Source: Alphaproteobacteria bacterium
GTDB lineage: Bacteria > Pseudomonadota > Alphaproteobacteria > Reyranellales > Reyranellaceae
NCBI GenBank assembly: GCA_016869975.1
Contig: VGCZ01000006.1
Span: 1-64,000, forward strand
DNA length: 64,000 bases
Direction: 5' to 3'
Part shown: positions 1 to 64,000 of the stretch, in pieces
Numbering within the stretch: the first letter of the stretch is position 1
How the letters are laid out: every line of letters begins with the position of its first letter
Program-made: the position numbers and the translations under genes
The notes under the pieces: model-generated
The model's database searches: none
What the model saw: the letters and a program-made list of their open reading frames with translations, nothing else
Told to the model about the DNA's origin: nothing

Positions 1-42
1 GCCCAAGGTACCTGCACCATCGTCGCGCCGCGCGCGGAATAA
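1..42 (+). CDS. C-terminal tail of an unidentified protein (partial)
   Basis: Frame 1 stays open from the window edge for 13 codons and ends with a TAA at 40-42; the tail reads AQGTCTIVAPRAE. It is too short to identify. It is called only because the open frame is followed directly by an intergenic repeat and by the 3' end of phnF, so a gene ending here would fit the layout. It could equally be chance. Confidence 0.25.
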   Translation, partial: AQGTCTIVAPRAE

Positions 43-98
43 CTGGCGGCGCGGATCGCTCGCCGCTCGGTGCCGCAGGGCTATCGCACACGGATTTT

Positions 99-223
99 CT
101 CCCTCTCCCCGCGTGCGGGGAGAGGGTCGGGGTGAGGGGGATTCGCAAGTTGCGCACGTCAGTGGTGCGCCACCTGATGCAGCCCCTCACCCCGACCCTC
201 TCCCCGCACGCGGGGAGAGGGAG
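99..223. repeat. Dispersed 125-bp inverted-repeat element, copy 1
   Basis: Two arms of about 40 bp are near-exact reverse complements (99-140 and 182-223). Each arm carries its own small hairpin (CCCTCTCCCCGC / GCGGGGAGAGGG), and a unique middle separates them. A second copy at 49137-49262 shares the arms and most of the middle (CGCAAGTTGCG, GGTGCGCCACCTGAT). It is a MITE/REP-like intergenic element rather than a gene. It lies just beyond the 3' end of phnF and might also act as a terminator. Confidence 0.85.
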
Positions 224-241
224 TCAGATGCGAACGCACGG

Positions 242-958
242 TCACTCCACCACGAACGTCATCGCGTCGCTCAGCCAGCGGGAGTGGCCGTACTCGATCG
301 GCACGCCGTCGGGGTCGATGTTGATCGCCTCGGTGACCAGCACGGCGCGGCCGCGGCCGACCTCGAGCAGGCGCGCGTCGGAAGCGGTGATCAGCGCCGC
401 CGACACGCGTGTCCAGCGCCGCGAATAATCGTTCACGCCGCAGCGCCGTAACGCCGCGGTCACCGAGCGCTCGGCGCGCCAGGCGTCGCCCAGGCGCGGG
501 AAGCGCGCGGCGGGGAAGTAGTGGCTGCCGATGCCGGCGGGCTTGCCGTCGACCAGGGCGCGCGCGTCGAGACGCAGCAGCGGAGTCTCGGTCGGCACCG
601 ACAAGGCCTGCGCGATCTCCGGCGTGGCGCGCACATTGTGCACGCTCACCTGATCGCGCGCGCCGACGCGTCGGGAGCGCTCGATGGTCTCGCTGAAGCG
701 CGCGCGCTTGCCCAGCGCGTAGTCGAGCGGCGGATCGGGCACGAAGATGCCGCGACCCTGCTCGGCGCGGAGCACACCCTGGCCCTCGAGATGCTCGATC
801 GCCTGGCGCAAGGTGTGGCGGTTGACACCGAAGCGCTCGGCCAGCGCGTATTCGCCCGGCAACCGCGCGCCCGGCTTCCAGTCGCCGGCCTTGACCTCGG
901 CGCGCAACGTGTCGGCGATGCGCCGCCACAGCGGTCTGGGATCGTCATCCACGGCCAT
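242..958 (-). CDS. phnF: PhnF, GntR/HutC-family transcriptional regulator of the C-P lyase operon
   Basis: A 238-residue repressor. The N-terminal winged helix-turn-helix (about residues 5-75, with LPGEYALAERFGVNRHTLR) is typical of GntR proteins. The rest (about 90-235) is a UTRA ligand-binding domain of the HutC subfamily. It is divergent from phnG, which is the standard place for PhnF. I chose the ATG at 958 because AAGG lies about 9 nt upstream; an in-frame TTG at 967 would add three residues. It probably represses phnG onward by binding the palindrome at 1116-1133. Homologues respond to phosphonates or phosphate starvation; its effector cannot be read from sequence. Confidence 0.9.
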   Translation of the reverse strand: MAVDDDPRPLWRRIADTLRAEVKAGDWKPGARLPGEYALAERFGVNRHTLRQAIEHLEGQGVLRAEQGRGIFVPDPPLDYALGKRARFSETIERSRRVGARDQVSVHNVRATPEIAQALSVPTETPLLRLDARALVDGKPAGIGSHYFPAARFPRLGDAWRAERSVTAALRRCGVNDYSRRWTRVSAALITASDARLLEVGRGRAVLVTEAINIDPDGVPIEYGHSRWLSDAMTFVVE

Positions 959-1002
959 GTCACGCAACCTTCATCGGGATCTGGGTAAGAGTCCGCATCG
1001 TC

Positions 1003-1071
1003 CTGTCATCCCGAGCGCAGCGAGAGATCTCGGAAAGTCACCTGGATCCCTCGCTGCGTTCGGGATGACAG
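1003..1071. repeat. Dispersed hairpin element (TGTCATCCCGAGCGCAGCGAG family)
   Basis: The left arm CTGTCATCCCGAGCGCAGCGA at 1003-1023 pairs imperfectly with TCGCTGCGTTCGGGATGACAG at 1051-1071. A related hairpin is at 60528-60575 and a diverged one at 41222-41322. It lies in the phnF-phnG intergenic region, upstream of the phnG promoter, and behind the phnF start codon. Confidence 0.75.
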
Positions 1072-1090
1072 ATGTGGCCGGCGATAGACC

Positions 1091-1133
1091 TTGCGGGCGT
1101 CGACCCATCCCCCTATACTTGTATAGACAAGTA
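1091..1133 (+). promoter_or_regulatory. phnG operon promoter with probable PhnF operator
   Basis: TTGCGG (1091-1096), a 17-nt spacer and TATACT (1114-1119) form a plausible sigma-70 promoter. Overlapping the -10 is an 18-bp perfect palindrome with a 4-nt centre, TACTTGTATAGACAAGTA (1116-1133). It resembles the TNTAGACA-type sites of HutC/PhnF regulators. Binding there would block RNA polymerase, which fits repression by the divergent phnF. AAGGA at 1133-1137 is the ribosome binding site for phnG. Confidence 0.75.
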
Positions 1134-1147
1134 AGGACTTTGTCGAG

Positions 1148-1591
1148 ATGGAAAGCATCGACGCGCGCAAATCCTGGCTGGCCGTGCTGGCGAGAGCCGA
1201 ACGGGCGACGCTGGAGGCGGCGGTGATCGGGCTGTCGCCGCGGCCGAGCTGGCGCGTCGTCAAGCCGGCCGAGTCGGGGCTGGCGATGGTGCGCGGGCGC
1301 GCCGGCGGCACCGGCCAGCAATTCAACATCGGCGAGATGAGCGTCGCGCGCTGCGTCGTGCAGGTCGAAGGCGGCGCTGTCGGTGTCGGCTACGTCGCCG
1401 GCCGCGACAAGCGCAAGGCGGAGCTGGTGGCGGTGCTCGACGCGCTGCTGCAGGACGGGCCGTTTGCCGAGCGGCTGCGCCGCGACCTGGTGGCGCCGCT
1501 CGCGCAGGGCCAGGAGGCCGCGCGCCAGCGCGTGCTGTCGAAGGCGGCGGCGACCAAGGTCGATTTCTTCACCATGGTGCGCGGCTCATGA
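1148..1591 (+). CDS. phnG: PhnG, C-P lyase core subunit
   Basis: A 147-residue protein of the usual PhnG length. The family patterns are visible: WLAVLARA near the N terminus, the GQQFNIGEMSVARCVV block in the middle (about 62-80), GYVAGRDKRKAELVA, and a C-terminal KVDFFTMVRGS. In E. coli, PhnG with PhnH, PhnI and PhnJ forms the C-P lyase core complex, where PhnI with PhnG, PhnH and PhnL makes the ribose triphosphonate intermediate. First gene of the operon, downstream of the PhnF operator; its stop overlaps the phnH start as ATGA. Confidence 0.95.
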   Translation: MESIDARKSWLAVLARAERATLEAAVIGLSPRPSWRVVKPAESGLAMVRGRAGGTGQQFNIGEMSVARCVVQVEGGAVGVGYVAGRDKRKAELVAVLDALLQDGPFAERLRRDLVAPLAQGQEAARQRVLSKAAATKVDFFTMVRGS

Positions 1592-2199
1592 GCGGGATCG
1601 TCACGCCGACCCAGGCGGCGTTGTCGCCGGGCTTCGTCGAGCCGGTGCTCGACGCGCAGGCCGCCTTCCGCGCGACACTCGCTGCGCTGTCGCATCCCGG
1701 CCGCATCGAAGAACTCACGCTGCGCCTGAACCCGCCCGCCGGCGTCGATGCCGCGACGGCGGCGGCCTGCCTGACCTTGCTCGACGGCGACACGCCGGTC
1801 TGGCTGGCGCCACATGCGGCGGCCGACGGCGCGGCGGCGTGGATCGCCTTTCACACCGGTGCGCCTGTTGTGAGCGTGGCCGGCAAGGCGGCCTTCGCCG
1901 TCATGCTCGACGCCGCGTCCCTGCCGGCGCTCGAGGACTTCGACTGGGGCAGCGACGAGGAGCCGCAACGCGGCGCGACGCTGATCGTCCAGGTGCCTGA
2001 TTTGAACGCGCAGGGCGGTTGGAGCTTGCGTGGTCCCGGCATCGCCACGCGCGCGGTGTTGCGTATCGACGGGCTGCCGGACTCGTTCCTCGCCGCGCGT
2101 CGTGCCATGAGCGGCGCGTTTCCGCGTGGCCTCGACATCCTGTTCGCATCGGGCGCGCGCCTCGCGGCGTTGCCGCGCACCACCATCCTGGAGGCCTGA
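1588..2199 (+). CDS. phnH: PhnH, C-P lyase core subunit
   Basis: A 203-residue protein matching the PhnH family: an N-terminal segment with SPGFVEPVLDAQAAFRATL and SHPGRIEEL, and a C-terminal ALPRTTILE. PhnH folds like a PLP transferase without PLP and is part of the cytosolic PhnGHIJ complex. The ATGA overlap with phnG (1588-1591) and the 1-nt gap before phnI indicate translational coupling. Context and sequence agree; there is no serious alternative. Confidence 0.95.
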   Translation: MSGIVTPTQAALSPGFVEPVLDAQAAFRATLAALSHPGRIEELTLRLNPPAGVDAATAAACLTLLDGDTPVWLAPHAAADGAAAWIAFHTGAPVVSVAGKAAFAVMLDAASLPALEDFDWGSDEEPQRGATLIVQVPDLNAQGGWSLRGPGIATRAVLRIDGLPDSFLAARRAMSGAFPRGLDILFASGARLAALPRTTILEA

Positions 2200-2200
2200 C

Positions 2201-3304
2201 ATGTACGTTGCCGTCAAGGGTGGTGAACGCGCGATCGCCAACGCGCATGCCTGGCTGGCCGAGTCGCGGCGCGGCGACCCTGCGATCCCCGAGCTCAGCG
2301 TTGCGCAGATCCGCGAGCAGCAGAAGCTCGCGGTCGATCGCGTGATGACCGAAGGTTCGCTCTACGATCCTGATCTCGCCGCGCTGGCGTTGAAGCAGGC
2401 CTGTGGCGATCAGGTCGAGGCGATCTTCTTGCTGCGCGCCTACCGCACGACCCTGCCGCGCTTCGGCGCCACCTTGCCGATCGACACATCGGCGATGACG
2501 GTGCGGCGGCGCGTGTCGGCGGTGTTCAAGGATATTCCGGGAGGCCAGATCCTCGGCTCGACCTTCGACTACACGCACCGCCTGCTCGATTTCGCGCTGA
2601 TGGCCGAGGGTGAGCCGGCGCCTGCGCCCGTGGCTGCGCCGGCGGAAGAGGCGCGCGTGCCCGGCGTGATCGACGTGCTCAATCGCGAAAACATCATCGA
2701 GGTCGAGCGGCCCGCGTCTGGCGATCCGGCGCCGCCCGACCTGACGCGCGAGCCGCTGCGTTTCCCGGCGCCGCGCGCCATGCGGCTGCAGAACCTGGCG
2801 CGCGGCGACGAGGGCTTCGTGCTGGCGATGGGTTACGCCACGCAGCGCGGCTATGGCCGCACGCATCCTTTCGCCGGCGAGATCCGCCACGGCACCGTGG
2901 CGGTGGAGATGGTGCCGCCCGAGCTGGGCTTCGCCGTCGATATCGGCGACATCGAGCTGACGGAGTGCCAGATGGTCAATCAGTTCGCCGGGTCGAAGAG
3001 CGAGCCGCCGCAATTCACCCGCGGCTACGGCGTGAGCTTCGGCCACGGCGAGCGCAAGGCGATGGGCATGGCGCTGGTCGACCGCGCGTTGCGCGCCGAG
3101 GAACTCGGCGAGGCGACCGACGCGCCGCCCAACGACATCGAGTTCGTGCTCTATCACAGCGACAACGTCGAGGCGCAGGGCTTCGTGCAGCACCTCAAGC
3201 TGCCGCACTATGTCGACTTCCAGTCCGAGCTCAACGTCGTGCGCGCCATGCGCCGCGACGCCGAGGCGGCGAGGCAAGCCGCGCTGAAGGAGGCTGCGGA
3301 ATGA
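2201..3304 (+). CDS. phnI: PhnI, nucleosidase/phosphonate-ribosylating C-P lyase subunit
   Basis: A 367-residue protein starting MYVAVKGGERAI, which is the conserved PhnI N terminus. An in-frame start 75 nt upstream would overlap phnH and is less likely. In E. coli, PhnI displaces adenine from ATP and, with PhnG, PhnH and PhnL, attaches the phosphonate to ribose C1. Blocks typical of the family include SLYDPDLAALALKQACGDQVEAIFLLRAYR (described here by its ends, about residues 53-82) and GYGRTHPFAGEIRHG. The stop codon overlaps a small out-of-place ATG (see the element at 3321-3348). Confidence 0.95.
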   Translation: MYVAVKGGERAIANAHAWLAESRRGDPAIPELSVAQIREQQKLAVDRVMTEGSLYDPDLAALALKQACGDQVEAIFLLRAYRTTLPRFGATLPIDTSAMTVRRRVSAVFKDIPGGQILGSTFDYTHRLLDFALMAEGEPAPAPVAAPAEEARVPGVIDVLNRENIIEVERPASGDPAPPDLTREPLRFPAPRAMRLQNLARGDEGFVLAMGYATQRGYGRTHPFAGEIRHGTVAVEMVPPELGFAVDIGDIELTECQMVNQFAGSKSEPPQFTRGYGVSFGHGERKAMGMALVDRALRAEELGEATDAPPNDIEFVLYHSDNVEAQGFVQHLKLPHYVDFQSELNVVRAMRRDAEAARQAALKEAAE

Positions 3305-3320
3305 CTGCCGCCCACACGAC

Positions 3321-3348
3321 TACCTTCCCCCGCCAGCGGGGGAAGGTA
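3321..3348. repeat. 28-bp perfect palindromic element between phnI and phnJ
   Basis: Arms TACCTTCCCCCGC (3321-3333) and GCGGGGGAAGGTA (3336-3348) form a perfect hairpin with a 2-nt centre. An identical 28-bp element is at 44705-44732, between phnA and phnY. Here it is flanked by CCCACAC at 3311-3317 and 3356-3362, which could be a target-site duplication. It occupies the phnI-phnJ junction, which elsewhere in this operon is a tight ATGA overlap. Confidence 0.8.
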
Positions 3349-3362
3349 TCGGGAACCCACAC

Positions 3363-4277
3363 ATGACCGCCGGGCCAAGCAACGCCACGGTCGACGAGGG
3401 CTACAACTTCGCCTTCCTCGACGAGCAGACCAAGCGGATGCTGCGGCGCGCGATTCTGAAGGCGGTGGCGATTCCCGGTCACCAGATCCCGTTCGGCAGC
3501 CGCGAGATGCCGCTGAGCTATGGCTGGGGTACCGGCGGCATCCAGATCACCGCCGCGGTGATCGGCCCGGCCGACACCTTGAAGGTGATTGACCAAGGCG
3601 CCGACGACACGACCAACGCCGTCAGCATCCGCTCGTTCTTCCGCCGCATGACCGGCGTGGCGACCACCGAGCGCACGCCGGACGCCACCATCGTGCAGAC
3701 GCGGCACCGCATCCCGGAGACGAAGCTCGTCGAAGGCCAGATCCTGGTCTACCAGGTACCGATCCCCGAGCCGCTGCGCTGGCTCGAGCCGCGCGAGTCC
3801 GAGACGCGCAAGATGCACGCGCTTGCCGAGTACGGCGCCATGCATGTGAAGCTCTTCGAGGACATCGTGCGCTTCGGCCGCATCGAGACCGCCTACGACT
3901 ATCCCGTGATGGTCAATGGCCGCTACCTGATGCGCCCCTCGCCGATTCCGAAATTCGACAATCCGAAGATGGACCAGATGCCGGCGCTGCAGCTCTTCGG
4001 CGCCGGTCGCGAGAAGCGCATCTACGCCGTGCCACCCTACACCGCGGTGAAGTCGCTCGATTTCGAGGATTACCCGTTCCAGATCGAGAAATGGGACCAG
4101 CCCTGCGCGCTGTGCGGCGCCGACGACACCTTCCTCGACGAGATCATCACCGACGACAAGGGCGGGCGCATGTTCGTGTGCTCCGACACCGACCACTGCG
4201 AACAGCGGCGCGCCGCGGGCCATCGCGGTACTGGCGCGCCGCAGTCGTATGTCGCGGCCGTGGAGGGCGGCGAATGA
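3363..4277 (+). CDS. phnJ: PhnJ, radical SAM alpha-D-ribose 1-methylphosphonate 5-phosphate C-P lyase
   Basis: A 304-residue protein, the catalytic subunit that cleaves the carbon-phosphorus bond by radical SAM chemistry. The unusual cluster motif is intact: Cys248-X2-Cys251-X21-Cys273 for the [4Fe-4S] cluster and Cys279 five residues later, equivalent to the thiyl-radical cysteine known from the E. coli enzyme. Other family blocks are IPGHQIPFGSREMP (about 37-50) and YGWGTGGIQ. It acts on ribose 1-phosphonate 5-phosphate in the PhnGHIJ complex. The end overlaps phnK as ATGA. The start is displaced from phnI by a small palindromic element. Confidence 0.97.
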   Translation: MTAGPSNATVDEGYNFAFLDEQTKRMLRRAILKAVAIPGHQIPFGSREMPLSYGWGTGGIQITAAVIGPADTLKVIDQGADDTTNAVSIRSFFRRMTGVATTERTPDATIVQTRHRIPETKLVEGQILVYQVPIPEPLRWLEPRESETRKMHALAEYGAMHVKLFEDIVRFGRIETAYDYPVMVNGRYLMRPSPIPKFDNPKMDQMPALQLFGAGREKRIYAVPPYTAVKSLDFEDYPFQIEKWDQPCALCGADDTFLDEIITDDKGGRMFVCSDTDHCEQRRAAGHRGTGAPQSYVAAVEGGE

Positions 4278-5050
4278 GCGAGACGCCGATCCTCGAGGTG
4301 CGCGGCCTCACCAAGCGCTTCGGTGCGCGCGCCGCGGTGCGCGACGTCTCGCTCGAGCTGTGGCCGGGCGAGGTGCTGGGCATCGTCGGCGAATCCGGCT
4401 CGGGCAAGACCACCTTGCTCAATTGCCTCGGCGGGCGCATGCCGGCCGATGCCGGCGAAGTGCTCTATCACACCGGCGATGGCCGCGAGGTCGACATGCT
4501 GGCGCTGAGCGAGGCCGATCGGCGGCGCCTGCTGCGCACCGAGTGGGGCTTCGTGCACCAGAATCCGCGCGACGGGCTGCGGCCCGACGTCAGCGCCGGC
4601 GGCAATGTCGGCGAGCGGCTGATGGCGCTGGGCCAGCGCCACTACGGCAATCTACGGGACACGGCGCTGGACTGGCTCAAGCAGGTCGAGATCGACGCCG
4701 ATCGCGTCGACGACAAGCCGCGCGCCTTCTCCGGCGGCATGCAGCAGCGCCTGCAGATCGCGCGCAACCTGGTGACGCATCCCCGCGTCGTGCTGATGGA
4801 CGAGCCGACCGGCGGTCTCGACGTCTCGGTGCAGGCGCGACTGCTCGACCTGCTGCGCCGGCTGGTGCGCGACGTCGGCGTGTCGGTGATCATCGTGACC
4901 CACGATCTGGGTGTCGCGCGCCTGCTGGCCGATCGGCTGATCGTGATGCGCGAGGGCGGCCTGGTCGAAAGCGGGCTCACCGATCGTCTGCTCGACGATC
5001 CCAGAGAGCCGTACACGCAGCTCCTCGTATCCTCGGTGCTGACGGTATGA
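4274..5050 (+). CDS. phnK: PhnK, ABC-type ATPase bound to the C-P lyase complex
   Basis: A 258-residue ABC ATPase with Walker A GESGSGKTT (39-47), signature SGGMQ (153-157), Walker B VVLMDE (172-177) and switch His210. It resembles dipeptide-transporter ATPases, as PhnK does, but no permease is linked to it. In E. coli PhnK binds PhnJ and is needed for the reaction in vivo. Coupled to phnJ by an ATGA overlap. The order phnJ-phnK-phnL supports PhnK rather than a transport ATPase. Confidence 0.95.
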   Translation: MSETPILEVRGLTKRFGARAAVRDVSLELWPGEVLGIVGESGSGKTTLLNCLGGRMPADAGEVLYHTGDGREVDMLALSEADRRRLLRTEWGFVHQNPRDGLRPDVSAGGNVGERLMALGQRHYGNLRDTALDWLKQVEIDADRVDDKPRAFSGGMQQRLQIARNLVTHPRVVLMDEPTGGLDVSVQARLLDLLRRLVRDVGVSVIIVTHDLGVARLLADRLIVMREGGLVESGLTDRLLDDPREPYTQLLVSSVLTV

Positions 5051-5067
5051 CGATGACGGGGCCACTT

Positions 5068-5222
5068 TCCTTCTCCCCGCGAAGGCGGGCAGAAGGTGCC
5101 CGAAGGGCGGATGAGGGGCTTCGCGGAGTCCCAACGGTGACGGCGCTAGTCGTTGCGCGAGGAAGCCCCTCATCCGCCTCGCTGCGCTCGGCATCTTCTC
5201 CCCGCCCTCGCGGGGAGAAGGA
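5068..5222. repeat. Large imperfect inverted repeat between phnK and phnL
   Basis: The left arm (about 5068-5126, CCTTCTCCCCGCGAAGG and GGGCGGATGAGGGGCTTCGC) is complementary to the right arm (about 5160-5222, GAAGCCCCTCATCCGCC and CTTCTCCCCGCCCTCGCGG followed by GGAGAAGG). It fills nearly all of the 184-bp phnK-phnL gap. It looks like another dispersed intergenic element and could form a long hairpin in the polycistronic transcript. Confidence 0.75.
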
Positions 5223-5234
5223 ACAGGAGTAGCT

Positions 5235-5942
5235 ATGTCCCCCGCCATCTCAATCCGCGGCCTGCGCAAGAGCTTCACCTTGCATCTGCGCGGCGGCGTG
5301 CGGCTCGATGCGTTGCGGGGCGTCGATCTCGACGTGCAGGCCGGCGAGTGCGTCGTGCTGCGCGGGCCCTCGGGCGCGGGCAAGAGCAGCCTGATGCGCT
5401 GCGTCTATGGCAACTACGGCGCAGACTCGGGAAGCCTGTTGATCCGCGATAGCGGCGCCGAGATCGACATGGCGAGCGCATCGCCACGCCAGGTCACGGC
5501 CCTGCGGCGCGACACCATCGGTTATGTCAGCCAGTTCCTGCGCGTGATCCCGCGCGTCTCGACGCGCGACGTGGTGGCCGAGCCGATGCTGGCGCGCGGC
5601 GTCGCGCCCGATACGGCGCGCGGCCGGGCTGAGGCGATGCTGGCGCGGCTCAACATTCCGTCGCGCCTGTTCGACCTGCCGCCGGCGACTTTCTCCGGCG
5701 GCGAGCAGCAGCGCGTGAACATCGCCCGCGTCTTCGCCGCCGGCTTCCCGATCCTGTTGCTCGACGAGCCGACCGCCTCGCTCGACGACGCCAATCGCGC
5801 CGTGGTGATCGCCCTGATCCGCGAAGCGCGCGATAGCGGCGCGGCGATTCTCGCCATCCTGCACGATCCGGTGGCGCGCGAGGCGGTGGCGAGCCGGGTG
5901 TTCGAGCTCGAGCCCGGTACGTCCCTGCCGGAGGCCGCGTGA
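5235..5942 (+). CDS. phnL: PhnL, ABC-type ATPase subunit of the C-P lyase system
   Basis: A 235-residue ATPase related to LolD/MacB-type proteins. Walker A is GPSGAGKSS (44-52), signature SGGEQ (154-158) and Walker B ILLLDE (173-178). PhnL is required with PhnG, PhnH and PhnI for ribosylation of the phosphonate in vitro and binds the PhnK-PhnJ assembly. The MRCVYGNY segment after Walker A is typical of PhnL. The gene follows a repeat-filled gap and its TGA overlaps the phnM start. Confidence 0.95.
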   Translation: MSPAISIRGLRKSFTLHLRGGVRLDALRGVDLDVQAGECVVLRGPSGAGKSSLMRCVYGNYGADSGSLLIRDSGAEIDMASASPRQVTALRRDTIGYVSQFLRVIPRVSTRDVVAEPMLARGVAPDTARGRAEAMLARLNIPSRLFDLPPATFSGGEQQRVNIARVFAAGFPILLLDEPTASLDDANRAVVIALIREARDSGAAILAILHDPVAREAVASRVFELEPGTSLPEAA

Positions 5943-7081
5943 TGGCCGAGATGATCCTCGGCGGCGCCCGGATCGTCGGCCCCGACGCGGTGATCGACGG
6001 CGCCGTCGTCGTGCGCGACGGGCGCATCGCCGAGGTCGCGGCGGGCGCAGCGCGGCGCGGCGAGGATTTCGCCGGCGACTACCTGCTGCCCGGCCTCGTC
6101 GAGCTGCACACCGACAACATGGAGCGCCACTTTGCGCCGCGGCCGGGCGTGCGCTGGCCCGGCATGTCGGCGGTGCTGGCGCATGACGGCCAGATCGCGG
6201 CCGCCGGCATCACCACGGTGTTCGACGCCGTCGGCATGGGCACGGTGCGCGGCGACGACGATATCCGCATCGCCGCGCTCGACGAAATGCTGGCGGCGGT
6301 GAAGACGGCGCGCGCGCGCGACATGTTCCGCGCCGAGCACCTGTTCCACCTGCGCTGCGAGACCAGCTATCCCACGGTGCTCGATCGCATCGCCCGGCTG
6401 ATCGACGATCCGGCGGTCAAGCTCGCCTCGGTCATGGACCACACGCCGGGCCAGCGCCAGTTCACGCGCGAGGACAAGTTCCGCGAATACTACAAGGGCA
6501 AGTTCCAGTTCACCGACGCCGAGCTCGACACCTACATCGCCGCGCAGAAGGAACGTTGCGCGCGTTGGAGCGCGCCCAACCGGCGCGGCATGGTCGAGAT
6601 GTGCCGGGCGCGCGGCATTCCGCTCGCCAGCCACGACGACGCCACGGCCGCCCACGTCGCCGAGGCGGTCGCCGACGGCATGGTGGTGGCCGAGTTCCCG
6701 ACCACGGTCGAGGCGGCGCGGCTGTCGCGCGAGGGCGGCATGAAGGTGGTGATGGGCGGACCCAATCTGATGCGCGGCGGCTCGCACTCCGGCAATATCT
6801 CGGCCGGCGCGCTGGCGGCGCAGGGGCTGCTCGACATCGTCTCGTCGGACTACGTGCCGGTGAGCCTGCTCGAATCCGCCTTCCGGCTGGCGCGCGACAT
6901 TCCCGAGATGGACTTGCCCCGGGCGGTGCGCGCGGTGGCGCAGACGCCGGCCGAGGCGGTCGGGCTGGACGATCGCGGCGCCATCGTCGCGGGGCGGCGC
7001 GCTGATCTGCTGCGCGTGGCGCTGATCGAGGGCCAACCGGTGGTGCGCGCGGTGTGGCGCGAAGGACGGAGGATCGCATGA
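5942..7081 (+). CDS. phnM: PhnM, alpha-D-ribose 1-methylphosphonate 5-triphosphate diphosphatase
   Basis: A 379-residue amidohydrolase-superfamily enzyme that removes pyrophosphate from the ribose 5-triphosphate phosphonate, giving the PhnJ substrate. The conserved LVELHTDNMERHF block supplies metal-ligand histidines (His56, His63), and MDHTPGQRQ lies at 165-173. I preferred ATG 5942, which overlaps the phnL stop (TGATG), over a GTG one codon earlier. The stop overlaps the start of the HD-domain gene. Confidence 0.95.
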   Translation: MAEMILGGARIVGPDAVIDGAVVVRDGRIAEVAAGAARRGEDFAGDYLLPGLVELHTDNMERHFAPRPGVRWPGMSAVLAHDGQIAAAGITTVFDAVGMGTVRGDDDIRIAALDEMLAAVKTARARDMFRAEHLFHLRCETSYPTVLDRIARLIDDPAVKLASVMDHTPGQRQFTREDKFREYYKGKFQFTDAELDTYIAAQKERCARWSAPNRRGMVEMCRARGIPLASHDDATAAHVAEAVADGMVVAEFPTTVEAARLSREGGMKVVMGGPNLMRGGSHSGNISAGALAAQGLLDIVSSDYVPVSLLESAFRLARDIPEMDLPRAVRAVAQTPAEAVGLDDRGAIVAGRRADLLRVALIEGQPVVRAVWREGRRIA

Positions 7082-7629
7082 GGTACACGGTCGACGGGCT
7101 GTTCCGGCTGCTCGAGGAGAAGGGCGGCGCGGCCTATGGCGGTGAGCGCGTCACACAGCTCGCCCATGCCCTGCAATCGGCCGAGCTCGCGGTCGAGGCG
7201 GGCGATCCGGACTCGCTGGTGATCGCCGCCCTGATGCACGACATCGGCCATCTCGTCGGCAAGGGCGACGAGGGCCTGGCCGCGAAGGGCATCGACGCGC
7301 GGCACGAGGCCTCGGGCGCCCTGGTGCTCGAGCAGGTGTTCGGCAAGGCGGTGGCCGAGCCGGTGCGCCTGCATGTCGACGCCAAGCGCTACCTATGCTT
7401 CGCCGAGGCCGGCTACTGGGAGGCGCTCTCGCAGGGCTCGAAAACTTCACTGCAAGTGCAAGGAGGCCCCTTCACTGCCGCCGAAGCCGACTCATTCATC
7501 AAATGCCCCCATGCCGCCGAGGCGGTGACGCTGCGCCGCTACGACGACCTCGCCAAGATCATCGGCAAGAAGACGCCCGACCTCGCCGCCTTCCGCGACC
7601 GGGCCCGGCGCCTTCAGGCGCATGCCTGA
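7078..7629 (+). CDS. PhnZ-like HD-domain phosphonate oxygenase
   Basis: A 183-residue HD-domain protein inside the C-P lyase operon. Candidate di-iron ligands are His30, His54-Asp55, His58, His76, His99 and Asp156, with Lys103 near the phosphonate. Tyr20 and Glu23 match, by spacing, the gating Tyr and Glu of PhnZ, the mixed-valence di-iron oxygenase that splits 1-hydroxy-2-aminoethylphosphonate to glycine and phosphate. The spacing agreement is from memory of PhnZ and should be checked by alignment. The partner 2-oxoglutarate hydroxylase PhnY* is not in the window, so the substrate is unknown. It overlaps phnM (ATGA) and phnN, so it is co-translated with the C-P lyase genes. Confidence 0.8.
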   Translation: MRYTVDGLFRLLEEKGGAAYGGERVTQLAHALQSAELAVEAGDPDSLVIAALMHDIGHLVGKGDEGLAAKGIDARHEASGALVLEQVFGKAVAEPVRLHVDAKRYLCFAEAGYWEALSQGSKTSLQVQGGPFTAAEADSFIKCPHAAEAVTLRRYDDLAKIIGKKTPDLAAFRDRARRLQAHA

Positions 7630-8197
7630 CGGCCGCCGGCTCGTGCTCGTCGTGGGCGCGAGCGGGGTCGGCAAGGACAGCTTGCTCGACGGCGCGCGGG
7701 CGGTCTTTCGCGCCGACCCGAACGTCGCCTTCGTGCGCCGCGTGATCACCCGGCCGGCCGGCTCCGGCGGCGAGGGCCATGTTGCAGCCTCGGCCGACGC
7801 GTTCGCGGCGATGTGCGCGGCGGGAGCCTTCGCCATACACTGGCCGGCCAACGGCCTGCGCTACGGCCTGCCGCGGCGGATGGACGACGACCTCGCGGCC
7901 GGCCGCGTCGTCGTCGCCAACGTCTCGCGCCAGGTGCTCGATGCGGCGCGGCGGCGCTACCCCGGCCTGACGGTCTGCGAGGTAACCGCCTCGACCGACA
8001 CGCTGCGCGCGCGGCTGGCGGCGCGCGGCCGCGAGAGCCCGGCCGAGATCGAGGCGCGGCTGGCGCGGGTCGGTGCTCCCACAACGGGACACGATGTCGT
8101 GGCCATCGCCAATGACGGCGACCTCGCCCTCGCCGTCGCCGCCTTCGCCCGGCTAATCGATCAGCTCTTGCCGGCGAGCGCGAAGCCCGCGACCTGA
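7622..8197 (+). CDS. phnN: PhnN, ribose 1,5-bisphosphokinase
   Basis: A 191-residue guanylate-kinase-like protein with P-loop GASGVGKDS (12-20) and the family block FVRRVITRPA. PhnN phosphorylates ribose 1,5-bisphosphate, a product of C-P lyase metabolism, to PRPP. Note that the Lys of the P-loop is followed by Asp-Ser instead of Ser/Thr-Thr, as in other PhnN proteins. It overlaps the HD gene by 8 nt and its 3' end runs 37 bp into the convergent DUF1045 gene. Last gene of the plus-strand operon. Confidence 0.92.
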   Translation: MPDGRRLVLVVGASGVGKDSLLDGARAVFRADPNVAFVRRVITRPAGSGGEGHVAASADAFAAMCAAGAFAIHWPANGLRYGLPRRMDDDLAAGRVVVANVSRQVLDAARRRYPGLTVCEVTASTDTLRARLAARGRESPAEIEARLARVGAPTTGHDVVAIANDGDLALAVAAFARLIDQLLPASAKPAT

Positions 8198-8841
8198 CGG
8201 AACGGCGCGCCGGGCGCCGGCTCGACGAACAGCCAGAGCGTGTCGAGGATGAACGGCGCCGACAGGGCCGGATCGAAGTAGCGTTGGAGCCAGGCGATCA
8301 GCGGCGCGCGCTCGGCCGCCGGCAGCCGGCTGGTCAGGGTGAAGTGCAGCCGGAACTCGTCCATCACGTAGGGGTAACCCCAGCGCGCCAGGTTGGCCTC
8401 CTGCGCCGGCGTCAGCCCATGGACGCGGCGGCGCGCCAGCTCCGCCGCGTCGGGCGGCCGGCGGAAGCCGTCGAAGGCTTCGACGACGTCGGCCGCCAGG
8501 GCGGCCAGGGCCGGCGGGCTGACGACCGGCCGCAGCGCGATGAAGCCCGAGAGGTCCTGCACCGACAGCGGACCCAGATCGACCGGCGCGGTACGCGCGG
8601 CGTATGCCGCCAATGCGTCGAGCAGCGCGGCCTCGTCGCGACCCTCGGCGAGCTGGAAGGGCGGCTTGAGCGTGCCGTGGAAGCCGTAGCGGTCGGCCTC
8701 GCGGGTGATCGGCATCGTCTGGGGCAGTGGCTGCGCCCGCGGCAGGTCGGTCAGCGCGTCGCGACCCAGCCAGGCGGCGGCGTGCCGGGCGAGGGCGGAG
8801 CCGGGGGCGGGGGCGGCGTAGATGGCGTAGCGGTAGGTCAC
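8161..8841 (-). CDS. DUF1045 2H-phosphoesterase-like phosphonate metabolism protein
   Basis: A 226-residue protein of the DUF1045 family, which recurs in C-P lyase loci. Two short His motifs, FHGTL near the N terminus and LHFTL near the C terminus, are the HxTx signatures of 2H phosphoesterases, which act on cyclic phosphodiesters. A role in clearing a cyclic ribose phosphate by-product is therefore plausible but inferred. I chose the GTG at 8841 because the protein then begins VTYRYAIYAAP like its relatives; the frame is open further upstream with unlikely sequence. The 3' ends of this gene and phnN overlap by 37 bp. Confidence 0.82.
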   Translation of the reverse strand: MTYRYAIYAAPAPGSALARHAAAWLGRDALTDLPRAQPLPQTMPITREADRYGFHGTLKPPFQLAEGRDEAALLDALAAYAARTAPVDLGPLSVQDLSGFIALRPVVSPPALAALAADVVEAFDGFRRPPDAAELARRRVHGLTPAQEANLARWGYPYVMDEFRLHFTLTSRLPAAERAPLIAWLQRYFDPALSAPFILDTLWLFVEPAPGAPFRQVAGFALAGKS

Positions 8842-9005
8842 GGCGGTTCCTGACTGTAACAAGGCGTTTCCGCCCGTCGCAGCGGCTTTTGCCAAGCCCC
8901 GGGAGAGGCTAGGACACACGCATTGTGACCACATGCGACACTGACAACATCGCCGCGACCTGTTAATAGATCGTTTCAACCTCTCTAAACGGACAACCGG
9001 ACGCC

Positions 9006-9569
9006 ATGCTTCAGGCAGGCCTTGCCCTATCCGGACTGATCGTCGGTTTCGTGCTCGGCACCTTGGGCGAGTACTGGATCCATCGTGGCATGCACCATCG
9101 ATGGGTCGGCCGTTTTCTGGTCAAGCGCCACGGCGACCACCACATGGACGGCCTGGGCCAGGGCGTGCTGCAGGAATTCCGGGACTACGCCGCGGGCGCG
9201 CTGGCCGCCGCCGTGCTCCTGCTGCCGCTCGACTATTACTTCGTCACCGGCGGCTGGTTCGCCGGCGCCGGCATCGCCGGCGCGCTGATCCACGCGATCT
9301 TCGCCGCCTGGTGTCACCAAGCCCAGCACGAGGACCCGCGCCTGTTGCCGTGGCAGTCGGCCACCCCGGTGCACTTCGTCCACCACAAGCGCAACCAGCC
9401 CGGGCACAATTACGGCATCAGCGTCGACTGGTGGGACAAGGCCTTCGGCACCTACAAGCCCGAGCCGGGCTGGCGGGCCCTGATGGAACCCAACGCGCCG
9501 CGTCGGCCGTGGTGGCGGCTCGACTGGGCCGACCATCGTCCGGTCTCGATCCGCGGCCGTCGCGCCTGA
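9006..9569 (+). CDS. Fatty acid hydroxylase / sterol desaturase family di-iron membrane protein
   Basis: A 187-residue integral membrane protein with the histidine clusters of the superfamily: HRGMHH (26-31), HGDHH (42-46), HQAQH (104-108), HFVHH (123-127) and a final His134 in GHNYG. Hydrophobic segments occur at about 5-22, 60-80 and 86-102. Such enzymes hydroxylate or desaturate lipids or carotenoids at a non-haem di-iron centre. The next gene encodes a ceramide-glucosyltransferase-like enzyme, so a lipid substrate, possibly a fatty acyl or sphingoid chain, is likely but unproven. Confidence 0.8.
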   Translation: MLQAGLALSGLIVGFVLGTLGEYWIHRGMHHRWVGRFLVKRHGDHHMDGLGQGVLQEFRDYAAGALAAAVLLLPLDYYFVTGGWFAGAGIAGALIHAIFAAWCHQAQHEDPRLLPWQSATPVHFVHHKRNQPGHNYGISVDWWDKAFGTYKPEPGWRALMEPNAPRRPWWRLDWADHRPVSIRGRRA

Positions 9570-9608
9570 GGCCGCGCCACCACACCGCTGACCGCTCTCG
9601 ATCGCCCT

Positions 9609-10799
9609 ATGACCGCCACCGGCCTCAGCGTGACGATCGCCGCCATCCTGTGGTGCGTCGCGACCGGTTGGCATGTCGTGACCCACGTGTTGGCTTTGGT
9701 ACGCCACCGCAAGCCCGCAGGCGAGCCACCACCGGCCTCCGCCTTTACGGTGGTCGCGCCGATGGTCGGCGACGGCGACGCGTCGCCGGCCTATGTCGCG
9801 GCGCTGGTGGATTTGGCGAAGGCGGGCGCGGAAGTCCTTATTTGCGTTGAGGAATATGACGATCCGGCAGCTGAGCGGGTGACTCTACACTGGACCTACC
9901 TGACCGGCGAGTTGCCGCCACTGCTGATCGGCCGGGCCACGATTTCTTTCAATCCCAAAGTCAATAATATCGCCAAAGGCCTTGAAACAGCGAGCAGATC
10001 TCTGATCGTTGTCATGGATAGCGGCAGCCTCCTGCGGGTCGACGAGCTGCGTGCCATGGGCGCCATGATCAACGAGCGCACGGGCCTCGTGCAGGGCCTG
10101 AAACCGCCGCGCGGCGCGCGCAACTGGGCGGCCGAGGCGGAATGCACGATGCTCAACGGCTATAGCGCCCGCATGATCTTCGCGTTGGACAAGATCGGCT
10201 TCCAGGCTGCGTGCGGCGGAATCCTGCTGTTCTCGCGCGCGGCTTTCGAGAAGATCGGCGGGGTCGAGGCCTTCTCGATCGAGATTGCTGAGGATCAGTC
10301 GTTGCTCGCGGCCATGCGCGACGCCGGCTTGCGCACCACCGTGGCCGACATCGTGCCGGCCTTCCCGCGGCCCTATCGCCGTTGGAGCGATATCTGGGGG
10401 CGCCAGGTGCGCTGGGCCCGCCTGCGCTGGCTGATGGCGCCGGTCACGGTGTTCCTTGAGCCGCTGTTGAGCGGCGCGGTCTCGATGGTCGCCGCCTTGA
10501 TGGCCGGCCCGGCGCTGCTGCCGGCCTGGCTCGACTGGACCTCGGCCGCCGGCATCGCGCTCATCGTCGTGGCTCATTGGGCGATCTGGATCGGCTTCGA
10601 GATGCTGTTCTTGAAGGGCCGAGGCCTGCATTGGTCGTGGCGGCAGATCCCGTGCATCGTGCTGCGCGAGACGCTGATGCTGCCGATCGCGATCCATGCG
10701 CTGAGCGGCCGCGACATCAAGTGGCGCGATGTCGATGTCGTCGGCGGCTGGCGCGAGCAGCGGGCGCGGGCGGCCAGTCGCGGCGGGGCGGCGGCGTGA
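9609..10799 (+). CDS. GT21-type glycosyltransferase (ceramide glucosyltransferase / HpnI-like)
   Basis: A 396-residue membrane glycosyltransferase. It has an N-terminal membrane anchor (about 4-30), a GT-A domain with NPKVNN (115-120), DSGS (137-140), EDQ (228-230) and RQVRW (265-269), and C-terminal membrane spans (about 285-310 and 318-340). This D1-D2-D3-(Q/R)xxRW order is that of ceramide glucosyltransferases and of HpnI, which adds N-acetylglucosamine in hopanoid synthesis. No other hopanoid genes are present, so a ceramide-like or other lipid acceptor is equally possible. The stop overlaps the STAS gene start (GTGA). Confidence 0.78.
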   Translation: MTATGLSVTIAAILWCVATGWHVVTHVLALVRHRKPAGEPPPASAFTVVAPMVGDGDASPAYVAALVDLAKAGAEVLICVEEYDDPAAERVTLHWTYLTGELPPLLIGRATISFNPKVNNIAKGLETASRSLIVVMDSGSLLRVDELRAMGAMINERTGLVQGLKPPRGARNWAAEAECTMLNGYSARMIFALDKIGFQAACGGILLFSRAAFEKIGGVEAFSIEIAEDQSLLAAMRDAGLRTTVADIVPAFPRPYRRWSDIWGRQVRWARLRWLMAPVTVFLEPLLSGAVSMVAALMAGPALLPAWLDWTSAAGIALIVVAHWAIWIGFEMLFLKGRGLHWSWRQIPCIVLRETLMLPIAIHALSGRDIKWRDVDVVGGWREQRARAASRGGAAA

Positions 10800-11158
10800 G
10801 CGCGCCGGCGGTCGAGGTCGTGGTGACGGCCCTGGATGGCGGCGCCAGCCTGGCGGTCGTGTCGGGCCGGCTCGATTCGGCCACGGTCCCGGCCATCGAG
10901 GGCGCGCTTCTGGCGCCCATCCAGCGTGGCCACGGCGTCATATACGACCTCGCCGACCTCACCTACATCAGCGCCGCGGGCGTGCGGCTGATCGTGGCGG
11001 CCGTACGGCGGGCCGAGGCGGCGCAGGCGCTGGTCGCCTTCGCCCGCGTGCCGGCCGAAGTCGCAGAGACGCTATCGGTGAGTGGCTTCGCGATGTTTCT
11101 GCACATGTTCGACTCGCGCGAGGAGGCCGTGGCGCATGTGCGCGGCAGCGGCGGCTGA
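10796..11158 (+). CDS. STAS-domain protein (anti-sigma factor antagonist type)
   Basis: A 120-residue single STAS domain starting at a GTG that overlaps the glycosyltransferase stop. DLADLTYISAAGVRLIV (51-67) is the conserved strand-turn-helix; Ser59 is at the position phosphorylated in SpoIIAA-type proteins. Such proteins bind or release a partner switch, either an anti-sigma factor or a component in a signalling or transport complex. No kinase or phosphatase is nearby. Its position between lipid glycosylation and polysaccharide export genes suggests it controls export or synthesis, which is inference. Confidence 0.8.
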   Translation: MSAPAVEVVVTALDGGASLAVVSGRLDSATVPAIEGALLAPIQRGHGVIYDLADLTYISAAGVRLIVAAVRRAEAAQALVAFARVPAEVAETLSVSGFAMFLHMFDSREEAVAHVRGSGG

Positions 11159-11253
11159 TGCGCCCGAACAAACAAGTTCCGGGATCGCGATTTTTTTGGT
11201 TGCTATGCGGCGGCGGTCGGTCTGAATACGCGCTGGATCAGGGGAGAAACCGG

Positions 11254-12366
11254 GTGCCGTCGACAGGATCAGGAAGCCGGACCAGTCGTATCGTCGCCTT
11301 GGCGTTGGCCGCCTTGCTGGCGGCCTGCGGCGACGACACGATTCCGGCCGCCGGTCCCGATATGAACGCAGTGGTGCCGGGCAACCCGAACAACCTGCCT
11401 TTCGACATCGTCGACCTCTCGCCGCAGACCATCGGCGCCATCTCCAGCGCTCCGGCGGCCCCGGCGGTGAGCGCCGCGCGACCGGCGCGCGGCACGGCGC
11501 CCTCCATTGTCGTGGCGCCGGGCGACGTGCTGCGCGTCCGCATCTTCGAGCCCTTCGACGGCAGCATCTTCGCGCCGTTGCAGAAGGGCGGCTCGGAGGT
11601 CGGCCTGTTGCGCGTGTCCGAGAACGGCACCATCACCGTGCCCTTCGCTGGAAGCGTGCCGGTCGCCGGCGCCAGCCTGCAGGCCGTCGAGGAGCGCATC
11701 GTCGCCCGGCTCACCGGTCGCGCGTTCCAACCCCAGGTCGTCGTCGAACTCGCGGTCGACCGCAGCAACACTTACGCGGTGTCCGGCGACGTCAAGCAGC
11801 CCGGCCGCTACTCGCTGCTCGAGGGCGCCAGGACGCTGGCCGACGCGATCAACCGCGCAGGCGGCACGGCGCGCGCGCCCAACCAGCACGACGTGATCCT
11901 CAAGCGGCGCGGCGTCGAGTATCGCATCCCGATGAGCGATCTGCTGGCCGGCGGCGATATCATGCTGCAACGGGACGACACCTTGGTGGTGACGACCAAC
12001 ATCAAGGCCTTCACGGCGCTGGGGGCGGTGCTCAAGAGCGGTAACATCGAGATCAACCGCACCAAGGTGTCGCTGCTCGAGGCGCTGGGCGAGGTCGGCG
12101 GGCTGAGCGACGAACGTGCCAACAAGACCGGCGTGTTCGTCTTTCGCCCGCAGGACTCCACGGCGTTCGCCAAGCCGAGCGACCGGCCGGTTGTCTATCG
12201 CCTCGATTTCGCCAAGCCGACCTCGGTCTTCGTCGCGCAGCAGTTTGCCATGCACCCGCGCGACGTGGTCTACGTCTCGAATTCGCCGCTTTATGAGGCC
12301 AACAAGGTGATCACCGTGTTCGGTACGTTGTTCAACCTCGGCTTCCCACGCGCGGCCGTACGATAA
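11254..12366 (+). CDS. Wza-like polysaccharide export outer-membrane lipoprotein
   Basis: A 370-residue lipoprotein. From the GTG at 11254 (preceded by GGGGAG at 11241-11246) the protein has basic residues, a hydrophobic stretch and a lipobox LLAAC with Cys25. An ATG at 11158 would put about 30 non-hydrophobic residues in front of that signal, so I rejected it. Then come a Poly_export domain (about 80-170) and SLBB-like repeats (TYAVSGDVKQPGRYSLLEG and a second at about 260-330). OPX proteins form the outer-membrane channel for capsule or exopolysaccharide. No Wzc-like tyrosine kinase is near. Confidence 0.88.
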   Translation: MPSTGSGSRTSRIVALALAALLAACGDDTIPAAGPDMNAVVPGNPNNLPFDIVDLSPQTIGAISSAPAAPAVSAARPARGTAPSIVVAPGDVLRVRIFEPFDGSIFAPLQKGGSEVGLLRVSENGTITVPFAGSVPVAGASLQAVEERIVARLTGRAFQPQVVVELAVDRSNTYAVSGDVKQPGRYSLLEGARTLADAINRAGGTARAPNQHDVILKRRGVEYRIPMSDLLAGGDIMLQRDDTLVVTTNIKAFTALGAVLKSGNIEINRTKVSLLEALGEVGGLSDERANKTGVFVFRPQDSTAFAKPSDRPVVYRLDFAKPTSVFVAQQFAMHPRDVVYVSNSPLYEANKVITVFGTLFNLGFPRAAVR

Positions 12367-12370
12367 CAGG

Positions 12371-12388
12371 CCGGCGGTTCTCCGCCGG
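12371..12388. promoter_or_regulatory. Short perfect hairpin between export lipoprotein and fusion-protein genes
   Basis: CCGGCGG (12371-12377), loop TTCT, CCGCCGG (12382-12388). There is no U-tract, so it is not a classical intrinsic terminator. It could be an RNA-stabilising or processing hairpin in the intercistronic gap just before the ATG at 12397. Confidence 0.4.
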
Positions 12389-12396
12389 ATCCCGCC

Positions 12397-13362
12397 ATGA
12401 CGACTCGTCTATCCACGCTCGCCGTCGCCTGGCTCGCCCTCGCCCTCGCCGGCGTGTCGTCGGCTGCGCTCGCCCAGAACAAGGCTGACGCCGGCGAGCG
12501 GTCGCCGCTCATCGTGCGCGGCTACACCGATGTGCCGAGCGCCACGGTGCGCGTTGGCACCGCGGGCGACGTCCTGATCGAGCTTCGCGTGCAGGACGGC
12601 CAGACCGTGAAGGCCGGCGACGTGGTGGCGGTGCTGCGCAATTACGAGATCGTCGGTCGTTCGCTGCGGATCTCCGAAGCCCGCCGCGATCTGGCGCGAC
12701 AGAAGTTCGAATCGCTGAAGAACGGCCCGCGCACCAAGGAACTCGCCAGCCAGGAGCAGGCGGTGCGGCTCGCCGAGCTCGAGAACAGGAAGACCCAGAT
12801 CGAGATGCAGAGCAGCGCGCTGCGACCCGAGATCAAGCAGATCAACCTCGAGGCCGCCCAGGCCAAGGTCGAGCAGGAGCAGCGCAAGCTCGTGACCATG
12901 CGCGCGGCGCTGGACATCGACGTGCAAACGGCGGCCGCCGAGCTGGCGATCGCCGAGGCCGAGGTCGAGCAGCTGCGCAGCAACCGCGAGAACTCGCTGG
13001 TCCGCTCGCCGATCAACGGGATCGTCCTGCAGCTCTATGCCCGCCAGGGCGAGGTCGTGGGCGGCCAAGGCGTCGCCAAGATCGTCGACCTCTCGCAGCT
13101 GCGCGTGCTGGCCGACGTCGACGAGGTGCAGCTCGACCGGGTGCAGGTCGGCGGCCGCGCCGAGATCAGGCTGCGGGGCCGTGACGAGCCGTACAAAGGC
13201 CGGGTCTCGCGCGTGGTGCCGTCGGTCAATCGCCTGCGCCGGCCCGATCCGGAAGGCGCCACGCCGATGGACGCGCGCGTCGTGCAGGTCGAGATCGAGT
13301 TCGTCGACACCGATCGCATCCCGCAGGTCATCGGCCGCGAAGTGCGCGTCACGCTCTACTGA
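12397..13362 (+). CDS. HlyD-family membrane fusion protein (DevB-like)
   Basis: A 321-residue periplasmic adaptor. A signal peptide covers about 1-27 (cleavage near AALAQ). Half-lipoyl/biotinyl motifs flank a long charged coiled coil (about 80-195), and a beta-barrel with GRAEIRLRGRDEPYKGRV follows at about 250-275. It is directly followed, with a TGATG overlap, by a MacB/DevC-like permease and an ATPase, so the three form an exporter of the DevBCA type, which in cyanobacteria exports glycolipids. The TolC-like partner is not in the window. Confidence 0.85.
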   Translation: MTTRLSTLAVAWLALALAGVSSAALAQNKADAGERSPLIVRGYTDVPSATVRVGTAGDVLIELRVQDGQTVKAGDVVAVLRNYEIVGRSLRISEARRDLARQKFESLKNGPRTKELASQEQAVRLAELENRKTQIEMQSSALRPEIKQINLEAAQAKVEQEQRKLVTMRAALDIDVQTAAAELAIAEAEVEQLRSNRENSLVRSPINGIVLQLYARQGEVVGGQGVAKIVDLSQLRVLADVDEVQLDRVQVGGRAEIRLRGRDEPYKGRVSRVVPSVNRLRRPDPEGATPMDARVVQVEIEFVDTDRIPQVIGREVRVTLY

Positions 13363-14654
13363 TGGTCGCGATACCTTCCTTCCGGCCTCCGCCCGACCTC
13401 GCCGACCGGTTGCGCTCGTTTTGGGTCGGCCTGCCATCGCGCGCGCGCCGGGTATGGTCGGAGTTCCGCCGCGCCGTCCTGATCTCGGCCAAGCTGCCGC
13501 TCGGCGTGCAGCAGCTGCGCCGTCAGCGCACCAGCGCGATCCTGGCGCTGTGCGGCGTCACCGCCAGCATCATCGTGATCTTCGCCCAGCTCGGCATCGA
13601 GAACGCCATCTACGAATCCTCGGTGCGCGTGCATCGCGCGGTGAAGGGCGATCTGGTGGTCGCCTCGGCGGGCTTCCAATCGCTGCAGCTCTTCACCTAC
13701 GTGCCGGTCGACGTCGTCGACATGGTGGGGGCGCATCCCAAGGTACGCGCCACCAAGATGTTTCATTTTGGCAATATGTCGATCCTGCACGACGGCATGC
13801 GCGGGCCGCGCCAGATCCTGTATTACGGCCTGGACGTCGAGCAGCCGGCGATCGACGTTCCTGGCCTGGCCGAGAACCTGCCCAAGCTGCGCATTCCGCG
13901 CCGCGTTCTGTACGATCGCAACTCGCGGCCGGTCTATGGCAACCTGATCGATCGCATCGCGCGCAGCGACGAGACCGTGGTGCTCGGCCCGCGCGACCAC
14001 CTGCAGCTCTACCGCCAGCTCTTCGCCGTCGGCACCTATTCGCTGGGCCCCAACATCCTCAACGATGGCTCGCTGATCACGTCGGATCTCACGCTCGCCG
14101 AGATATTCGGCTATCAGATCGACCGACCGGCTTTCATCGCCGTCGATCTGGCGCCGGGCGCCGACATCGGCGAGGTCGTGCGCGACCTGCGCGGCACCCT
14201 GGGCCGACGCGCCGACGTCTTCCTCAAGCACGAGTTCGTCGCGCGTGAGCGCGCCTTCTGGTCGCGCGACACGCCGATCGGCTATGTCACCAATCTCGGC
14301 TTCTTCCTCGGCGTCGCCATCGGCATGGTGTTCATCTACTACGCCAAGTACCAGATCATCCGCTCCTACCTGCCGGAGTACGCAATCCTGAAATGCTTTG
14401 GCTATGATCGTTGGTTCTTCCTGTCGGTCGTCATCCAGATCGGCGTCTGCGTCATCCTGCCGTCGCTGATCCTGGGCGCGGCGATCTCGTGGGGTATCTA
14501 CGCTGCGGCCGAGAGCGCCACGCATCTGGGCCTCTCGCTGGGCATCCGCGAGCTGGCGCTGGCCCTGGTCGCCGCCATCATCATGACGCTCGCCTCCAGC
14601 GTCTTCGCGCTGCGCCGGCTCGGCAAGGTCGATCCCGTCATGCTGTTCGACTGA
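13362..14654 (+). CDS. ABC transporter permease, DevC/MacB-like
   Basis: A 430-residue permease. A transmembrane span at about 57-77 (SAILALCGVTASIIVIF) is followed by a large periplasmic domain (about 80-300) and three C-terminal spans (about 308-330, 350-375 and 395-418), the layout of the FtsX/MacB family. The first 50 residues are an unusually long cytoplasmic extension. It pairs with the fusion protein upstream and the ATPase downstream. In DevBCA-type systems this subunit drives export of lipids or glycolipids from the inner membrane; the cargo here is unknown. Confidence 0.85.
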   Translation: MVAIPSFRPPPDLADRLRSFWVGLPSRARRVWSEFRRAVLISAKLPLGVQQLRRQRTSAILALCGVTASIIVIFAQLGIENAIYESSVRVHRAVKGDLVVASAGFQSLQLFTYVPVDVVDMVGAHPKVRATKMFHFGNMSILHDGMRGPRQILYYGLDVEQPAIDVPGLAENLPKLRIPRRVLYDRNSRPVYGNLIDRIARSDETVVLGPRDHLQLYRQLFAVGTYSLGPNILNDGSLITSDLTLAEIFGYQIDRPAFIAVDLAPGADIGEVVRDLRGTLGRRADVFLKHEFVARERAFWSRDTPIGYVTNLGFFLGVAIGMVFIYYAKYQIIRSYLPEYAILKCFGYDRWFFLSVVIQIGVCVILPSLILGAAISWGIYAAAESATHLGLSLGIRELALALVAAIIMTLASSVFALRRLGKVDPVMLFD

Positions 14655-14659
14655 GCGCC

Positions 14660-15370
14660 ATGGCGAGTTCCACGATATCCGGCGAGGGCCGCGCCGTCGT
14701 GGTCGAGGCCCGCGGTCTCAACCACTCCTACGGCACTGGCCAGCGCAAGGTCGACGTGCTGTTCGATATCGACATGGAGGTGCGCGAAGGCGAGATCGTC
14801 ATCGTGACCGGCCCGTCGGGCTCGGGCAAGACGACCCTGCTGACCATCCTCGGCACCATGCGGCGGCCGACCGAGGGGCATGTGCGTATCCTCGGCTACG
14901 ACATGCTCAACGCCACGCCGTCAGACATCGAGGTGATTCGCGGCCGGCTGCGCTTCCTGTTCCAGCGTCGCAATCTGCTCACCTCCCTCAATGTGCTGCA
15001 GAACGTGGTGGCGGGCGTCGCGATGACGCCGCTCACTAATCCGGCGTGGGACGAGATCCGCGGCCGCCATCTGCTGTCTCTGCTGGGCCTGGGCGACAAG
15101 GCCGAGGCGTGGCCGGATGAGCTGTCGGGAGGCCAGCAGCAGCGCGTCGCGGTGGCGCGCATGCTGATCGGCCTGCCGGACCTGATCATCGCCGACGAGC
15201 CCACCTCGGCGCTCGACCGCATCGCCGGGCGCATCGTCGTCGATCAGTTGCGCGAGCTGGCGCTGAAGGTGCGCTGCGCCGTGCTGCTGTCGACCCACGA
15301 CGAACGCATCTTCGACGTCGCCACCCGCCGCCTGCACATCGAGGACGGGCGAATCCACCAGATCGGCTAG
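14660..15370 (+). CDS. ABC transporter ATPase, DevA/LolD-like
   Basis: A 236-residue ATPase with Walker [10 protein letters not shown] (51-59), signature LSGGQQ (155-160), Walker B LIIADE (175-180) and the switch histidine in STHDER. It belongs to the LolD/MacB/DevA branch that works with FtsX-type permeases. It follows the permease gene by 5 nt. Its TAG stop shares a CTAG tetranucleotide with the stop of the convergent glycosyltransferase gene. Confidence 0.88.
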
Positions 15371-16494
15371 GCCGAGCTTCCCGCCAGCCTGGCGATTTCC
15401 TCGCCGACATCGTGCCAGGTCCGAGGCTGGTAGCGCTCGGCGATCAGCGCGGTGCACTCGCGACGGTACTGGGCGTCGAGCGCGAGGCGCTTGATCGCCG
15501 CCAGCCAACCCGGCCCATCGAGTTCGTCGACATGCGTGGCGAGGCCTTGCCCGGCCTCGCGCAGAGAGGTGTTGTCGCCGGCGACGCAGGGTTTGCCGAA
15601 CGACAGAGATTCGGTGATCGGCAGGCCCCAACCCTCGTGATGGGAAGGGAACACGGTGAACGCGCATTGCCGGTAGAGATGGACGAGCTCGGCGTCCGAC
15701 GGGCCGTCGACGAACCTTATGTGCCGCCCCCACATCTCGCGGTCGCGCGACATCAGATCGAAGACATCGCGGTCGTTCCAGCCGCGCTGGCCGGCCAGCA
15801 CGAGGGGCGGCGTGGCGTCGCCCAGCTCCTCGAAGAGGCGGCGCCACAACCAGTACAGGCCGGTGTGGTTCTTGCGCGGATTGAGCGTCGAGACATAGAG
15901 GACGTAACCGTCAGCTGGCAACCCGAGCGCGCGCAGGCGCGGCGAGGCGTCTGCTTCCACCCGCTCCTTGAGGTCCGAGCAGAGCGGCACATGGTGCACC
16001 GGAATGTCACGCTTGGCGGTTTGCTTGATATAGGCGGTCAGATCCTTCTCGACGAAGCGCGAGCTGACACACATCCAGTCGGCGCAATCGATCATCGCGT
16101 CGATGAAGCGGCGGAAATCCGCGGCGCCACTCTCGTTGCTGACAAGCTCTGGCCGGCGTATCGGCATGATGTCGTGGACATAGACGCCGATGCGGATCTT
16201 CTTGGCGCGCCGTTTGCGGGCGAGGTCGTCGATCTGGCGCTGACGCCAGAAGATCGCCGGCACGACGATGGTATCGCCCGCGCGCATCGGCGCCGCCTTG
16301 ACGCCGGGTTGCGGGTTGCGCCCGGCCTGTAGGGCGCCAACGCGGAAGCGGCCGAGCAGGCGATCATGGCGCAGGACATGACCACCGCGCGCGACCAGCT
16401 CGCGGGCGATCTCGTACTCGACCCGGGGAATGCCTGTGAGGCGCTCTTGCGGCCGGCTCACGCGCGTCGAGACCGTGACGTAGAGCGAACTCAT
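15367..16494 (-). CDS. Glycosyltransferase family 4 (GT-B)
   Basis: A 375-residue GT-B glycosyltransferase. The C-terminal donor domain carries the EGWGLPITE motif, an E-x7-E type site near residues 294-302, and the preceding VLYVSTLNPRKNH block that starts the second Rossmann fold. The N terminus has LTGIPRVEYEIARELV, as in rhamnosyl/mannosyl transferases of surface polysaccharide loci. It heads nothing on the minus strand beyond the three DxD transferases upstream, which it follows by 31 bp or more. The exact sugar cannot be told. Confidence 0.85.
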   Translation of the reverse strand: MSSLYVTVSTRVSRPQERLTGIPRVEYEIARELVARGGHVLRHDRLLGRFRVGALQAGRNPQPGVKAAPMRAGDTIVVPAIFWRQRQIDDLARKRRAKKIRIGVYVHDIMPIRRPELVSNESGAADFRRFIDAMIDCADWMCVSSRFVEKDLTAYIKQTAKRDIPVHHVPLCSDLKERVEADASPRLRALGLPADGYVLYVSTLNPRKNHTGLYWLWRRLFEELGDATPPLVLAGQRGWNDRDVFDLMSRDREMWGRHIRFVDGPSDAELVHLYRQCAFTVFPSHHEGWGLPITESLSFGKPCVAGDNTSLREAGQGLATHVDELDGPGWLAAIKRLALDAQYRRECTALIAERYQPRTWHDVGEEIARLAGSSA

Positions 16495-16525
16495 GCGATC
16501 TTCTTAGTGAGGAGGTAGCGACCGG

Positions 16526-17218
16526 TCAATCGACGCGCGCCCGGTCCCAATGCGCAAATTGCTCGGCTTCGAGCTCGTGCGGCCGGGGCCGGCCGTGGAA
16601 CACGCAGAGACGCGCCGAGGGCGGGATCGTGCCGCCGGCACCGAGATCGGCGTAGTCTACAAGCGAGCCCGGCAGTGTCTTCTCGATCGTGCGCCAGGCC
16701 ACACCGGCCCGCCGCAGACCGCTCTCGATGTAGCCGCGATGACCGGTCGCGCGGTGGCGATGGTTCCAGTATTCGGGCATCCAGGCGTAGCGCCGGTAGA
16801 GGAATGAGCAATCGACGCGCCAGGCCATCACTGCCGCGTCGAGGCCGCCCGCGCGGTGCGTGGCGGCCGCGAACTCTCCATCCAGCGCCAAGCCGGCCAA
16901 CTCGTCGAGCCCGCCCAGCACGACGGTGTCGAGATCGAGGTAGAGCACCGGCCCATCGAACAGGCCGCGGCGGAACAGCTCGAGCTTCGCCCACGCGCCG
17001 GGCCACAGCCAATGCAGCGGGAGGTGCTCGCACGGTACCGCGATGTCGGACAGACAGACGAAGCGATGCGGCAGGCTGAGATGCGCGGCGACGCTTTCGC
17101 GCAGGATTCGGACGTACTTGGCGAAGAACGGTCCCTCGCGCGTGCCCATGTGCTGACCGCCGCGGCGCAGGACGCAGGCGACGGTGAGCGGGGCGCCGCC
17201 CAGGCTGGAACGGGCCAC
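16526..17218 (-). CDS. DxD glycosyltransferase, tandem copy 3
   Basis: A 230-residue protein with TVACVLRRGGQH at the start, HRFVCLSD (51-58), the metal-binding DLDTV (95-99) in VLYLDLDTVV, and a C-terminal RPRPHE block. These are the landmarks of a small GT-A family close to GT8, here present three times in tandem. It is the most divergent of the three: the SxYGDQGF segment of the others is replaced by HRGYIESGL. Start ATG at 17218 sits 2 nt from the stop of copy 2, so the genes are co-transcribed. Confidence 0.75.
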   Translation of the reverse strand: MARSSLGGAPLTVACVLRRGGQHMGTREGPFFAKYVRILRESVAAHLSLPHRFVCLSDIAVPCEHLPLHWLWPGAWAKLELFRRGLFDGPVLYLDLDTVVLGGLDELAGLALDGEFAAATHRAGGLDAAVMAWRVDCSFLYRRYAWMPEYWNHRHRATGHRGYIESGLRRAGVAWRTIEKTLPGSLVDYADLGAGGTIPPSARLCVFHGRPRPHELEAEQFAHWDRARVD

Positions 17219-17220
17219 GC

Positions 17221-17871
17221 TCAGTACCAGTGCCGCGCCACCCAGCCCTCGACCTCGTGCGGCTTGGGGCGGGTCATCATCATGCAGATACGCGCGTCCT
17301 GGACCGGCACGCCGTACTCGCCGATGTCGAAATGGTTGATCACCTGGCCCGGCAGCAGGCGGTTGACGTACTCGATGGCCACGTCACGCTCGCGCAGCCG
17401 GCGCTCGGTGAAGCCCTGGTCGCCATAGCTGCTACCGCCGCGGCGGTGGACGCGCTGGTAGTGCTCGGGCCGCGACGCGAATTCGTCGTAGATGAAGGAG
17501 CAGTCCATGGTGAAGGCCATGATGCTGCTGTTGAAGTGGCCGTACCAGGGATCGGAGACGGCGGCGAAGCCGACCTCGCCGGCGAGCCGCGCGATATCGC
17601 GCAGATCGCCGCAGATCACCGTGTCGAGGTCGAGATAGAGTACCGGTCCGTCGAACAGGCCGGGCCGGAACAGCTCGATCTTGCTGTAGAAGCTCGGCCA
17701 GCCATGGACCAGCGGGATGCGTTCGCAGGCGACCTCGACGTCGGTCAGGCAGACGAAACGATGCTCGATCGGCAGGTGGCGACGCACCGCGTCACGCAGC
17801 ACGCGCACATACTTGGGGAAGTAGTCGCCACCGGACCTGAAAACGCTGGCGACGGTCAGCATGGCACCCAT
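17221..17871 (-). CDS. DxD glycosyltransferase, tandem copy 2
   Basis: A 216-residue GT-A protein. TVASVFRSGGDY, HRFVCLTD (37-44), KIELFRPGLF, DLDTV (81-85), GSSYGDQGF and a C-terminal MTRPKPHEVEGW identify it as a close paralogue of the gene at 17882-18613. The family takes a nucleotide sugar and uses the DxD motif to hold a divalent metal. Acceptor and sugar are unknown; the neighbouring export lipoprotein suggests a surface glycan. Confidence 0.75.
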   Translation of the reverse strand: MGAMLTVASVFRSGGDYFPKYVRVLRDAVRRHLPIEHRFVCLTDVEVACERIPLVHGWPSFYSKIELFRPGLFDGPVLYLDLDTVICGDLRDIARLAGEVGFAAVSDPWYGHFNSSIMAFTMDCSFIYDEFASRPEHYQRVHRRGGSSYGDQGFTERRLRERDVAIEYVNRLLPGQVINHFDIGEYGVPVQDARICMMMTRPKPHEVEGWVARHWY

Positions 17872-17881
17872 CGCGCGGGGC

Positions 17882-18613
17882 TCAGTGCCAGTGCCGGGGA
17901 ACCCAGCCGGCGGAGATCTCGTGCGGCTTGGGTCGGCCCATCATCAGGCAAACGCTGCCGGTCGGCTCGCCAGTGGCTCCGCCGTCGTAGTTGTAAACCG
18001 AGATCGCGCCCGGCAGCGCGGCGTCGAGATGGACGATCGGCACGCCGTGCCGCCGTAGAGACGCCTCGGTGAAGCCCTGATCGCCGTAACTGCTGCCCAG
18101 CGCGATCAGGCCGTCGAGCCCGACGCGGCGCAGCGTGAACCAGACATGATGGTGCCATTTCTGGATCCACGCGCCGGTCTGGCTGAACTCCTCGAACACC
18201 CTCGAGCAGTCGACGGTGAAGGAGACCACGCTGCTGTTGAAGTGGCCGCCCTTCGGATCGCTGGTGCAGCCGAACGCCGATCGCATCGCGGTTCGCGCCA
18301 GCTCGTCGATGTTGCCGTGGATCACCGTGTCGAGGTCGAAGTACAGCACCGGACCCTTGAAGAGGCCGGGCCGATAGAGCTCGATCTTGCTGTAGAAGCC
18401 CGGCCAGTTGGCGACCAGCGGGATGCGTTCGCAGGGCACGTCCGCGACGTCGGTCAGGCAGACGAATCGATGCGGCAACGTGAGGTTGCGCTGGACCATG
18501 TTGCGCAGCACCTCGACGTAACGTGACGAATAGTGCCGCCCCCCGGAGCGGTAGACGCAGGCGACGGTAAGGGGCTCGTCGCCCAGGCGGGGCGGATCGG
18601 TTTTGGCGGACAT
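17882..18613 (-). CDS. DxD glycosyltransferase, tandem copy 1
   Basis: A 243-residue paralogue of the two genes downstream: TVACVYRSGGRHYSSRYVEVL, described by its first and last residues at about 16-36, HRFVCLTD (48-55), DLDTV (93-97), GSSYGDQGFTE and GRPKPHEISAGW. I start it at ATG 18613 (MSAKTDPP), because the open frame upstream of it encodes an Arg-rich stretch with no similarity to the paralogues. First gene of the minus-strand glycosyltransferase run and divergent from the GT4 gene at 18790. Confidence 0.75.
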   Translation of the reverse strand: MSAKTDPPRLGDEPLTVACVYRSGGRHYSSRYVEVLRNMVQRNLTLPHRFVCLTDVADVPCERIPLVANWPGFYSKIELYRPGLFKGPVLYFDLDTVIHGNIDELARTAMRSAFGCTSDPKGGHFNSSVVSFTVDCSRVFEEFSQTGAWIQKWHHHVWFTLRRVGLDGLIALGSSYGDQGFTEASLRRHGVPIVHLDAALPGAISVYNYDGGATGEPTGSVCLMMGRPKPHEISAGWVPRHWH

Positions 18614-18710
18614 TGCCTGACGGGATGGGGCGCGGACGGACCGCGCGCTTGTAGCGGAAATCCGCCTTTCCTGCCAACGGCCGAGCGCGACCAAGGGTCT
18701 CAGGGCCAAC

Positions 18711-18730
18711 GCGATGTTACGCGATGTTAC
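18711..18730. repeat. Tandem decamer in a divergent promoter region
   Basis: GCGATGTTAC occurs twice, end to end, at 18711-18720 and 18721-18730, in the 176-bp gap between two divergent glycosyltransferase genes. A direct repeat at this place could be a regulator half-site pair, but it may be chance. Nothing else is evident in the gap. Confidence 0.45.
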
Positions 18731-18789
18731 GACATCGACGATGGCCGATCGGGCTTCATGTCCCGGGCGATATCTGTTAGGCGACCGCG

Positions 18790-19797
18790 ATGCGTATCGC
18801 CATCTCGACGGATTGCTGGTTCCCACAACTCAACGGCATCGCCCGGACCCTGGATGCCACGGTTCGCGAATTGCGTGCCATGGGCCACGAGGTCCTACTG
18901 TTGACACCCGATGAGTTCGGCAGCGTGCCGCTGCCGTGGTACCGCGAGGATCCCATCGTCTTCGCCTGGTATCCCAGGCTTGCGCGGCTGATGCGCGAGT
19001 TCAAACCGGAGTTCGTCCATATCGCCACGCAGGGTCTGCTCGGCCTGTCCACGCGGCTGTGGTGCTGGCGGCACGACATGCGCTTCGCCACCGCCTTCCA
19101 CACGCGCTTTCCTGAATACGCCCGCATTCGCCACGGTATTCCCGAGGGTCTGCTCTACCGCTACATGCGGCTGTTCCATGGCCGCAGCGCGCCGGTGCTG
19201 GTGCCCTCGCAGTCGCTCGCCGACGAACTCGGAAAGCACGGCTTCCGCAACCTTCGCATCTGGCAGCGCGGCGTCGACAGCGACACCTACCACCCGCGGC
19301 CGAAGACGTGGACCCAGTATCCGCGCCCAATCCACATGTATGTCGGCCGCGTCGCCGACGAGAAGAACATCGAAGCGTTCCTCAAGGTGAAGACCGAGGG
19401 CACCAAGATGATCGTCGGCGACGGGCCGCAACTAAACACGCTGCGCGAGCGTTTCCCCGGCGCGGTGTATCTCGGCAACAAGCAAGGCGAGGAGCTGTCG
19501 CGCTGCTACGCCGAGGCCGACGTCTTCGTCTTTCCCAGCCTGCTCGATACCTTCGGCCTGGTCGTGCTGGAGGCCTTGGCCTCGGGCGTGCCGGTCGCGG
19601 CGCTGCCCTCGCCGCATCTGGTGGAGATCTTCGGGCCGCACGAGGTTGTCGTGTTCGACGACGATCTGGCGGCGGCCTGCCGCAAGGCGCTGACCATCGC
19701 GCCGGAGCGCTGCCGCGAGGTGGCGCTGAAATTCTCCTGGCGCGCCTGCACCGAGCAGTTCCTGCATATCATCGAGGAGGCGCAGCACGCGGCTTAG
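18790..19797 (+). CDS. Glycosyltransferase family 4, lipid/alpha-mannosyl type
   Basis: A 335-residue GT-B enzyme beginning MRIAISTDCWFPQLNGIART, the classic N terminus of the GT4 branch that includes MgtA/PimB-like mannosyltransferases and digalactosyl/glucuronosyl diacylglycerol synthases. The acceptor-side TAFHTRFPEY (about 99-108) and donor-side VGRVADEKN and DTFGLVVLEALASG (E-x7-E type, about 252-265) are intact. It is transcribed away from the three DxD transferases. A membrane lipid or lipid-linked glycan acceptor is likely by family. Confidence 0.85.
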   Translation: MRIAISTDCWFPQLNGIARTLDATVRELRAMGHEVLLLTPDEFGSVPLPWYREDPIVFAWYPRLARLMREFKPEFVHIATQGLLGLSTRLWCWRHDMRFATAFHTRFPEYARIRHGIPEGLLYRYMRLFHGRSAPVLVPSQSLADELGKHGFRNLRIWQRGVDSDTYHPRPKTWTQYPRPIHMYVGRVADEKNIEAFLKVKTEGTKMIVGDGPQLNTLRERFPGAVYLGNKQGEELSRCYAEADVFVFPSLLDTFGLVVLEALASGVPVAALPSPHLVEIFGPHEVVVFDDDLAAACRKALTIAPERCREVALKFSWRACTEQFLHIIEEAQHAA

Positions 19798-19808
19798 CCG
19801 CGCGCGTC

Positions 19809-20216
19809 TCAGCCCGGTAGGCGCAGGGTGGCTTCGCCCATCGCCGCGATGGCGCCGTCGGCGTCGCGCGCCAGCAGGCGCAGGATGACGCGGTGACCGT
19901 CGGCCAGCGCGTCGACCTTGGCGACGCGACCATCGCCGGTCAGCGCCGCGCCGGCCGGCACGGGGCGGGTGAAACGGCACTCGAAGGCCTCGAGGACCGC
20001 GTCGGAACGCCAGCCGAGCGCGAGGCGCGATAGACGGCCCATCACCAGCATGCCGTGGGCGATCCGATCTGGCAGACCGATGGCGCCCGCGGCAGCGGGA
20101 TCGAGATGCACCGGGTTATCGTCGCCGGACGCGCGGGCATAGCGCTCGATAGCGGCGCCATCGAGCGGGCCGATCGGCACGGCGGCCAGCTTCTCACCGG
20201 GACGCGGCGGGTTCAT
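19809..20216 (-). CDS. MaoC-like hot-dog dehydratase/hydratase
   Basis: A 135-residue hot-dog protein with the hydratase-2 motif GDDNPVHLDP (31-40), so Asp32 and His37 are the likely catalytic pair, followed by RIAHGMLVMG. MaoC proteins hydrate enoyl thioesters or dehydrate 3-hydroxyacyl thioesters. It overlaps the upstream hot-dog gene by ATGA (20213-20216). The two probably form a heterodimer in which only this subunit has the catalytic motif. It belongs to the ACP-ketoacyl synthase cluster upstream. Confidence 0.82.
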   Translation of the reverse strand: MNPPRPGEKLAAVPIGPLDGAAIERYARASGDDNPVHLDPAAAGAIGLPDRIAHGMLVMGRLSRLALGWRSDAVLEAFECRFTRPVPAGAALTGDGRVAKVDALADGHRVILRLLARDADGAIAAMGEATLRLPG

Positions 20217-20614
20217 TTCAGCTTGTCCCAGGTGAAGCCGGGCGCGGCGATGGCGATCTCACTTTCGGCCTGGCAGACCGCCGCGCCTGTCCCGTCGCTC
20301 ACGTCGAGGCGCACCAGCGCGAAGGGTCGGGCGCCGCCGGGCGGCGTGGCGCTGACGGCGCAGGTCAGTGTTTCACCGGCGGTCAGCGGTCGATGATAGC
20401 GGAAGCGCTGACCGACATGGATCGGCAGCGAGCCATCGGCGGGCAGGAACATCGCGAGTGCCGCGCGGATTTCAGGATGGAAGAGGAAACGGATCGGGAA
20501 GGTCGGCGGCACGGGCGATGCCGGCATGCCGAGTGTCTCCGCGAAGGCGTCGATCTCGGCGGCGTCGACGCGCAGGGTGACCGTGGCCAGCGGCCCGGCG
20601 GCCGCGTCGCTCAT
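20213..20614 (-). CDS. FAS1-type dehydratase-like hot-dog protein, non-catalytic half
   Basis: A 133-residue protein similar to the N-terminal half of MaoC-type dehydratases (PVPPTFPIRFLF, HVGQRFRYHRPLTAGETL). It lacks the D-x-N-P-x-H motif. That division of labour, one catalytic and one degenerate hot-dog subunit, is known in heterodimeric (R)-hydroxyacyl dehydratases such as mycobacterial HadAB. It starts 7 nt after the ketoacyl synthase stop and overlaps the catalytic partner's start. Confidence 0.75.
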   Translation of the reverse strand: MSDAAAGPLATVTLRVDAAEIDAFAETLGMPASPVPPTFPIRFLFHPEIRAALAMFLPADGSLPIHVGQRFRYHRPLTAGETLTCAVSATPPGGARPFALVRLDVSDGTGAAVCQAESEIAIAAPGFTWDKLK

Positions 20615-20621
20615 CGCGCGC

Positions 20622-21836
20622 TCAACTCGCGCGCTTGACCGCCAGCACGGCGTTCAGCCCGCCGAAGGCGAATGAGTTCGACACCGCGGCGCGGATCGGC
20701 ATGGCGCGCGCCTGATTGGGCACGTAGTCGAGGTCGCACTTGGGGTCGCGCTCGAGCCAGTTCGCGGTCGGCGGCGCCACTTGATGCTTCAGCGCCAGGA
20801 TCGTGGCCACCATCTCGATGGCGCCGGCGGCCCCCAAGCCGTGGCCATGCATCGACTTGGTTGACGACACTGCCAGCTTGTCGGCGTGCGCGCCGAAGGC
20901 AGCGCGGATCGCGGCCGTCTCGACCGGGTCGTTGAGCAGGGTGCCGGTGCCGTGCGCGTTGACGTAGTCGACGTCCTCGGGCGCCAGTCCGCCGTCGGCC
21001 AATGCGTTGCGGATCGCCGCCGCGGCGCCGTTGGCGTCGGGACGCAGCAGATCGCCGGCGTCGGCCGAGCAGCCCGCACCGGCCATCTCGGCGTGGATCT
21101 GGGCGCCGCGCGCCTTCGCCAGATCCATCCGCTCCAGCACGATGATGCCGGCGCCGTCGCCCAGCGACATGCCGTTGCGGCCGCGCGAGAACGGGCGGCA
21201 GGCGTTGGGCGTCAGGACCTTCAGCGCCTCCCAGGCGTTGATGTTGCCGTAGTTGAGATTGGCTTCGCTGCCGCCGGTGATCGCGCGGTCGACAACGCCG
21301 GCGCGCACCAGCCCCAGGGCGATGCCCATGGCATGGTTGGCCGAGGAGCAGGCGCTGCACACGGCGAAGGCAGGGCCGTTGACGCCGAATTCCATCGAAA
21401 TGTGACTCGCGGCGGCGTTGGGCATCGCCTTGGGGATGGTCGCGGCGTCGATGCGCCGCTTACCCAGCCCGTAGCGCTGGTAGAACGCGTCATTGAGCGT
21501 GCTGATGCCGCCGATGCCCGTGCCGACGATGACGGCGGTACGCGGCCCGGCGATGTCACTGGCGGACAGGCCGGCATTGGCGACCGCCTCGCGCGCCGCG
21601 ACCAGGGCGAACTGAGAAAAAGCGTCCAACGCCGCCAGCTTGGCTGACGCGAAATGGGCGGTCGGATCGAAGCCCTTGACCTGGCCACCGATCTTGACGT
21701 GCAGATCCTCGATGCCCGGCAGATCGAGCGGACCGATGCCGCAGCGGCCGTTGCTGAGGCCGTCCCAGAACGCGACGACGTCCGGACCCAGCGCGGAGAT
21801 GCACCCGAGTCCGGTAACAGCTACTTTATGGGTCAA
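20622..21836 (-). CDS. Beta-ketoacyl-ACP synthase, FabF-like
   Basis: A 404-residue thiolase-fold condensing enzyme with Cys163 (in CSACSSANHA), His295 (NAHGTGT) and His332 (KSMHGHGLGAAG, Lys327), so the Cys-His-His triad is complete. It condenses malonyl-ACP with an acyl chain. Its start is a TTG that overlaps the ACP stop (TTGA at 21833-21836), a tight coupling to the upstream ACP. With a dedicated ACP and two dehydratases but no reductase, it looks like an accessory set for a special acyl chain rather than housekeeping fatty acid synthesis. Confidence 0.9.
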   Translation of the reverse strand: MTHKVAVTGLGCISALGPDVVAFWDGLSNGRCGIGPLDLPGIEDLHVKIGGQVKGFDPTAHFASAKLAALDAFSQFALVAAREAVANAGLSASDIAGPRTAVIVGTGIGGISTLNDAFYQRYGLGKRRIDAATIPKAMPNAAASHISMEFGVNGPAFAVCSACSSANHAMGIALGLVRAGVVDRAITGGSEANLNYGNINAWEALKVLTPNACRPFSRGRNGMSLGDGAGIIVLERMDLAKARGAQIHAEMAGAGCSADAGDLLRPDANGAAAAIRNALADGGLAPEDVDYVNAHGTGTLLNDPVETAAIRAAFGAHADKLAVSSTKSMHGHGLGAAGAIEMVATILALKHQVAPPTANWLERDPKCDLDYVPNQARAMPIRAAVSNSFAFGGLNAVLAVKRAS

Positions 21837-22117
21837 GCCGATTGTCCTTGCTTGCCGCTCGCCTGGACGAGGCCCGACACTACGTCGACGACGTCGCCGA
21901 CATTGGCGATTTTCTGGATGGATTCGTCCATCGGCACGTAGATGTCGAACTTTTCCTCGATGCCGTTGAGGATCATCACCATGTCGATCGATTGCAGGCC
22001 GAGGTCCTCGAGGGTGGCCTCGGCCGTGATCTTCGCGCGATCGACCATCCCCTCACGCGCGATCACATCAATGATCTGCTGCGCCAGGGGCGTCCCCATG
22101 TCGACGGTGGTGCTCAT
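21833..22117 (-). CDS. Acyl carrier protein, specialised
   Basis: A 94-residue ACP. Ser43 in LGLQSIDMV is the phosphopantetheine site (the usual DSL is QSI here). A helix-rich, acidic sequence and the length fit the family. I chose the ATG at 22117 with GAGG about 10 nt upstream; an ATG at 22144 would add nine residues. It is the first gene of the ACP-KAS-dehydratase operon and probably carries the growing acyl chain for it. The DSL-to-QSI change marks it as different from the primary AcpP. Confidence 0.88.
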   Translation of the reverse strand: MSTTVDMGTPLAQQIIDVIAREGMVDRAKITAEATLEDLGLQSIDMVMILNGIEEKFDIYVPMDESIQKIANVGDVVDVVSGLVQASGKQGQSA

Positions 22118-22222
22118 AACGAGTGCATCCTCACAACGGATCATTACCTAGACCGGTCGTCCCGCTAAGTCTACCCCGACATGGGGTGGGAAAACCGCGG
22201 TTCACACGCCGATTCGAGCCCT

Positions 22223-23365
22223 TTAGGCGAGCACGCGTTCGAATATCCGGTAGGTCTTGACCTTCACACCCCCAATCCGTTCGATGATTCGGCGCATAGG
22301 TTTGTTGGTCTCGAGGATCCATCCAAGCTCTACCGTCTTGAGCCCAAGCCCCTTGTTGCGGCGGTGCAGTTCCTCGATCGCCAGCATGGCTAGGCCGGCG
22401 CCGATGGCGGATTGCTGGTAGGTGGTCTTGACGCCCATCAACGGGATGCGCGCCGTCCGCAGCCGCAGGCGCAGCAGGTTCACCGCCAGCTTCAGCCACC
22501 CGAAGGCCAGTAGCCGCCCATCGAAATCGGCGATCCATTCCAACAGGTTGGGGAGCGCGATGATGAAGGCCGCGGGCTCTCCGTCGACCTCGACGACCAC
22601 GCCCGACTGCTTGCGCACGACCGGCCGCATCTCGGAGGCCATGTTGTCCATCTCCGCCTCGGTGAAGGGCACGAAGCCCCAATTGTGCTGCCAGGCGTCG
22701 TTGAACAGACCCAGCACGACCCTGACCTCGGCGCGCAAGTCGTTGGTGCGCAGTGGGCGGGTGACGATGCGATTGGCGAGGTCGCTGCGCCGGATGAGCG
22801 CGGTGCCATAGCCGGTGGGCTCGCCATCGACCGGATAGTCGTAGTCGAGCGTGTCGATCGCCTTGGTGTATCCGGCGGCGTCGACATGGCCGGGCAGGTA
22901 GGGCGGGTTCCAGGGCACCAGGAACATCGGGCGGTGCGTGAAGCCCTCGATCAGCATGCCCATCTCGGCGTTGATCGAGGGATTGAACGGGCCGGTGATA
23001 CGCTTCATGCCGCGCGCTGCCGCCCAGCTCTCGGCGGCGCGCAGCAGGGCTTCGACCACCTCCGCGTCGTCGATGGCGTCGAGGCAGCCGAAATGGCCGG
23101 TGGCATCCTGGTAGCGTTCCAGGTGCAGGCGGTCGATCTGCGCCAGGATGCGGCCTACCGGCCGGCCGTCACGCCAGGCCAGAAAGCGCTCGCTGTCGGC
23201 GTGCCGGAAGAACGGATTCTTCTTCGGATCGAAAGTCGTGCGGCGGTCGAGGTCGAGCGGCGCCACCCAGCCGGGCAGGCCGCGGTAGAGCTTGCGCGGA
23301 AGCTGGATGAAGGTGGTGAAATCGGCGGCGCCGGAAAGCGGCCGCACCTCGATCGGGCCGGTCAT
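22223..23365 (-). CDS. GNAT-superfamily acyltransferase (YghO-like, possible ceramide synthase bCerS type)
   Basis: A 380-residue protein, much longer than ordinary GNATs. The N terminus reads RKLYRGLPGWVAPLDLD, then GRILAQID, FGCLDAID and ITGPFNPSINAEMG, and the C-terminal GNAT part has KTTYQQSAIGAGLA and ELGWILETNKPM. This is the YghO family. As I recall, the bacterial ceramide synthase of Caulobacter is a member, acylating a sphingoid base. No serine palmitoyltransferase is in the window, so that role is inferred from the nearby ACP cluster and GT21 gene. Start ATG at 23365; divergent from the next gene. Confidence 0.65.
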   Translation of the reverse strand: MTGPIEVRPLSGAADFTTFIQLPRKLYRGLPGWVAPLDLDRRTTFDPKKNPFFRHADSERFLAWRDGRPVGRILAQIDRLHLERYQDATGHFGCLDAIDDAEVVEALLRAAESWAAARGMKRITGPFNPSINAEMGMLIEGFTHRPMFLVPWNPPYLPGHVDAAGYTKAIDTLDYDYPVDGEPTGYGTALIRRSDLANRIVTRPLRTNDLRAEVRVVLGLFNDAWQHNWGFVPFTEAEMDNMASEMRPVVRKQSGVVVEVDGEPAAFIIALPNLLEWIADFDGRLLAFGWLKLAVNLLRLRLRTARIPLMGVKTTYQQSAIGAGLAMLAIEELHRRNKGLGLKTVELGWILETNKPMRRIIERIGGVKVKTYRIFERVLA

Positions 23366-23470
23366 GCGCCGCCGAACTGGCCGGTCCGCCCCGCGATTGT
23401 CAAGCCGCTCGGAACGTTGACGCCCGCGCGGCCGCTCCCGACACTGCGGGCCGGCAGCGGAGGACAGCCG

Positions 23471-25087
<1,617 letters not shown>

Positions 25088-25093
25088 CGGCGA

Positions 25094-25570
25094 CTATTGC
25101 AACGCTTTGCGCATGTTGATCGAGGTCGGCTCGCTGAAGCCAGGGTGCGCTTCGCGCGAGATCTCGACATAGCCCAGGCGGGCGAACAGGCGCTGGTTGC
25201 CGGTGAGCGCGATGCGCACGCCCAGCAGCACGCCGGATGCGCCACGGGCGCGTGCCTCGTCCTCGACGGCCGCCACCAGCGCCTCGGCCACGCCGGCGCG
25301 TCGATGCTCCGGCAGCACCGACAGCCGGCCGAAGTACAGATCCTCGCCTTCGTCGCGAAAGAGCACGCAGCCCACCGCCTCGCCGTCGCGCTCGGCGATC
25401 AGCGCGCCCTGGCGGCCGACGAGCTGCGCCGCGAGTCCCTCGGGCGTCTCGCCGTAGGCGCCCGACTCGGGCTTCAGCTTGCCGCGGTACTCGGCGAAAG
25501 CCGCCTGAATCAGATCGAGGACGAGGCGCGCGTCGGACGGCGCGGCGCGGCGCAGAATGATATCGGCCAT
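25094..25570 (-). CDS. GNAT family N-acetyltransferase
   Basis: A 158-residue acetyltransferase: beta-alpha start IILRRAAPSDARLVLDLI, acetyl-CoA binding motif A YFGRLSVLPEHRRAGVAEAL (R-x-x-G-x-A), and the C-terminal LYxRLGY variant LFARLGYVE. The substrate is not predictable. It is coupled to the phosphodiesterase gene upstream by an ATGA overlap (25570). It sits convergent to the gamma-glutamyltransferase gene, with a 6-bp gap. Confidence 0.85.
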   Translation of the reverse strand: MADIILRRAAPSDARLVLDLIQAAFAEYRGKLKPESGAYGETPEGLAAQLVGRQGALIAERDGEAVGCVLFRDEGEDLYFGRLSVLPEHRRAGVAEALVAAVEDEARARGASGVLLGVRIALTGNQRLFARLGYVEISREAHPGFSEPTSINMRKALQ

Positions 25571-27033
25571 CAGCGCAGGACCGTCCCGCCGTCGATATAG
25601 GCTGTCGAACCGGCGTGCGACAGGCTCAGACGCTGGGCATAGCCGCCTGCGCGCGTTTCGATCGCGCGCGAGTCGTACCGTGGCGGCAGCCCGTCGCGCA
25701 GCGCCTCGGCCAGCACGCGGCCATGGCAACCGCCTTGTGGCAGGCCCAGCAGGTCGAGGATGGTCGGCGCGACATCGGTGATGCCGGCGGGGCAGGGCGA
25801 GGTGTAGCCCTCGCGGAACGCCGCGCCGCCGGCGGCCAGCCAGTTGTTGAGCTCGCGTGGGTGCAACCCGCCATGCATGCTGCCGCCTTCAGGGATGTCG
25901 TGGTCGTGATGCGTGCGGCCAGGCCAACCGCCGGAGCCTGGCTCGTCGTCGGTAGCCAGCGTGAACACCAGATCGGCCGAGCGCGGGTGCGTGACACCGA
26001 GCAGCGCGCGGTCGAGCGTGCCGTCGATCGGTCCGTGCGTACCATCGCCGCCCGAGGCGAAGATCAGCCCGCACCAGGGTTGCTCGCGCAGGAAGGCGAC
26101 GAGGTCGCGCGCCAGCCCGGCGTCCCGGCGACGCAGGGTGATCAGCGAGGGCGAGCCCGAAACCACGGCGAGGTCGCTGTCGCCCACGGCGCGCGCATCG
26201 GCCCGAAAGCCCACGGCGGTGAATCGGTCGACGACACCGATGCGCTCGTGCGTCGTGACGTGGCCATGGTCGGACAGCGTGATGATCGAGCGGCGATCGT
26301 GGTCCGGCGCTGCCTTCCACGCCGCGACGATCTCGCCGAACGCCGCGTCCACCGTTTTCAGCGCCACCAGGGTCTCGGGCGAGCCGATGCCGCGATAGTG
26401 GTAGGTTGTGTCCGGCTCGGCGAACCACAGGATCGCCACGTCGGGGTCGATCACCGGCCAGACATGCTCGAGATAAACGCGCTTGGCGTGCTCGACGCGC
26501 GCGCTCAGCGGAATCGCGGCCGGCGGCGGCTCGCCGAAACGGTCCGCGAGCTCCCGCCAGCTGTCGAGACTGGGTGCGGAGTAGGCGGAACCGTGCGAGG
26601 ACCAGCGCAGCAAGCCAAGTTGCTCAGCCCGGTGGTTCAGCAGCCAGCTCGATCCGGTCGACGCGGTCGACACCGTCGCCAACGTCTTGCCCTGCGCATG
26701 CAGCCGCTCGCCGAGGCTGGGTGCCGTCAGCAGGGCACCGTTCCAGGCGCGGTCGGCGGCGACGAGATGCTCCATCTTCGATGTGTTGATAGCGTGGTCG
26801 GCGAAGACCTCGGCGGCGTGGAAGGCGTTGGCCACGAGGCCATGCATGTCGGGTCGCTGGCCGGTGACCAGCGCAGCGGCGTTGACGCGGGTTTCGGTGG
26901 GAAACACCGCGCGGCTGCGGGGGAAAACGCTGTGCTGATCGGCGAAGCGGCGCAGGTTCGGCATCAACTCGGCTGTCACCATGTCCGGCCGCAGCCCGTC
27001 GAAGACGACGACGAGAACCTTGTTGTCGGCCAT
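25570..27033 (-). CDS. Alkaline-phosphatase-superfamily phosphodiesterase (NPP type)
   Basis: A 487-residue soluble hydrolase. LVVVFDGLRPDMV puts Asp12 at the first metal site, FPTETRVN puts the nucleophile at Thr48, SDHGH (about residues 250-254) gives the second Asp-His pair, and GLHP and HGG-type sites lie near the C terminus. This is the nucleotide pyrophosphatase/phosphodiesterase branch, which also contains phosphonoacetate hydrolase. The substrate here is unknown: phosphodiesters, phosphonates or phosphates are possible. No signal peptide. I used ATG 27033; two GTG codons just upstream are also in frame. Confidence 0.82.
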   Translation of the reverse strand: MADNKVLVVVFDGLRPDMVTAELMPNLRRFADQHSVFPRSRAVFPTETRVNAAALVTGQRPDMHGLVANAFHAAEVFADHAINTSKMEHLVAADRAWNGALLTAPSLGERLHAQGKTLATVSTASTGSSWLLNHRAEQLGLLRWSSHGSAYSAPSLDSWRELADRFGEPPPAAIPLSARVEHAKRVYLEHVWPVIDPDVAILWFAEPDTTYHYRGIGSPETLVALKTVDAAFGEIVAAWKAAPDHDRRSIITLSDHGHVTTHERIGVVDRFTAVGFRADARAVGDSDLAVVSGSPSLITLRRRDAGLARDLVAFLREQPWCGLIFASGGDGTHGPIDGTLDRALLGVTHPRSADLVFTLATDDEPGSGGWPGRTHHDHDIPEGGSMHGGLHPRELNNWLAAGGAAFREGYTSPCPAGITDVAPTILDLLGLPQGGCHGRVLAEALRDGLPPRYDSRAIETRAGGYAQRLSLSHAGSTAYIDGGTVLR

Positions 27034-27135
27034 CACCACCTCGTTCCGCCAGCCGGACGGTGGCGATGATACTACACGTACGCGCTTCGCCTCGCGTATC
27101 GGGATCGCTATGGTTCCGCAATACAGGAGGATCGC

Positions 27136-28281
27136 ATGGCCCTGATCACGTACCTCACCCGTATCCAGTTCGACTTCGGCGCCATCAAGCTTCTGGAGGC
27201 CGAGCTACAATTGCTCGGTATGCGCCGGCCGCTGATCGTCACGGACAAAGGCATTGTCGCCGCCGGCATCTGGGACAGGGTGAAGGCCAACCTGCCCGGC
27301 AACATGCCGATTTCGATGTATGACCAGACGCCGGAGAACCCCACCGAGGCGGCGATGCGCGAGGCGCTGGCGGTCTACAGGGAGCAGAAATGCGACGGCA
27401 TCATCGCCGTCGGCGGCGGCTCGTCGATGGACCTCGCCAAGGCCGTCGGTCTGATGGCGACGCATCCCGGCCCCTCGCTGCTGCCCTATGCGACGGTCGA
27501 AGGCGGTGCACCGAAGATCACGCCGGCCGTCGCGCCGATCGTGGCGATCCCGACGACATCGGGGACCGGCAGCGAAGTCAGCCGCGGCGGCGTCATCATC
27601 ATGGACAATGGCCGCAAGCTGGCGATCGGCAGCCCGAACCTTATCCCGAAGCTGGCGCTGTGCGACCCCGAGCTGACGCTCGGCCTGCCCAGCCATCTCA
27701 CCGCCGGCACCGGCATGGACGCCATCGCGCACTGCGCCGAGACGTTCATGTCGGCGGCGATCAACCCGCCGGCCGAGGCGATCGCGCTCGACGGGCTGGA
27801 GAAGGCGTGGCGCCACCTGGAGCGAGCCGTGAAGGACGGCCAGGACCGCGAGGCGCGCTGGAACATGATGATGGCCTCGATGCAGGGCGCGATGTGCTTC
27901 CAGAAGGGGCTGGGCGCGGTGCACTCGCTGTCGCATCCGACCGGCGGGCTCAAGGGCCTGCGCCTGCACCACGGCACGCTCAACGCCCTCTATATGCCGG
28001 GCGTGGTGCGCTTCAACGGGCCGGCGCTGAGCAGCGGCAAGATCGAGAAGATGGCGGCGATCATGGGCACCAAGCCCAGCGCCGAGGCGCTGGCCGACGC
28101 CATATCGGGCATGAACGAGCGCATCGGCATTCCCAAGGGGCTGAAGGCGATGGGCGTGACCGAGGATCGCTTCGAGGCGATCGCCGACGGCGCGCTGATC
28201 GATCACTGCCACATGACGACCCCGCGCCAACCGACCAAGGCGCAGTATCTCGAGCTGATCGAAGGCGCATACGGCGCCTGA
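27136..28281 (+). CDS. Iron-containing alcohol dehydrogenase 1
   Basis: A 381-residue group III alcohol dehydrogenase: GGGSSMD (NAD binding), TTSGTGSE, and metal ligands in GMDAIAHCAE, GAVHSLSHPTGG and LHHGTLNAL. It oxidises or reduces a small alcohol/aldehyde. It resembles the second copy at 37525. It starts a four-gene operon with SDR, DsbA-like isomerase and SnoaL-like genes, spaced 13, 1 and -4 nt, so it probably works on the same unknown substrate. Confidence 0.88.
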   Translation: MALITYLTRIQFDFGAIKLLEAELQLLGMRRPLIVTDKGIVAAGIWDRVKANLPGNMPISMYDQTPENPTEAAMREALAVYREQKCDGIIAVGGGSSMDLAKAVGLMATHPGPSLLPYATVEGGAPKITPAVAPIVAIPTTSGTGSEVSRGGVIIMDNGRKLAIGSPNLIPKLALCDPELTLGLPSHLTAGTGMDAIAHCAETFMSAAINPPAEAIALDGLEKAWRHLERAVKDGQDREARWNMMMASMQGAMCFQKGLGAVHSLSHPTGGLKGLRLHHGTLNALYMPGVVRFNGPALSSGKIEKMAAIMGTKPSAEALADAISGMNERIGIPKGLKAMGVTEDRFEAIADGALIDHCHMTTPRQPTKAQYLELIEGAYGA

Positions 28282-28294
28282 TGGAGGGAATGTC

Positions 28295-29059
28295 ATGAAG
28301 GTCAACGGCAAGGTCTGCGTCGTCACCGGCGCGGCGGGTGGTATCGGCGAGGCGATCGCGCGCCGCTACGCGGCCGAGGGCGCGAAGGGCGTCGTCGTCG
28401 CGGATCGGCCCGGCGACAACCTGCAGCGTGTGGCAAAGGAGATCGGTGGCCTCGCCGTTGCCTGTGACGTCGCGGTCGAGGGCGATATCAAGAGACTGGT
28501 GAACGAGGCCGAGCGCGCCTATGGGCCGGTCGATGTGTTCTTCTCCAACGCCGGCATCGCGCGCGCTGGCCACGAAGCGGCCTCGGACAAGGACTGGGCA
28601 GACAGCTGGGCGATCCACGTGATGAGCCACGTCTACGCCGCGCGCGCCCTGGTGCCGGGCATGCTGGCGCGCAAGTCGGGCTACCTGCTCAACACCGCCT
28701 CGGCCGCCGGCCTGCTGGCCTCGATGGGCTCGGCGCCCTACGGCGTCACCAAGCACGCCGCCGTGGCCTTCGCCGAGCACCTCTCGATCCAGTACGGTGA
28801 CAAGGGCATTCTCGTCTCCTGCCTCTGCCCGCAGGCGGTCGACACCAACATGTTCCGCGGTACCGAGACCAGCGCCGCCGGCATCGACGGCATCATGAGG
28901 CCCGCCGACGTCGCCGATGCGGTGATCAAGGCGATGGACGCCGAGCGCTTCCTGATCCTCTCGCACCCCGTTGTCCACGAGTACATGCAGCGCAAGACCG
29001 CGGACATGGATCGCTGGCTCGGCGGCATGCGCCGCCTGCGCGCCAAGACGGTGAAGTGA
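28295..29059 (+). CDS. Short-chain dehydrogenase/reductase
   Basis: A 254-residue classical SDR. GAAGGIGEA (cofactor loop, about 12-20), NAG (about 88-90), catalytic Ser in NTASAAGL and Y-x3-K in YGVTKHA (Tyr and Lys about 149 and 153) are all present. Asp/Arg after the second strand (VVADRPGDN) suggests NAD+. Second gene of the 27136-30061 operon. Confidence 0.9.
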   Translation: MKVNGKVCVVTGAAGGIGEAIARRYAAEGAKGVVVADRPGDNLQRVAKEIGGLAVACDVAVEGDIKRLVNEAERAYGPVDVFFSNAGIARAGHEAASDKDWADSWAIHVMSHVYAARALVPGMLARKSGYLLNTASAAGLLASMGSAPYGVTKHAAVAFAEHLSIQYGDKGILVSCLCPQAVDTNMFRGTETSAAGIDGIMRPADVADAVIKAMDAERFLILSHPVVHEYMQRKTADMDRWLGGMRRLRAKTVK

Positions 29060-29060
29060 A

Positions 29061-29669
29061 GTGCCCACGTTGATACCGCTATGGCTCGACTGCCGTAGCC
29101 CGTACTCCTATCTCGCGGTGAAGGTGATCGACGCGCTGGAGCGGGACTTCGACGTGAGGATCGAGCCGCGTCCGTACTCGCTCGACATAAAGGGCGTAGC
29201 AGGCGCGGCGATGCTGGATCCAGCCGCCGCGGCGCGCGGCCTGCGACGCATCAAGTACCTCTATATGGACGTGCGCCGCTTCGCGACGCCGCTGGGCCTT
29301 ACCATCCTTGGCCCCAAGAAGGTCTTCGACGGGGTGCTGGCGCACATCGCCTTCCTGTACGCGACGGATTGCGGCAAGGCGCGCGCCTTTCTTGACGCGA
29401 TCTATTCGCGTTTCTTCGAGCGGCGCATCGACATCGAGAGCAGCGCCGAGATCGAGGCGCTGCTTGGCGAGATCGGCCTCGATCCCGCGGGTTACGTCGC
29501 CTTGCGTGACGGAGAGGGGCGCGCCCGGCTGGCGGCGCTGGACGCGGCGGCCGAGTCGGCGGGAGTCTTTGCCGTGCCGACCTTTGTGCTCGACGGTGAA
29601 TTGTTCTGGGGCCAGGACCGGGTCGATCTGCTGCGCGCTACGCTGGCGAAGAAGGGCTTGAAGACGTGA
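29061..29669 (+). CDS. DsbA-fold 2-hydroxychromene-2-carboxylate isomerase-like protein
   Basis: A 202-residue protein with the start LWLDCRSPYSYLAVKVID and the thioredoxin-fold FAVPTFVLDGELFWGQDRVDLL at the end (quoted in pieces: VPTF, FWGQDR). This is the family of HCCA isomerases, which are glutathione-dependent kappa-class GST relatives. The Ser-Pro-Tyr after the first strand is the family's glutathione site. GTG start 1 nt after the SDR stop. It suggests an aromatic or glutathione-linked step in the operon, which is inference. Confidence 0.85.
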   Translation: MPTLIPLWLDCRSPYSYLAVKVIDALERDFDVRIEPRPYSLDIKGVAGAAMLDPAAAARGLRRIKYLYMDVRRFATPLGLTILGPKKVFDGVLAHIAFLYATDCGKARAFLDAIYSRFFERRIDIESSAEIEALLGEIGLDPAGYVALRDGEGRARLAALDAAAESAGVFAVPTFVLDGELFWGQDRVDLLRATLAKKGLKT

Positions 29670-30061
29670 GCACGCCACCGACCGCGAGCCAGGCCTCGCC
29701 CGAGATCGTCGCGGCCATCAACGGCTACATCGACGCCCTCAACCGGCGCGATCTCGATGGCGTACGCGCGACGTTCCACTTCCCGCATGTGCTGTTCGGC
29801 TCCGGCATGGTGACGCACTACCCGACGCCAGCCGATCTCTCCTTCACCGCCTTCGACGCGCGCACGGCGCAGCACGGCTGGGCGCGCAGCACCTGGGACG
29901 GCCACTGTGTGCTGCTCGCCGGGCCCGACAAGGTGCATATCGACGTGTGGTTCACGCGCTGGCGCGCCGACGGCTCGAAGATCGGCACGCACCATTCGAT
30001 GTACATCGTCACCAAGCTCGACGGGCGCTGGGGCATCCAGGCCCGCTCAAGCTACGGGTGA
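29666..30061 (+). CDS. SnoaL/NTF2-like protein
   Basis: A 131-residue cone-shaped NTF2-fold protein: EIVAAINGYIDALNRRD, GHCVLLAGPDKVHIDVWFTRWRADG region (about 90-112) and GIQARSSYG. Family members are isomerases, hydratases or polyketide cyclases, or have no known function. It overlaps the previous gene (GTGA at 29666). The stop TGA abuts the convergent amidase stop (TGATCA at 30059-30064). Confidence 0.75.
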   Translation: MSTPPTASQASPEIVAAINGYIDALNRRDLDGVRATFHFPHVLFGSGMVTHYPTPADLSFTAFDARTAQHGWARSTWDGHCVLLAGPDKVHIDVWFTRWRADGSKIGTHHSMYIVTKLDGRWGIQARSSYG

Positions 30062-31522
30062 TCAAGCGTAGCCCGGCGGCGGCACGAACGCCTGGTACTC
30101 GCGCTCCAGCAGCTTGGCGAAGGCGATGGTGGTGCGATCACCATATTGCGGGCCGACGATCTGCACGCCGACCGGCAGGCCGCGCGGCGTGAAGCCGATC
30201 GGCGCCACGGTGCCCGGCAGGTAGCAGACGCTGGCGATGCCGGCCCAGAAGAGCTGGTCCGTGGTCGGCACGCGCCGACCGTCGACCTCGATCGTGCGCT
30301 CGTGCCGCTCGCCCACCTGGTCGTGCGGGAAGGCGGCCGAAGCGGCCGCCGGGCACAGCAGCAAGTCGTACTCCTTGAAGAATTCGGCCCAGCGCAGACG
30401 TAACTGGTGGCGCCGCTCGTTGATCGCCAGCCAGTCGCGATGGCCCAGCACATTGGAGCGCGTCATCTCGGCGAAGTAGCTGTGATCGTCACGCGCCAGC
30501 CCGCGCGCCGTCTCCTGGTTGCGCGCGTAGTCGCTGTCGCTTTGGCGACCCGAGGTCGCGCTGCGCAGCAACGCCACGTAGACGCGATGCAGCTCGGTGG
30601 TGTCGAGCTCGGGCCGCGCCGTCATGCTGACCTTGGCTTTCGACTTGCCGAGGAACTCCGCCAGTCGCGAGAGCAGGCTCTGTACTTCCTGATCGACGGC
30701 CGAATTCGGGTCGTCGAGCATGACCGCGACCTTGAACTCCTTGAGCTTCGTCTTCGCCGGCTTGGGCAGCTTCAGCTGCCAGCCCGCGCCGTCGACGTCG
30801 TCGGGCCCGGCCATCGCCTGGAATGCGGTATCGAGATCCTCGGCGCCGCGCGCCAGCGGACCGATCACCGAGATATCGCTTTGCGCCACGCGACCGGGTA
30901 GAGCGTGGCCGCGCGGGCTGACGATGCCCCAGGTCGGCTTGTGGCCGTAGACGCCGCAGTAGTGCGCGGGATTGCGGATCGAGGCGCCGATGTCGCTGCC
31001 GGCCTCGATGCCGGTCAGCCCGGCCGCTAGCGCCGCCGCCGAGCCGCCCGAGGAACCGCCGGGCGAGCGCGCGAGATCCCACGGATTGCCTGTCGTGCCG
31101 TAGATCGCGTTGTAGCTCTGCCAGTCCGCCAGCATCAGTGGCACGTTGGTCTTGCCGAACAGAGTCACGCCCGCCGCGCGCAGCCGCGTCACCGACAGCG
31201 CGTCGGCGCTCGCCACGTTGGCGCGCAGCGCCGGATCGCCCCATGTCGTCGGCAGGCCGGTGACGTCGTAGCTCTCCTTGATAGTCATCGGCACGCCGTG
31301 CAGCGGCGGCAGGTCCTCGCCGCGCGCCACCTTCTTGTCGGCCGCCTTGGCCGCCTTGCGCGCGTTTCCGGTATCGAGCGCGATCACCGCGTTGAGCTTG
31401 GGGTTGTAGGTCTCGATGCGCTTGAGATAGAGCTCGAGAAGCTCGACGCAGCCGATCTTCTTCTTGCGGATCGCGCGGGCGAGGTCCGTGGCCGTGCGGA
31501 ACGGCATGTCGGGCGAGGCCAT
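30062..31522 (-). CDS. Amidase signature family hydrolase
   Basis: A 486-residue amidase. Lys82 (TIKESYD), Ser157/158 in SPGGSSGGSAA and Ser181 in AGSDIGASIR give the Ser-cisSer-Lys triad. The motif before the nucleophile has Ala180 where Gly is usual (GASIR, not GGSIR), a modest deviation. It hydrolyses an amide; the substrate cannot be told (GatA-like activity is unlikely without gatB/C). Monocistronic and convergent to the preceding operon. Confidence 0.88.
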   Translation of the reverse strand: MASPDMPFRTATDLARAIRKKKIGCVELLELYLKRIETYNPKLNAVIALDTGNARKAAKAADKKVARGEDLPPLHGVPMTIKESYDVTGLPTTWGDPALRANVASADALSVTRLRAAGVTLFGKTNVPLMLADWQSYNAIYGTTGNPWDLARSPGGSSGGSAAALAAGLTGIEAGSDIGASIRNPAHYCGVYGHKPTWGIVSPRGHALPGRVAQSDISVIGPLARGAEDLDTAFQAMAGPDDVDGAGWQLKLPKPAKTKLKEFKVAVMLDDPNSAVDQEVQSLLSRLAEFLGKSKAKVSMTARPELDTTELHRVYVALLRSATSGRQSDSDYARNQETARGLARDDHSYFAEMTRSNVLGHRDWLAINERRHQLRLRWAEFFKEYDLLLCPAAASAAFPHDQVGERHERTIEVDGRRVPTTDQLFWAGIASVCYLPGTVAPIGFTPRGLPVGVQIVGPQYGDRTTIAFAKLLEREYQAFVPPPGYA

Positions 31523-31648
31523 GGGTCTGTCTCCTGGATCGGCGGCGGGCGGATCATAGCGGGCGCTACGCGGCGTTCAACGAGGGCATAACCTTTCTCC
31601 CATCGCGCTACGCGCGACGGGGCCCGCCCTGTCCACGCAAGCGGGAAT

Positions 31649-34135
31649 TCATCGCGGCCGCGGTCTGACCCGCGCGGTTGGCTCGGCGATCAGGGGATCG
31701 TCGGGCCAGTAGTGCTTGGGGTAGCGGCCCTTCAGCTCCGCCTTTACCTCCCGGTAGCCGTTGGTCCAGAAGCTGGCGAGGTCGCGCGTCACCTGCACCG
31801 GGCGACGTGCCGGCGACAGCAGGTGGATCAGCAGCGCCACCTTGCCGCCGGCGATGCGCGGCGTCTGGGCCAGGCCGAACATCTCCTGCAGGCGTACCGC
31901 GAGCACGGGCTCGGCGGGATTTGTGTAGTCGATCGGCAGATGCGAGCCGCTGGGCACGTCGATATGCGTCGGCGCCAGCCGGTCGAGATCGCGGCGCGCG
32001 CTCGACGGCAACAGGCCGCCAAGCGCCGAGGCAAGATCGACCTGCGCCAGATGCGTACGCCGCGTAGCGCCCGCGAGATAGGGGCCGAGCCAGTCCGGGA
32101 GATCCGCCATCAGGCGCGCGTCGGAGAGGTCCGGCCAGTCCTCACCGAGGTGATGGCGCAGGAAGGCGACGCGCTGGCGTAGGGATACCAGGTTGTCGCT
32201 CCACGGCAGGCTGTCGAGACCCATGGCGCCTACGCCCTCGATCATTGCCAGGCGAAGGGCTTCAGGGTCGGGATTGGCGAGCGGCCGGTCTTCGAGCACC
32301 AGCGCGCCCAGCCGGAGCTGCGCGCGTGCCGCGACCGCCTGTTCGCGCGCATCCCAGCGTAGCACCTCGCGGCGCGCGAGGCGGTCGGCGAAGAGATCCT
32401 CGATATCGCCCATCGTCAGCGGCGCGGCGAGGAAGACGCGGCCATCCTGCTGGGCGCCGTCGAGATCGGCGATCGCCAGCCATTCCTCGGTACCCAGCGG
32501 ATCGCCAGACGGCAGTTGCGCGCCGCGCCCGCCGCTCAGCGCATAGCGGCCATCGCCGTTGGCACGTCGACGCGCGATGCGGTCTGGATAGGCCAGGGCC
32601 ACCAGTCGGCCGGTATCGCGACTGTCGATCTCCTCGTCGCGCACGTTCAGGCGACGGCGGAACTCGCGCGCAGACTGGCGCACGGCGGCCAGGGTACCGC
32701 GATCGATCGAGGCGCCGCGCACCGGCCGCTCGGCGTTGAGTACGACGTCGACACGGTGGCGCAGGTCGGGGTCGCGCTGGCCCGGCGTGAAGCGCAGCAG
32801 GTCGCGTTCGCCCATCAGCGCCGCCAGCAGGCAGGCAAGCGCGCCGCGGCCGCGCAGCAGCATGTGGGCGATGCGGGGATGCGCGCCGAGCCCGGCCATC
32901 TCGCGGCCATGCGCGGTGATGCCGCCATCATCGTCGATCGCGCCGAGATCGCGCAGCAGGGCGCGTGCCTGCTCGAGCGCAGCCGTGGGCGGTGGCGTCA
33001 GCCAAGGTAACGCCAGCGGATCGCGCGCGCCCCAGGCGGCGAGTTCCAGCGCCAGTGGCGCCAGATCGGCCTCGAGGATCTCCGGCGTACCGAAGGCCTT
33101 CAGTCCGCGCTGCGTCGCCTCGCTCCACAGGCGATAGCAGACGCCCGGCTCGAGACGGCCGGCGCGGCCGCGGCGCTGGTCGGCCGAGGCTTGCGTGACT
33201 CGCACGGTCTCTAGTCGTTCCATGCCTGACCGCGGCGAGAATCGTGGCACGCGCATGTAGCCACCATCGACGACGATCCGTACGCCATCGATAGTCAGGC
33301 TGGTCTCGGCGATGGCGGTGGCGAGCACGATCTTGCGCCGGCCCGACGGTGAGGGGCGGATCGCGCGGTCCTGCTCGGCGGCCGCCAGGTCGCCGTAGAG
33401 CGGCACGAGGTCGGTGTCCGGTGGCAGCGCGTCGCGCAGGCGTTCCTCGACGCGGCGGATCTCGCCGACTCCGGGCAGAAAGACCAGCGCGCTGCCGCTC
33501 TCCTCGGCGATGGCGCGGCGCGTGGTCGCGGCGACGATGTCCTCCAGTCGTCCCTCGGGGTCCCGGTCGAGATAGCGCGTGCGCACCGGGAACATGCGGC
33601 CGGCGCTTTCGATCACCGGCGCGTCGCCCAGGAGTTTCGCCACGGCCGCGCCGTCGAGTGTCGCCGACATGGCGAGGATGCGCAGATCCTCGCGCAGCGC
33701 CATCTGCGCCTCGCGCACCAGGGCCAGCGACAGGTCGGTCTCCAGCCCGCGTTCGTGCAGCTCGTCGAAGATTACCAAGCCGACGCCGTCGAGCGACGGA
33801 TCGGCCTGCAGGCGGCGCAGGAAGAGGCCGTCGGTGACCACCTCGAGGCGCGTGCTCGGACCGACCCGGGAGTCGAGCCGTACGCGATAGCCCACCGTGC
33901 CGCCGACCTCCTCGCCCAACGTCTGCGCCATGCGCCGCGCCGCGGCCCGCGCGGCGACGCGGCGCGGCTCCTGCATCACGATCTTGCGCCCGGCCAGCCA
34001 GTCCTCGCCGAGCAGCGCCAACGGCACGGCGGTGGTCTTGCCGGCGCCGGGCGGCGCCAGCAGCACGGCGGCGCTACCGCGCGCTAGGGCGTCCTTCAGC
34101 GCCGGCAGGGCGTCGACGATGGGCAAGTCAGCCAT
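31649..34135 (-). CDS. hrpB: HrpB, ATP-dependent DEAH-type RNA helicase
   Basis: An 828-residue helicase of the usual HrpB length. Walker A APPGAGKTT (27-35), a DELH-type DExH box (FDELHERGL), SATLDG, and motif VI QRRGRAGR are present, then the HA2/OB and the C-terminal HrpB domain with GGLLPSSARRDLD and YPKHYWPDDP. I start at ATG 34135 (MADLPIVDALPAL); the frame is open 12 residues further. Role in RNA metabolism is poorly known; unrelated to its neighbours. Confidence 0.93.
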   Translation of the reverse strand: MADLPIVDALPALKDALARGSAAVLLAPPGAGKTTAVPLALLGEDWLAGRKIVMQEPRRVAARAAARRMAQTLGEEVGGTVGYRVRLDSRVGPSTRLEVVTDGLFLRRLQADPSLDGVGLVIFDELHERGLETDLSLALVREAQMALREDLRILAMSATLDGAAVAKLLGDAPVIESAGRMFPVRTRYLDRDPEGRLEDIVAATTRRAIAEESGSALVFLPGVGEIRRVEERLRDALPPDTDLVPLYGDLAAAEQDRAIRPSPSGRRKIVLATAIAETSLTIDGVRIVVDGGYMRVPRFSPRSGMERLETVRVTQASADQRRGRAGRLEPGVCYRLWSEATQRGLKAFGTPEILEADLAPLALELAAWGARDPLALPWLTPPPTAALEQARALLRDLGAIDDDGGITAHGREMAGLGAHPRIAHMLLRGRGALACLLAALMGERDLLRFTPGQRDPDLRHRVDVVLNAERPVRGASIDRGTLAAVRQSAREFRRRLNVRDEEIDSRDTGRLVALAYPDRIARRRANGDGRYALSGGRGAQLPSGDPLGTEEWLAIADLDGAQQDGRVFLAAPLTMGDIEDLFADRLARREVLRWDAREQAVAARAQLRLGALVLEDRPLANPDPEALRLAMIEGVGAMGLDSLPWSDNLVSLRQRVAFLRHHLGEDWPDLSDARLMADLPDWLGPYLAGATRRTHLAQVDLASALGGLLPSSARRDLDRLAPTHIDVPSGSHLPIDYTNPAEPVLAVRLQEMFGLAQTPRIAGGKVALLIHLLSPARRPVQVTRDLASFWTNGYREVKAELKGRYPKHYWPDDPLIAEPTARVRPRPR

Positions 34136-34217
34136 GGCGGACCTTTGAGCAGGCGGCGTAGTTCGGCGCAACCGTGCTAAGGAATGGGCCAGGCGAGGGG
34201 ACGGCTATCGCATCTGG

Positions 34218-34248
34218 CTCCCTCTCCCCGCAAGCGGGGAGAGAGGGA
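34218..34248. repeat. Solitary arm of the CTCTCCCCGC hairpin family
   Basis: CTCCCTCTCCCCGC (34218-34231), centre AA, GCGGGGAGAGAGGGAG (to 34248). Same core hairpin as in the elements at 99-223 and 49137-49262, but without the second arm. It lies upstream of the EthD gene in a 160-bp gap that otherwise shows no feature. Confidence 0.7.
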
Positions 34249-34295
34249 GGAAAACGCCACATGCGATCGCCCTGAGATGAAGGGATGGACGCGCG

Positions 34296-34679
34296 ATGCC
34301 TGCCGTGAAGCTGACGTTCTGCCTGCGCCGCCTTCCGCATCTGACGCGCGCGCAGTTCCAGGATTACTGGCTCAACAGCCATGGCCCGCTGGTGCACAGC
34401 CACGCCAGGGCGTTGGGCATCAGTCGCTACGTCCAGACGCACGCCACCGAGACGCCCTTCGACGCCGGGCTGCGCGGCGTGCGTGGCGCGCCGGAGCCTT
34501 ATGACGGCATCGCCGAATTGTGGTGGGACGACGAGGCCGCCTTCGACCGCTCGATGCGCGATCCGGCGGCGCGGGAGGCGGGAAAAATCCTCGTCGCCGA
34601 CGAGAAGACTTTCATTGACCTCGCGCGCTCGCCACTATGGGTCAATCGCGAGAACGAGATCGTCAAACGGGGAGACTGA
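34296..34679 (+). CDS. EthD-domain (dimeric alpha-beta barrel) protein
   Basis: A 127-residue ferredoxin-like alpha-beta barrel protein: LTFCLRRLPHLTRAQFQDYW, SHGPLVHSHA, GIAELWWDDEAAF. EthD proteins are dimeric and usually accompany oxidative catabolic genes; their role is not well defined. It is 4 nt before the glutamine-synthetase-like gene, so it leads an operon to 41211. Confidence 0.8.
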   Translation: MPAVKLTFCLRRLPHLTRAQFQDYWLNSHGPLVHSHARALGISRYVQTHATETPFDAGLRGVRGAPEPYDGIAELWWDDEAAFDRSMRDPAAREAGKILVADEKTFIDLARSPLWVNRENEIVKRGD

Positions 34680-34683
34680 TCGC

Positions 34684-36054
34684 ATGGATCCGCGTGCGGT
34701 GAAGACAGCGGCCGATGTCCGCAAGATCGTGAAAGAGCGCAAGCTCACGCATGTGAAGGTCGGCGTGCACGACATGGATGGCGTGCTGCGTGGCAAGTAC
34801 CTGCATGTCGACAAGTTCCTCGGCGCCCTCGACGGTGGCTTCGGCTTCTGCGACGTGGTGCTGGGCTGGGACAGCAACGACCAGCTCTACGACAATGTCA
34901 CCTATACCGGCTGGCACACCGCCTATCCCGACGCGCTGGTACGCATCATCCCCGAGAGCTGCCGCGAGATCGCCACCGAGCCGGGCAATCTGTTCTTCCT
35001 CTGCGAGTTCATCGGCAAGGCCGAGGCGCTCTGCCCGCGCGGCATCCTGCGACGTGTACTCGATCGCGCCCGCGGGATGGGCTTCGATGTCTGGGCCGGA
35101 TTCGAGTACGAGTTCTTCGTCTTCGCCGAGACGGCGTTTACGGTGCGCGAGAAGGGCTTCAAGAACCTCAAGCCGATCTCGCCCGGCTTCTTCGGCTATT
35201 CGATGCTGCGCAACTCCGTGCACGCGGAGTGGTACGCCGACATGCTGAAGCTCGGCGAGACGATGGATTTTCCGATCGAGGGCCTGCACACCGAGACCGG
35301 CGCCGGCGTGCTCGAGGCGGCGCTGCGCGTCACCGGCGGACTGGAGGCGGCCGACCGCGCCGCTCTGTTCAAGACCTTCACCAAGGTGCTGGCGCAACGG
35401 CGCGACTGGATGGCGACCTTCATGGCCAAATGGTCGAAGGACTGGCCGGGCTGCGGCGGTCACATGCACATGTCGCTGTGGCACAAGGGCAAGGACGTCT
35501 CGGCCTTCCACGACGAGAAGGCCCCGCATCGCATGAGCGAGACCATGCGCCACTTCGTCGCCGGCCAGAGGGCGCTGATGCCCGAATTCCTCGCCATGGC
35601 GGCGCCGACGGTGAACTCGTTCCGCCGCCTGATCCCCGGCTTCTGGGCGCCGACTGCCGCGAGCTGGGGTGTCGAGAACCGCACCTGTGCGCTGCGCGTG
35701 ATCCCCGGCTCGAGGAAGTCGACACGCGTCGAGTACCGGGTGGCCGCCGCCGACGGCAACCCGTATCTGGCGCTGGCCGCCGCCATCGCGTCGGGCTTGT
35801 GGGGCATCGAGCAGAAGCTCGATCCAGGCGAGCCGGTCGACGGCAACTCCTACGCCAAGGCGCATCCCGCGAAGGCACAATTGCCGCGCACGCTGACCGA
35901 AGCGGCGGAGCGCTTCCACAAATCCAAGGCGGCGCGCGCGATGTTCGGCGACGCCTTCGTCGATCACTACGCCGCCACCCGCGAATGGGAGGAGCGCGAG
36001 TTCCGCAAGCACATCAGCGATTGGGAACTCGATCGCTATTTCGAGATCATCTGA
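34684..36054 (+). CDS. Glutamine-synthetase family gamma-glutamyl ligase
   Basis: A 456-residue glutamine-synthetase fold enzyme with FEYEFFVF (metal), GCGGHMHMSL (about 258-267), and NPYLALAAAIASG. It starts with GVHDMDGVLRGK, typical of PuuA/GlnA3-like ligases that glutamylate amines, rather than of true GlnA, and lacks the adenylylation tail. A gamma-glutamyl amide would then be formed from glutamate, ATP and an amine. The operon (ALDH, iron ADH, dimethylglycine-dehydrogenase-like) fits an amine-degradation pathway. The amine is unknown. Confidence 0.8.
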   Translation: MDPRAVKTAADVRKIVKERKLTHVKVGVHDMDGVLRGKYLHVDKFLGALDGGFGFCDVVLGWDSNDQLYDNVTYTGWHTAYPDALVRIIPESCREIATEPGNLFFLCEFIGKAEALCPRGILRRVLDRARGMGFDVWAGFEYEFFVFAETAFTVREKGFKNLKPISPGFFGYSMLRNSVHAEWYADMLKLGETMDFPIEGLHTETGAGVLEAALRVTGGLEAADRAALFKTFTKVLAQRRDWMATFMAKWSKDWPGCGGHMHMSLWHKGKDVSAFHDEKAPHRMSETMRHFVAGQRALMPEFLAMAAPTVNSFRRLIPGFWAPTAASWGVENRTCALRVIPGSRKSTRVEYRVAAADGNPYLALAAAIASGLWGIEQKLDPGEPVDGNSYAKAHPAKAQLPRTLTEAAERFHKSKAARAMFGDAFVDHYAATREWEEREFRKHISDWELDRYFEII

Positions 36055-36098
36055 TGTGGGAGCGCCGGCGCTGCCAAAACGCTTGAAAGACCGAAGAC

Positions 36099-37490
36099 AT
36101 GACAACGTTTGATGTTCGTTCGCCGATCGACGGTTCCATCGTCGCTACGCGGCCATTGTCGGGCGCTTCCGAGATCGCCGCTGCGCTGTCGGCGGCGCGC
36201 GTCGCGCAACGTGCGTGGCGCGGCGTGCCCGTGGCCGACCGTGCCGCGCTGGTGCGCCGCTTCGTCGAGGCGATGCGGGCGCGCACGGACGGCATCGCGC
36301 AGGAACTCACGCGCCAGATGGGCCGGCCGATCCGTTACACGCCGGGCGAGGTCAACGGCCTGTCGGAGCGCGCCACGACGATGGCCGGGCTGGCACCCGA
36401 GGCGCTGGCCGACATCGCCACGTCACAGAAGGCGGGCTTCACCCGTTTCATCCGCAAGGATCCGCTGGGTCTGGTCTTCGTCATCGCGCCCTGGAACTAC
36501 CCGTACCTCACCGCGGTCAACGCGGTGGTGCCGGCGCTGCTCGCCGGCAACGCGGTGCTGCTCAAGCACTCCAGCCAGACGCCGCTGGTGGCGGAGCGCT
36601 TCGCCGAGGGCTTCAAGGCGGCCAGGTTGCCCGACGGGCTATTGCAGGTGATGCACCTCTCGCACGCCGACACCGAGAAGCTGATCGGCTCGCCGGATAT
36701 CGACTTCGTGTGCTTCACCGGTTCGGTCGAGGGCGGCCATTCGGTGACGCGCGCGGCGGCTGGGCGTTTCATCGGCCTGGGCCTGGAGCTGGGTGGCAAG
36801 GATCCGGCCTATGTCCGGCCTGACTGCGATTTCGATCACGCGGTCGAGAACCTGGTCGACGGCGCGTTCTTCAACTCCGGCCAAAGCTGCTGCGGCATCG
36901 AGCGCATCTATGTCCACGAGCGGCTCTACCCGCGCTTCGTCGATGCCTTCGTCGCGTTGACCAAGCAGTACAGGCTGGGCGATCCGCTCGATCCCGAGAC
37001 CACGCTCGGACCGATGGTACGCGCGTCGGCGGCGAGCTTCGTGCGCGGCCAGATCGCCGAGGCGGTGGGCAAGGGCGCGCGCTCGCTGGTCGATGCCAAG
37101 GGCTTCGCCGCTGATCGCGAGGGCACACCGTACATGGCGCCGCATGTGCTGGTCGATGTCGACCATTCGATGCGGGTGATGACCGAGGAGAGCTTCGGCC
37201 CGGTGGTTGGCATCATGAAGGTCGGCTCCGACGAGGAAGCGGTCCGGCTGATGAACGATAGCCCGTACGGGCTCACTGCCGCGATCTGGACGCGCGACGA
37301 GGCCGCCGCCATCCGCATCGGCGATCAGGTCGAGACCGGTACGTGGTTCATGAACCGCTGCGACTACCTCGATCCTGAATTGGCCTGGACCGGCGTCAAG
37401 GACACCGGCCGCGGCTGTACCTTGTCGCGGCTGGGCTTTGACTATCTGACGCGGCCGAAATCGTTCCATCTCAGGCACGCGACCGGCTAA
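36099..37490 (+). CDS. Aldehyde dehydrogenase
   Basis: A 463-residue NAD(P)-dependent aldehyde dehydrogenase. PWNYP (about 132-136), GLGLELGGKDP with the general base Glu, and NSGQSCCGIERIY with the catalytic Cys (the second of two Cys) are visible. Second catabolic gene after the gamma-glutamyl ligase, 44 nt downstream. It would oxidise an aldehyde made from the amine, by analogy to the Puu pathway; this is inference. Confidence 0.9.
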   Translation: MTTFDVRSPIDGSIVATRPLSGASEIAAALSAARVAQRAWRGVPVADRAALVRRFVEAMRARTDGIAQELTRQMGRPIRYTPGEVNGLSERATTMAGLAPEALADIATSQKAGFTRFIRKDPLGLVFVIAPWNYPYLTAVNAVVPALLAGNAVLLKHSSQTPLVAERFAEGFKAARLPDGLLQVMHLSHADTEKLIGSPDIDFVCFTGSVEGGHSVTRAAAGRFIGLGLELGGKDPAYVRPDCDFDHAVENLVDGAFFNSGQSCCGIERIYVHERLYPRFVDAFVALTKQYRLGDPLDPETTLGPMVRASAASFVRGQIAEAVGKGARSLVDAKGFAADREGTPYMAPHVLVDVDHSMRVMTEESFGPVVGIMKVGSDEEAVRLMNDSPYGLTAAIWTRDEAAAIRIGDQVETGTWFMNRCDYLDPELAWTGVKDTGRGCTLSRLGFDYLTRPKSFHLRHATG

Positions 37491-37524
37491 GGTCGCGGCG
37501 GATCACCATTGCATTCGAGGCCCT

Positions 37525-38691
37525 ATGACAGAGTCGCCCGTCGGCAACTGGAGCTACCCTACGACCGTGAAGTTCGGCGCGGGGCGCATCAAGGAACTGG
37601 CCGATCACTGCAAGGCCGTGGGCATCTTCAAGCCGCTGCTGGTGACCGATCCCGGCCTGGCCGGCCTGCCGATGATCGCCGATGCCTTCGTGTCGCTGGA
37701 GAAGGCCGGCGTGCCGGCGGTGATCTTCTCCAAGCTGAAGTCCAACCCGGTGGCGCAGAATGTCGAGGACGGCGTCGCCGCCCTGCGATCAGGCAAGCAT
37801 GACGGCGTGATCGCCTGGGGTGGCGGCAGCGGGCTGGATACCGGCAAGGTGATCGCCTTCATGGCCGGCCAGAAGCGGCCGATGTGGGATTTCGAGGACA
37901 TCGGCGACTGGTGGACGCGCGCCGATCCCGACGGGATCGCGCCGGTGATCGCCGTGCCGACCACCGCGGGCACCGGCTCGGAGACCGGCCGCGCCGGCGT
38001 CATCACCGACGAGACCACGCACACCAAGAAGGTGATCTTCCATCCCAAGATGATGCCCCGGATCGTCATCGCCGATCCCGAGCTCACGGTCGGCCTGCCG
38101 CCGCACCTGACGGCGGCGACCGGCATGGACGCCTTCGCGCATTGCCTCGAAGCGTACTGCGCGCCGGGCTATCACCCCTATGCCGATGGCATCGCCGTTG
38201 AGGGCATGCGGCTGGTGAAGGAGTATCTCGAGCGCGCCGTCGCCGATGGCAAGGACATCGAGGCGCGCGCGCACATGCTGGCGGCGTCGCAAATGGGCTC
38301 GACCGCGTTCCAGAAGGGCCTTGGCGCCATCCACTCGCTGTCGCATCCCGTCGGCGCCGTGCTCGACACGCATCACGGGCTGACCAACGCCGTGGCCATG
38401 CCCTATGTGCTGAAGTTCAACCGCGACGCCATCGCCGAGCGCATCGCGCGGCTGGCGCGCTATCTCGGCCTGGCGCGCGCCGATTTCGACGGTTTCCTCG
38501 ACTGGGTACTGCAACTGCGCCAGCGGCTGCAGATCCCCCAGACCTTCGCCGATCTCGGTGTGAAAGAGGACATGCTCGACCGCTTTGCCGAGATGGCGGC
38601 CGTCGATCCCACCGCTGGTGGCAATCCGGTGAAAGCCGGCGTCCCCGAGATGCGCAAGATGTACGACGCGGCGCTCAATGGGCGGCTGTGA
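37525..38691 (+). CDS. Iron-containing alcohol dehydrogenase 2
   Basis: A 388-residue group III alcohol dehydrogenase: GGGSGLDTGK, TTAGTGSETGRAG, GMDAFAHCLEAYC, GAIHSLSHPVGA, THHGLTNAV. Close to the copy at 27136. It could convert an alcohol intermediate of the same pathway to aldehyde. Some group III enzymes reduce phosphonoacetaldehyde, so a phosphonate link is possible but not shown. Confidence 0.88.
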   Translation: MTESPVGNWSYPTTVKFGAGRIKELADHCKAVGIFKPLLVTDPGLAGLPMIADAFVSLEKAGVPAVIFSKLKSNPVAQNVEDGVAALRSGKHDGVIAWGGGSGLDTGKVIAFMAGQKRPMWDFEDIGDWWTRADPDGIAPVIAVPTTAGTGSETGRAGVITDETTHTKKVIFHPKMMPRIVIADPELTVGLPPHLTAATGMDAFAHCLEAYCAPGYHPYADGIAVEGMRLVKEYLERAVADGKDIEARAHMLAASQMGSTAFQKGLGAIHSLSHPVGAVLDTHHGLTNAVAMPYVLKFNRDAIAERIARLARYLGLARADFDGFLDWVLQLRQRLQIPQTFADLGVKEDMLDRFAEMAAVDPTAGGNPVKAGVPEMRKMYDAALNGRL

Positions 38692-38700
38692 CTCTTTCTA

Positions 38701-38727
38701 CCTCTCCCCGCAGGCGGGGAGAGGGAG
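38701..38727. repeat. Solitary arm of the CTCTCCCCGC hairpin family
   Basis: CCTCTCCCCGC (38701-38711), centre AG, GCGGGGAGAGGGAG (38714-38727). It is in the 57-bp gap before the flavoprotein gene at 38749. Confidence 0.7.
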
Positions 38728-38748
38728 TCGAACTGGAAATCAAAAGGC

Positions 38749-41211
38749 ATGACTGACACTCCCCCCGCATTCCCCACGCAGGCGCGCGTCGTCATCATCG
38801 GCGGTGGTATCGTCGGCTGCTCGGTGGCCTATCACCTGACGCAGCTCGGCTGGAAAGACGTCGTGCTGATCGAGAAGGGCCGGCTGTCGAGCGGCACGAC
38901 CTGGCACGCCGCGGGCCTCGTCGGCCAGCTGCGCACGCATCCCAGCATGACCCGTTTGATCCGCTACTCGACGGATCTCTACGCGCGGCTGGAGGAAGAG
39001 ACCGGGCTGGCGACGGGCTGGAAGCAATGCGGCAGCCTCACCGTGGCGCGCACGCCCGAGCGCATGACGTTGCTCAAGCGCGTCGCGGCGATGGCCAAGG
39101 CGCAGAACGTGACCTGCGATCTGCTGACGCCTGACGAAGCCGGCAAGCTCTACCCGATCATTCGGACCGACGATCTGGTCGGCGCCGCCTGGCTGCCGGG
39201 CGATGGCAAGGCCAACCCCGCCGACATCACCCAGGCGCTGGCGCGCGGCGCGCGACGCGGCGGCACGCGCATCTTCGAGCAAACGAAGGTGACGTCGATC
39301 CACGTGAAGGACGGCCGTGCGACGGGCGTGTCGACCGCCAAGGGCGACATCGCCGCCGAGGTCGTCGTGAACTGCGGCGGACAATGGGCGCGCGAGATTG
39401 GCCGCATGGTCGGCGTCACCGTGCCGCTGTTCTCCTGCGAGCACATGTACATCGTCACGGAGCGCATGGAGGGCGTGCAGCCGAACCTGCCCTGCCTGCG
39501 CGATCCCGACGGTTACATCTACTTCAAGGAGGAGGTTGGCGGCCTGCTGATGGGCGGCTTCGAGCCCGAGGCCAAGCCATGGGCACAGGCCTTCAACATT
39601 CCCGAGCCGTTCGAATTCCAGCTGCTGCCCGACGACTGGGACCAGTTCCAGATCCTGATGGAGAACGCGCTGATCCGCGTGCCCCAGCTGGAGAAGACCG
39701 GCACCAAGCGCTTCATCAACGGGCCGGAGAGCTTCACCGCCGACAACAACTACATCCTGGGCGAAGCGCCGGAGCTGAAGAACTTCTTCGTCGCCGCCGG
39801 CTTCAACTCCATGGGCATCGCCAGCGCCGGCGGCGCCGGCAAGGCGCTGGCGGAGTGGATTGTCAACGGCGATCCGACTCTCGATCTGTGGCCGGTCGAC
39901 ATTCGCCGCTTCGCGCGCTTCAACGCCAACGAGCAGTGGCTCAAGGCGCGCGTCGCAGAGGTGCTGGGCCTGCACTACAAGATGCCGTGGCCCAACCGCG
40001 AGCTGGAGACGGCGCGCCCGCTGCGCCGTTCGCCGCTCTACGACCGGTTGAAGGCGAGGGGTGCCTCGTTCGGCTCGAAGATGGGCTGGGAGCGGCCCAA
40101 CTGGTTCGCGACGCAGGGCCAGTCGACCGCGCTTGAATATAGTTGGCAGCGACAGAACTGGTTCGCCGCCAATGCGCGCGAGCATCGCGCCTGCCGCGAG
40201 GGCGTGGCGATCTTCGACCAGAGCTCGTTCTCCAAGCTGCTGTTGCAGGGCCGCGACGCCGAGGCGGCGCTGCAGCATTTGTGTGCCAACGACATGGCCG
40301 TGCCGGTGGGCACGTCGGTCTATACAGGTGTGCTCAATGTGCGCGGCGGCTTCGAGTCCGATCTCACGGTGCAGCGCCTGGCGCGCGATCGCTTCATGCT
40401 GGTCACCGGTTCGTCGCAGACCACGCGCGACGCCGACTGGCTGGTCAAGCACATGCCCGAGAACGCGCACGCGGTTCTCACCGACGTCACCGGCGCCTGG
40501 GCCGTGATCTCCGTGATGGGCCCGAAGGCGCGCGATCTGCTGACGCGTGTCAGCCGCGCCGATCTCAGTGATGCCGGCTTCCCGTTCGGTACCTGTCGCG
40601 ACATCGATGTCGGTCTGGCGACGGTGCTGGCGGTGCGCCGCACCTATGTCGGCGAGCTGGGCTGGGAGCTCTACACGCCGGTCGAGATGGCCGCCTCGGT
40701 CTACGACACCTTGCGCGAGGCGGGCGAGGCGCTGGGCCTGATCGACGCCGGCTACTACACGATCGAGTCGCTGCGGCTGGAGAAAGGCTATCGCGCCTGG
40801 GGCCGCGAGCTGACACCCGAGCACACGCCCTACGAAGCGGGGTTGGGCTTCGCGGTGAAGCTTGACAAAGCCACGCCGTTCATCGGCCAGGAGGCGTTGC
40901 GCGGCCTGCGTGGCAAGCCGCTCAGCCGCCGCTGCGTGTCGATCACCCTGGCCGATGGCGGACCGATCGCGCAAAGCGGCGAGTTGCTGTTGCGTGACGG
41001 CAAGCCGGCCGGCGAGACGACGTCGGCCGCCTATGGTCACACCCTGGGCCGCACCGCGCTGCTGGGCTACGCCCACAACAACGGTCAGCCGGTCGACGCG
41101 GCGTTCCTGTCGTCGGGCACGTGGGAAGTCGACATCGCCGGCGACCGCTGCGCCTGCACGGTCTCACTGAAGGCGCCCTACGACCCCGACAACAAGCGCA
41201 CACGGATGTAG
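38749..41211 (+). CDS. Dimethylglycine/sarcosine dehydrogenase-like flavoprotein 1
   Basis: An 820-residue two-part enzyme. FAD Rossmann motif GGGIVGC (18-24) then SSGTTWHAAGL, whose His53 is the place of covalent FAD in DMGDH and SDH. A DAO domain runs to about 400 and a GcvT-like folate-binding domain from about 430, with a C-terminal GcvT beta-barrel. It probably oxidises an N-methyl or secondary amine to an iminium, with the methyl group passed to tetrahydrofolate. Last gene of the operon with the gamma-glutamyl ligase. It is a diverged paralogue of the gene at 46705. Confidence 0.85.
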   Translation: MTDTPPAFPTQARVVIIGGGIVGCSVAYHLTQLGWKDVVLIEKGRLSSGTTWHAAGLVGQLRTHPSMTRLIRYSTDLYARLEEETGLATGWKQCGSLTVARTPERMTLLKRVAAMAKAQNVTCDLLTPDEAGKLYPIIRTDDLVGAAWLPGDGKANPADITQALARGARRGGTRIFEQTKVTSIHVKDGRATGVSTAKGDIAAEVVVNCGGQWAREIGRMVGVTVPLFSCEHMYIVTERMEGVQPNLPCLRDPDGYIYFKEEVGGLLMGGFEPEAKPWAQAFNIPEPFEFQLLPDDWDQFQILMENALIRVPQLEKTGTKRFINGPESFTADNNYILGEAPELKNFFVAAGFNSMGIASAGGAGKALAEWIVNGDPTLDLWPVDIRRFARFNANEQWLKARVAEVLGLHYKMPWPNRELETARPLRRSPLYDRLKARGASFGSKMGWERPNWFATQGQSTALEYSWQRQNWFAANAREHRACREGVAIFDQSSFSKLLLQGRDAEAALQHLCANDMAVPVGTSVYTGVLNVRGGFESDLTVQRLARDRFMLVTGSSQTTRDADWLVKHMPENAHAVLTDVTGAWAVISVMGPKARDLLTRVSRADLSDAGFPFGTCRDIDVGLATVLAVRRTYVGELGWELYTPVEMAASVYDTLREAGEALGLIDAGYYTIESLRLEKGYRAWGRELTPEHTPYEAGLGFAVKLDKATPFIGQEALRGLRGKPLSRRCVSITLADGGPIAQSGELLLRDGKPAGETTSAAYGHTLGRTALLGYAHNNGQPVDAAFLSSGTWEVDIAGDRCACTVSLKAPYDPDNKRTRM

Positions 41212-41221
41212 CGTCCCTCCG

Positions 41222-41311
41222 CCATCCTGAGCGCAGCGAAGGATCTGGCGGTATCGCGGTCAGCCACCCGCGTTGTGTCCGTTCGCACCGCCGCGAGGTC
41301 CTTCGCTGCGC

Positions 41312-41322
<11 letters not shown>
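41222..41322. repeat. Dispersed repeat (CATCCTGAGCGCAGCGAAGG family)
   Basis: Left arm CATCCTGAGCGCAGCGAAGG (41223-41242) pairs with CCTTCGCTGCGCTCAGGACG (41300-41319) around an unrelated middle. The right arm supplies the stop codon of the LysR gene (41312-41314), so the repeat overlaps the last codons of that gene. Confidence 0.65.
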
Positions 41323-44699
<3,377 letters not shown>

Positions 44700-44704
44700 G
44701 TCTC

Positions 44705-44732
44705 TACCTTCCCCCGCCAGCGGGGGAAGGTA
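44705..44732. repeat. 28-bp palindromic element between phnA and phnY
   Basis: Identical to the element at 3321-3348 (arms TACCTTCCCCCGC and GCGGGGGAAGGTA, centre CA). It occupies almost the whole 49-bp gap to phnY. A truncated relative may be CCTTTCCCTGGAGGGGGAAGG near 54535-54555. Confidence 0.8.
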
Positions 44733-44748
44733 AGAAATGGAGAACCCC

Positions 44749-46215
44749 ATGAACGTCCAGACGAAGCTCGGCGGCATCCAGGCGCCCATCACTGGTCTGC
44801 GCGAAAGCATGCGTATCGCCGGCAAGCGGGTCGACGGCGAGGCCGCGCTCGAGGTGTTCAACCCCTGGAACAACAGCGTCGTCGGCACGGTGCCGCGCGC
44901 CAAGCCGGCGCAGGTCGCCGAGGCGTTCCAGATCGCCTACGACTACAGGCCCAAGCTCAGCCGGTACGACCGGCAGAAGATCCTGATGAAGACCGCCGAG
45001 CTTCTGGTGGCGCGCAAGGACGAGATCGCGCGGCTGATCACCTCGGAGAGCGGGCTCTGCCTGAAGGATTCGCTCTATGAGGTCGGCCGCGCCTTCGATG
45101 TCTTCTCGCTCGCCGGCCAGCTCTGCATCATCGACGATTCGCAGACCTTCTCCTGCGATCTGACCCCGCACGGCAAGCAGCGCAAGATCTTCACCCTGCG
45201 CGAGCCGCTCAACGCCATCAGCGCGATCACGCCGTTCAACCACCCCCTGAACATGGTGGCGCACAAGCTGGCGCCGGCGATCGCCACCAACAACTGCGTC
45301 GTACTGAAGCCCACCGAGCAGACGCCGTTCACGGCGCTGATGCTGGCTGACACGCTGTACGAAGCGGGCCTGCCGCCGGAGATGCTGTCGGTCGTCACCG
45401 GCGGCCCGGCCGACATTGGCGACGCGATGATCACCGATCCACGGATCGATCTGATCACCTTCACCGGCTCCGTGCGGGTGGGCAAGTACATCGCCGAGAA
45501 GGCTGGCTACAAGCGCATCGTGCTGGAGCTCGGTGGCAACGACCCGCTGATCGTCATGGAGGACGCCGACCTCGACAAGGCGGCCGAGCTGGCGGTGCAG
45601 GGCGCGACCAAGAACTCGGGCCAGCGCTGCACGGCGGTCAAGCGCATCCTCGTGGTCGAGAAGATCGCCGAGGAGTTCGCCGCGCTTGTTCTCGCCAAGG
45701 CCAAGAAGTTGCGCGCGGGTGACCCGATGGATCCCGCCACCGATGTCGGCACGGTGATCAACGAGCGTTCCGCAACGCTGTTCCAGAACCGCGTGATAGA
45801 CGCCGTGTCCAAGGGCGCCAAGCTGCTGCACGGCAACGATCGCAAAGGCGCGCTGTTCCCGCCCACGGTGGTCGACCGAGTCCCCTACGATTGCGAGCTG
45901 GTGCGCGAGGAGACCTTCGGCCCGGCGATCCCGATGATCCGCGTCAAGGACATCGACGACGCCATCCGCGCCTCGAACTCGACCGCCTACGGCCTGTCAT
46001 CGGGCGTCTGCACCAACCGCCTCGACTATATCACGCGCTTCGTCAATGAGCTGCGCGTCGGCACGGTCAACATCTGGGAAGTGCCGGGCTACCGCATCGA
46101 GATGTCGCCCTTCGGCGGCATCAAGGATTCGGGCCTCGGCTACAAGGAAGGCGTGCTGGAGGCGATGAAGAGCTTCACCAACGTGAAGACATACTCGCTG
46201 CCCTGGGCGATCTGA
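44749..46215 (+). CDS. phnY: PhnY, phosphonoacetaldehyde dehydrogenase
   Basis: A 488-residue aldehyde dehydrogenase: Asn164 (TPFNHP), Glu260 (LELGGND) and catalytic Cys294 (NSGQRCTAV). It oxidises phosphonoacetaldehyde to phosphonoacetate with NAD+, the step between PhnW and PhnA. I start at ATG 44749 because GGAG lies 6 nt upstream; ATG 44737 is also in frame and lies closer to the hairpin. Its stop overlaps the next gene (TGATG). The assignment rests on the adjacent phnW and phnA as well as sequence. Confidence 0.9.
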
Positions 46216-46700
46216 TGCGTGCCGCCGCGGCAATGCTGATCGTGTGCTTCGCGGTACCCGCAGGCGCGCAGGACTCGACCTTCACGGTCAAGCAGATGAC
46301 GCCGGAAACAGCCCTGAAGGCCGCCCAAGCCGCGCTGGCGTCCTGCCGCAAGCAGGGTTTCCAGATCGCCGTGGCGGTCACGGATCGAGCCGGCGTCGCG
46401 CAAGTCGTCCTGCGCGACCGCTTCGCCGGCCCGCACACGGTGGAGACAGCGATCAACAAGGCCTGGACGGCGGTATCGTTCCGTCAGGACACGCTGGGCT
46501 TCGCCGCCTCGACCGCCGATCCGCGCCATGCGGGCGTGCGTTCCATCCCGCGCGTCGTCGCCGTCGGGGGCGGCGTGCCGGTCGAGGCCGCCGGCTCGAT
46601 CCTGGGCGCGATCGGCGTTTCCGGCGCTCCGGGCGGTGAGGCCGACGACGCCTGCGCCAAAGCCGGCATCGAGGCGATCCGCGACGACATCAGCTTCTGA
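46215..46700 (+). CDS. Secreted GlcG/HbpS-family protein
   Basis: A 161-residue protein with a signal peptide ([19 protein letters not shown], cleavage about 19) and a GlcG/HbpS domain: AAQAALASCRKQGFQIAVAV, AVTDRAG, PRVVAVGGGVPVEAAG and GAIGVSGAPGGEADDACAKAG. Some members bind haem (HbpS); others are enzymes or unknown. The TGATG overlap with phnY couples it to phosphonate catabolism, which is unusual. A small-molecule or metal role is possible; I cannot assign one. Confidence 0.85.
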   Translation: MRAAAAMLIVCFAVPAGAQDSTFTVKQMTPETALKAAQAALASCRKQGFQIAVAVTDRAGVAQVVLRDRFAGPHTVETAINKAWTAVSFRQDTLGFAASTADPRHAGVRSIPRVVAVGGGVPVEAAGSILGAIGVSGAPGGEADDACAKAGIEAIRDDISF

Positions 46701-46704
46701 AACG

Positions 46705-49125
46705 CTATGCGAGGATCTTCTTGCGCTCCGGATCGTAAGCCGAGCCGTCGATGCGCTTGGCCGGCACGCGTTGTGTAAACGCTTCGATCTCGTAGTCGGC
46801 GTGTGTGGTTTCCTCGGTCGGCAGATAGCCGAAGGCGATCCACTTGCCCACGGTGTGGCCGTAGCCAGCGCTCGACGTGACACCCACGACTTTGCCGTCA
46901 CGCAGTATGGCCTCGCTGCCGTATACCGGTTTGTCGCCTTCGAGCAGGAAGACGCAGAGCTTGCGTTTGGCGCCCGCGGCGCGGCGCGCTTCGAGTGCCG
47001 GGCGGCCGATGAAGTCGCCCTTCTTCATTGCCACGGCGAAGCCCAGGCCGGCCTCCCAGGGCGTGTAGTCGGGGCCGATGTCGCTGCCCCAGTAGAGGTA
47101 GCGCTTCTCCAGGCGGCAGGATTCGATCGCGCGGTAGCCGGCGTTGGCGACGCCGAGATCCTGGCCTTCGCGCCACAGCAGGTCGTAGACGTGCGCGGCG
47201 TATTCGACTGGTATGTGCAGCTCGTAGCCGAGCTCGCCCACGTAGGTGACGCGGGCGATGCGGCACGGGGCGTAGCCCAGACGGATCTCGCGCATCGCCA
47301 TGTAAGGCAGGGCGGTGTTCGAGACGTCGGCGTCGGCGAGGCGTTCAAGCAGCCCGCGGCTCTTTGGGCCGCAGCAATTGATGACCGCCCAGGCGTTGGT
47401 GACGTCGGTGAGAGTCACCGAGCCGTCGGCGGGCATGTGGCGCCGGATCCACGAGGCGTCGTGGATGCCGAAGGCGCTGCCGGTGACGACGTAGAAGCGG
47501 TCCTCGGCGAGCCGCATGAAGGTGAGGTCGGCCTCGATGCCGCCCTTCTCGTTGCACAGCTGGGTGTAGATCAGCGCGCCCGCCGGCTTGTCGACGTTGC
47601 CGGCGGCGAGGCGTTGCAGGAAGGTGGCGGCGCCGGGGCCGGCGAGCTCGAACTTGGAGAACGAGCTCTGATCGATTAGCGCGACATGTTCGCGAATGGC
47701 GCGGCACTCGCGGCCGACGGCGGCGAACCAGCTCGGCTTGCCTTCGAAAGAGGGGTGATCCTCGCGCGCGTCGCCGTTGGTGGCGAACCAGTTGGGCCGC
47801 TCCCAGCCGAAGCGCGAGCCGAACACGGCGCCGGCCTGGTCGAGCACGCCGTAGAGCGGCGAGCGGCGCCCACCGCGGCCGGTGCTCATCTCCTCGCCCG
47901 GCCAGTGGATCAGGTAGTAGCGGTGATAGGCCTCGACCGCGCGCTCGTGCAGGTACTTGGCGCCGACATGGTGCGGGCCGAAGCGCTGCACGTCGAAGCT
48001 CCAGAGGTCGAACTCAGTCGCACCTTCGACGATCCATTGCGCGAGCTGCTTGCCCGCTCCGCCGGCACCGGCGATCCCTGACGTGAAGCCGCCGGCGACG
48101 AAGACGTTCTTAAGCTCCGGCGCCTTGCCGAGGATCGGCTCGCCATCGGGCGTGATCGGGATCGGTCCGTTGATCAGCTGGCGGATGCCGAGATCGTTGA
48201 GCATCGGCAGGCGGCTGGCTGCCGGCGTGGCGATCGCCTCGAAGCGGTCGTAGTTCCCCTGGAACAGCTCGCGGCCGAAATCGAAGGGCACGCCGCGCTC
48301 GCCGAAGGGGCGCGTGTTGGCTTCCCAGCCGCCGATGGCGAAGCCGCCGACCTCGGGCTTGAGATAGAAATTGTTGTCGGGATCGCGCAGCGACGTCAGC
48401 GTCTTGGGCAGATCAGGGAGCTTCTCGGTCACCATGTACTGGTGCTCGACGGCGGCAACCGGCATGCGCACGCCCATCATCTTCGCGACATCGCGCGCCC
48501 AGATGCCAGCGGCGTTGACCAGCGTGTCGCAGGCGATGGTGCCGTGGTCGGTGACAACTGCTGTCGCGCGGCCATTCTTGACCACGATGTCGGTGACGCG
48601 CACGCCTTCGACGATCTTCGCGCCGCCCTGCCGCGCCAGTCGCGCCAAGCCCTGCGTCAGGCTGCTGGGATCGATATAGCCGTCGGAGGGGATGAACGCG
48701 GCGCCCTCGACGCCCTCGGTCGAGATGTACGGGAAGATCTGCTTGGCCTCGCTGGCCGACATCAGGTGCAGCTCGAAGCCGAAGCTGCGCGCCGTCGTCG
48801 CCGTGCGCTTGATCTCGCTCCAGCGATCCGGCGAGGAGGCCAGCCGTAGCGAGCCCACCGGGTGCCAGTCGATGCCGTAGCCGAGCTGCTTCTCCATCGA
48901 GCCGTAGAGCTCGACGGATTGCTGCATCATGCGGGTGAGGTTGCGCTTGGAGCGGAGCTGGCCGACGAGGCCGGCGGCATGCCAGGTCGAGCCGTGGGTG
49001 ATGCCGCTCTTCTCGACCACCAGGACATCGCGCTCGCCCATCCCAGCGAGGTGATAGGCGATCGAGCAGCCGACAGCGCCGGCCCCGATGATGACGATGC
49101 GCGCCTGCGAGGGGATTTGAGTCAT
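46705..49125 (-). CDS. Dimethylglycine/sarcosine dehydrogenase-like flavoprotein 2
   Basis: An 806-residue paralogue of the gene at 38749. FAD motif GAGAVGCS (14-21), HGSTWHAAGLVGQL with His49 at the covalent-FAD position, DAO domain to about 390, GcvT-like domain from about 415 and GcvT barrel at the end (VGVTSSAGYGHTVGKW). It should oxidise an N-methylated or secondary amine. It lies between phnY and a Rieske oxygenase gene, and opposite the AEP importer, so N-methyl-AEP is a plausible substrate. This is inference; related FAD enzymes acting on N-methyl-AEP (PbfC, PbfD) are known. Confidence 0.85.
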   Translation of the reverse strand: MTQIPSQARIVIIGAGAVGCSIAYHLAGMGERDVLVVEKSGITHGSTWHAAGLVGQLRSKRNLTRMMQQSVELYGSMEKQLGYGIDWHPVGSLRLASSPDRWSEIKRTATTARSFGFELHLMSASEAKQIFPYISTEGVEGAAFIPSDGYIDPSSLTQGLARLARQGGAKIVEGVRVTDIVVKNGRATAVVTDHGTIACDTLVNAAGIWARDVAKMMGVRMPVAAVEHQYMVTEKLPDLPKTLTSLRDPDNNFYLKPEVGGFAIGGWEANTRPFGERGVPFDFGRELFQGNYDRFEAIATPAASRLPMLNDLGIRQLINGPIPITPDGEPILGKAPELKNVFVAGGFTSGIAGAGGAGKQLAQWIVEGATEFDLWSFDVQRFGPHHVGAKYLHERAVEAYHRYYLIHWPGEEMSTGRGGRRSPLYGVLDQAGAVFGSRFGWERPNWFATNGDAREDHPSFEGKPSWFAAVGRECRAIREHVALIDQSSFSKFELAGPGAATFLQRLAAGNVDKPAGALIYTQLCNEKGGIEADLTFMRLAEDRFYVVTGSAFGIHDASWIRRHMPADGSVTLTDVTNAWAVINCCGPKSRGLLERLADADVSNTALPYMAMREIRLGYAPCRIARVTYVGELGYELHIPVEYAAHVYDLLWREGQDLGVANAGYRAIESCRLEKRYLYWGSDIGPDYTPWEAGLGFAVAMKKGDFIGRPALEARRAAGAKRKLCVFLLEGDKPVYGSEAILRDGKVVGVTSSAGYGHTVGKWIAFGYLPTEETTHADYEIEAFTQRVPAKRIDGSAYDPERKKILA

Positions 49126-49136
49126 GGCCAGTCATG

Positions 49137-49262
49137 CTCCCTCTCCCCGCGAGCGGGGAGAGGGTTGGGGTGAGGGGGAGTCGCAAGTTGCGTACGATGG
49201 CGGTGCGCCACCTGATACAGCCCCTCACCCCGACCCTCTCCCCGCTTGCGGGGAGAGGGAGG
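49137..49262. repeat. Dispersed 126-bp inverted-repeat element, copy 2
   Basis: Copy of the element at 99-223, with the same two hairpin arms (49137-49181 and 49222-49262) and middle (CGCAAGTTGCG, GGTGCGCCACCTGATA). It lies between the Rieske gene and the flavoprotein gene on the minus strand, and would be transcribed with them. Confidence 0.85.
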
Positions 49263-49276
49263 GAGATGAGTGGTGA

Positions 49277-50545
49277 TCATTCGGCGGCCTGTGCTTTCGG
49301 CGAACCACCGGCCATCTCACCGAGATACCAGTCGACGAAATGCTGCACGTTGCCTTCCTGCGTGCGCGAGTAGGGACCCGGCACGTAGCGCGGCGAGGTC
49401 ACGCCCTGCTGGTTGGCCTCGCAGATGAACCAGTCCTGCTCCGAGGTGCGTTCCCAGAACGGGGTGAGCTTGGCCGGGTCGTAGTCGCGACCCTCGACGG
49501 CGTCCTTGTGCACGAACCACCAGACCACGATCTCGCAGGTGGCGGCGTCGATCGGCGTGATGCGGGTGGAGACGGCGTGATCGTCGCTGGCGTGCTGCCA
49601 GAAGTTCGGGAACACCGTGGTGCGCAGTGTGCCGTCGCTCCAGGTGTTCCTGTCCCGGAAGTGGCCCATCAGCGGCGCCACCGGCGTGCCGCCGAGGCTC
49701 TGGGTCTTCCAGCCCTCCATCAGGGGCGTCCGGTGGGAGCGCCAGAAGGCGCCCGTCATCGCGGAGAAGGCGTCGCCGGTGTCGATGCCCAGGGCGCGAA
49801 AGCGGGCATTGGCCAGCTCCGTCTGCTTCACCACGCCCTCGGCCAGCCCGGGCATGACTCGGGCCACGTCGTAGGTGCCACTCGTGTATTCGGGATGGGC
49901 GACGGGGCAGTGCAGGCACTCGCGATTGTTCTCGAAGACCAGCTTCCAGTTGGCCTTCACCGTATAGCGGCGCTCGACCGCGACCTTGGCGTCGTACAGG
50001 CCCTGGTGCTTCAGCCGGCTGGCGAGGTCCTCATGCGCGCCGTCGAAGGGGACGGGATCGTCCGAGAGATTGATCCACAGGATCCCCGACGTGTCGCGCA
50101 GGCGTACCGGGTGCAGGCCCAGCGTCGATTCGGGCACGCCGAATTCCGCCATGGTGCGCGTCGTGAGCTTGCCTTCGAGGTCGTAGGCCCAGCCGTGATA
50201 GGGGCAGCGGAAGCCGCGGGAATTGCCGGTCTCTTCGTTGCAGACGCGCGCGCCCCTGTGGCGGCAGGTATTGTGGAAGGCGCGGATCTGGCCGTCGCGA
50301 CCCCGTACGACGACGATCGAGGACAGCCCGATCTTCCACGTCATCCAGTCGCCTGGGTTGGGCAGCATGCAGGCGTGCCCGACATAGAGCCAGTAGCGCG
50401 ACCAGATGCGATCCATGTCAGCCTGGAAGACCTCGGCGTCGATGTAGAAGTCGCGCGGCAGCGGCCCGCCATGGCGGTAGGTCGCGATCAGCCCGGCGAT
50501 TCGCTCCTGGTCGAAGCGGTATCCGCTGGGTCGGTCGGTGGGCAT
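49277..50545 (-). CDS. Rieske non-haem iron oxygenase, glycine betaine/carnitine oxygenase type
   Basis: A 422-residue oxygenase alpha subunit. Rieske ligands are Cys94, His96, Cys114 and His117 (CRHRGARVC and CPYHGW). The mononuclear iron ligands are His212 and His217 in ENNRECLHCPVAHPEY, with Glu209 where most family members have a bridging Asp. A Glu there is a hallmark of enzymes that act on quaternary amines (CntA, GbcA). No reductase or ferredoxin gene is nearby. I start at ATG 50545, about 9 nt after AAGG; ATG 50554 would add three residues. A substrate such as N-trimethyl-AEP is inferred from location. Confidence 0.85.
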   Translation of the reverse strand: MPTDRPSGYRFDQERIAGLIATYRHGGPLPRDFYIDAEVFQADMDRIWSRYWLYVGHACMLPNPGDWMTWKIGLSSIVVVRGRDGQIRAFHNTCRHRGARVCNEETGNSRGFRCPYHGWAYDLEGKLTTRTMAEFGVPESTLGLHPVRLRDTSGILWINLSDDPVPFDGAHEDLASRLKHQGLYDAKVAVERRYTVKANWKLVFENNRECLHCPVAHPEYTSGTYDVARVMPGLAEGVVKQTELANARFRALGIDTGDAFSAMTGAFWRSHRTPLMEGWKTQSLGGTPVAPLMGHFRDRNTWSDGTLRTTVFPNFWQHASDDHAVSTRITPIDAATCEIVVWWFVHKDAVEGRDYDPAKLTPFWERTSEQDWFICEANQQGVTSPRYVPGPYSRTQEGNVQHFVDWYLGEMAGGSPKAQAAE

Positions 50546-50602
50546 CGGATTCATCCTTGCGCGGTTTCTTCGCCCAGTCCCATCTATCGTGCAGGGTTGC
50601 GG

Positions 50603-50653
50603 TTGTCAGGACCGGGTATCTGCGTTGTAATAAATCTGAAACCGTCGCGGTTT
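50603..50653 (+). promoter_or_regulatory. Promoter and palindromic site upstream of the AEP importer
   Basis: TTGTCA (50603-50608), 17-nt spacer, TGTAAT (50626-50631) matches the sigma-70 consensus at 10 of 12 positions. Just downstream, AAACCG-TCG-CGGTTT (50639-50653) is a palindrome near the expected +1, a likely operator. The regulator is unknown; the site does not resemble the phnF operator. Confidence 0.65.
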
Positions 50654-50700
50654 TCAAATGCGGCTCGGCGGCGGAATGGGCAGAGGGGGTCAGAAGGATG

Positions 50701-51732
50701 ATGGACAAGATGATGCGGGGCGGTGTCGCCGCGCTGGCGGCTCTTGCTGTGATGGCGGGCGGCACGGCGCTGGCCCAGAAGGTCAAGCTCACCGCCTATA
50801 CGGCGCTGGAGAACGACCAGCTCAAGATTTTCAAGGATACCATCGAGAAGGCCGTTCCGACGGTCGAGATCTCGTGGGTGCGCGATTCCACGGGCGTCAT
50901 CACCGCGCGCTTCCTGGCCGAGAAGGCCAATCCGCAGGCCGATATCGTGCTCGGCCTGTCGGGCTCCAGCGTCGCCGCTTTCGCCAAGCAGGGCCTGCTT
51001 GAGCCGTACACGCCCAAGGGCGCGGCCGACCTGAAGCCGGTGTTCCGCAGTGGTGCCAATCCCGAGACCTGGATCGGCATGGACGCCTACCTCTCGGTGG
51101 TCTGCTTCAACACCGTCGAGGGCGGCAAGAAGAACGCGCCCAAGCCGATGTCGTGGAAGGACCTGACCAACCCGGCCTATGCCGGCTCGATCGTCATGCC
51201 CAACCCGGCCTCGTCGGGCACAGGCTATCTGACCGTCGCCGCCTGGCTGCAGATCATGGGCGAGGAAGCCGGTTGGAAGTTCATGGACGACCTGCACAAG
51301 AACGTCGCGGTCTACACCCACTCCGGCTCGGCGCCCTGCGTGCAGGCCGCCAAGGGCGAGCGCATGATCGGCATCGGCGTCGACATGCGCGGCGCGCGCG
51401 AGAAGACCGCCGGCGCGCCGATCGACCTGATCCTGCCCAAGGAAGGCGCGGGCTGGGAGATGGAGGTCTCGGGCATCGTCAAGGGCCGCCCCAACGTCGC
51501 CGCCGCCAAGCTGGTGCAGGACTGGGTCGCCTCGCAGGGCGCCAACGAGCTCTACGGCAAGTACTACGCCATCGTCGCCCACCCGGCGGTGAAGGCAGCG
51601 CCGCCGAACTATCCGGAGGGCGCCGACAAGGCGATGGTCAAGAACGACCTCGACTGGATGGCGACCAACCGCGATCGCATCCTGGCGGAGTGGAACAAGC
51701 GCTACGACGGCAAGTCGGCGCCGAAAAACTAG
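50701..51732 (+). CDS. phnS: AEP-type ABC transporter periplasmic binding protein (PhnS2-like)
   Basis: A 343-residue extracellular solute-binding protein. A signal peptide (about 1-25, cleavage after GGTALAQ) precedes KVKLTAYTALENDQLKIF, then RFLAEKANPQADIVLGL and NPASSGTGYLTV, the ligand-binding loops of the iron/phosphonate family. The putative AEP binding proteins (PhnS2 type) share this pattern. GAAGG at 50692-50696 precedes the ATG repeats, so the start could be 50698, 50701 or 50710. First gene of the importer operon; 21 nt before the ATPase. Confidence 0.85.
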   Translation: MDKMMRGGVAALAALAVMAGGTALAQKVKLTAYTALENDQLKIFKDTIEKAVPTVEISWVRDSTGVITARFLAEKANPQADIVLGLSGSSVAAFAKQGLLEPYTPKGAADLKPVFRSGANPETWIGMDAYLSVVCFNTVEGGKKNAPKPMSWKDLTNPAYAGSIVMPNPASSGTGYLTVAAWLQIMGEEAGWKFMDDLHKNVAVYTHSGSAPCVQAAKGERMIGIGVDMRGAREKTAGAPIDLILPKEGAGWEMEVSGIVKGRPNVAAAKLVQDWVASQGANELYGKYYAIVAHPAVKAAPPNYPEGADKAMVKNDLDWMATNRDRILAEWNKRYDGKSAPKN

Positions 51733-51753
51733 GCTGACGGCCGGACCACGGAC

Positions 51754-52827
51754 ATGCCGTATCTCGAGGTCGACCGCGTCACCAAGAGGTTCGGCATGTT
51801 CACCGCCCTGGAGGCGGTATCCCTGTCGATCGAGCGCGGCGAGTTCGTCTGCTTCCTCGGCCCTTCGGGCTGCGGCAAGACGACTTTGCTGCGTGCCATC
51901 GCCGGTCTGGATCCGCAAACCAGCGGCACGATCCGGCAGGACGGCCGCGACGTCTCGGCGTTGCCGCCGTCGGAGCGCGATTTCGGCATCGTATTCCAGT
52001 CCTACGCGCTCTTTCCCAATCTTAGCGTCGCCGACAATGTCGGCTACGGCCTGAAGAGTCGCCGCAAGCCGGCGGCGGAGATCAAGGCGCGCGTGAGTGA
52101 GCTGCTGGCGCTGGTCGGCCTGCCGACCCAGGGCGAGAAGTATCCGGCGCAGCTATCCGGCGGCCAGCAGCAGCGCGTGGCGCTGGCGCGGGCACTTGCG
52201 ACATCGCCCGGCCTGCTGCTGCTCGACGAGCCGCTCTCGGCGCTCGACGCGCGCGTGCGTGCCCGGTTGCGTGGCGAGATCCGCGGCCTGCAGCGCCGCC
52301 TGGGCGTCACCACCATCATGGTGACGCACGACCAGGAGGAAGCGTTGACCATGGCCGACCGGATCGTGGTGATGAACCACGGCCGCATCGACCAGATCGG
52401 CACGCCGGAGGAGATCTACGGCAAGCCGGCCAGCGCGTTCGTCGCCGACTTCGTGGGCTCGATGAATTTCCTGACCGGCCGCGTCGCCGGCCCCGGCCGC
52501 ATCACGCTGGGCGACGGTCTGGCGATCGACTGCAGTCACACCATGACGCCCGGCAGCGAGATCCGGGTCTGCCTGCGGCCCGAGGACGTGCAGGTGCGTG
52601 GCATCACCGAGAACACCGCCAATCGCTTCCCGGTAACCATCGCGGAGCTGGAGTTCCTGGGTTCGTTCTGCCGCGCCACGCTGCGCGCATCGGCGCCCGA
52701 GGTCACGCTGACGGCGGATTTCTCGATCAACCTGATGCGCGACCTCAATGTCGGCGTCGGTAAGACGCTCGACATCGCGCTGCCCGCCGACCGGCTGCGT
52801 GTGTTCGCCGGCGAGGCGGCGGGTTAG
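51754..52827 (+). CDS. phnT: AEP-type ABC transporter ATPase (PhnT-like)
   Basis: A 357-residue ATPase with Walker A GPSGCGKTT (36-44), LSGGQQ (134-139), Walker B LLLLDE (154-159) and a C-terminal TOBE domain (about 280-350), the length of FbpC/PotA-type importers. It energises the fused permease downstream, 3 nt away. Together with the binding protein it matches the PhnS2-PhnT-PhnU2 type of AEP importer. Substrate assignment depends on family and context. Confidence 0.85.
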   Translation: MPYLEVDRVTKRFGMFTALEAVSLSIERGEFVCFLGPSGCGKTTLLRAIAGLDPQTSGTIRQDGRDVSALPPSERDFGIVFQSYALFPNLSVADNVGYGLKSRRKPAAEIKARVSELLALVGLPTQGEKYPAQLSGGQQQRVALARALATSPGLLLLDEPLSALDARVRARLRGEIRGLQRRLGVTTIMVTHDQEEALTMADRIVVMNHGRIDQIGTPEEIYGKPASAFVADFVGSMNFLTGRVAGPGRITLGDGLAIDCSHTMTPGSEIRVCLRPEDVQVRGITENTANRFPVTIAELEFLGSFCRATLRASAPEVTLTADFSINLMRDLNVGVGKTLDIALPADRLRVFAGEAAG

Positions 52828-52830
52828 GGC

Positions 52831-54522
52831 ATGGCCTTGGCGGAAGCGACGCTGGTCAAGCCCAAGGCGTCGAGCGACGACATCGTCATGCGCGCCGGCA
52901 TCGCCGTCGTGCTGATCCTGCTGGCGCTGTTCGTCGCCGCGCCGCTATGGACCCTGCTGTCCAAGAGCTTCCACAACGCCGACGACAAGTGGGTCGGCCT
53001 CGACAACTACATCCGCTACGTCTCGACACCGGCGCTGATGCAGTCGCTGTGGAACAGCCTGTGGATCTCGCTGCTGACCACGGCGATCGTCGTGCCGCTG
53101 GCCTTCGTCTACGCCTACGCGCTGACCCGCGCGATGCTGCCGGGCAAGGCGCTGTTCCAGGCGGTGGCGCTGATTCCGATCCTGGCGCCGTCGCTGCTGC
53201 CGGCGATGTCGATGATCTACCTGTTCGGCAACCAAGGCATGCTCAAGCAGCTGCTGGGCGGCGGCGAGATCTATGGCGCTGGCGGCATCGTCGCCTCGCA
53301 GGTCTTCTACTGCTTCCCGCATGTGCTGATGATCCTGGTTACGGCGCTATCGATGGCCGATCAGCGGCTCTACGAGGCGGCCGAGGCGCTGGGCGCCTCG
53401 CGCTGGCGCATCTTCTGGACCGTCACGCTGCCGGGCGCGCGCTACGGCCTGATCAGCGCGATCTTCGTCTGCTTCACCCTGGTGCTGACCGATTTCGGCA
53501 TCGCCAAGGTGATCGGTGGCCAATTCAACGTGCTCGCCACCGACGTCTACAAGCAGGTGATCGGCCAGCAGAATTTCGAGATGGGCGCGGTGGTCGGCCT
53601 GATCCTGCTGGCGCCGGCCGTACTGTCGTTCTTCGCCGACCGCTACGCGCAGAAGCGCCAGGTCTCGCTGCTCTCGGCGCGCGCCGTGCCCTATGCGCCG
53701 AAACGCCAGCGCGGCCGCGACGCGCTGCTGTTCGTCTTCTGCCTGGTGATCGCCGGCCTGATCCTGGTGATCATCGGCATCGCCGGCTGGGCCTCGCTGA
53801 TCAAGCGCTGGCCCTACAACCTCTCGCTGACGCTGGCCAACTACGATTTCGAGAACTTCGACCCCACCGGCTGGGGTCCGCTGTGGACGTCGCTGAAGAT
53901 GGCGGCGCTGGCGGCGGCGATCGGCGCGATCGCCATCTTCACCGCCGCTTGGCTGCTGGAAAAGAGCCGCGGCTTCCACCTGGTCCGCAATCTGGTGCAG
54001 TTCCTCGCCACCCTGCCGATGGCGGTGCCCGGCCTGGTGCTGGGCCTGGGCTACATCTTCTTCTTCAACAGCCCGTCGAATCCGCTGAACTTCCTCTACG
54101 GCACGCTGGCGATCCTGGTGATCAACACCATGGCGCATTTCTACACCGTAGCGCATGTCACGGCGGTCACGGCGCTGAAGCAGCTCGACGCCGAGTTCGA
54201 GGCGGTCTCGGCGTCGCTGAAGGTGCCGCTGCCGGTGACCTTCGTGCGCGTCACCGTGCCGATCTGCCTGCCGGCGATCCTCGACATCTTTGTCTATCTC
54301 TTCGCCAACGCGATGACGACGGTATCGGCGGTGATCTTCCTCTACGCCGCCGAGACCAAGCTGGCCTCGATCGCGGTGATCAGCATGGATGAGTCTGGCT
54401 TCAACGCCGCGGCGGCGGCGATGGCGATGTGCATCGTCTTCGTCTCGCTGGCGACGCGCCTGCTGCACCTGCTGCTGGAGCGCACAGTGCTGGCGAAGCT
54501 GCAGCGCTGGCGCAAGCGGTAG
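52831..54522 (+). CDS. phnU: AEP-type ABC transporter fused permease (PhnU2-like)
   Basis: A 563-residue permease made of two repeated inner-membrane domains, each with an EAA loop: AEALGASRWRIFWTVTLPGAR at about 186-206 (EAA type) and ASLKVPLPVTFVRVTVP at about 462-478. About 12 hydrophobic spans are visible. Permeases of this fused type belong to iron(III)/AEP importers such as AfuB and PhnU2. It is the last gene of the importer operon. Confidence 0.85.
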   Translation: MALAEATLVKPKASSDDIVMRAGIAVVLILLALFVAAPLWTLLSKSFHNADDKWVGLDNYIRYVSTPALMQSLWNSLWISLLTTAIVVPLAFVYAYALTRAMLPGKALFQAVALIPILAPSLLPAMSMIYLFGNQGMLKQLLGGGEIYGAGGIVASQVFYCFPHVLMILVTALSMADQRLYEAAEALGASRWRIFWTVTLPGARYGLISAIFVCFTLVLTDFGIAKVIGGQFNVLATDVYKQVIGQQNFEMGAVVGLILLAPAVLSFFADRYAQKRQVSLLSARAVPYAPKRQRGRDALLFVFCLVIAGLILVIIGIAGWASLIKRWPYNLSLTLANYDFENFDPTGWGPLWTSLKMAALAAAIGAIAIFTAAWLLEKSRGFHLVRNLVQFLATLPMAVPGLVLGLGYIFFFNSPSNPLNFLYGTLAILVINTMAHFYTVAHVTAVTALKQLDAEFEAVSASLKVPLPVTFVRVTVPICLPAILDIFVYLFANAMTTVSAVIFLYAAETKLASIAVISMDESGFNAAAAAMAMCIVFVSLATRLLHLLLERTVLAKLQRWRKR

Positions 54523-54566
54523 CGCAGGATTCGACCTTTCCCTGGAGGGGGAAGGTAGTCGGGATG

Positions 54567-55487
54567 TTAGTTCGGCTGGTACCGGCGATAGAATTCCCGC
54601 GTGCGTTTCTCGCCGATATCGCAGCCCAGCTCGTAGCGGCGGTGGCCGCCCGGCCCGGGGGCGTTTGGATCGCGCCGGATGCCCTCGGCGCTGTCGCGGC
54701 TCTGTGCGAACTGCAGCCCGGCGCGTGGCTCCGGCGCGAAGTCGGCGATCTCCTGCAAGAGCTTCTTGCGGATCGCCTCGGCGAAATTCTGGAAGTCGTT
54801 GGCGACGATCAAGAAGGAGCGCGGCCCGCCGATGACGCAGCCCTCGAAGTAGCGGTCGAGATCGGGGTCGTTGGGGAAGCCGGTCGGGTTGGGCCGGTTG
54901 TTGAAGATCGGCAGGCCGTTGATGGTGATGCCGCGGGCGATGGCGTCGTCGCGCGCCTCCGTCACCATGCCGCCGTCGTTGTTCGAGCCGTCACCGGAGA
55001 TGTCGAGCACCTTGCGCTCCGGCACCCAGCGCAGGCGGTCGAACATCGGGATCGAATAGCGGATCGCGCCGGTGATCGAGGTGCGCATCATGCGCGCGAT
55101 CGGCATGGTCTCGAGCCTGTGGGTGAAGGCGTCGATCGCCTGCTCGCTATCGAGCAGCGTCCAGTCGATGATCAGGTTCTGCCGCCAGGCGTCCGACCAC
55201 TCGAAATATGACACCGCGATGCGGCCGTGGTAGCCGCCGAGGATGGCGCGGCGGATCGCCGGGTCGCGGAAGGCCTTGACGTAACCGTCGCGCTGCAGCC
55301 GGCCCTCCTCGACGTCGACGCTGCCCGAGACGTCGATCGCCAGCGCCAGCGCCAGGTCGATCTCGCGGTCGGGCGTGTGGCTCCTGGCGCTTTGCGCCCA
55401 GGCCGGGACGCTGGCGGCGAGCGACAGCGCCGTGAGCGTGGCCAGGAGCAACGCCAGGGGCCGCCGTCGGGCGGGTACGTCAGGCAT
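54567..55487 (-). CDS. DUF1194 secreted von Willebrand-like protein
   Basis: A 306-residue protein with a signal peptide (LALLLATLTALSLAASVPAWAQ, cleavage about 31) and a VWA-like domain with MIDAS DVSGSVD (52-58). DUF1194 is an alphaproteobacterial family; the C terminus ends with GCDIGEKRTREFYRR. Its function is unknown. It is convergent with the importer operon, and no link to phosphonates is evident. Confidence 0.85.
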   Translation of the reverse strand: MPDVPARRRPLALLLATLTALSLAASVPAWAQSARSHTPDREIDLALALAIDVSGSVDVEEGRLQRDGYVKAFRDPAIRRAILGGYHGRIAVSYFEWSDAWRQNLIIDWTLLDSEQAIDAFTHRLETMPIARMMRTSITGAIRYSIPMFDRLRWVPERKVLDISGDGSNNDGGMVTEARDDAIARGITINGLPIFNNRPNPTGFPNDPDLDRYFEGCVIGGPRSFLIVANDFQNFAEAIRKKLLQEIADFAPEPRAGLQFAQSRDSAEGIRRDPNAPGPGGHRRYELGCDIGEKRTREFYRRYQPN

Positions 55488-55650
55488 ACTCTGCCTCCAT
55501 TCCGGTCCGCGGCCAGAAGCGTACGCCTGTCGAAACGGCCTGGGAAGCGGCGCGTCGGCGGGCTGGCGCGTATCCGCGGAACATGTTTGCTTTGGGCATC
55601 ACGCAAACGCCGTGCCGGCCTAAGGTCGCACCACGCGCTGGAGGATGCCC

Positions 55651-56859
55651 ATGGATCTGTCGCTCAGCCCCGAAGATCGCGCCTTTCAGGACGAGGTGCG
55701 TCAGTTCTTCGCCGAGAACCTGACGCCTGACCTGCGCGAGGCGGGCGCGCGCACCGGCGGCGTCTTCGCCGAGTTCGATGCCGGCCTGCGCTGGCACCGC
55801 AAGCTGGCGAAGAAGGGCTGGTCGGCGACGACATGGCCCAAGGAGTATGGCGGTCCCGGCTGGACGGCGACGCAGCGCTATATCTATTCGCGCGAAGCCA
55901 CCGCCGCCGACGCGCCGCGCATCTTCAGCATGGGCGTACGCATGGTCGGCCCGGTGATCATGAAATTCGGCACGCCGGAGCAGAAGGCGAAGTACCTGCC
56001 GGGCATCATTTCGGGCGACATCGTCTTCTGCCAAGGCTACTCCGAGCCCGGATCGGGCTCAGATCTCGCCTCGCTCAAGACGCGCGCCGATTCCGACGGC
56101 GACGACTATGTCATCAACGGCACCAAGATCTGGACCACCGGCGCGCACATCGCCAACCGCATGTTCTGCCTGGTGCGCACGTCGAGCGAGGGCAAGCCGC
56201 AGGACGGCATCTCCTTCGTGCTGATCGACTCGATGCGGACACCAGGCCTCACAGTGAAGCCAATCATCACCCTGGCCGGCGATCACGAGGTCAACCAGGT
56301 GTTCTTCGACAATGTGCGCGTGCCCAAGGCCAACCGCATCGGGCCGGAGAACGCCGGCTGGACGGTCGCCAAGCACCTGCTGGAATACGAGCGCGGCGGC
56401 GAGGCCTACACCCCCAACCTCTACGCCCGCATCGAGGACGTGCGCCGTATCGCGCGCGAGGAAGCGGCCAACAATGGCGGCCGCCTGATCGACCAGCCGG
56501 AATTCGCGCGCAAGCTGGCCGAGACCGAGATCGCGATCCAGGCCCTGGAGACCATTGAGCTGCAGGTGCTGTCCGACCTCAGCCAGGGCAAGAACCCCGG
56601 CGCGATCTCCTCGGCGATGAAGGTGCGCGGCTCCGAGACCTTGCAGACGCTCGACGAGCTGGGCATCGAGGCGCTGGCGCACTACGCCGCGCCCTTCGAG
56701 CCCGAGGCCCGCGCGCTGGGCCGCAACGAGCCCACGGTGACGCCGGACTACGCGCTCACCGCCATGCCGCTCTACCTCAACAACCGCGCCGCCACGATCT
56801 ACGCGGGCTCGAGCGAGGTGCAGCGCAACATCCTGGCGAAGGCCGTTCTGGGTCTCTGA
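55651..56859 (+). CDS. Acyl-CoA dehydrogenase
   Basis: A 402-residue FAD acyl-CoA dehydrogenase: CQGYSEPGSGSDLASLKTRA (about 129-148), WTTGAHIANRMF, and C-terminal NNRAATIYAGSSEVQRNI. The catalytic Glu is not obvious at the MCAD position in this subtype, where it comes from another segment. It begins at ATG 55651, 6 nt after GGAGG (55640-55644); ATG 55645 has no spacer. Substrate unknown. Its TGA overlaps the GST start. Confidence 0.88.
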   Translation: MDLSLSPEDRAFQDEVRQFFAENLTPDLREAGARTGGVFAEFDAGLRWHRKLAKKGWSATTWPKEYGGPGWTATQRYIYSREATAADAPRIFSMGVRMVGPVIMKFGTPEQKAKYLPGIISGDIVFCQGYSEPGSGSDLASLKTRADSDGDDYVINGTKIWTTGAHIANRMFCLVRTSSEGKPQDGISFVLIDSMRTPGLTVKPIITLAGDHEVNQVFFDNVRVPKANRIGPENAGWTVAKHLLEYERGGEAYTPNLYARIEDVRRIAREEAANNGGRLIDQPEFARKLAETEIAIQALETIELQVLSDLSQGKNPGAISSAMKVRGSETLQTLDELGIEALAHYAAPFEPEARALGRNEPTVTPDYALTAMPLYLNNRAATIYAGSSEVQRNILAKAVLGL

Positions 56860-57854
56860 TGTACGTCCTGCACGGCTTCAACCCTTCACCCTACTCGGTG
56901 AAGATGCGCGCGATCCTGCGCTATCGACGGCTGCCGTTCGTCTGGAAGGGGACCGGCAATCCGCGCGACGAAGCCATCGCGGCGGGGTTGCCGCCGGTGA
57001 TCCCGGTGCTGCGCTTTCCCGATGGCCGGGCGATGAACGATTCGACGCCGCTGGCCTATGCGCTGGAGCGCGAGCATCCTGGCGAGCGCTCGATCACCCC
57101 CGACGATCCGATGCTCGCCTATCTCAGCGACCTGCTCGAGGACTTTGGCGACGAGTGGGTCACCAAGATGATGTTCCATTACCGCTGGTACTACGCGGCG
57201 GATCGCGACTTCGCGCAGACCTGGATCATCACCTCGCGCGATCCCGTGATGGCAGCGGACGCGCGGCGCGCCGGCATGAAGGCGTTCAACGACCGCCAGG
57301 TCGGGCGCATGGCGCTGGTCGGCTGCACCGAGCAGAACCGGCCGGTGATCGAGGACAGCTATCGCGTCGTGCTCGACACGCTCGACCGTCATGTGCGTGC
57401 GATCCCCTTTCTGTTCGGCTCGCGGCCGTCGCTGGCGGATTTCGGCCTGTATGGCCAGTTGCAGATCCTGTCGGTTGATCCGACGCCGATGGCGGAGATG
57501 CGGGCGCGGGCGGCCGACGTCTATTGCTGGCTGATGCGGCTCGACGATGCCTCGGGCGTCGAGGGTGAGTGGCTCGATGGCAAAGCGGCGCTGCCGGACA
57601 CGCTGACGGCACTGCTCAAGCATTGCGGCGACACGTACCTGCCGTTTCTCGCCGCCAACATGAAAGCGCTACGCGACGAGGCGGCCGAGTTCGAGCTCGA
57701 GATCCTCGGCCGTCGCTACAGCCAGGCGCCGTTCCGCTATCAGGGCAAGTGCTACGACGCGCTGCGCAAGAAGCTCGCGGCGTTACCGCGCGATGTGCGG
57801 GCGCGGCTCGATCCGGTGCTCGACAAGACCGGCTGTCTATCGTGGCTGGCCTGA
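56859..57854 (+). CDS. Glutathione S-transferase family protein
   Basis: A 331-residue protein with an N-terminal thioredoxin-like GST domain (YVLHGFNPSPYSVKMRAILRY, about 2-22; NDSTPLAYALERE about 66-78) and a longer all-helical C-terminal part. It is longer than typical GSTs (200-230). The Ser/Pro motif SPYS resembles the glutathione site. It starts at a TGATG junction with the ACAD gene, so it may be co-expressed. Confidence 0.78.
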   Translation: MYVLHGFNPSPYSVKMRAILRYRRLPFVWKGTGNPRDEAIAAGLPPVIPVLRFPDGRAMNDSTPLAYALEREHPGERSITPDDPMLAYLSDLLEDFGDEWVTKMMFHYRWYYAADRDFAQTWIITSRDPVMAADARRAGMKAFNDRQVGRMALVGCTEQNRPVIEDSYRVVLDTLDRHVRAIPFLFGSRPSLADFGLYGQLQILSVDPTPMAEMRARAADVYCWLMRLDDASGVEGEWLDGKAALPDTLTALLKHCGDTYLPFLAANMKALRDEAAEFELEILGRRYSQAPFRYQGKCYDALRKKLAALPRDVRARLDPVLDKTGCLSWLA

Positions 57855-57883
57855 CCGGGCGGCCGGCTGTGGAGGACCGAGTT

Positions 57884-58252
57884 TTGGCCGGCGAAGACCT
57901 GCTCAATCTCTTCTCCTATGGCACGTTGCAGCTTCCCCGAGTGCAGATCGCGACGTTCGGTCGTCTTCTCACCGGATCGCCGGATGCGATGCAGGGATAC
58001 CGCAACGAACTCGTCGAGATCACGGATCCCGATGTCCTTGCGACGAGCGGCGAGCGCTTCCATCCCGCCATGGTGCCCACCGGCGATCCGGCCGACGAGG
58101 TCGCGGGAACGGTATTCAAGGTCAGCGCGGCGGAGATCGCGGCGGCGGATGCCTATGAGGTGTCGGATTACGCCCGCACGCGCGTGCGCCTGAAGTCGGG
58201 CATAGACGCCTGGGTCTATATCCTGGCGAAGTATGTGAAGCCAGAGGTCTAG
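57884..58252 (+). CDS. Gamma-glutamylcyclotransferase-like (AIG2) protein
   Basis: A 122-residue protein with the N-terminal signature FSYGTLQ and the conserved Glu-rich AADAYEVSDYARTRV. This is the GGCT/AIG2-like fold; family enzymes cyclise gamma-glutamyl groups to pyroglutamate, others are uncharacterised. I used TTG 57884 because GGAGG lies 8 nt upstream; a GTG at 57869 or 57842 is also in frame. Its TAG stop shares CTAG (58249-58252) with the convergent MFS gene. Confidence 0.75.
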   Translation: MAGEDLLNLFSYGTLQLPRVQIATFGRLLTGSPDAMQGYRNELVEITDPDVLATSGERFHPAMVPTGDPADEVAGTVFKVSAAEIAAADAYEVSDYARTRVRLKSGIDAWVYILAKYVKPEV

Positions 58253-59475
58253 GCCAGCCGCGGCACGGCGCGGCCGCGCTGCGCCAGGAAGAGGATCGTC
58301 AGCAGCGCGAGGTTGATCACGTTGGCGAGCAGCGCCAGGCGGAAGGCCCAGGCGTAGGAGCCGGTGTTGTCGAAGATCACGCCACCGAGCCAGCCGCCCA
58401 CCGCCATGCCGCACATGGCGAGGAACAGCACCACGCCCAGGCGCCAGCCGCCGATGCCCGGTCCGTAGAGCGCGCGCAGATTGAGCGCGTAGCCCTGCAC
58501 GATGGCGATGAACGGGATGCCGTGGATCGCCGACAGTGTATAGATGCCCCACAGCGAGGCGACGAACAGGAATCCGACCAGCGCCACGATCTGGATCACC
58601 GAGCAGATCAGGCTGGTGGGCAGCGGGCCGATCTTGTCGGCCAGCCTGCCCATGACGAAGGTGCTGGCGATCGCCGACAGCAGGATCAGCGACACGGCCT
58701 CGGCACCTCGATTGGCGGCGAAGCCGAGATCGCCGCAGAACGCCACCATGTGCGCGAAGGGCATCGCCATGGCGAGGCAGCAGCAGAACGAGGCCGCCGA
58801 GAGCAGCGCCATGATCGCCGGCGACGACATCGGCAAGGCCGCGAGGTTCTCGCGCGCCGGCGCGCCGCTCGATCCGCGCGGGACGGGTGCCCGGCGCACG
58901 TAGAGCGCGCCGAGCGCCACGATCGTCGCGGCGATCACGCCAAAGATCACCAGTGTGTCGCGCCAGCCGTGGTCGGGCAGGAGCGCGCGGTAGATCTGCG
59001 GCCAGACGAAGCCGCCCACCGCCGGGCCGACCGAGACGATGGCGACGGCGACGCCGCGACGGCTCTCGAACCAACCCTGGATATTGTTGAGCATCGGCGT
59101 GAAGGTCGCGGAGTTGCCGAGGAAGCCCATCAGCAAGCCATAGCCGGCGTATAGCGCGAACGCGCCGCCGCTGGAGGCCAGCCAGGCGCCCAGCGCGATG
59201 CATGTGGCGGCGAGCAGCAACGGCGGGCGCGGCCCGAGCTTGTCGGACAGCCAGCCCATCATGATACCGCCGGCGCCGCCGCCGATATAGGCCAGCGTGT
59301 AGGCGAGCGACGGTACTTGCCGCTGGCCGCCGAACTCCTGGGCCATCTGCGACATGGCGACGATGGGCAGGAATGCCGAGCCACCGCTGGCGGCGATGCA
59401 GATCATCGACACCACGGCCAGCCGCCAAGCGTAGCCGCTCTCGATACCGGGCGATGATGGCGACACGGTGCTCAC
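58249..59475 (-). CDS. MFS transporter
   Basis: A 408-residue 12-span major facilitator: GWLSDKLGPRPPLL (motif A, between spans 2 and 3, about 74-87) and regular alternation of hydrophobic segments through to residue 400. The signature is that of monocarboxylate/aromatic-acid type exporters or importers. It is last in the minus-strand operon from 64000; substrate unknown. Confidence 0.88.
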   Translation of the reverse strand: MSTVSPSSPGIESGYAWRLAVVSMICIAASGGSAFLPIVAMSQMAQEFGGQRQVPSLAYTLAYIGGGAGGIMMGWLSDKLGPRPPLLLAATCIALGAWLASSGGAFALYAGYGLLMGFLGNSATFTPMLNNIQGWFESRRGVAVAIVSVGPAVGGFVWPQIYRALLPDHGWRDTLVIFGVIAATIVALGALYVRRAPVPRGSSGAPARENLAALPMSSPAIMALLSAASFCCCLAMAMPFAHMVAFCGDLGFAANRGAEAVSLILLSAIASTFVMGRLADKIGPLPTSLICSVIQIVALVGFLFVASLWGIYTLSAIHGIPFIAIVQGYALNLRALYGPGIGGWRLGVVLFLAMCGMAVGGWLGGVIFDNTGSYAWAFRLALLANVINLALLTILFLAQRGRAVPRLA

Positions 59476-59516
59476 TCTTCCCTTACCCCGCCCGCGCCGG
59501 GCGAAGGACTATGCCA

Positions 59517-60506
59517 TCATTGGGGCTTGTAGCCGATACCGTCGATGATGCCCTTCCAGTGCGCGAGATCCTTGGCCATACGCTCGCGTACGTATTCCGG
59601 CGTCGAGGTTTGGACATCGAGGCCGAGCTCGGTCAGCCGCTTGCGCAGGTCAGGCAGAGCGAGGATCGCGCCCAGCTCCTTGTTCCAGGCCTGGACGATG
59701 GCCGGCGGTGTCTTCGCGGCGGCGAGGAAGATGTACCAGCCCAGGATGTTGAGCTTGGGATAGCCGAGGTCGGTCGCGGTCGGCAGGTCGGGCGCGGCGT
59801 CGGTGCGCTTGAGCCCCGAGGTGAACAGCACCCTGACCTTTCCGGCGCGGTGATGCTCGAGGAAATCGGTGATGCCGCCGCAGCCCGCCGCGATATGGCC
59901 GCCCTGCAGGTCGGCGGCCAGCGGCGCGGCGCCGCGATAGGGCACCGGCTCCAGCGGCACGCCGATCTCGCGGCCGACCATCACGCCGAAGAAGTGCGTG
60001 AAGGAGCCCAGCGCCGTGGTGCCGAAGCTGTGGCGGGTCGGGTTCTTCTTCAGCCAGTCAATGTACTCGGCCAGCGTGTTGACGCCGATGCTCGGCGAGA
60101 CAACGAAGGCGGTCTGCACCGTGCCCGCCAAGGTCAGCGGCGCGAAGTCGGTCATCGGATCGAACGGCACCGCTGCCATGGTGAGCTTCTGCACGATGGT
60201 GGCGCTGGGGATGTAGATGATCGTGCTGCCGTCAGGCGGCGAGTTCTTGACTGCTTCGGCGGCGATGGTGCCGCTGGCGCCGGCCTTGTTCTCGATCAGC
60301 ACGTTGCGGCCGGTGCGCTGCTTCAGCGGCTCAGCCATCAGCCGCGCCATCACGTCGGTACCGCCGCCAGCGGGGAAGCCGACCAGGATCTTCAGCTTGC
60401 CCTCGGGCAAACCGGTCTGCGCTGCCGAGATGCTGGGCAGCAGGGGCGCGGTCAGCGCGCCACCCACGAGCGGCAGGGCGCGGCGGCGCGTCAGTCTGGT
60501 GGTCAT
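59517..60506 (-). CDS. Bug-family tripartite tricarboxylate transporter binding protein
   Basis: A 329-residue periplasmic binding protein of the Bug (TctC) family: KILVGFPAGGGTDVMARLMAEPL near residue 38-60, quoted in pieces, and VENKAG-like LIENKAGASGTIAAEAV. The N terminus TRRRALPLVGG looks like a Tat-type signal peptide with a hydrophobic stretch and cleavage near AAQTG. TctA/TctB permease genes are not in the window. Its place in a catabolic operon suggests carboxylate uptake. Confidence 0.88.
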   Translation of the reverse strand: MTTRLTRRRALPLVGGALTAPLLPSISAAQTGLPEGKLKILVGFPAGGGTDVMARLMAEPLKQRTGRNVLIENKAGASGTIAAEAVKNSPPDGSTIIYIPSATIVQKLTMAAVPFDPMTDFAPLTLAGTVQTAFVVSPSIGVNTLAEYIDWLKKNPTRHSFGTTALGSFTHFFGVMVGREIGVPLEPVPYRGAAPLAADLQGGHIAAGCGGITDFLEHHRAGKVRVLFTSGLKRTDAAPDLPTATDLGYPKLNILGWYIFLAAAKTPPAIVQAWNKELGAILALPDLRKRLTELGLDVQTSTPEYVRERMAKDLAHWKGIIDGIGYKPQ

Positions 60507-60527
60507 GTGCGTCTTCCTCGATTTGAG

Positions 60528-60575
60528 CTGTCATCCCGAGCGCAGCGAGGATCCCGGGGGCGCTCGGGATGACAG
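60528..60575. repeat. Dispersed hairpin element (TGTCATCCCGAGCGCAGCGAG family), copy 2
   Basis: CTGTCATCCCGAGCG (60528-60542) pairs with CGCTCGGGATGACAG (60561-60575) around CAGCGAGGATCCCGGGGG. A shorter version of the element at 1003-1071. Located between the Bug and APH genes. Confidence 0.7.
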
Positions 60576-60589
60576 CGGTGCTGCGTGTA

Positions 60590-61666
60590 TCAACCGACCA
60601 GGCTCCAGGCCAGCTCGGCGCGTTCGCGGGCGGCGTTGCTCATCTTGATCGACTCGGCGTTGGCCGCGTTGCCGCCCAGCCCGCGGCGATAGACACCCTG
60701 GGCGATCGCGGCGAGGCGGTAGAGCGAGAAGGCGAGATAGAAGTTCCAGTTGTCGATGCGCCGGCGCCCGGTACGCCGGCAATAGGCTTCGATGTACTCG
60801 GCTTCGGTGGGAATGCCGGTCACCTTGGAGTCCACATGGGCGTAGCCGTGCGGCGGATCGGGCAGGTGATAGCCGAGGCAGTTGTAGGCGAGGTCGCAGA
60901 GCGGATGCCCCAGGGTCGAGAGTTCCCAATCGAGCACGGCCGCGACACGCGGCTCGCTCGGATGGATGATGATGTTGCCCAGCCGGTAGTCGCCATGGAC
61001 GATCGAGGTCGGGTCCTCAGCGGGGATGTGCGCCGGCAGCCACGCCGTGAGTTTCTCCATCGCCTCGATATGCTCGGTCTTGAGCTCGGCGTACTGCTTG
61101 CTCCAGCGCGCGATCTGGCGGGCAACGTACTGGCCTGTGCGGCCGTAGTCTCCAAGGCCGGCGGCGGCGAAATCGACCTGGTGCAGGCGCGCCAGCACCT
61201 CGTTCATCGAATCGAAGATCGCCGCGCGCTCGGCCTTCGACTGATCCGCCATCGCCGGGTCGTTGAAGATGCGGCCCTCGACGGCGTCCATGACGTAGAA
61301 CATCTGGCCGATCACCGACTCATCGGCGCACAGCACATGGGTGCGCGCCACCGGCACGCCGGTCTTTGCCAGCGCGGTGATCACCCGGTACTCGCGATCG
61401 ACCTGGTGCGCCGAGGCGACGAGCTGGCCCGGCGGCTTCTTGCGCAGCACGAAGGCGCGGCGCTGGCGGCCGTCCATCTCGGCGGAGAGGAAGAAGGTCG
61501 GGTTAGAATGGCCGCTGTCGAACTGCCGGACCTCGAGACCGCCGCGATAGCCGGCGATATGGCGGGCGAGATAGGCATCGAGCGTGGCGGTGTCGAAGCG
61601 ATGCCGCTCCATCACCGGGATCATGCTTGAATAGGTGGGCATCGCCTCGACCGTATGGCCGCCCAT
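60590..61666 (-). CDS. APH-family phosphotransferase (ACAD10-like)
   Basis: A 358-residue kinase-fold protein with HGDYRLGNII (catalytic Asp and Asn, about 216-225) and VLDWELSTLGHPLCDLAY (metal Asp, about 239-256). The family contains aminoglycoside phosphotransferases and the kinase part of ACAD10/11, which phosphorylate 4-hydroxyacyl-CoAs. I start at ATG 61666, as upstream residues look unrelated. Proximity to ACAD-like genes favours a hydroxy-acyl substrate, unproven. Confidence 0.8.
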   Translation of the reverse strand: MGGHTVEAMPTYSSMIPVMERHRFDTATLDAYLARHIAGYRGGLEVRQFDSGHSNPTFFLSAEMDGRQRRAFVLRKKPPGQLVASAHQVDREYRVITALAKTGVPVARTHVLCADESVIGQMFYVMDAVEGRIFNDPAMADQSKAERAAIFDSMNEVLARLHQVDFAAAGLGDYGRTGQYVARQIARWSKQYAELKTEHIEAMEKLTAWLPAHIPAEDPTSIVHGDYRLGNIIIHPSEPRVAAVLDWELSTLGHPLCDLAYNCLGYHLPDPPHGYAHVDSKVTGIPTEAEYIEAYCRRTGRRRIDNWNFYLAFSLYRLAAIAQGVYRRGLGGNAANAESIKMSNAARERAELAWSLVG

Positions 61667-61721
61667 TGACCGACGCAAATGGCCGTCCTGCGCGCCTCCC
61701 ATGCGCGTTCGCCGGATCGCG

Positions 61722-63302
61722 CTACGAAAGATCGGCTCGGAGGGAGGCGGCCATCTTCTCGCCGATCATGACGGTTGTCAGATGCGTATTGGCGCGGCAA
61801 TCGGCGGGCATCACCGAGGCGTCGACGACCCGGAGGTTCTCCAGGCCCTGGACGCGGCATCGCGTGTCGACCACGCGGTCCGGATCGCCGATGCGGCCCA
61901 TGCGGCAGGTGCCGGCGGCGTGTTGCGCGTCGGTAGTCTCGGCCACCAGCAGGGCATCGAGATCGCCGCCCTGGAGCCTCGCGGCGTCTTCCAGCTTCGT
62001 CTGTGTCATGCCGAAGGCGATGCCGTCGGCGACGCCGGCGAAAGCGGATTGGCGCAGCATCGCCACTTGCCGAGCGAACCCGTCGCGCATGCGCAGGAGG
62101 TCGCGCTCGTCGGAGAGCATGTTCTCCTCGACGAAGGGATCGACATGCGGATCGGCCGAGCGCAGCTGCACGGCGCCGCGCGAGAAGGCCTCGAAGATCG
62201 AGCAAGACAGGCTGCCGGGCAGGGCCTGGCCGTCGTCGCCGAAGCCGCGATGGTTCATCGCCAGGAAGATCATGTCGCGATGGCCGGCGCCGCCCAGGCC
62301 CGAGCTCCAGGTCACGCAGACATTGGTGTGGCGGAAATCGACATCGGTAGGACGGTGCTCGGGCTTCAGCCGCACTTCGGCGCGCACCACGGGATGATCC
62401 ATGAAGTGGTGGCCGACCGCCGGCAGCGCGTGGCGCACGGCGATGCCGTGCTCGGCCAGCGACGCCGGATCGCCGATGCCGGAACGCATCAGGATGATGG
62501 GCGAATGCACGGCGCCGGCGCTGATGACGATCTCGTGGCCGCGATACGTCACGCGCTCGCCGCCGCGCAGCACCTCGACACCCACGGCGCGGCGTCCTTC
62601 GAAGACGATACGATCGATCAGCGCCTCGCCGAAGATGGCGAGGTTGTTGCGGCTGCGCGCGCGTTCGAGATAACCGTCATTGGTCGAGACGCGCCGGCGT
62701 CCGGCGGCGCAGGTGATCGGATAGTGCGCGACGCCGTCGCCCATCGGCGCGTTGAGATCGTCGTGCCAGGGATAGCCGAGCGCCAATGCCGCGTCGGCCG
62801 CCGCCTTGTCGATCGCCCCCCATTGCGAACGCGGCGTGCGCCAGACCGGCAGCGGGCCGTCGCCGCCGTGCCAGGGCGAGCCGCTGAAAAGCTCGTCGGC
62901 TTCGGCCTTGCGGAAGAAGGGTAGGACGTCGTTGAACGACCAGCCGTCGCAGCCCAGCGCTTCCCAGTGATCGAACGCCGCGGCGACGCCACGGATCGCG
63001 ATCAGGGCGTAGACCGAGGACGAGCCGCCCATGCCACGGCCGCGCCAATAGAGGCGCGGCTGCTGGCCCGCCGCGCGGCGGGCCAGCAGGCCGGGCCACT
63101 GGTACAGCGCCTGCAAGCGTGGCGAGGCGATGATGCGCAGCGGGTTGATGCTGGCCATCTCGGGCGGCGTCTCGGCCGAGCGGAAATCCTTGCCGGCTTC
63201 GAGCAGCAGAACGCGACGGTTTCCGTCCTCACTCAACCGCGCCGCCAGGGTGGCACCGGCCGAGCCGGCGCCAACGATGATCACGTCATAGATGTCTGTC
63301 AT
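61722..63302 (-). CDS. GMC-family FAD oxidoreductase (choline dehydrogenase-like)
   Basis: A 526-residue GMC oxidoreductase: FAD motif IIVGAGSAGATLAARLSEDG (8-27), RGRGMGGSSSVYALIAIRG (86-104) and a C-terminal AAGTCRMG with DASVMP and NTHLTTVMIGEK (catalytic His and Asn). It oxidises a primary or secondary alcohol, by the flavin mechanism. Overlaps the molybdenum hydroxylase gene upstream by ATGA (63299-63302), so they are co-expressed. Confidence 0.9.
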   Translation of the reverse strand: MTDIYDVIIVGAGSAGATLAARLSEDGNRRVLLLEAGKDFRSAETPPEMASINPLRIIASPRLQALYQWPGLLARRAAGQQPRLYWRGRGMGGSSSVYALIAIRGVAAAFDHWEALGCDGWSFNDVLPFFRKAEADELFSGSPWHGGDGPLPVWRTPRSQWGAIDKAAADAALALGYPWHDDLNAPMGDGVAHYPITCAAGRRRVSTNDGYLERARSRNNLAIFGEALIDRIVFEGRRAVGVEVLRGGERVTYRGHEIVISAGAVHSPIILMRSGIGDPASLAEHGIAVRHALPAVGHHFMDHPVVRAEVRLKPEHRPTDVDFRHTNVCVTWSSGLGGAGHRDMIFLAMNHRGFGDDGQALPGSLSCSIFEAFSRGAVQLRSADPHVDPFVEENMLSDERDLLRMRDGFARQVAMLRQSAFAGVADGIAFGMTQTKLEDAARLQGGDLDALLVAETTDAQHAAGTCRMGRIGDPDRVVDTRCRVQGLENLRVVDASVMPADCRANTHLTTVMIGEKMAASLRADLS

Positions 63303-64000
63303 CGATTGGCCAGGCGCCAGACGCGCTCCGGTGTGAGAGGAAGCTCGATGCGTTCGTCGGCATGAGTACCGAGCGCATCCATCACGGCGTTGAGCACGGC
63401 GGCGGGCGCGCCGTTGGTCGGCAGCTCACCGACGCCCTTGATGCCCAGGATGTTGAACGGCGCGGGCGTCGAGACCGTGACCTGCTCGAACGCCGGCACG
63501 TCATCGGCGCGCGGCAAGGCGTAGTCCATCAGCGAGCCCGCCAGCAGCTGGCCGCTCTCGCGGTCATAGGCGGCGTCTTCCAGCAGCGCGCCGCCGATGC
63601 CTGCGGCGTAGCCGCCATGCAGCTGCCCGTCGAGCAGCAGCGGGTTGACCACCGTGCCGACATCGACCGCCGAAGAGAAACGCTCGATGACGACACGGCC
63701 GCTCTCAGGATCGACCTCGACCTCGCAGATCGAGATTCCGGTGGGCCAGCTCTCGATCTTGTCGGCGAAATCGGCGCGACCTTCGATCGCGCCCTTGTGC
63801 TGAGCGATCTCGAACAGGCCGATGCGCTTGTCCGTGCCGACGATGGTGAAGGCACCTTCGGCGTATTCGAGGTCGGCGGGCGCCGCCTCGAGCAGGTCGG
63901 AGGCCTGCTCGCGCGCCTTTTCGATCACCACGTCGGCGGCGCGCTTCATCGTCGCGCCGGAAATGATCGTGGACGACGAGCCGCCGGTGCCGCCGCCACG
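63299..64000 (-). CDS. Molybdenum hydroxylase large subunit, C-terminal part (partial)
   Basis: At least 233 residues, open at the window edge. The first visible residues read RGGGTGGSSSTIISGAT, like the MoCo-binding loop of xanthine dehydrogenase and CO-dehydrogenase large subunits. Further on come SICEVEVDPESGRVVIERF, DVGTVVNPLLLDGQLHGG and GIKGVGELPTNGAPAAVLNAV, where the Glu in GVGE is at the catalytic position. The usual GEAGT-type loop differs (GELPT). Product is a molybdopterin-dependent hydroxylase of an aldehyde or heterocycle. Confidence 0.85.
   Translation of the reverse strand, partial: RGGGTGGSSSTIISGATMKRAADVVIEKAREQASDLLEAAPADLEYAEGAFTIVGTDKRIGLFEIAQHKGAIEGRADFADKIESWPTGISICEVEVDPESGRVVIERFSSAVDVGTVVNPLLLDGQLHGGYAAGIGGALLEDAAYDRESGQLLAGSLMDYALPRADDVPAFEQVTVSTPAPFNILGIKGVGELPTNGAPAAVLNAVMDALGTHADERIELPLTPERVWRLANR

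Follow-up and report, generated by a model that had tools for sequence, protein, structure and literature searches.

What does a GNAT protein do at the head of a gene row that also encodes its own acyl carrier protein (ACP), a ketosynthase (KS), and two hot-dog proteins, and which lipid does the row serve? Such a row lies in the window, the whole 64,000-nucleotide stretch of Reyranellaceae DNA that was analyzed. An earlier note on this DNA had named these five genes, and the open reading frames and protein families agree with it at every position. The row and the neighboring genes considered here are as follows.

22223..23365, minus strand: GNAT protein heading the row, putative bacterial ceramide synthase (CerS/Aca/YghO family), 380 amino acids; PF00583
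21833-22144 (open reading frame), minus strand: ACP, with homology beginning near 22117, the probable conserved start; PF00550, 1e-7
20622..21836, minus strand: KS, a FabF-type beta-ketoacyl-ACP synthase of a distinct subfamily, 404 amino acids; PF00109 and PF02801
20213..20614, minus strand: HadA-like hot-dog protein without a hydratase motif, 133 amino acids; FAS1_DH_region, 3.9e-8, and a weak HadA match
19809..20216, minus strand: HadB-like/MaoC hot-dog protein of the (3R)-hydroxyacyl dehydratase/hydratase type, 135 amino acids; PF01575, 1.3e-20; motif GDDNPVH
18790..19797, plus strand: GT4 glycosyltransferase, convergent with the row; PF13439/PF00534
9609..10799, plus strand: GT21-family glycosyltransferase, candidate acceptor ceramide or another lipid; PF13506, 2.4e-32
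9006..9569, plus strand: fatty acid hydroxylase; PF04116, 2.8e-18
start at 23471: GGT protein

A conserved row of five genes

The ACP and KS genes overlap by 4 bases, as do those for HadA and HadB, and 7 bases separate KS from HadA; we infer that all five genes are co-transcribed. As the earlier note had observed, the row contains neither a ketoreductase nor an enoyl reductase. The identical order of all five genes recurs in three relatives (G001, G003, and G004), with identity down to 60% for the GNAT and 41% for HadA, so the row is more than a chance arrangement. A fourth relative, G002, carries the tail of the GNAT followed by KS and HadA at a contig end. All four complete rows, that of the window's own genome (G000) included, are headed by the GNAT.

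The ACP carries its serine within LQSID, and its copies beside the GNAT in G001, G003, and G004 are 71-97% identical. It falls below every curated ACP cut-off tested; membership of the AcpXL family was rejected on a score of 33.5 versus 83 bits for NF005079, which we take to be the AcpXL model. The KS reaches 438 bits with the fabF model TIGR03150, below the 494 cut-off, and has the motifs CSACSS at 160, HGTGT at 295, and GHGLGAAG at 331; these, like GDDNPVH at position 31 of the HadB-like protein, are presumably catalytic. The last motif is absent from the HadA-like protein, the probable structural or substrate-binding half of the pair. Mycobacterial HadA/HadB likewise consist of two single hot-dog proteins with a hydratase motif in one only, but the pair described here lies far under the curated cut-offs (45.9 versus 203 bits for HadB, 21.6 versus 180 for HadA) and is linked to the putative ceramide synthase, not to mycolate genes. 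The two other matches in the same genome are 42% and 35% identical to the KS of the row.

A putative ceramide synthase and the sphingolipid core genes

Over 372 columns the GNAT and YghO of Escherichia coli K-12 are 41% identical (GNAT residues 7-377 of 380). A figure legend gives yghO as the counterpart of Caulobacter CC_1154 (PMC9386255), and YghO is the bridge through which we link the GNAT to CC_1154; no Caulobacter title occurs among the best 80 of 583 confirmed GNAT relatives. In E. coli YZ22PE68, yghO adjoins genes annotated as spt, acyl carrier protein, oxidoreductase, acyl-AMP ligase, lptF, and lptG.

The earlier note had proposed a search of the genome for serine palmitoyltransferase (SPT), and the enzyme is present on another contig (C10; L042:14853-19181), where an acyl-AMP ligase, a CerR-like epimerase, an ACP, and SPT stand in a row. 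This SPT scores 639 bits with NF047599 (cut-off 500), and the chains that rank first among its solved relatives bear the name serine palmitoyltransferase; the acyl-AMP ligase also exceeds its curated cut-off, while CerR and AcpR are assigned from position and fold family only. A phosphoesterase-like gene and LptF/G belong to the same cluster. Neither CerS nor the hydroxylase was found in this SPT stretch, where genus g4 carries both.

Across genomes the GNAT and SPT travel together. Among 61 relatives, the 39 with the GNAT are also the 39 with SPT, and in a sample of the class (n = 289) 40 genomes have both and 247 neither, with one GNAT alone (a weak partial match) and one SPT alone (in a genome 82% complete; Fisher p 8e-47). 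The two genes lie on one contig, no more than 10 kb apart, in 30 of the 32 other family genomes, and on different contigs in all five genomes of the window's genus (g1) and its sister genus (g2). An SPT match occurs in the flanks of 49 of 80 named GNAT loci (the best 80 of the 583 relatives), and CerS lies inside the sphingolipid clusters of relatives. The available text of PMC11324152 places cerS always in another operon than aasR-cerR-acpR-spt. In Reyranella-type genomes, however, spt, a phosphoesterase gene, and cerS follow one another on the same strand, which appears to challenge that statement.

Sequence, gene order, and co-occurrence with SPT thus argue strongly that the GNAT is a bacterial ceramide synthase (CerS), the enzyme that the earlier note had thought it to resemble. 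Were it instead an unrelated acetyltransferase, such as one that N-acetylates amino sugars or amino acids, and its sphingolipid link accidental, one might expect what the general searches gave: in Pfam a generic Acetyltransf_1 match only (30.1 bits), no match among NCBIfam profiles, and sugar and small-molecule acetyltransferases as the best Foldseek matches of its predicted structure, a tandem-GNAT fold (pLDDT 91). The resemblance to YghO, the gene order kept across many lineages, and the near-perfect co-profile with SPT already disfavor that reading and make it extremely improbable; the protein groups with the YghO/CC_1154 family and not with unrelated acetyltransferases. With the ceramide synthases CC_1154 and YghO it shares sequence family, co-occurrence with SPT, and, in relatives, LptF/LptG and SPT as neighbors. 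It differs from them in its position, ahead of ACP-KS-HadA-HadB and remote from the SPT cluster, and in its faster divergence in this lineage.

The g1 distance ratio of CerS is 1.63, versus 0.64-0.97 for eight companion genes, for several of which g4 supplied one or two sequences. Taken as proof that the acyl donor is new, this fast evolution is weakened by two observations: in the CerR tree, too, the g1 branch is longer than the g4 branch (pairwise ratio 0.87), and only three conserved residues are altered in all four g1/g2 proteins. Since 54 of the 67 residues conserved in other CerS proteins are kept, a clear loss of CoA binding is not indicated. A first GNAT tree (L061 omitted as a fragment) put g1/g2 with a long-branch row outside the rest of the family. 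A second, also without L062, L064, L090, L092, L095, L098, and L101, disagrees with it and unites the family's 24 rows in one clade (99/97); we prefer the second tree, on which horizontal gain of CerS need not be invoked.

Three genes outside the row may belong to the same chemistry. The GT4 gene, kept at the same place in G001, G003, and G004, is a possible head-group enzyme. The hydroxylase, about 13 kb from the row, is possibly a ceramide acyl hydroxylase, because 9 of the 80 named loci (best 80 of 583) have a weak relative of it immediately upstream of CerS; the g4 hydroxylase, used as query, finds no match in the C10 stretch but does match this gene (38% over 74 amino acids, 1.7e-7). The GT21 gene begins 39 bases after the hydroxylase and is only HpnI-like (107 bits versus a 310-bit cut-off). 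A ceramide glycolipid, the end product that the earlier note proposed, is thus no more than a possibility.

What the fatty-acid-building set may supply

We consider it reasonably probable that the row serves as an operon for ceramide N-acylation, in which the GNAT acts as CerS and ACP-KS-HadA-HadB is a dedicated FAS-II set making the N-acyl chain, delivered on its own ACP, with the sphingolipid probably replacing lipid A. The special acyl chain module suggested in the earlier note is also our best reading of these four genes. SPT, which has an ACP and an acyl-AMP ligase to itself, would make the long-chain base from serine, and CerS would N-acylate this base or the 3-keto base. The KS would catalyze the condensing step, which joins an acyl chain to malonyl units on the dedicated ACP; a putative shared FabG would reduce the product, HadAB would dehydrate (or hydrate) it, and a putative shared enoyl reductase would complete the cycle, unless that step is skipped. 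The resulting special acyl-ACP, probably with a long or otherwise unusual chain, would pass to CerS as donor. At the level of sequence there is support for the assignment of CerS, for the core genes of sphingolipid synthesis, for conservation of the row, and for the failure to find LpxC and LpxB; we infer that CerS receives the module's product, that this donor is bound to ACP, and what kind of chain it carries. The components are already known, and their combination is new.

The module is not required for ceramide, since SPT and the GNAT occur without any KS more than 44% identical to that of the row in 32 of 37 family genomes. Its KS subfamily (E<=1e-92) occurs in 22 of the 289 class genomes. 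LpxD is the lipid A N-acyltransferase that uses acyl-ACP, and elsewhere in the class 13 of 20 loci read of this subfamily have the order LpxD-ACP-KS. These rows share with ours the KS subfamily and the order N-acyltransferase, ACP, KS; here CerS takes the place of LpxD, and HadA and HadB follow. By this parallel the gene at the head of the row would be the consumer, but a rule of KS beside an acyltransferase is loose, because no LpxD adjoins the KS at 7 of the 20 loci. CerS-linked KS proteins form a single clade within the subfamily tree, and genome G059 has an ACP-KS-hot-dog row without an adjoining CerS.

The acpXL-fabZXL-fabF2XL-fabF1XL-adhXL-lpxXL cluster, described in the available text of PMC11901934 for the very-long-chain fatty acid of rhizobial lipid A, follows a common logic, with an ACP, ketosynthase, and dehydratase of its own clustered with the chain-consuming acyltransferase. 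The present row has a HadA/HadB-type pair where that cluster has FabZ, a single KS where it has two, and a GNAT in place of LpxXL; its ACP is different, it has no alcohol dehydrogenase, and its acceptor would be a ceramide backbone, not lipid A.

The module might share only a promoter with CerS and make a chain for another lipid, such as a glycolipid or hopanoid conjugate. The conserved GT4 gene next to the row would fit this; so would the 18 of 22 genomes with this KS subfamily that have no full-length CerS match, and two SPT-bearing genomes without LpxC (G116 and G230) whose KS lies away from CerS. We nevertheless regard it as unlikely: where the module exists the GNAT has left the vicinity of SPT to head it (in every complete row, with the fifth partial), none of the 32 other family genomes has the KS subfamily, and the LpxD-ACP-KS order points to the first gene as consumer. 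Alternatively, the module could build the acyl precursor of the long-chain base, given that SPTs of this group prefer acyl-ACP according to the accessible parts of PMC11324152 and PMC9386255. An ACP and an acyl-AMP ligase already stand directly beside SPT, however, and module and SPT occupy separate contigs in five of five g1/g2 genomes, which leaves this supply route quite improbable. The N-acylation operon remains the preferred reading.

Sphingolipid and lipid A

No LpxD above the cut-off was found in the window's own genome (best E 3.2e-6), and LpxC and LpxB, both key to lipid A, the usual lipid of the outer membrane, were found in none of 37 family genomes, this one included. In the class sample an LpxC match is missing in 24 of 41 SPT-bearing genomes versus 22 of 248 without SPT. 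Sphingolipid instead of LPS is a theme familiar from sphingomonads, and the available text of PMC10331486 treats it in LPS-null mutants of Caulobacter. The family without LpxC and LpxB (37-genome sample) and the SPT/LpxC pattern extend this theme, and a sphingolipid probably replaces lipid A in the family's lineage. More tentatively, there may have been a swap of partners, in which an elongation pair serving LpxD elsewhere was joined to CerS in a lineage that has lost lipid A, and ceramide took over both the outer-membrane place of lipid A and its private fatty-acid supply; we hold this to be possible but doubtful.

The available text of PMC9386255 calls CerS an acyl-CoA N-acyltransferase. A literature search, mostly outside subscription journals, returned among the matches listed no earlier report that describes a CerS-KS module, links YghO to sphingolipids, or records the loss of lipid A by Reyranella. 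A natural row that joins CerS to a private ACP, KS, and dehydratase opens two questions to direct tests: how the acyl chain of bacterial ceramide is chosen, and whether the donor used by CerS is acyl-CoA or acyl-ACP. Because CerS shares the row with a private fatty-acid-building set, the locus suggests that this bacterium tailors the acyl chain of its sphingolipids, possible substitutes for lipid A.

The ceramide synthase and its five-gene row

The five minus-strand genes read in the earlier note, for a GNAT, an ACP, a ketoacyl synthase and two hot-dog proteins, hold up as real by open reading frame analysis and by Pfam and NCBIfam, which agree on the fold families of their products. The window features considered here are:

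19809-23365, minus strand: the row of GNAT (CerS), acyl carrier protein (ACP), ketoacyl synthase (KS), HadA-like and HadB-like genes
23471-25087, plus strand: a gene divergent from CerS, starting 105 bases away, which we take to be gamma-glutamyltransferase-like
15367-18826, minus strand: a GT4 glycosyltransferase plus related proteins that lack a Pfam match, conserved in G001 and G003, with no match on the G004 contig
9006: a hydroxylase gene

The ACP/KS and HadA/HadB pairs overlap by 4 bases and the KS to HadA gap is 7 bases, a spacing that appears operon-like. By motif reading, the KS carries its Cys motif and two His motifs, and the hydratase motif GDDNPVH is present in the second hot-dog protein and absent from the first.

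The GNAT's likeness to bacterial ceramide synthase, proposed in the earlier note, is borne out by 41% identity (372 columns) to YghO of Escherichia coli K-12, itself the CC_1154 counterpart according to a figure legend (PMC9386255), and by co-occurrence with serine palmitoyltransferase (SPT). The K-12 record annotates YghO as a putative regulator; in E. coli YZ22PE68, yghO neighbors spt and genes for an acyl carrier protein, an oxidoreductase, an acyl-AMP ligase, lptF and lptG. GNAT (E<=1e-3) and SPT (E<=1e-90) matches fall in the same 39 of 61 relatives. In the 289-genome class sample (E<=1e-10 and E<=1e-70, respectively), both genes occur in 40 genomes, GNAT without SPT in one (G220, a partial match at 30%), SPT without GNAT in one (G107, 82% complete) and neither in 247 (Fisher 8e-47). 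Outside the window's genus (g1) and its sister genus (g2), the two genes share a contig, at most 10 kb apart, in 30 of 32 family genomes; in G011 and G013 the matches lie on separate contigs. Flanks of the 80 named GNAT loci, the best 80 of 583, include SPT at 49, acyl-AMP ligase at 48, CerR at 41 and LptF at 30 (E<=1e-5, some matches weak and many flanks cut by contig ends). The AlphaFold model is confident (pLDDT 91) and retrieves tandem GNAT folds among the first Foldseek hits, at 12-15% identity; no sequence relative was found in the PDB (best E 0.26). Judged by its sequence, the window GNAT is a ceramide synthase. Three genomes hold second, diverged CerS copies, 31-40% identical to that of the window (L064 on G025:C44, G299:C107 and G195:C6).

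The serine palmitoyltransferase cluster and the position of cerS

SPT, out of view in the window, was found elsewhere in the genome, as the earlier note had proposed to check. Searching G000, the genome of the window, with PF00155 gave 21 places, one of which, on contig C10, is SPT: it scores 639 bits against NF047599 (cut-off 500), and its eight best solved relatives (1e-105 to 4e-109) are all chains named serine palmitoyltransferase. It is preceded on its strand by genes for a fatty acyl-AMP ligase (NF006624, 736 bits, cut-off 600), a CerR-like epimerase and an ACP, which with SPT match the Caulobacter order aasR-cerR-acpR-spt described in two papers (PMC11324152, PMC9386255). On the 3' side lie a probable phosphoesterase, with weak matches only, and LptF/LptG-like genes (221 bits against a cut-off of 230 for the LptF model; PF03739, 206.5 bits); no cerS or hydroxylase match was found in the C10 stretch at 14-52 kb. 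The gene directly ahead of the acyl-AMP ligase (L042:13596-14747, on C10), which we take to be ELM1-like, has no NCBIfam match at 1e-6 and relatives in 8 of the 80 named CerS loci (best 80 of 583); it is a candidate sphingolipid gene.

In the loci read from two other genera of the family (g3 and g5), aasR-cerR-acpR-spt-phosphoesterase-cerS runs on one strand, and in a third (g4) cerS follows LptF, LptG and a fatty acid hydroxylase. By gene order, CerS in the window's lineage is a moved gene with new neighbors. In g1 it also outpaced its companion genes in divergence: the ratio d(g1,g4)/d(g3,g4) is 1.63 for CerS versus 0.64-0.97 for eight other genes, from one to four g4 sequences per gene; three more genes have no ratio because the g3 stretches read contained none of them. 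The control for this comparison is imperfect: in the CerR tree, too, the g1 branch is longer than that of g4. In 49 other CerS proteins, 67 columns are conserved to 90% or more; all four g1/g2 proteins keep 54 of these, some keep ten and none keeps three (window residues 162, 277 and 296).

The row headed by CerS and continued by the ACP-KS-HadA-HadB module is found in g1 (G000, G001, G003 and, in part, G002) and g2 (G004). Across the remaining 32 genomes of the family, KS identity never rises above 44%, which by sequence is the generic FabF level, and HadA-like matches stay at or below about 31%. The module is present at one of the 80 named GNAT loci (best 80 of 583), L103, in the gene order of G004's contig. 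G001, G003 and G004 all keep the GT4 gene that converges on the row, a possible head-group enzyme. Weak relatives of the hydroxylase at 9006 lie directly upstream of CerS at 9 of the 80 named loci (best 80 of 583), and also in g4, making an acyl hydroxylation step plausible; the GT21 enzyme may use either ceramide or a hopanoid-type acceptor.

The ketoacyl synthase beside other acyltransferases

The KS subfamily (E<=1e-92) occurs in 22 of the 289 class genomes. Twenty neighborhoods were read and counted (19 plus G059's first); G297, G059's second locus (L066) and two fragments from G044 (L067 and L068) stand outside this count. At 19 of the 20 the KS is immediately preceded by an ACP-like ORF, which the window's ACP matches at 17; it is visible only as a short ORF at L215 and L221, and none was seen at L218. 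LpxD stands directly upstream of ACP-KS, on the same strand, at 13 loci:

LpxD-ACP-KS: L203, L205, L206, L209, L210, L212, L214-L217, L220, L221, L065
KS without LpxD: L204, L207, L208, L211, L213, L218, L219

Genes resembling the window's gamma-glutamyltransferase-like gene also occur near KS-ACP at L207 and L213.

Four of five proteins from these LpxD rows scored against the lipid A LpxD model (cut-off 242.5) pass at 261-290 bits; the fifth stays below it at 240. Among 20 genomes searched, eleven have LpxD beside ACP-KS, and nine of these have no other LpxD match above 100 bits; G123 carries another that passes the cut-off, and G102 has an additional match split in two (151 and 62 bits). LpxD-ACP-KS rows, present in many alphaproteobacteria, may supply acyl chains specifically for the N-acylation of lipid A; among the matches listed in the literature search, none described them. 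The acpXL-lpxXL cluster groups the genes that build and attach lipid A's very-long acyl chain, namely those for the ACP, the dehydratase, the synthases and the acyltransferase (PMC11901934). It is a functional parallel to the window's module, which does not belong to that system.

In the KS tree the CerS-linked proteins form one clade (100/99) among LpxD-linked KS, in a part with many open forks. Next to it, weakly placed and long-branched (85/73), is G059's second KS, followed at L066 by the gene for a 261-aa protein. HadB matches the second half of this protein (38.6% over 70 aa, 2.5e-11), and in its first half the likeness to HadA is only faint (E 0.06). L066 shows that an ACP-KS pair can have a hot-dog partner away from CerS; among the loci seen, ACP-KS most often stands behind an N-acyltransferase. 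That the module makes a chain for another lipid we consider rather unlikely, and that it supplies SPT, whose cluster lies on C10, quite improbable. We lean toward the module elongating a chain on its own ACP for CerS to take to the base: the KS would elongate the acyl chain on the dedicated ACP, HadAB and a shared FabG would process it, possibly together with an enoyl reductase that is also shared, and CerS would then pass the chain from this carrier to the base.

Lipid A genes and the sphingolipid

No LpxC (PF03331) or LpxB (PF02684) match was found in the 37 family genomes or in G037 and G049; among the 22 relatives without SPT, LpxC is present in 18 and LpxB in 20. LpxD over the cut-off was found in none of four family genomes searched (27-33 bits in G000, G003 and G006; 206 bits in G022). 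The 206-bit match, at G022:C1:2003702-2004553, has two internal stops, in a genome without LpxC or LpxB matches, and is possibly an LpxD remnant.

Across the class sample, LpxC absence is strongly associated with SPT (24 of 41 SPT genomes versus 22 of 248 without SPT; Fisher 4e-12, overstated since the genomes are related and some incomplete). The other 17 SPT genomes have LpxC, so lipid A need not be lost for sphingolipid to be present. In Caulobacter, ceramide-phosphoglycerate allows survival without LPS (PMC10331486).

The sequence data show sphingolipid core genes, a CerS family member and a conserved row, with two lipid A genes not found. Those two genes and the module are both missing elsewhere in the family sample, so in a possible swap from LpxD to CerS the module would either have been retained only in the window's lineage or have been gained. 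In another family (f81), G116 and G230 have SPT and CerS with no LpxC match, and G322 has LpxC with no SPT match at E<=1e-50; this trio is a natural set for studying the replacement.
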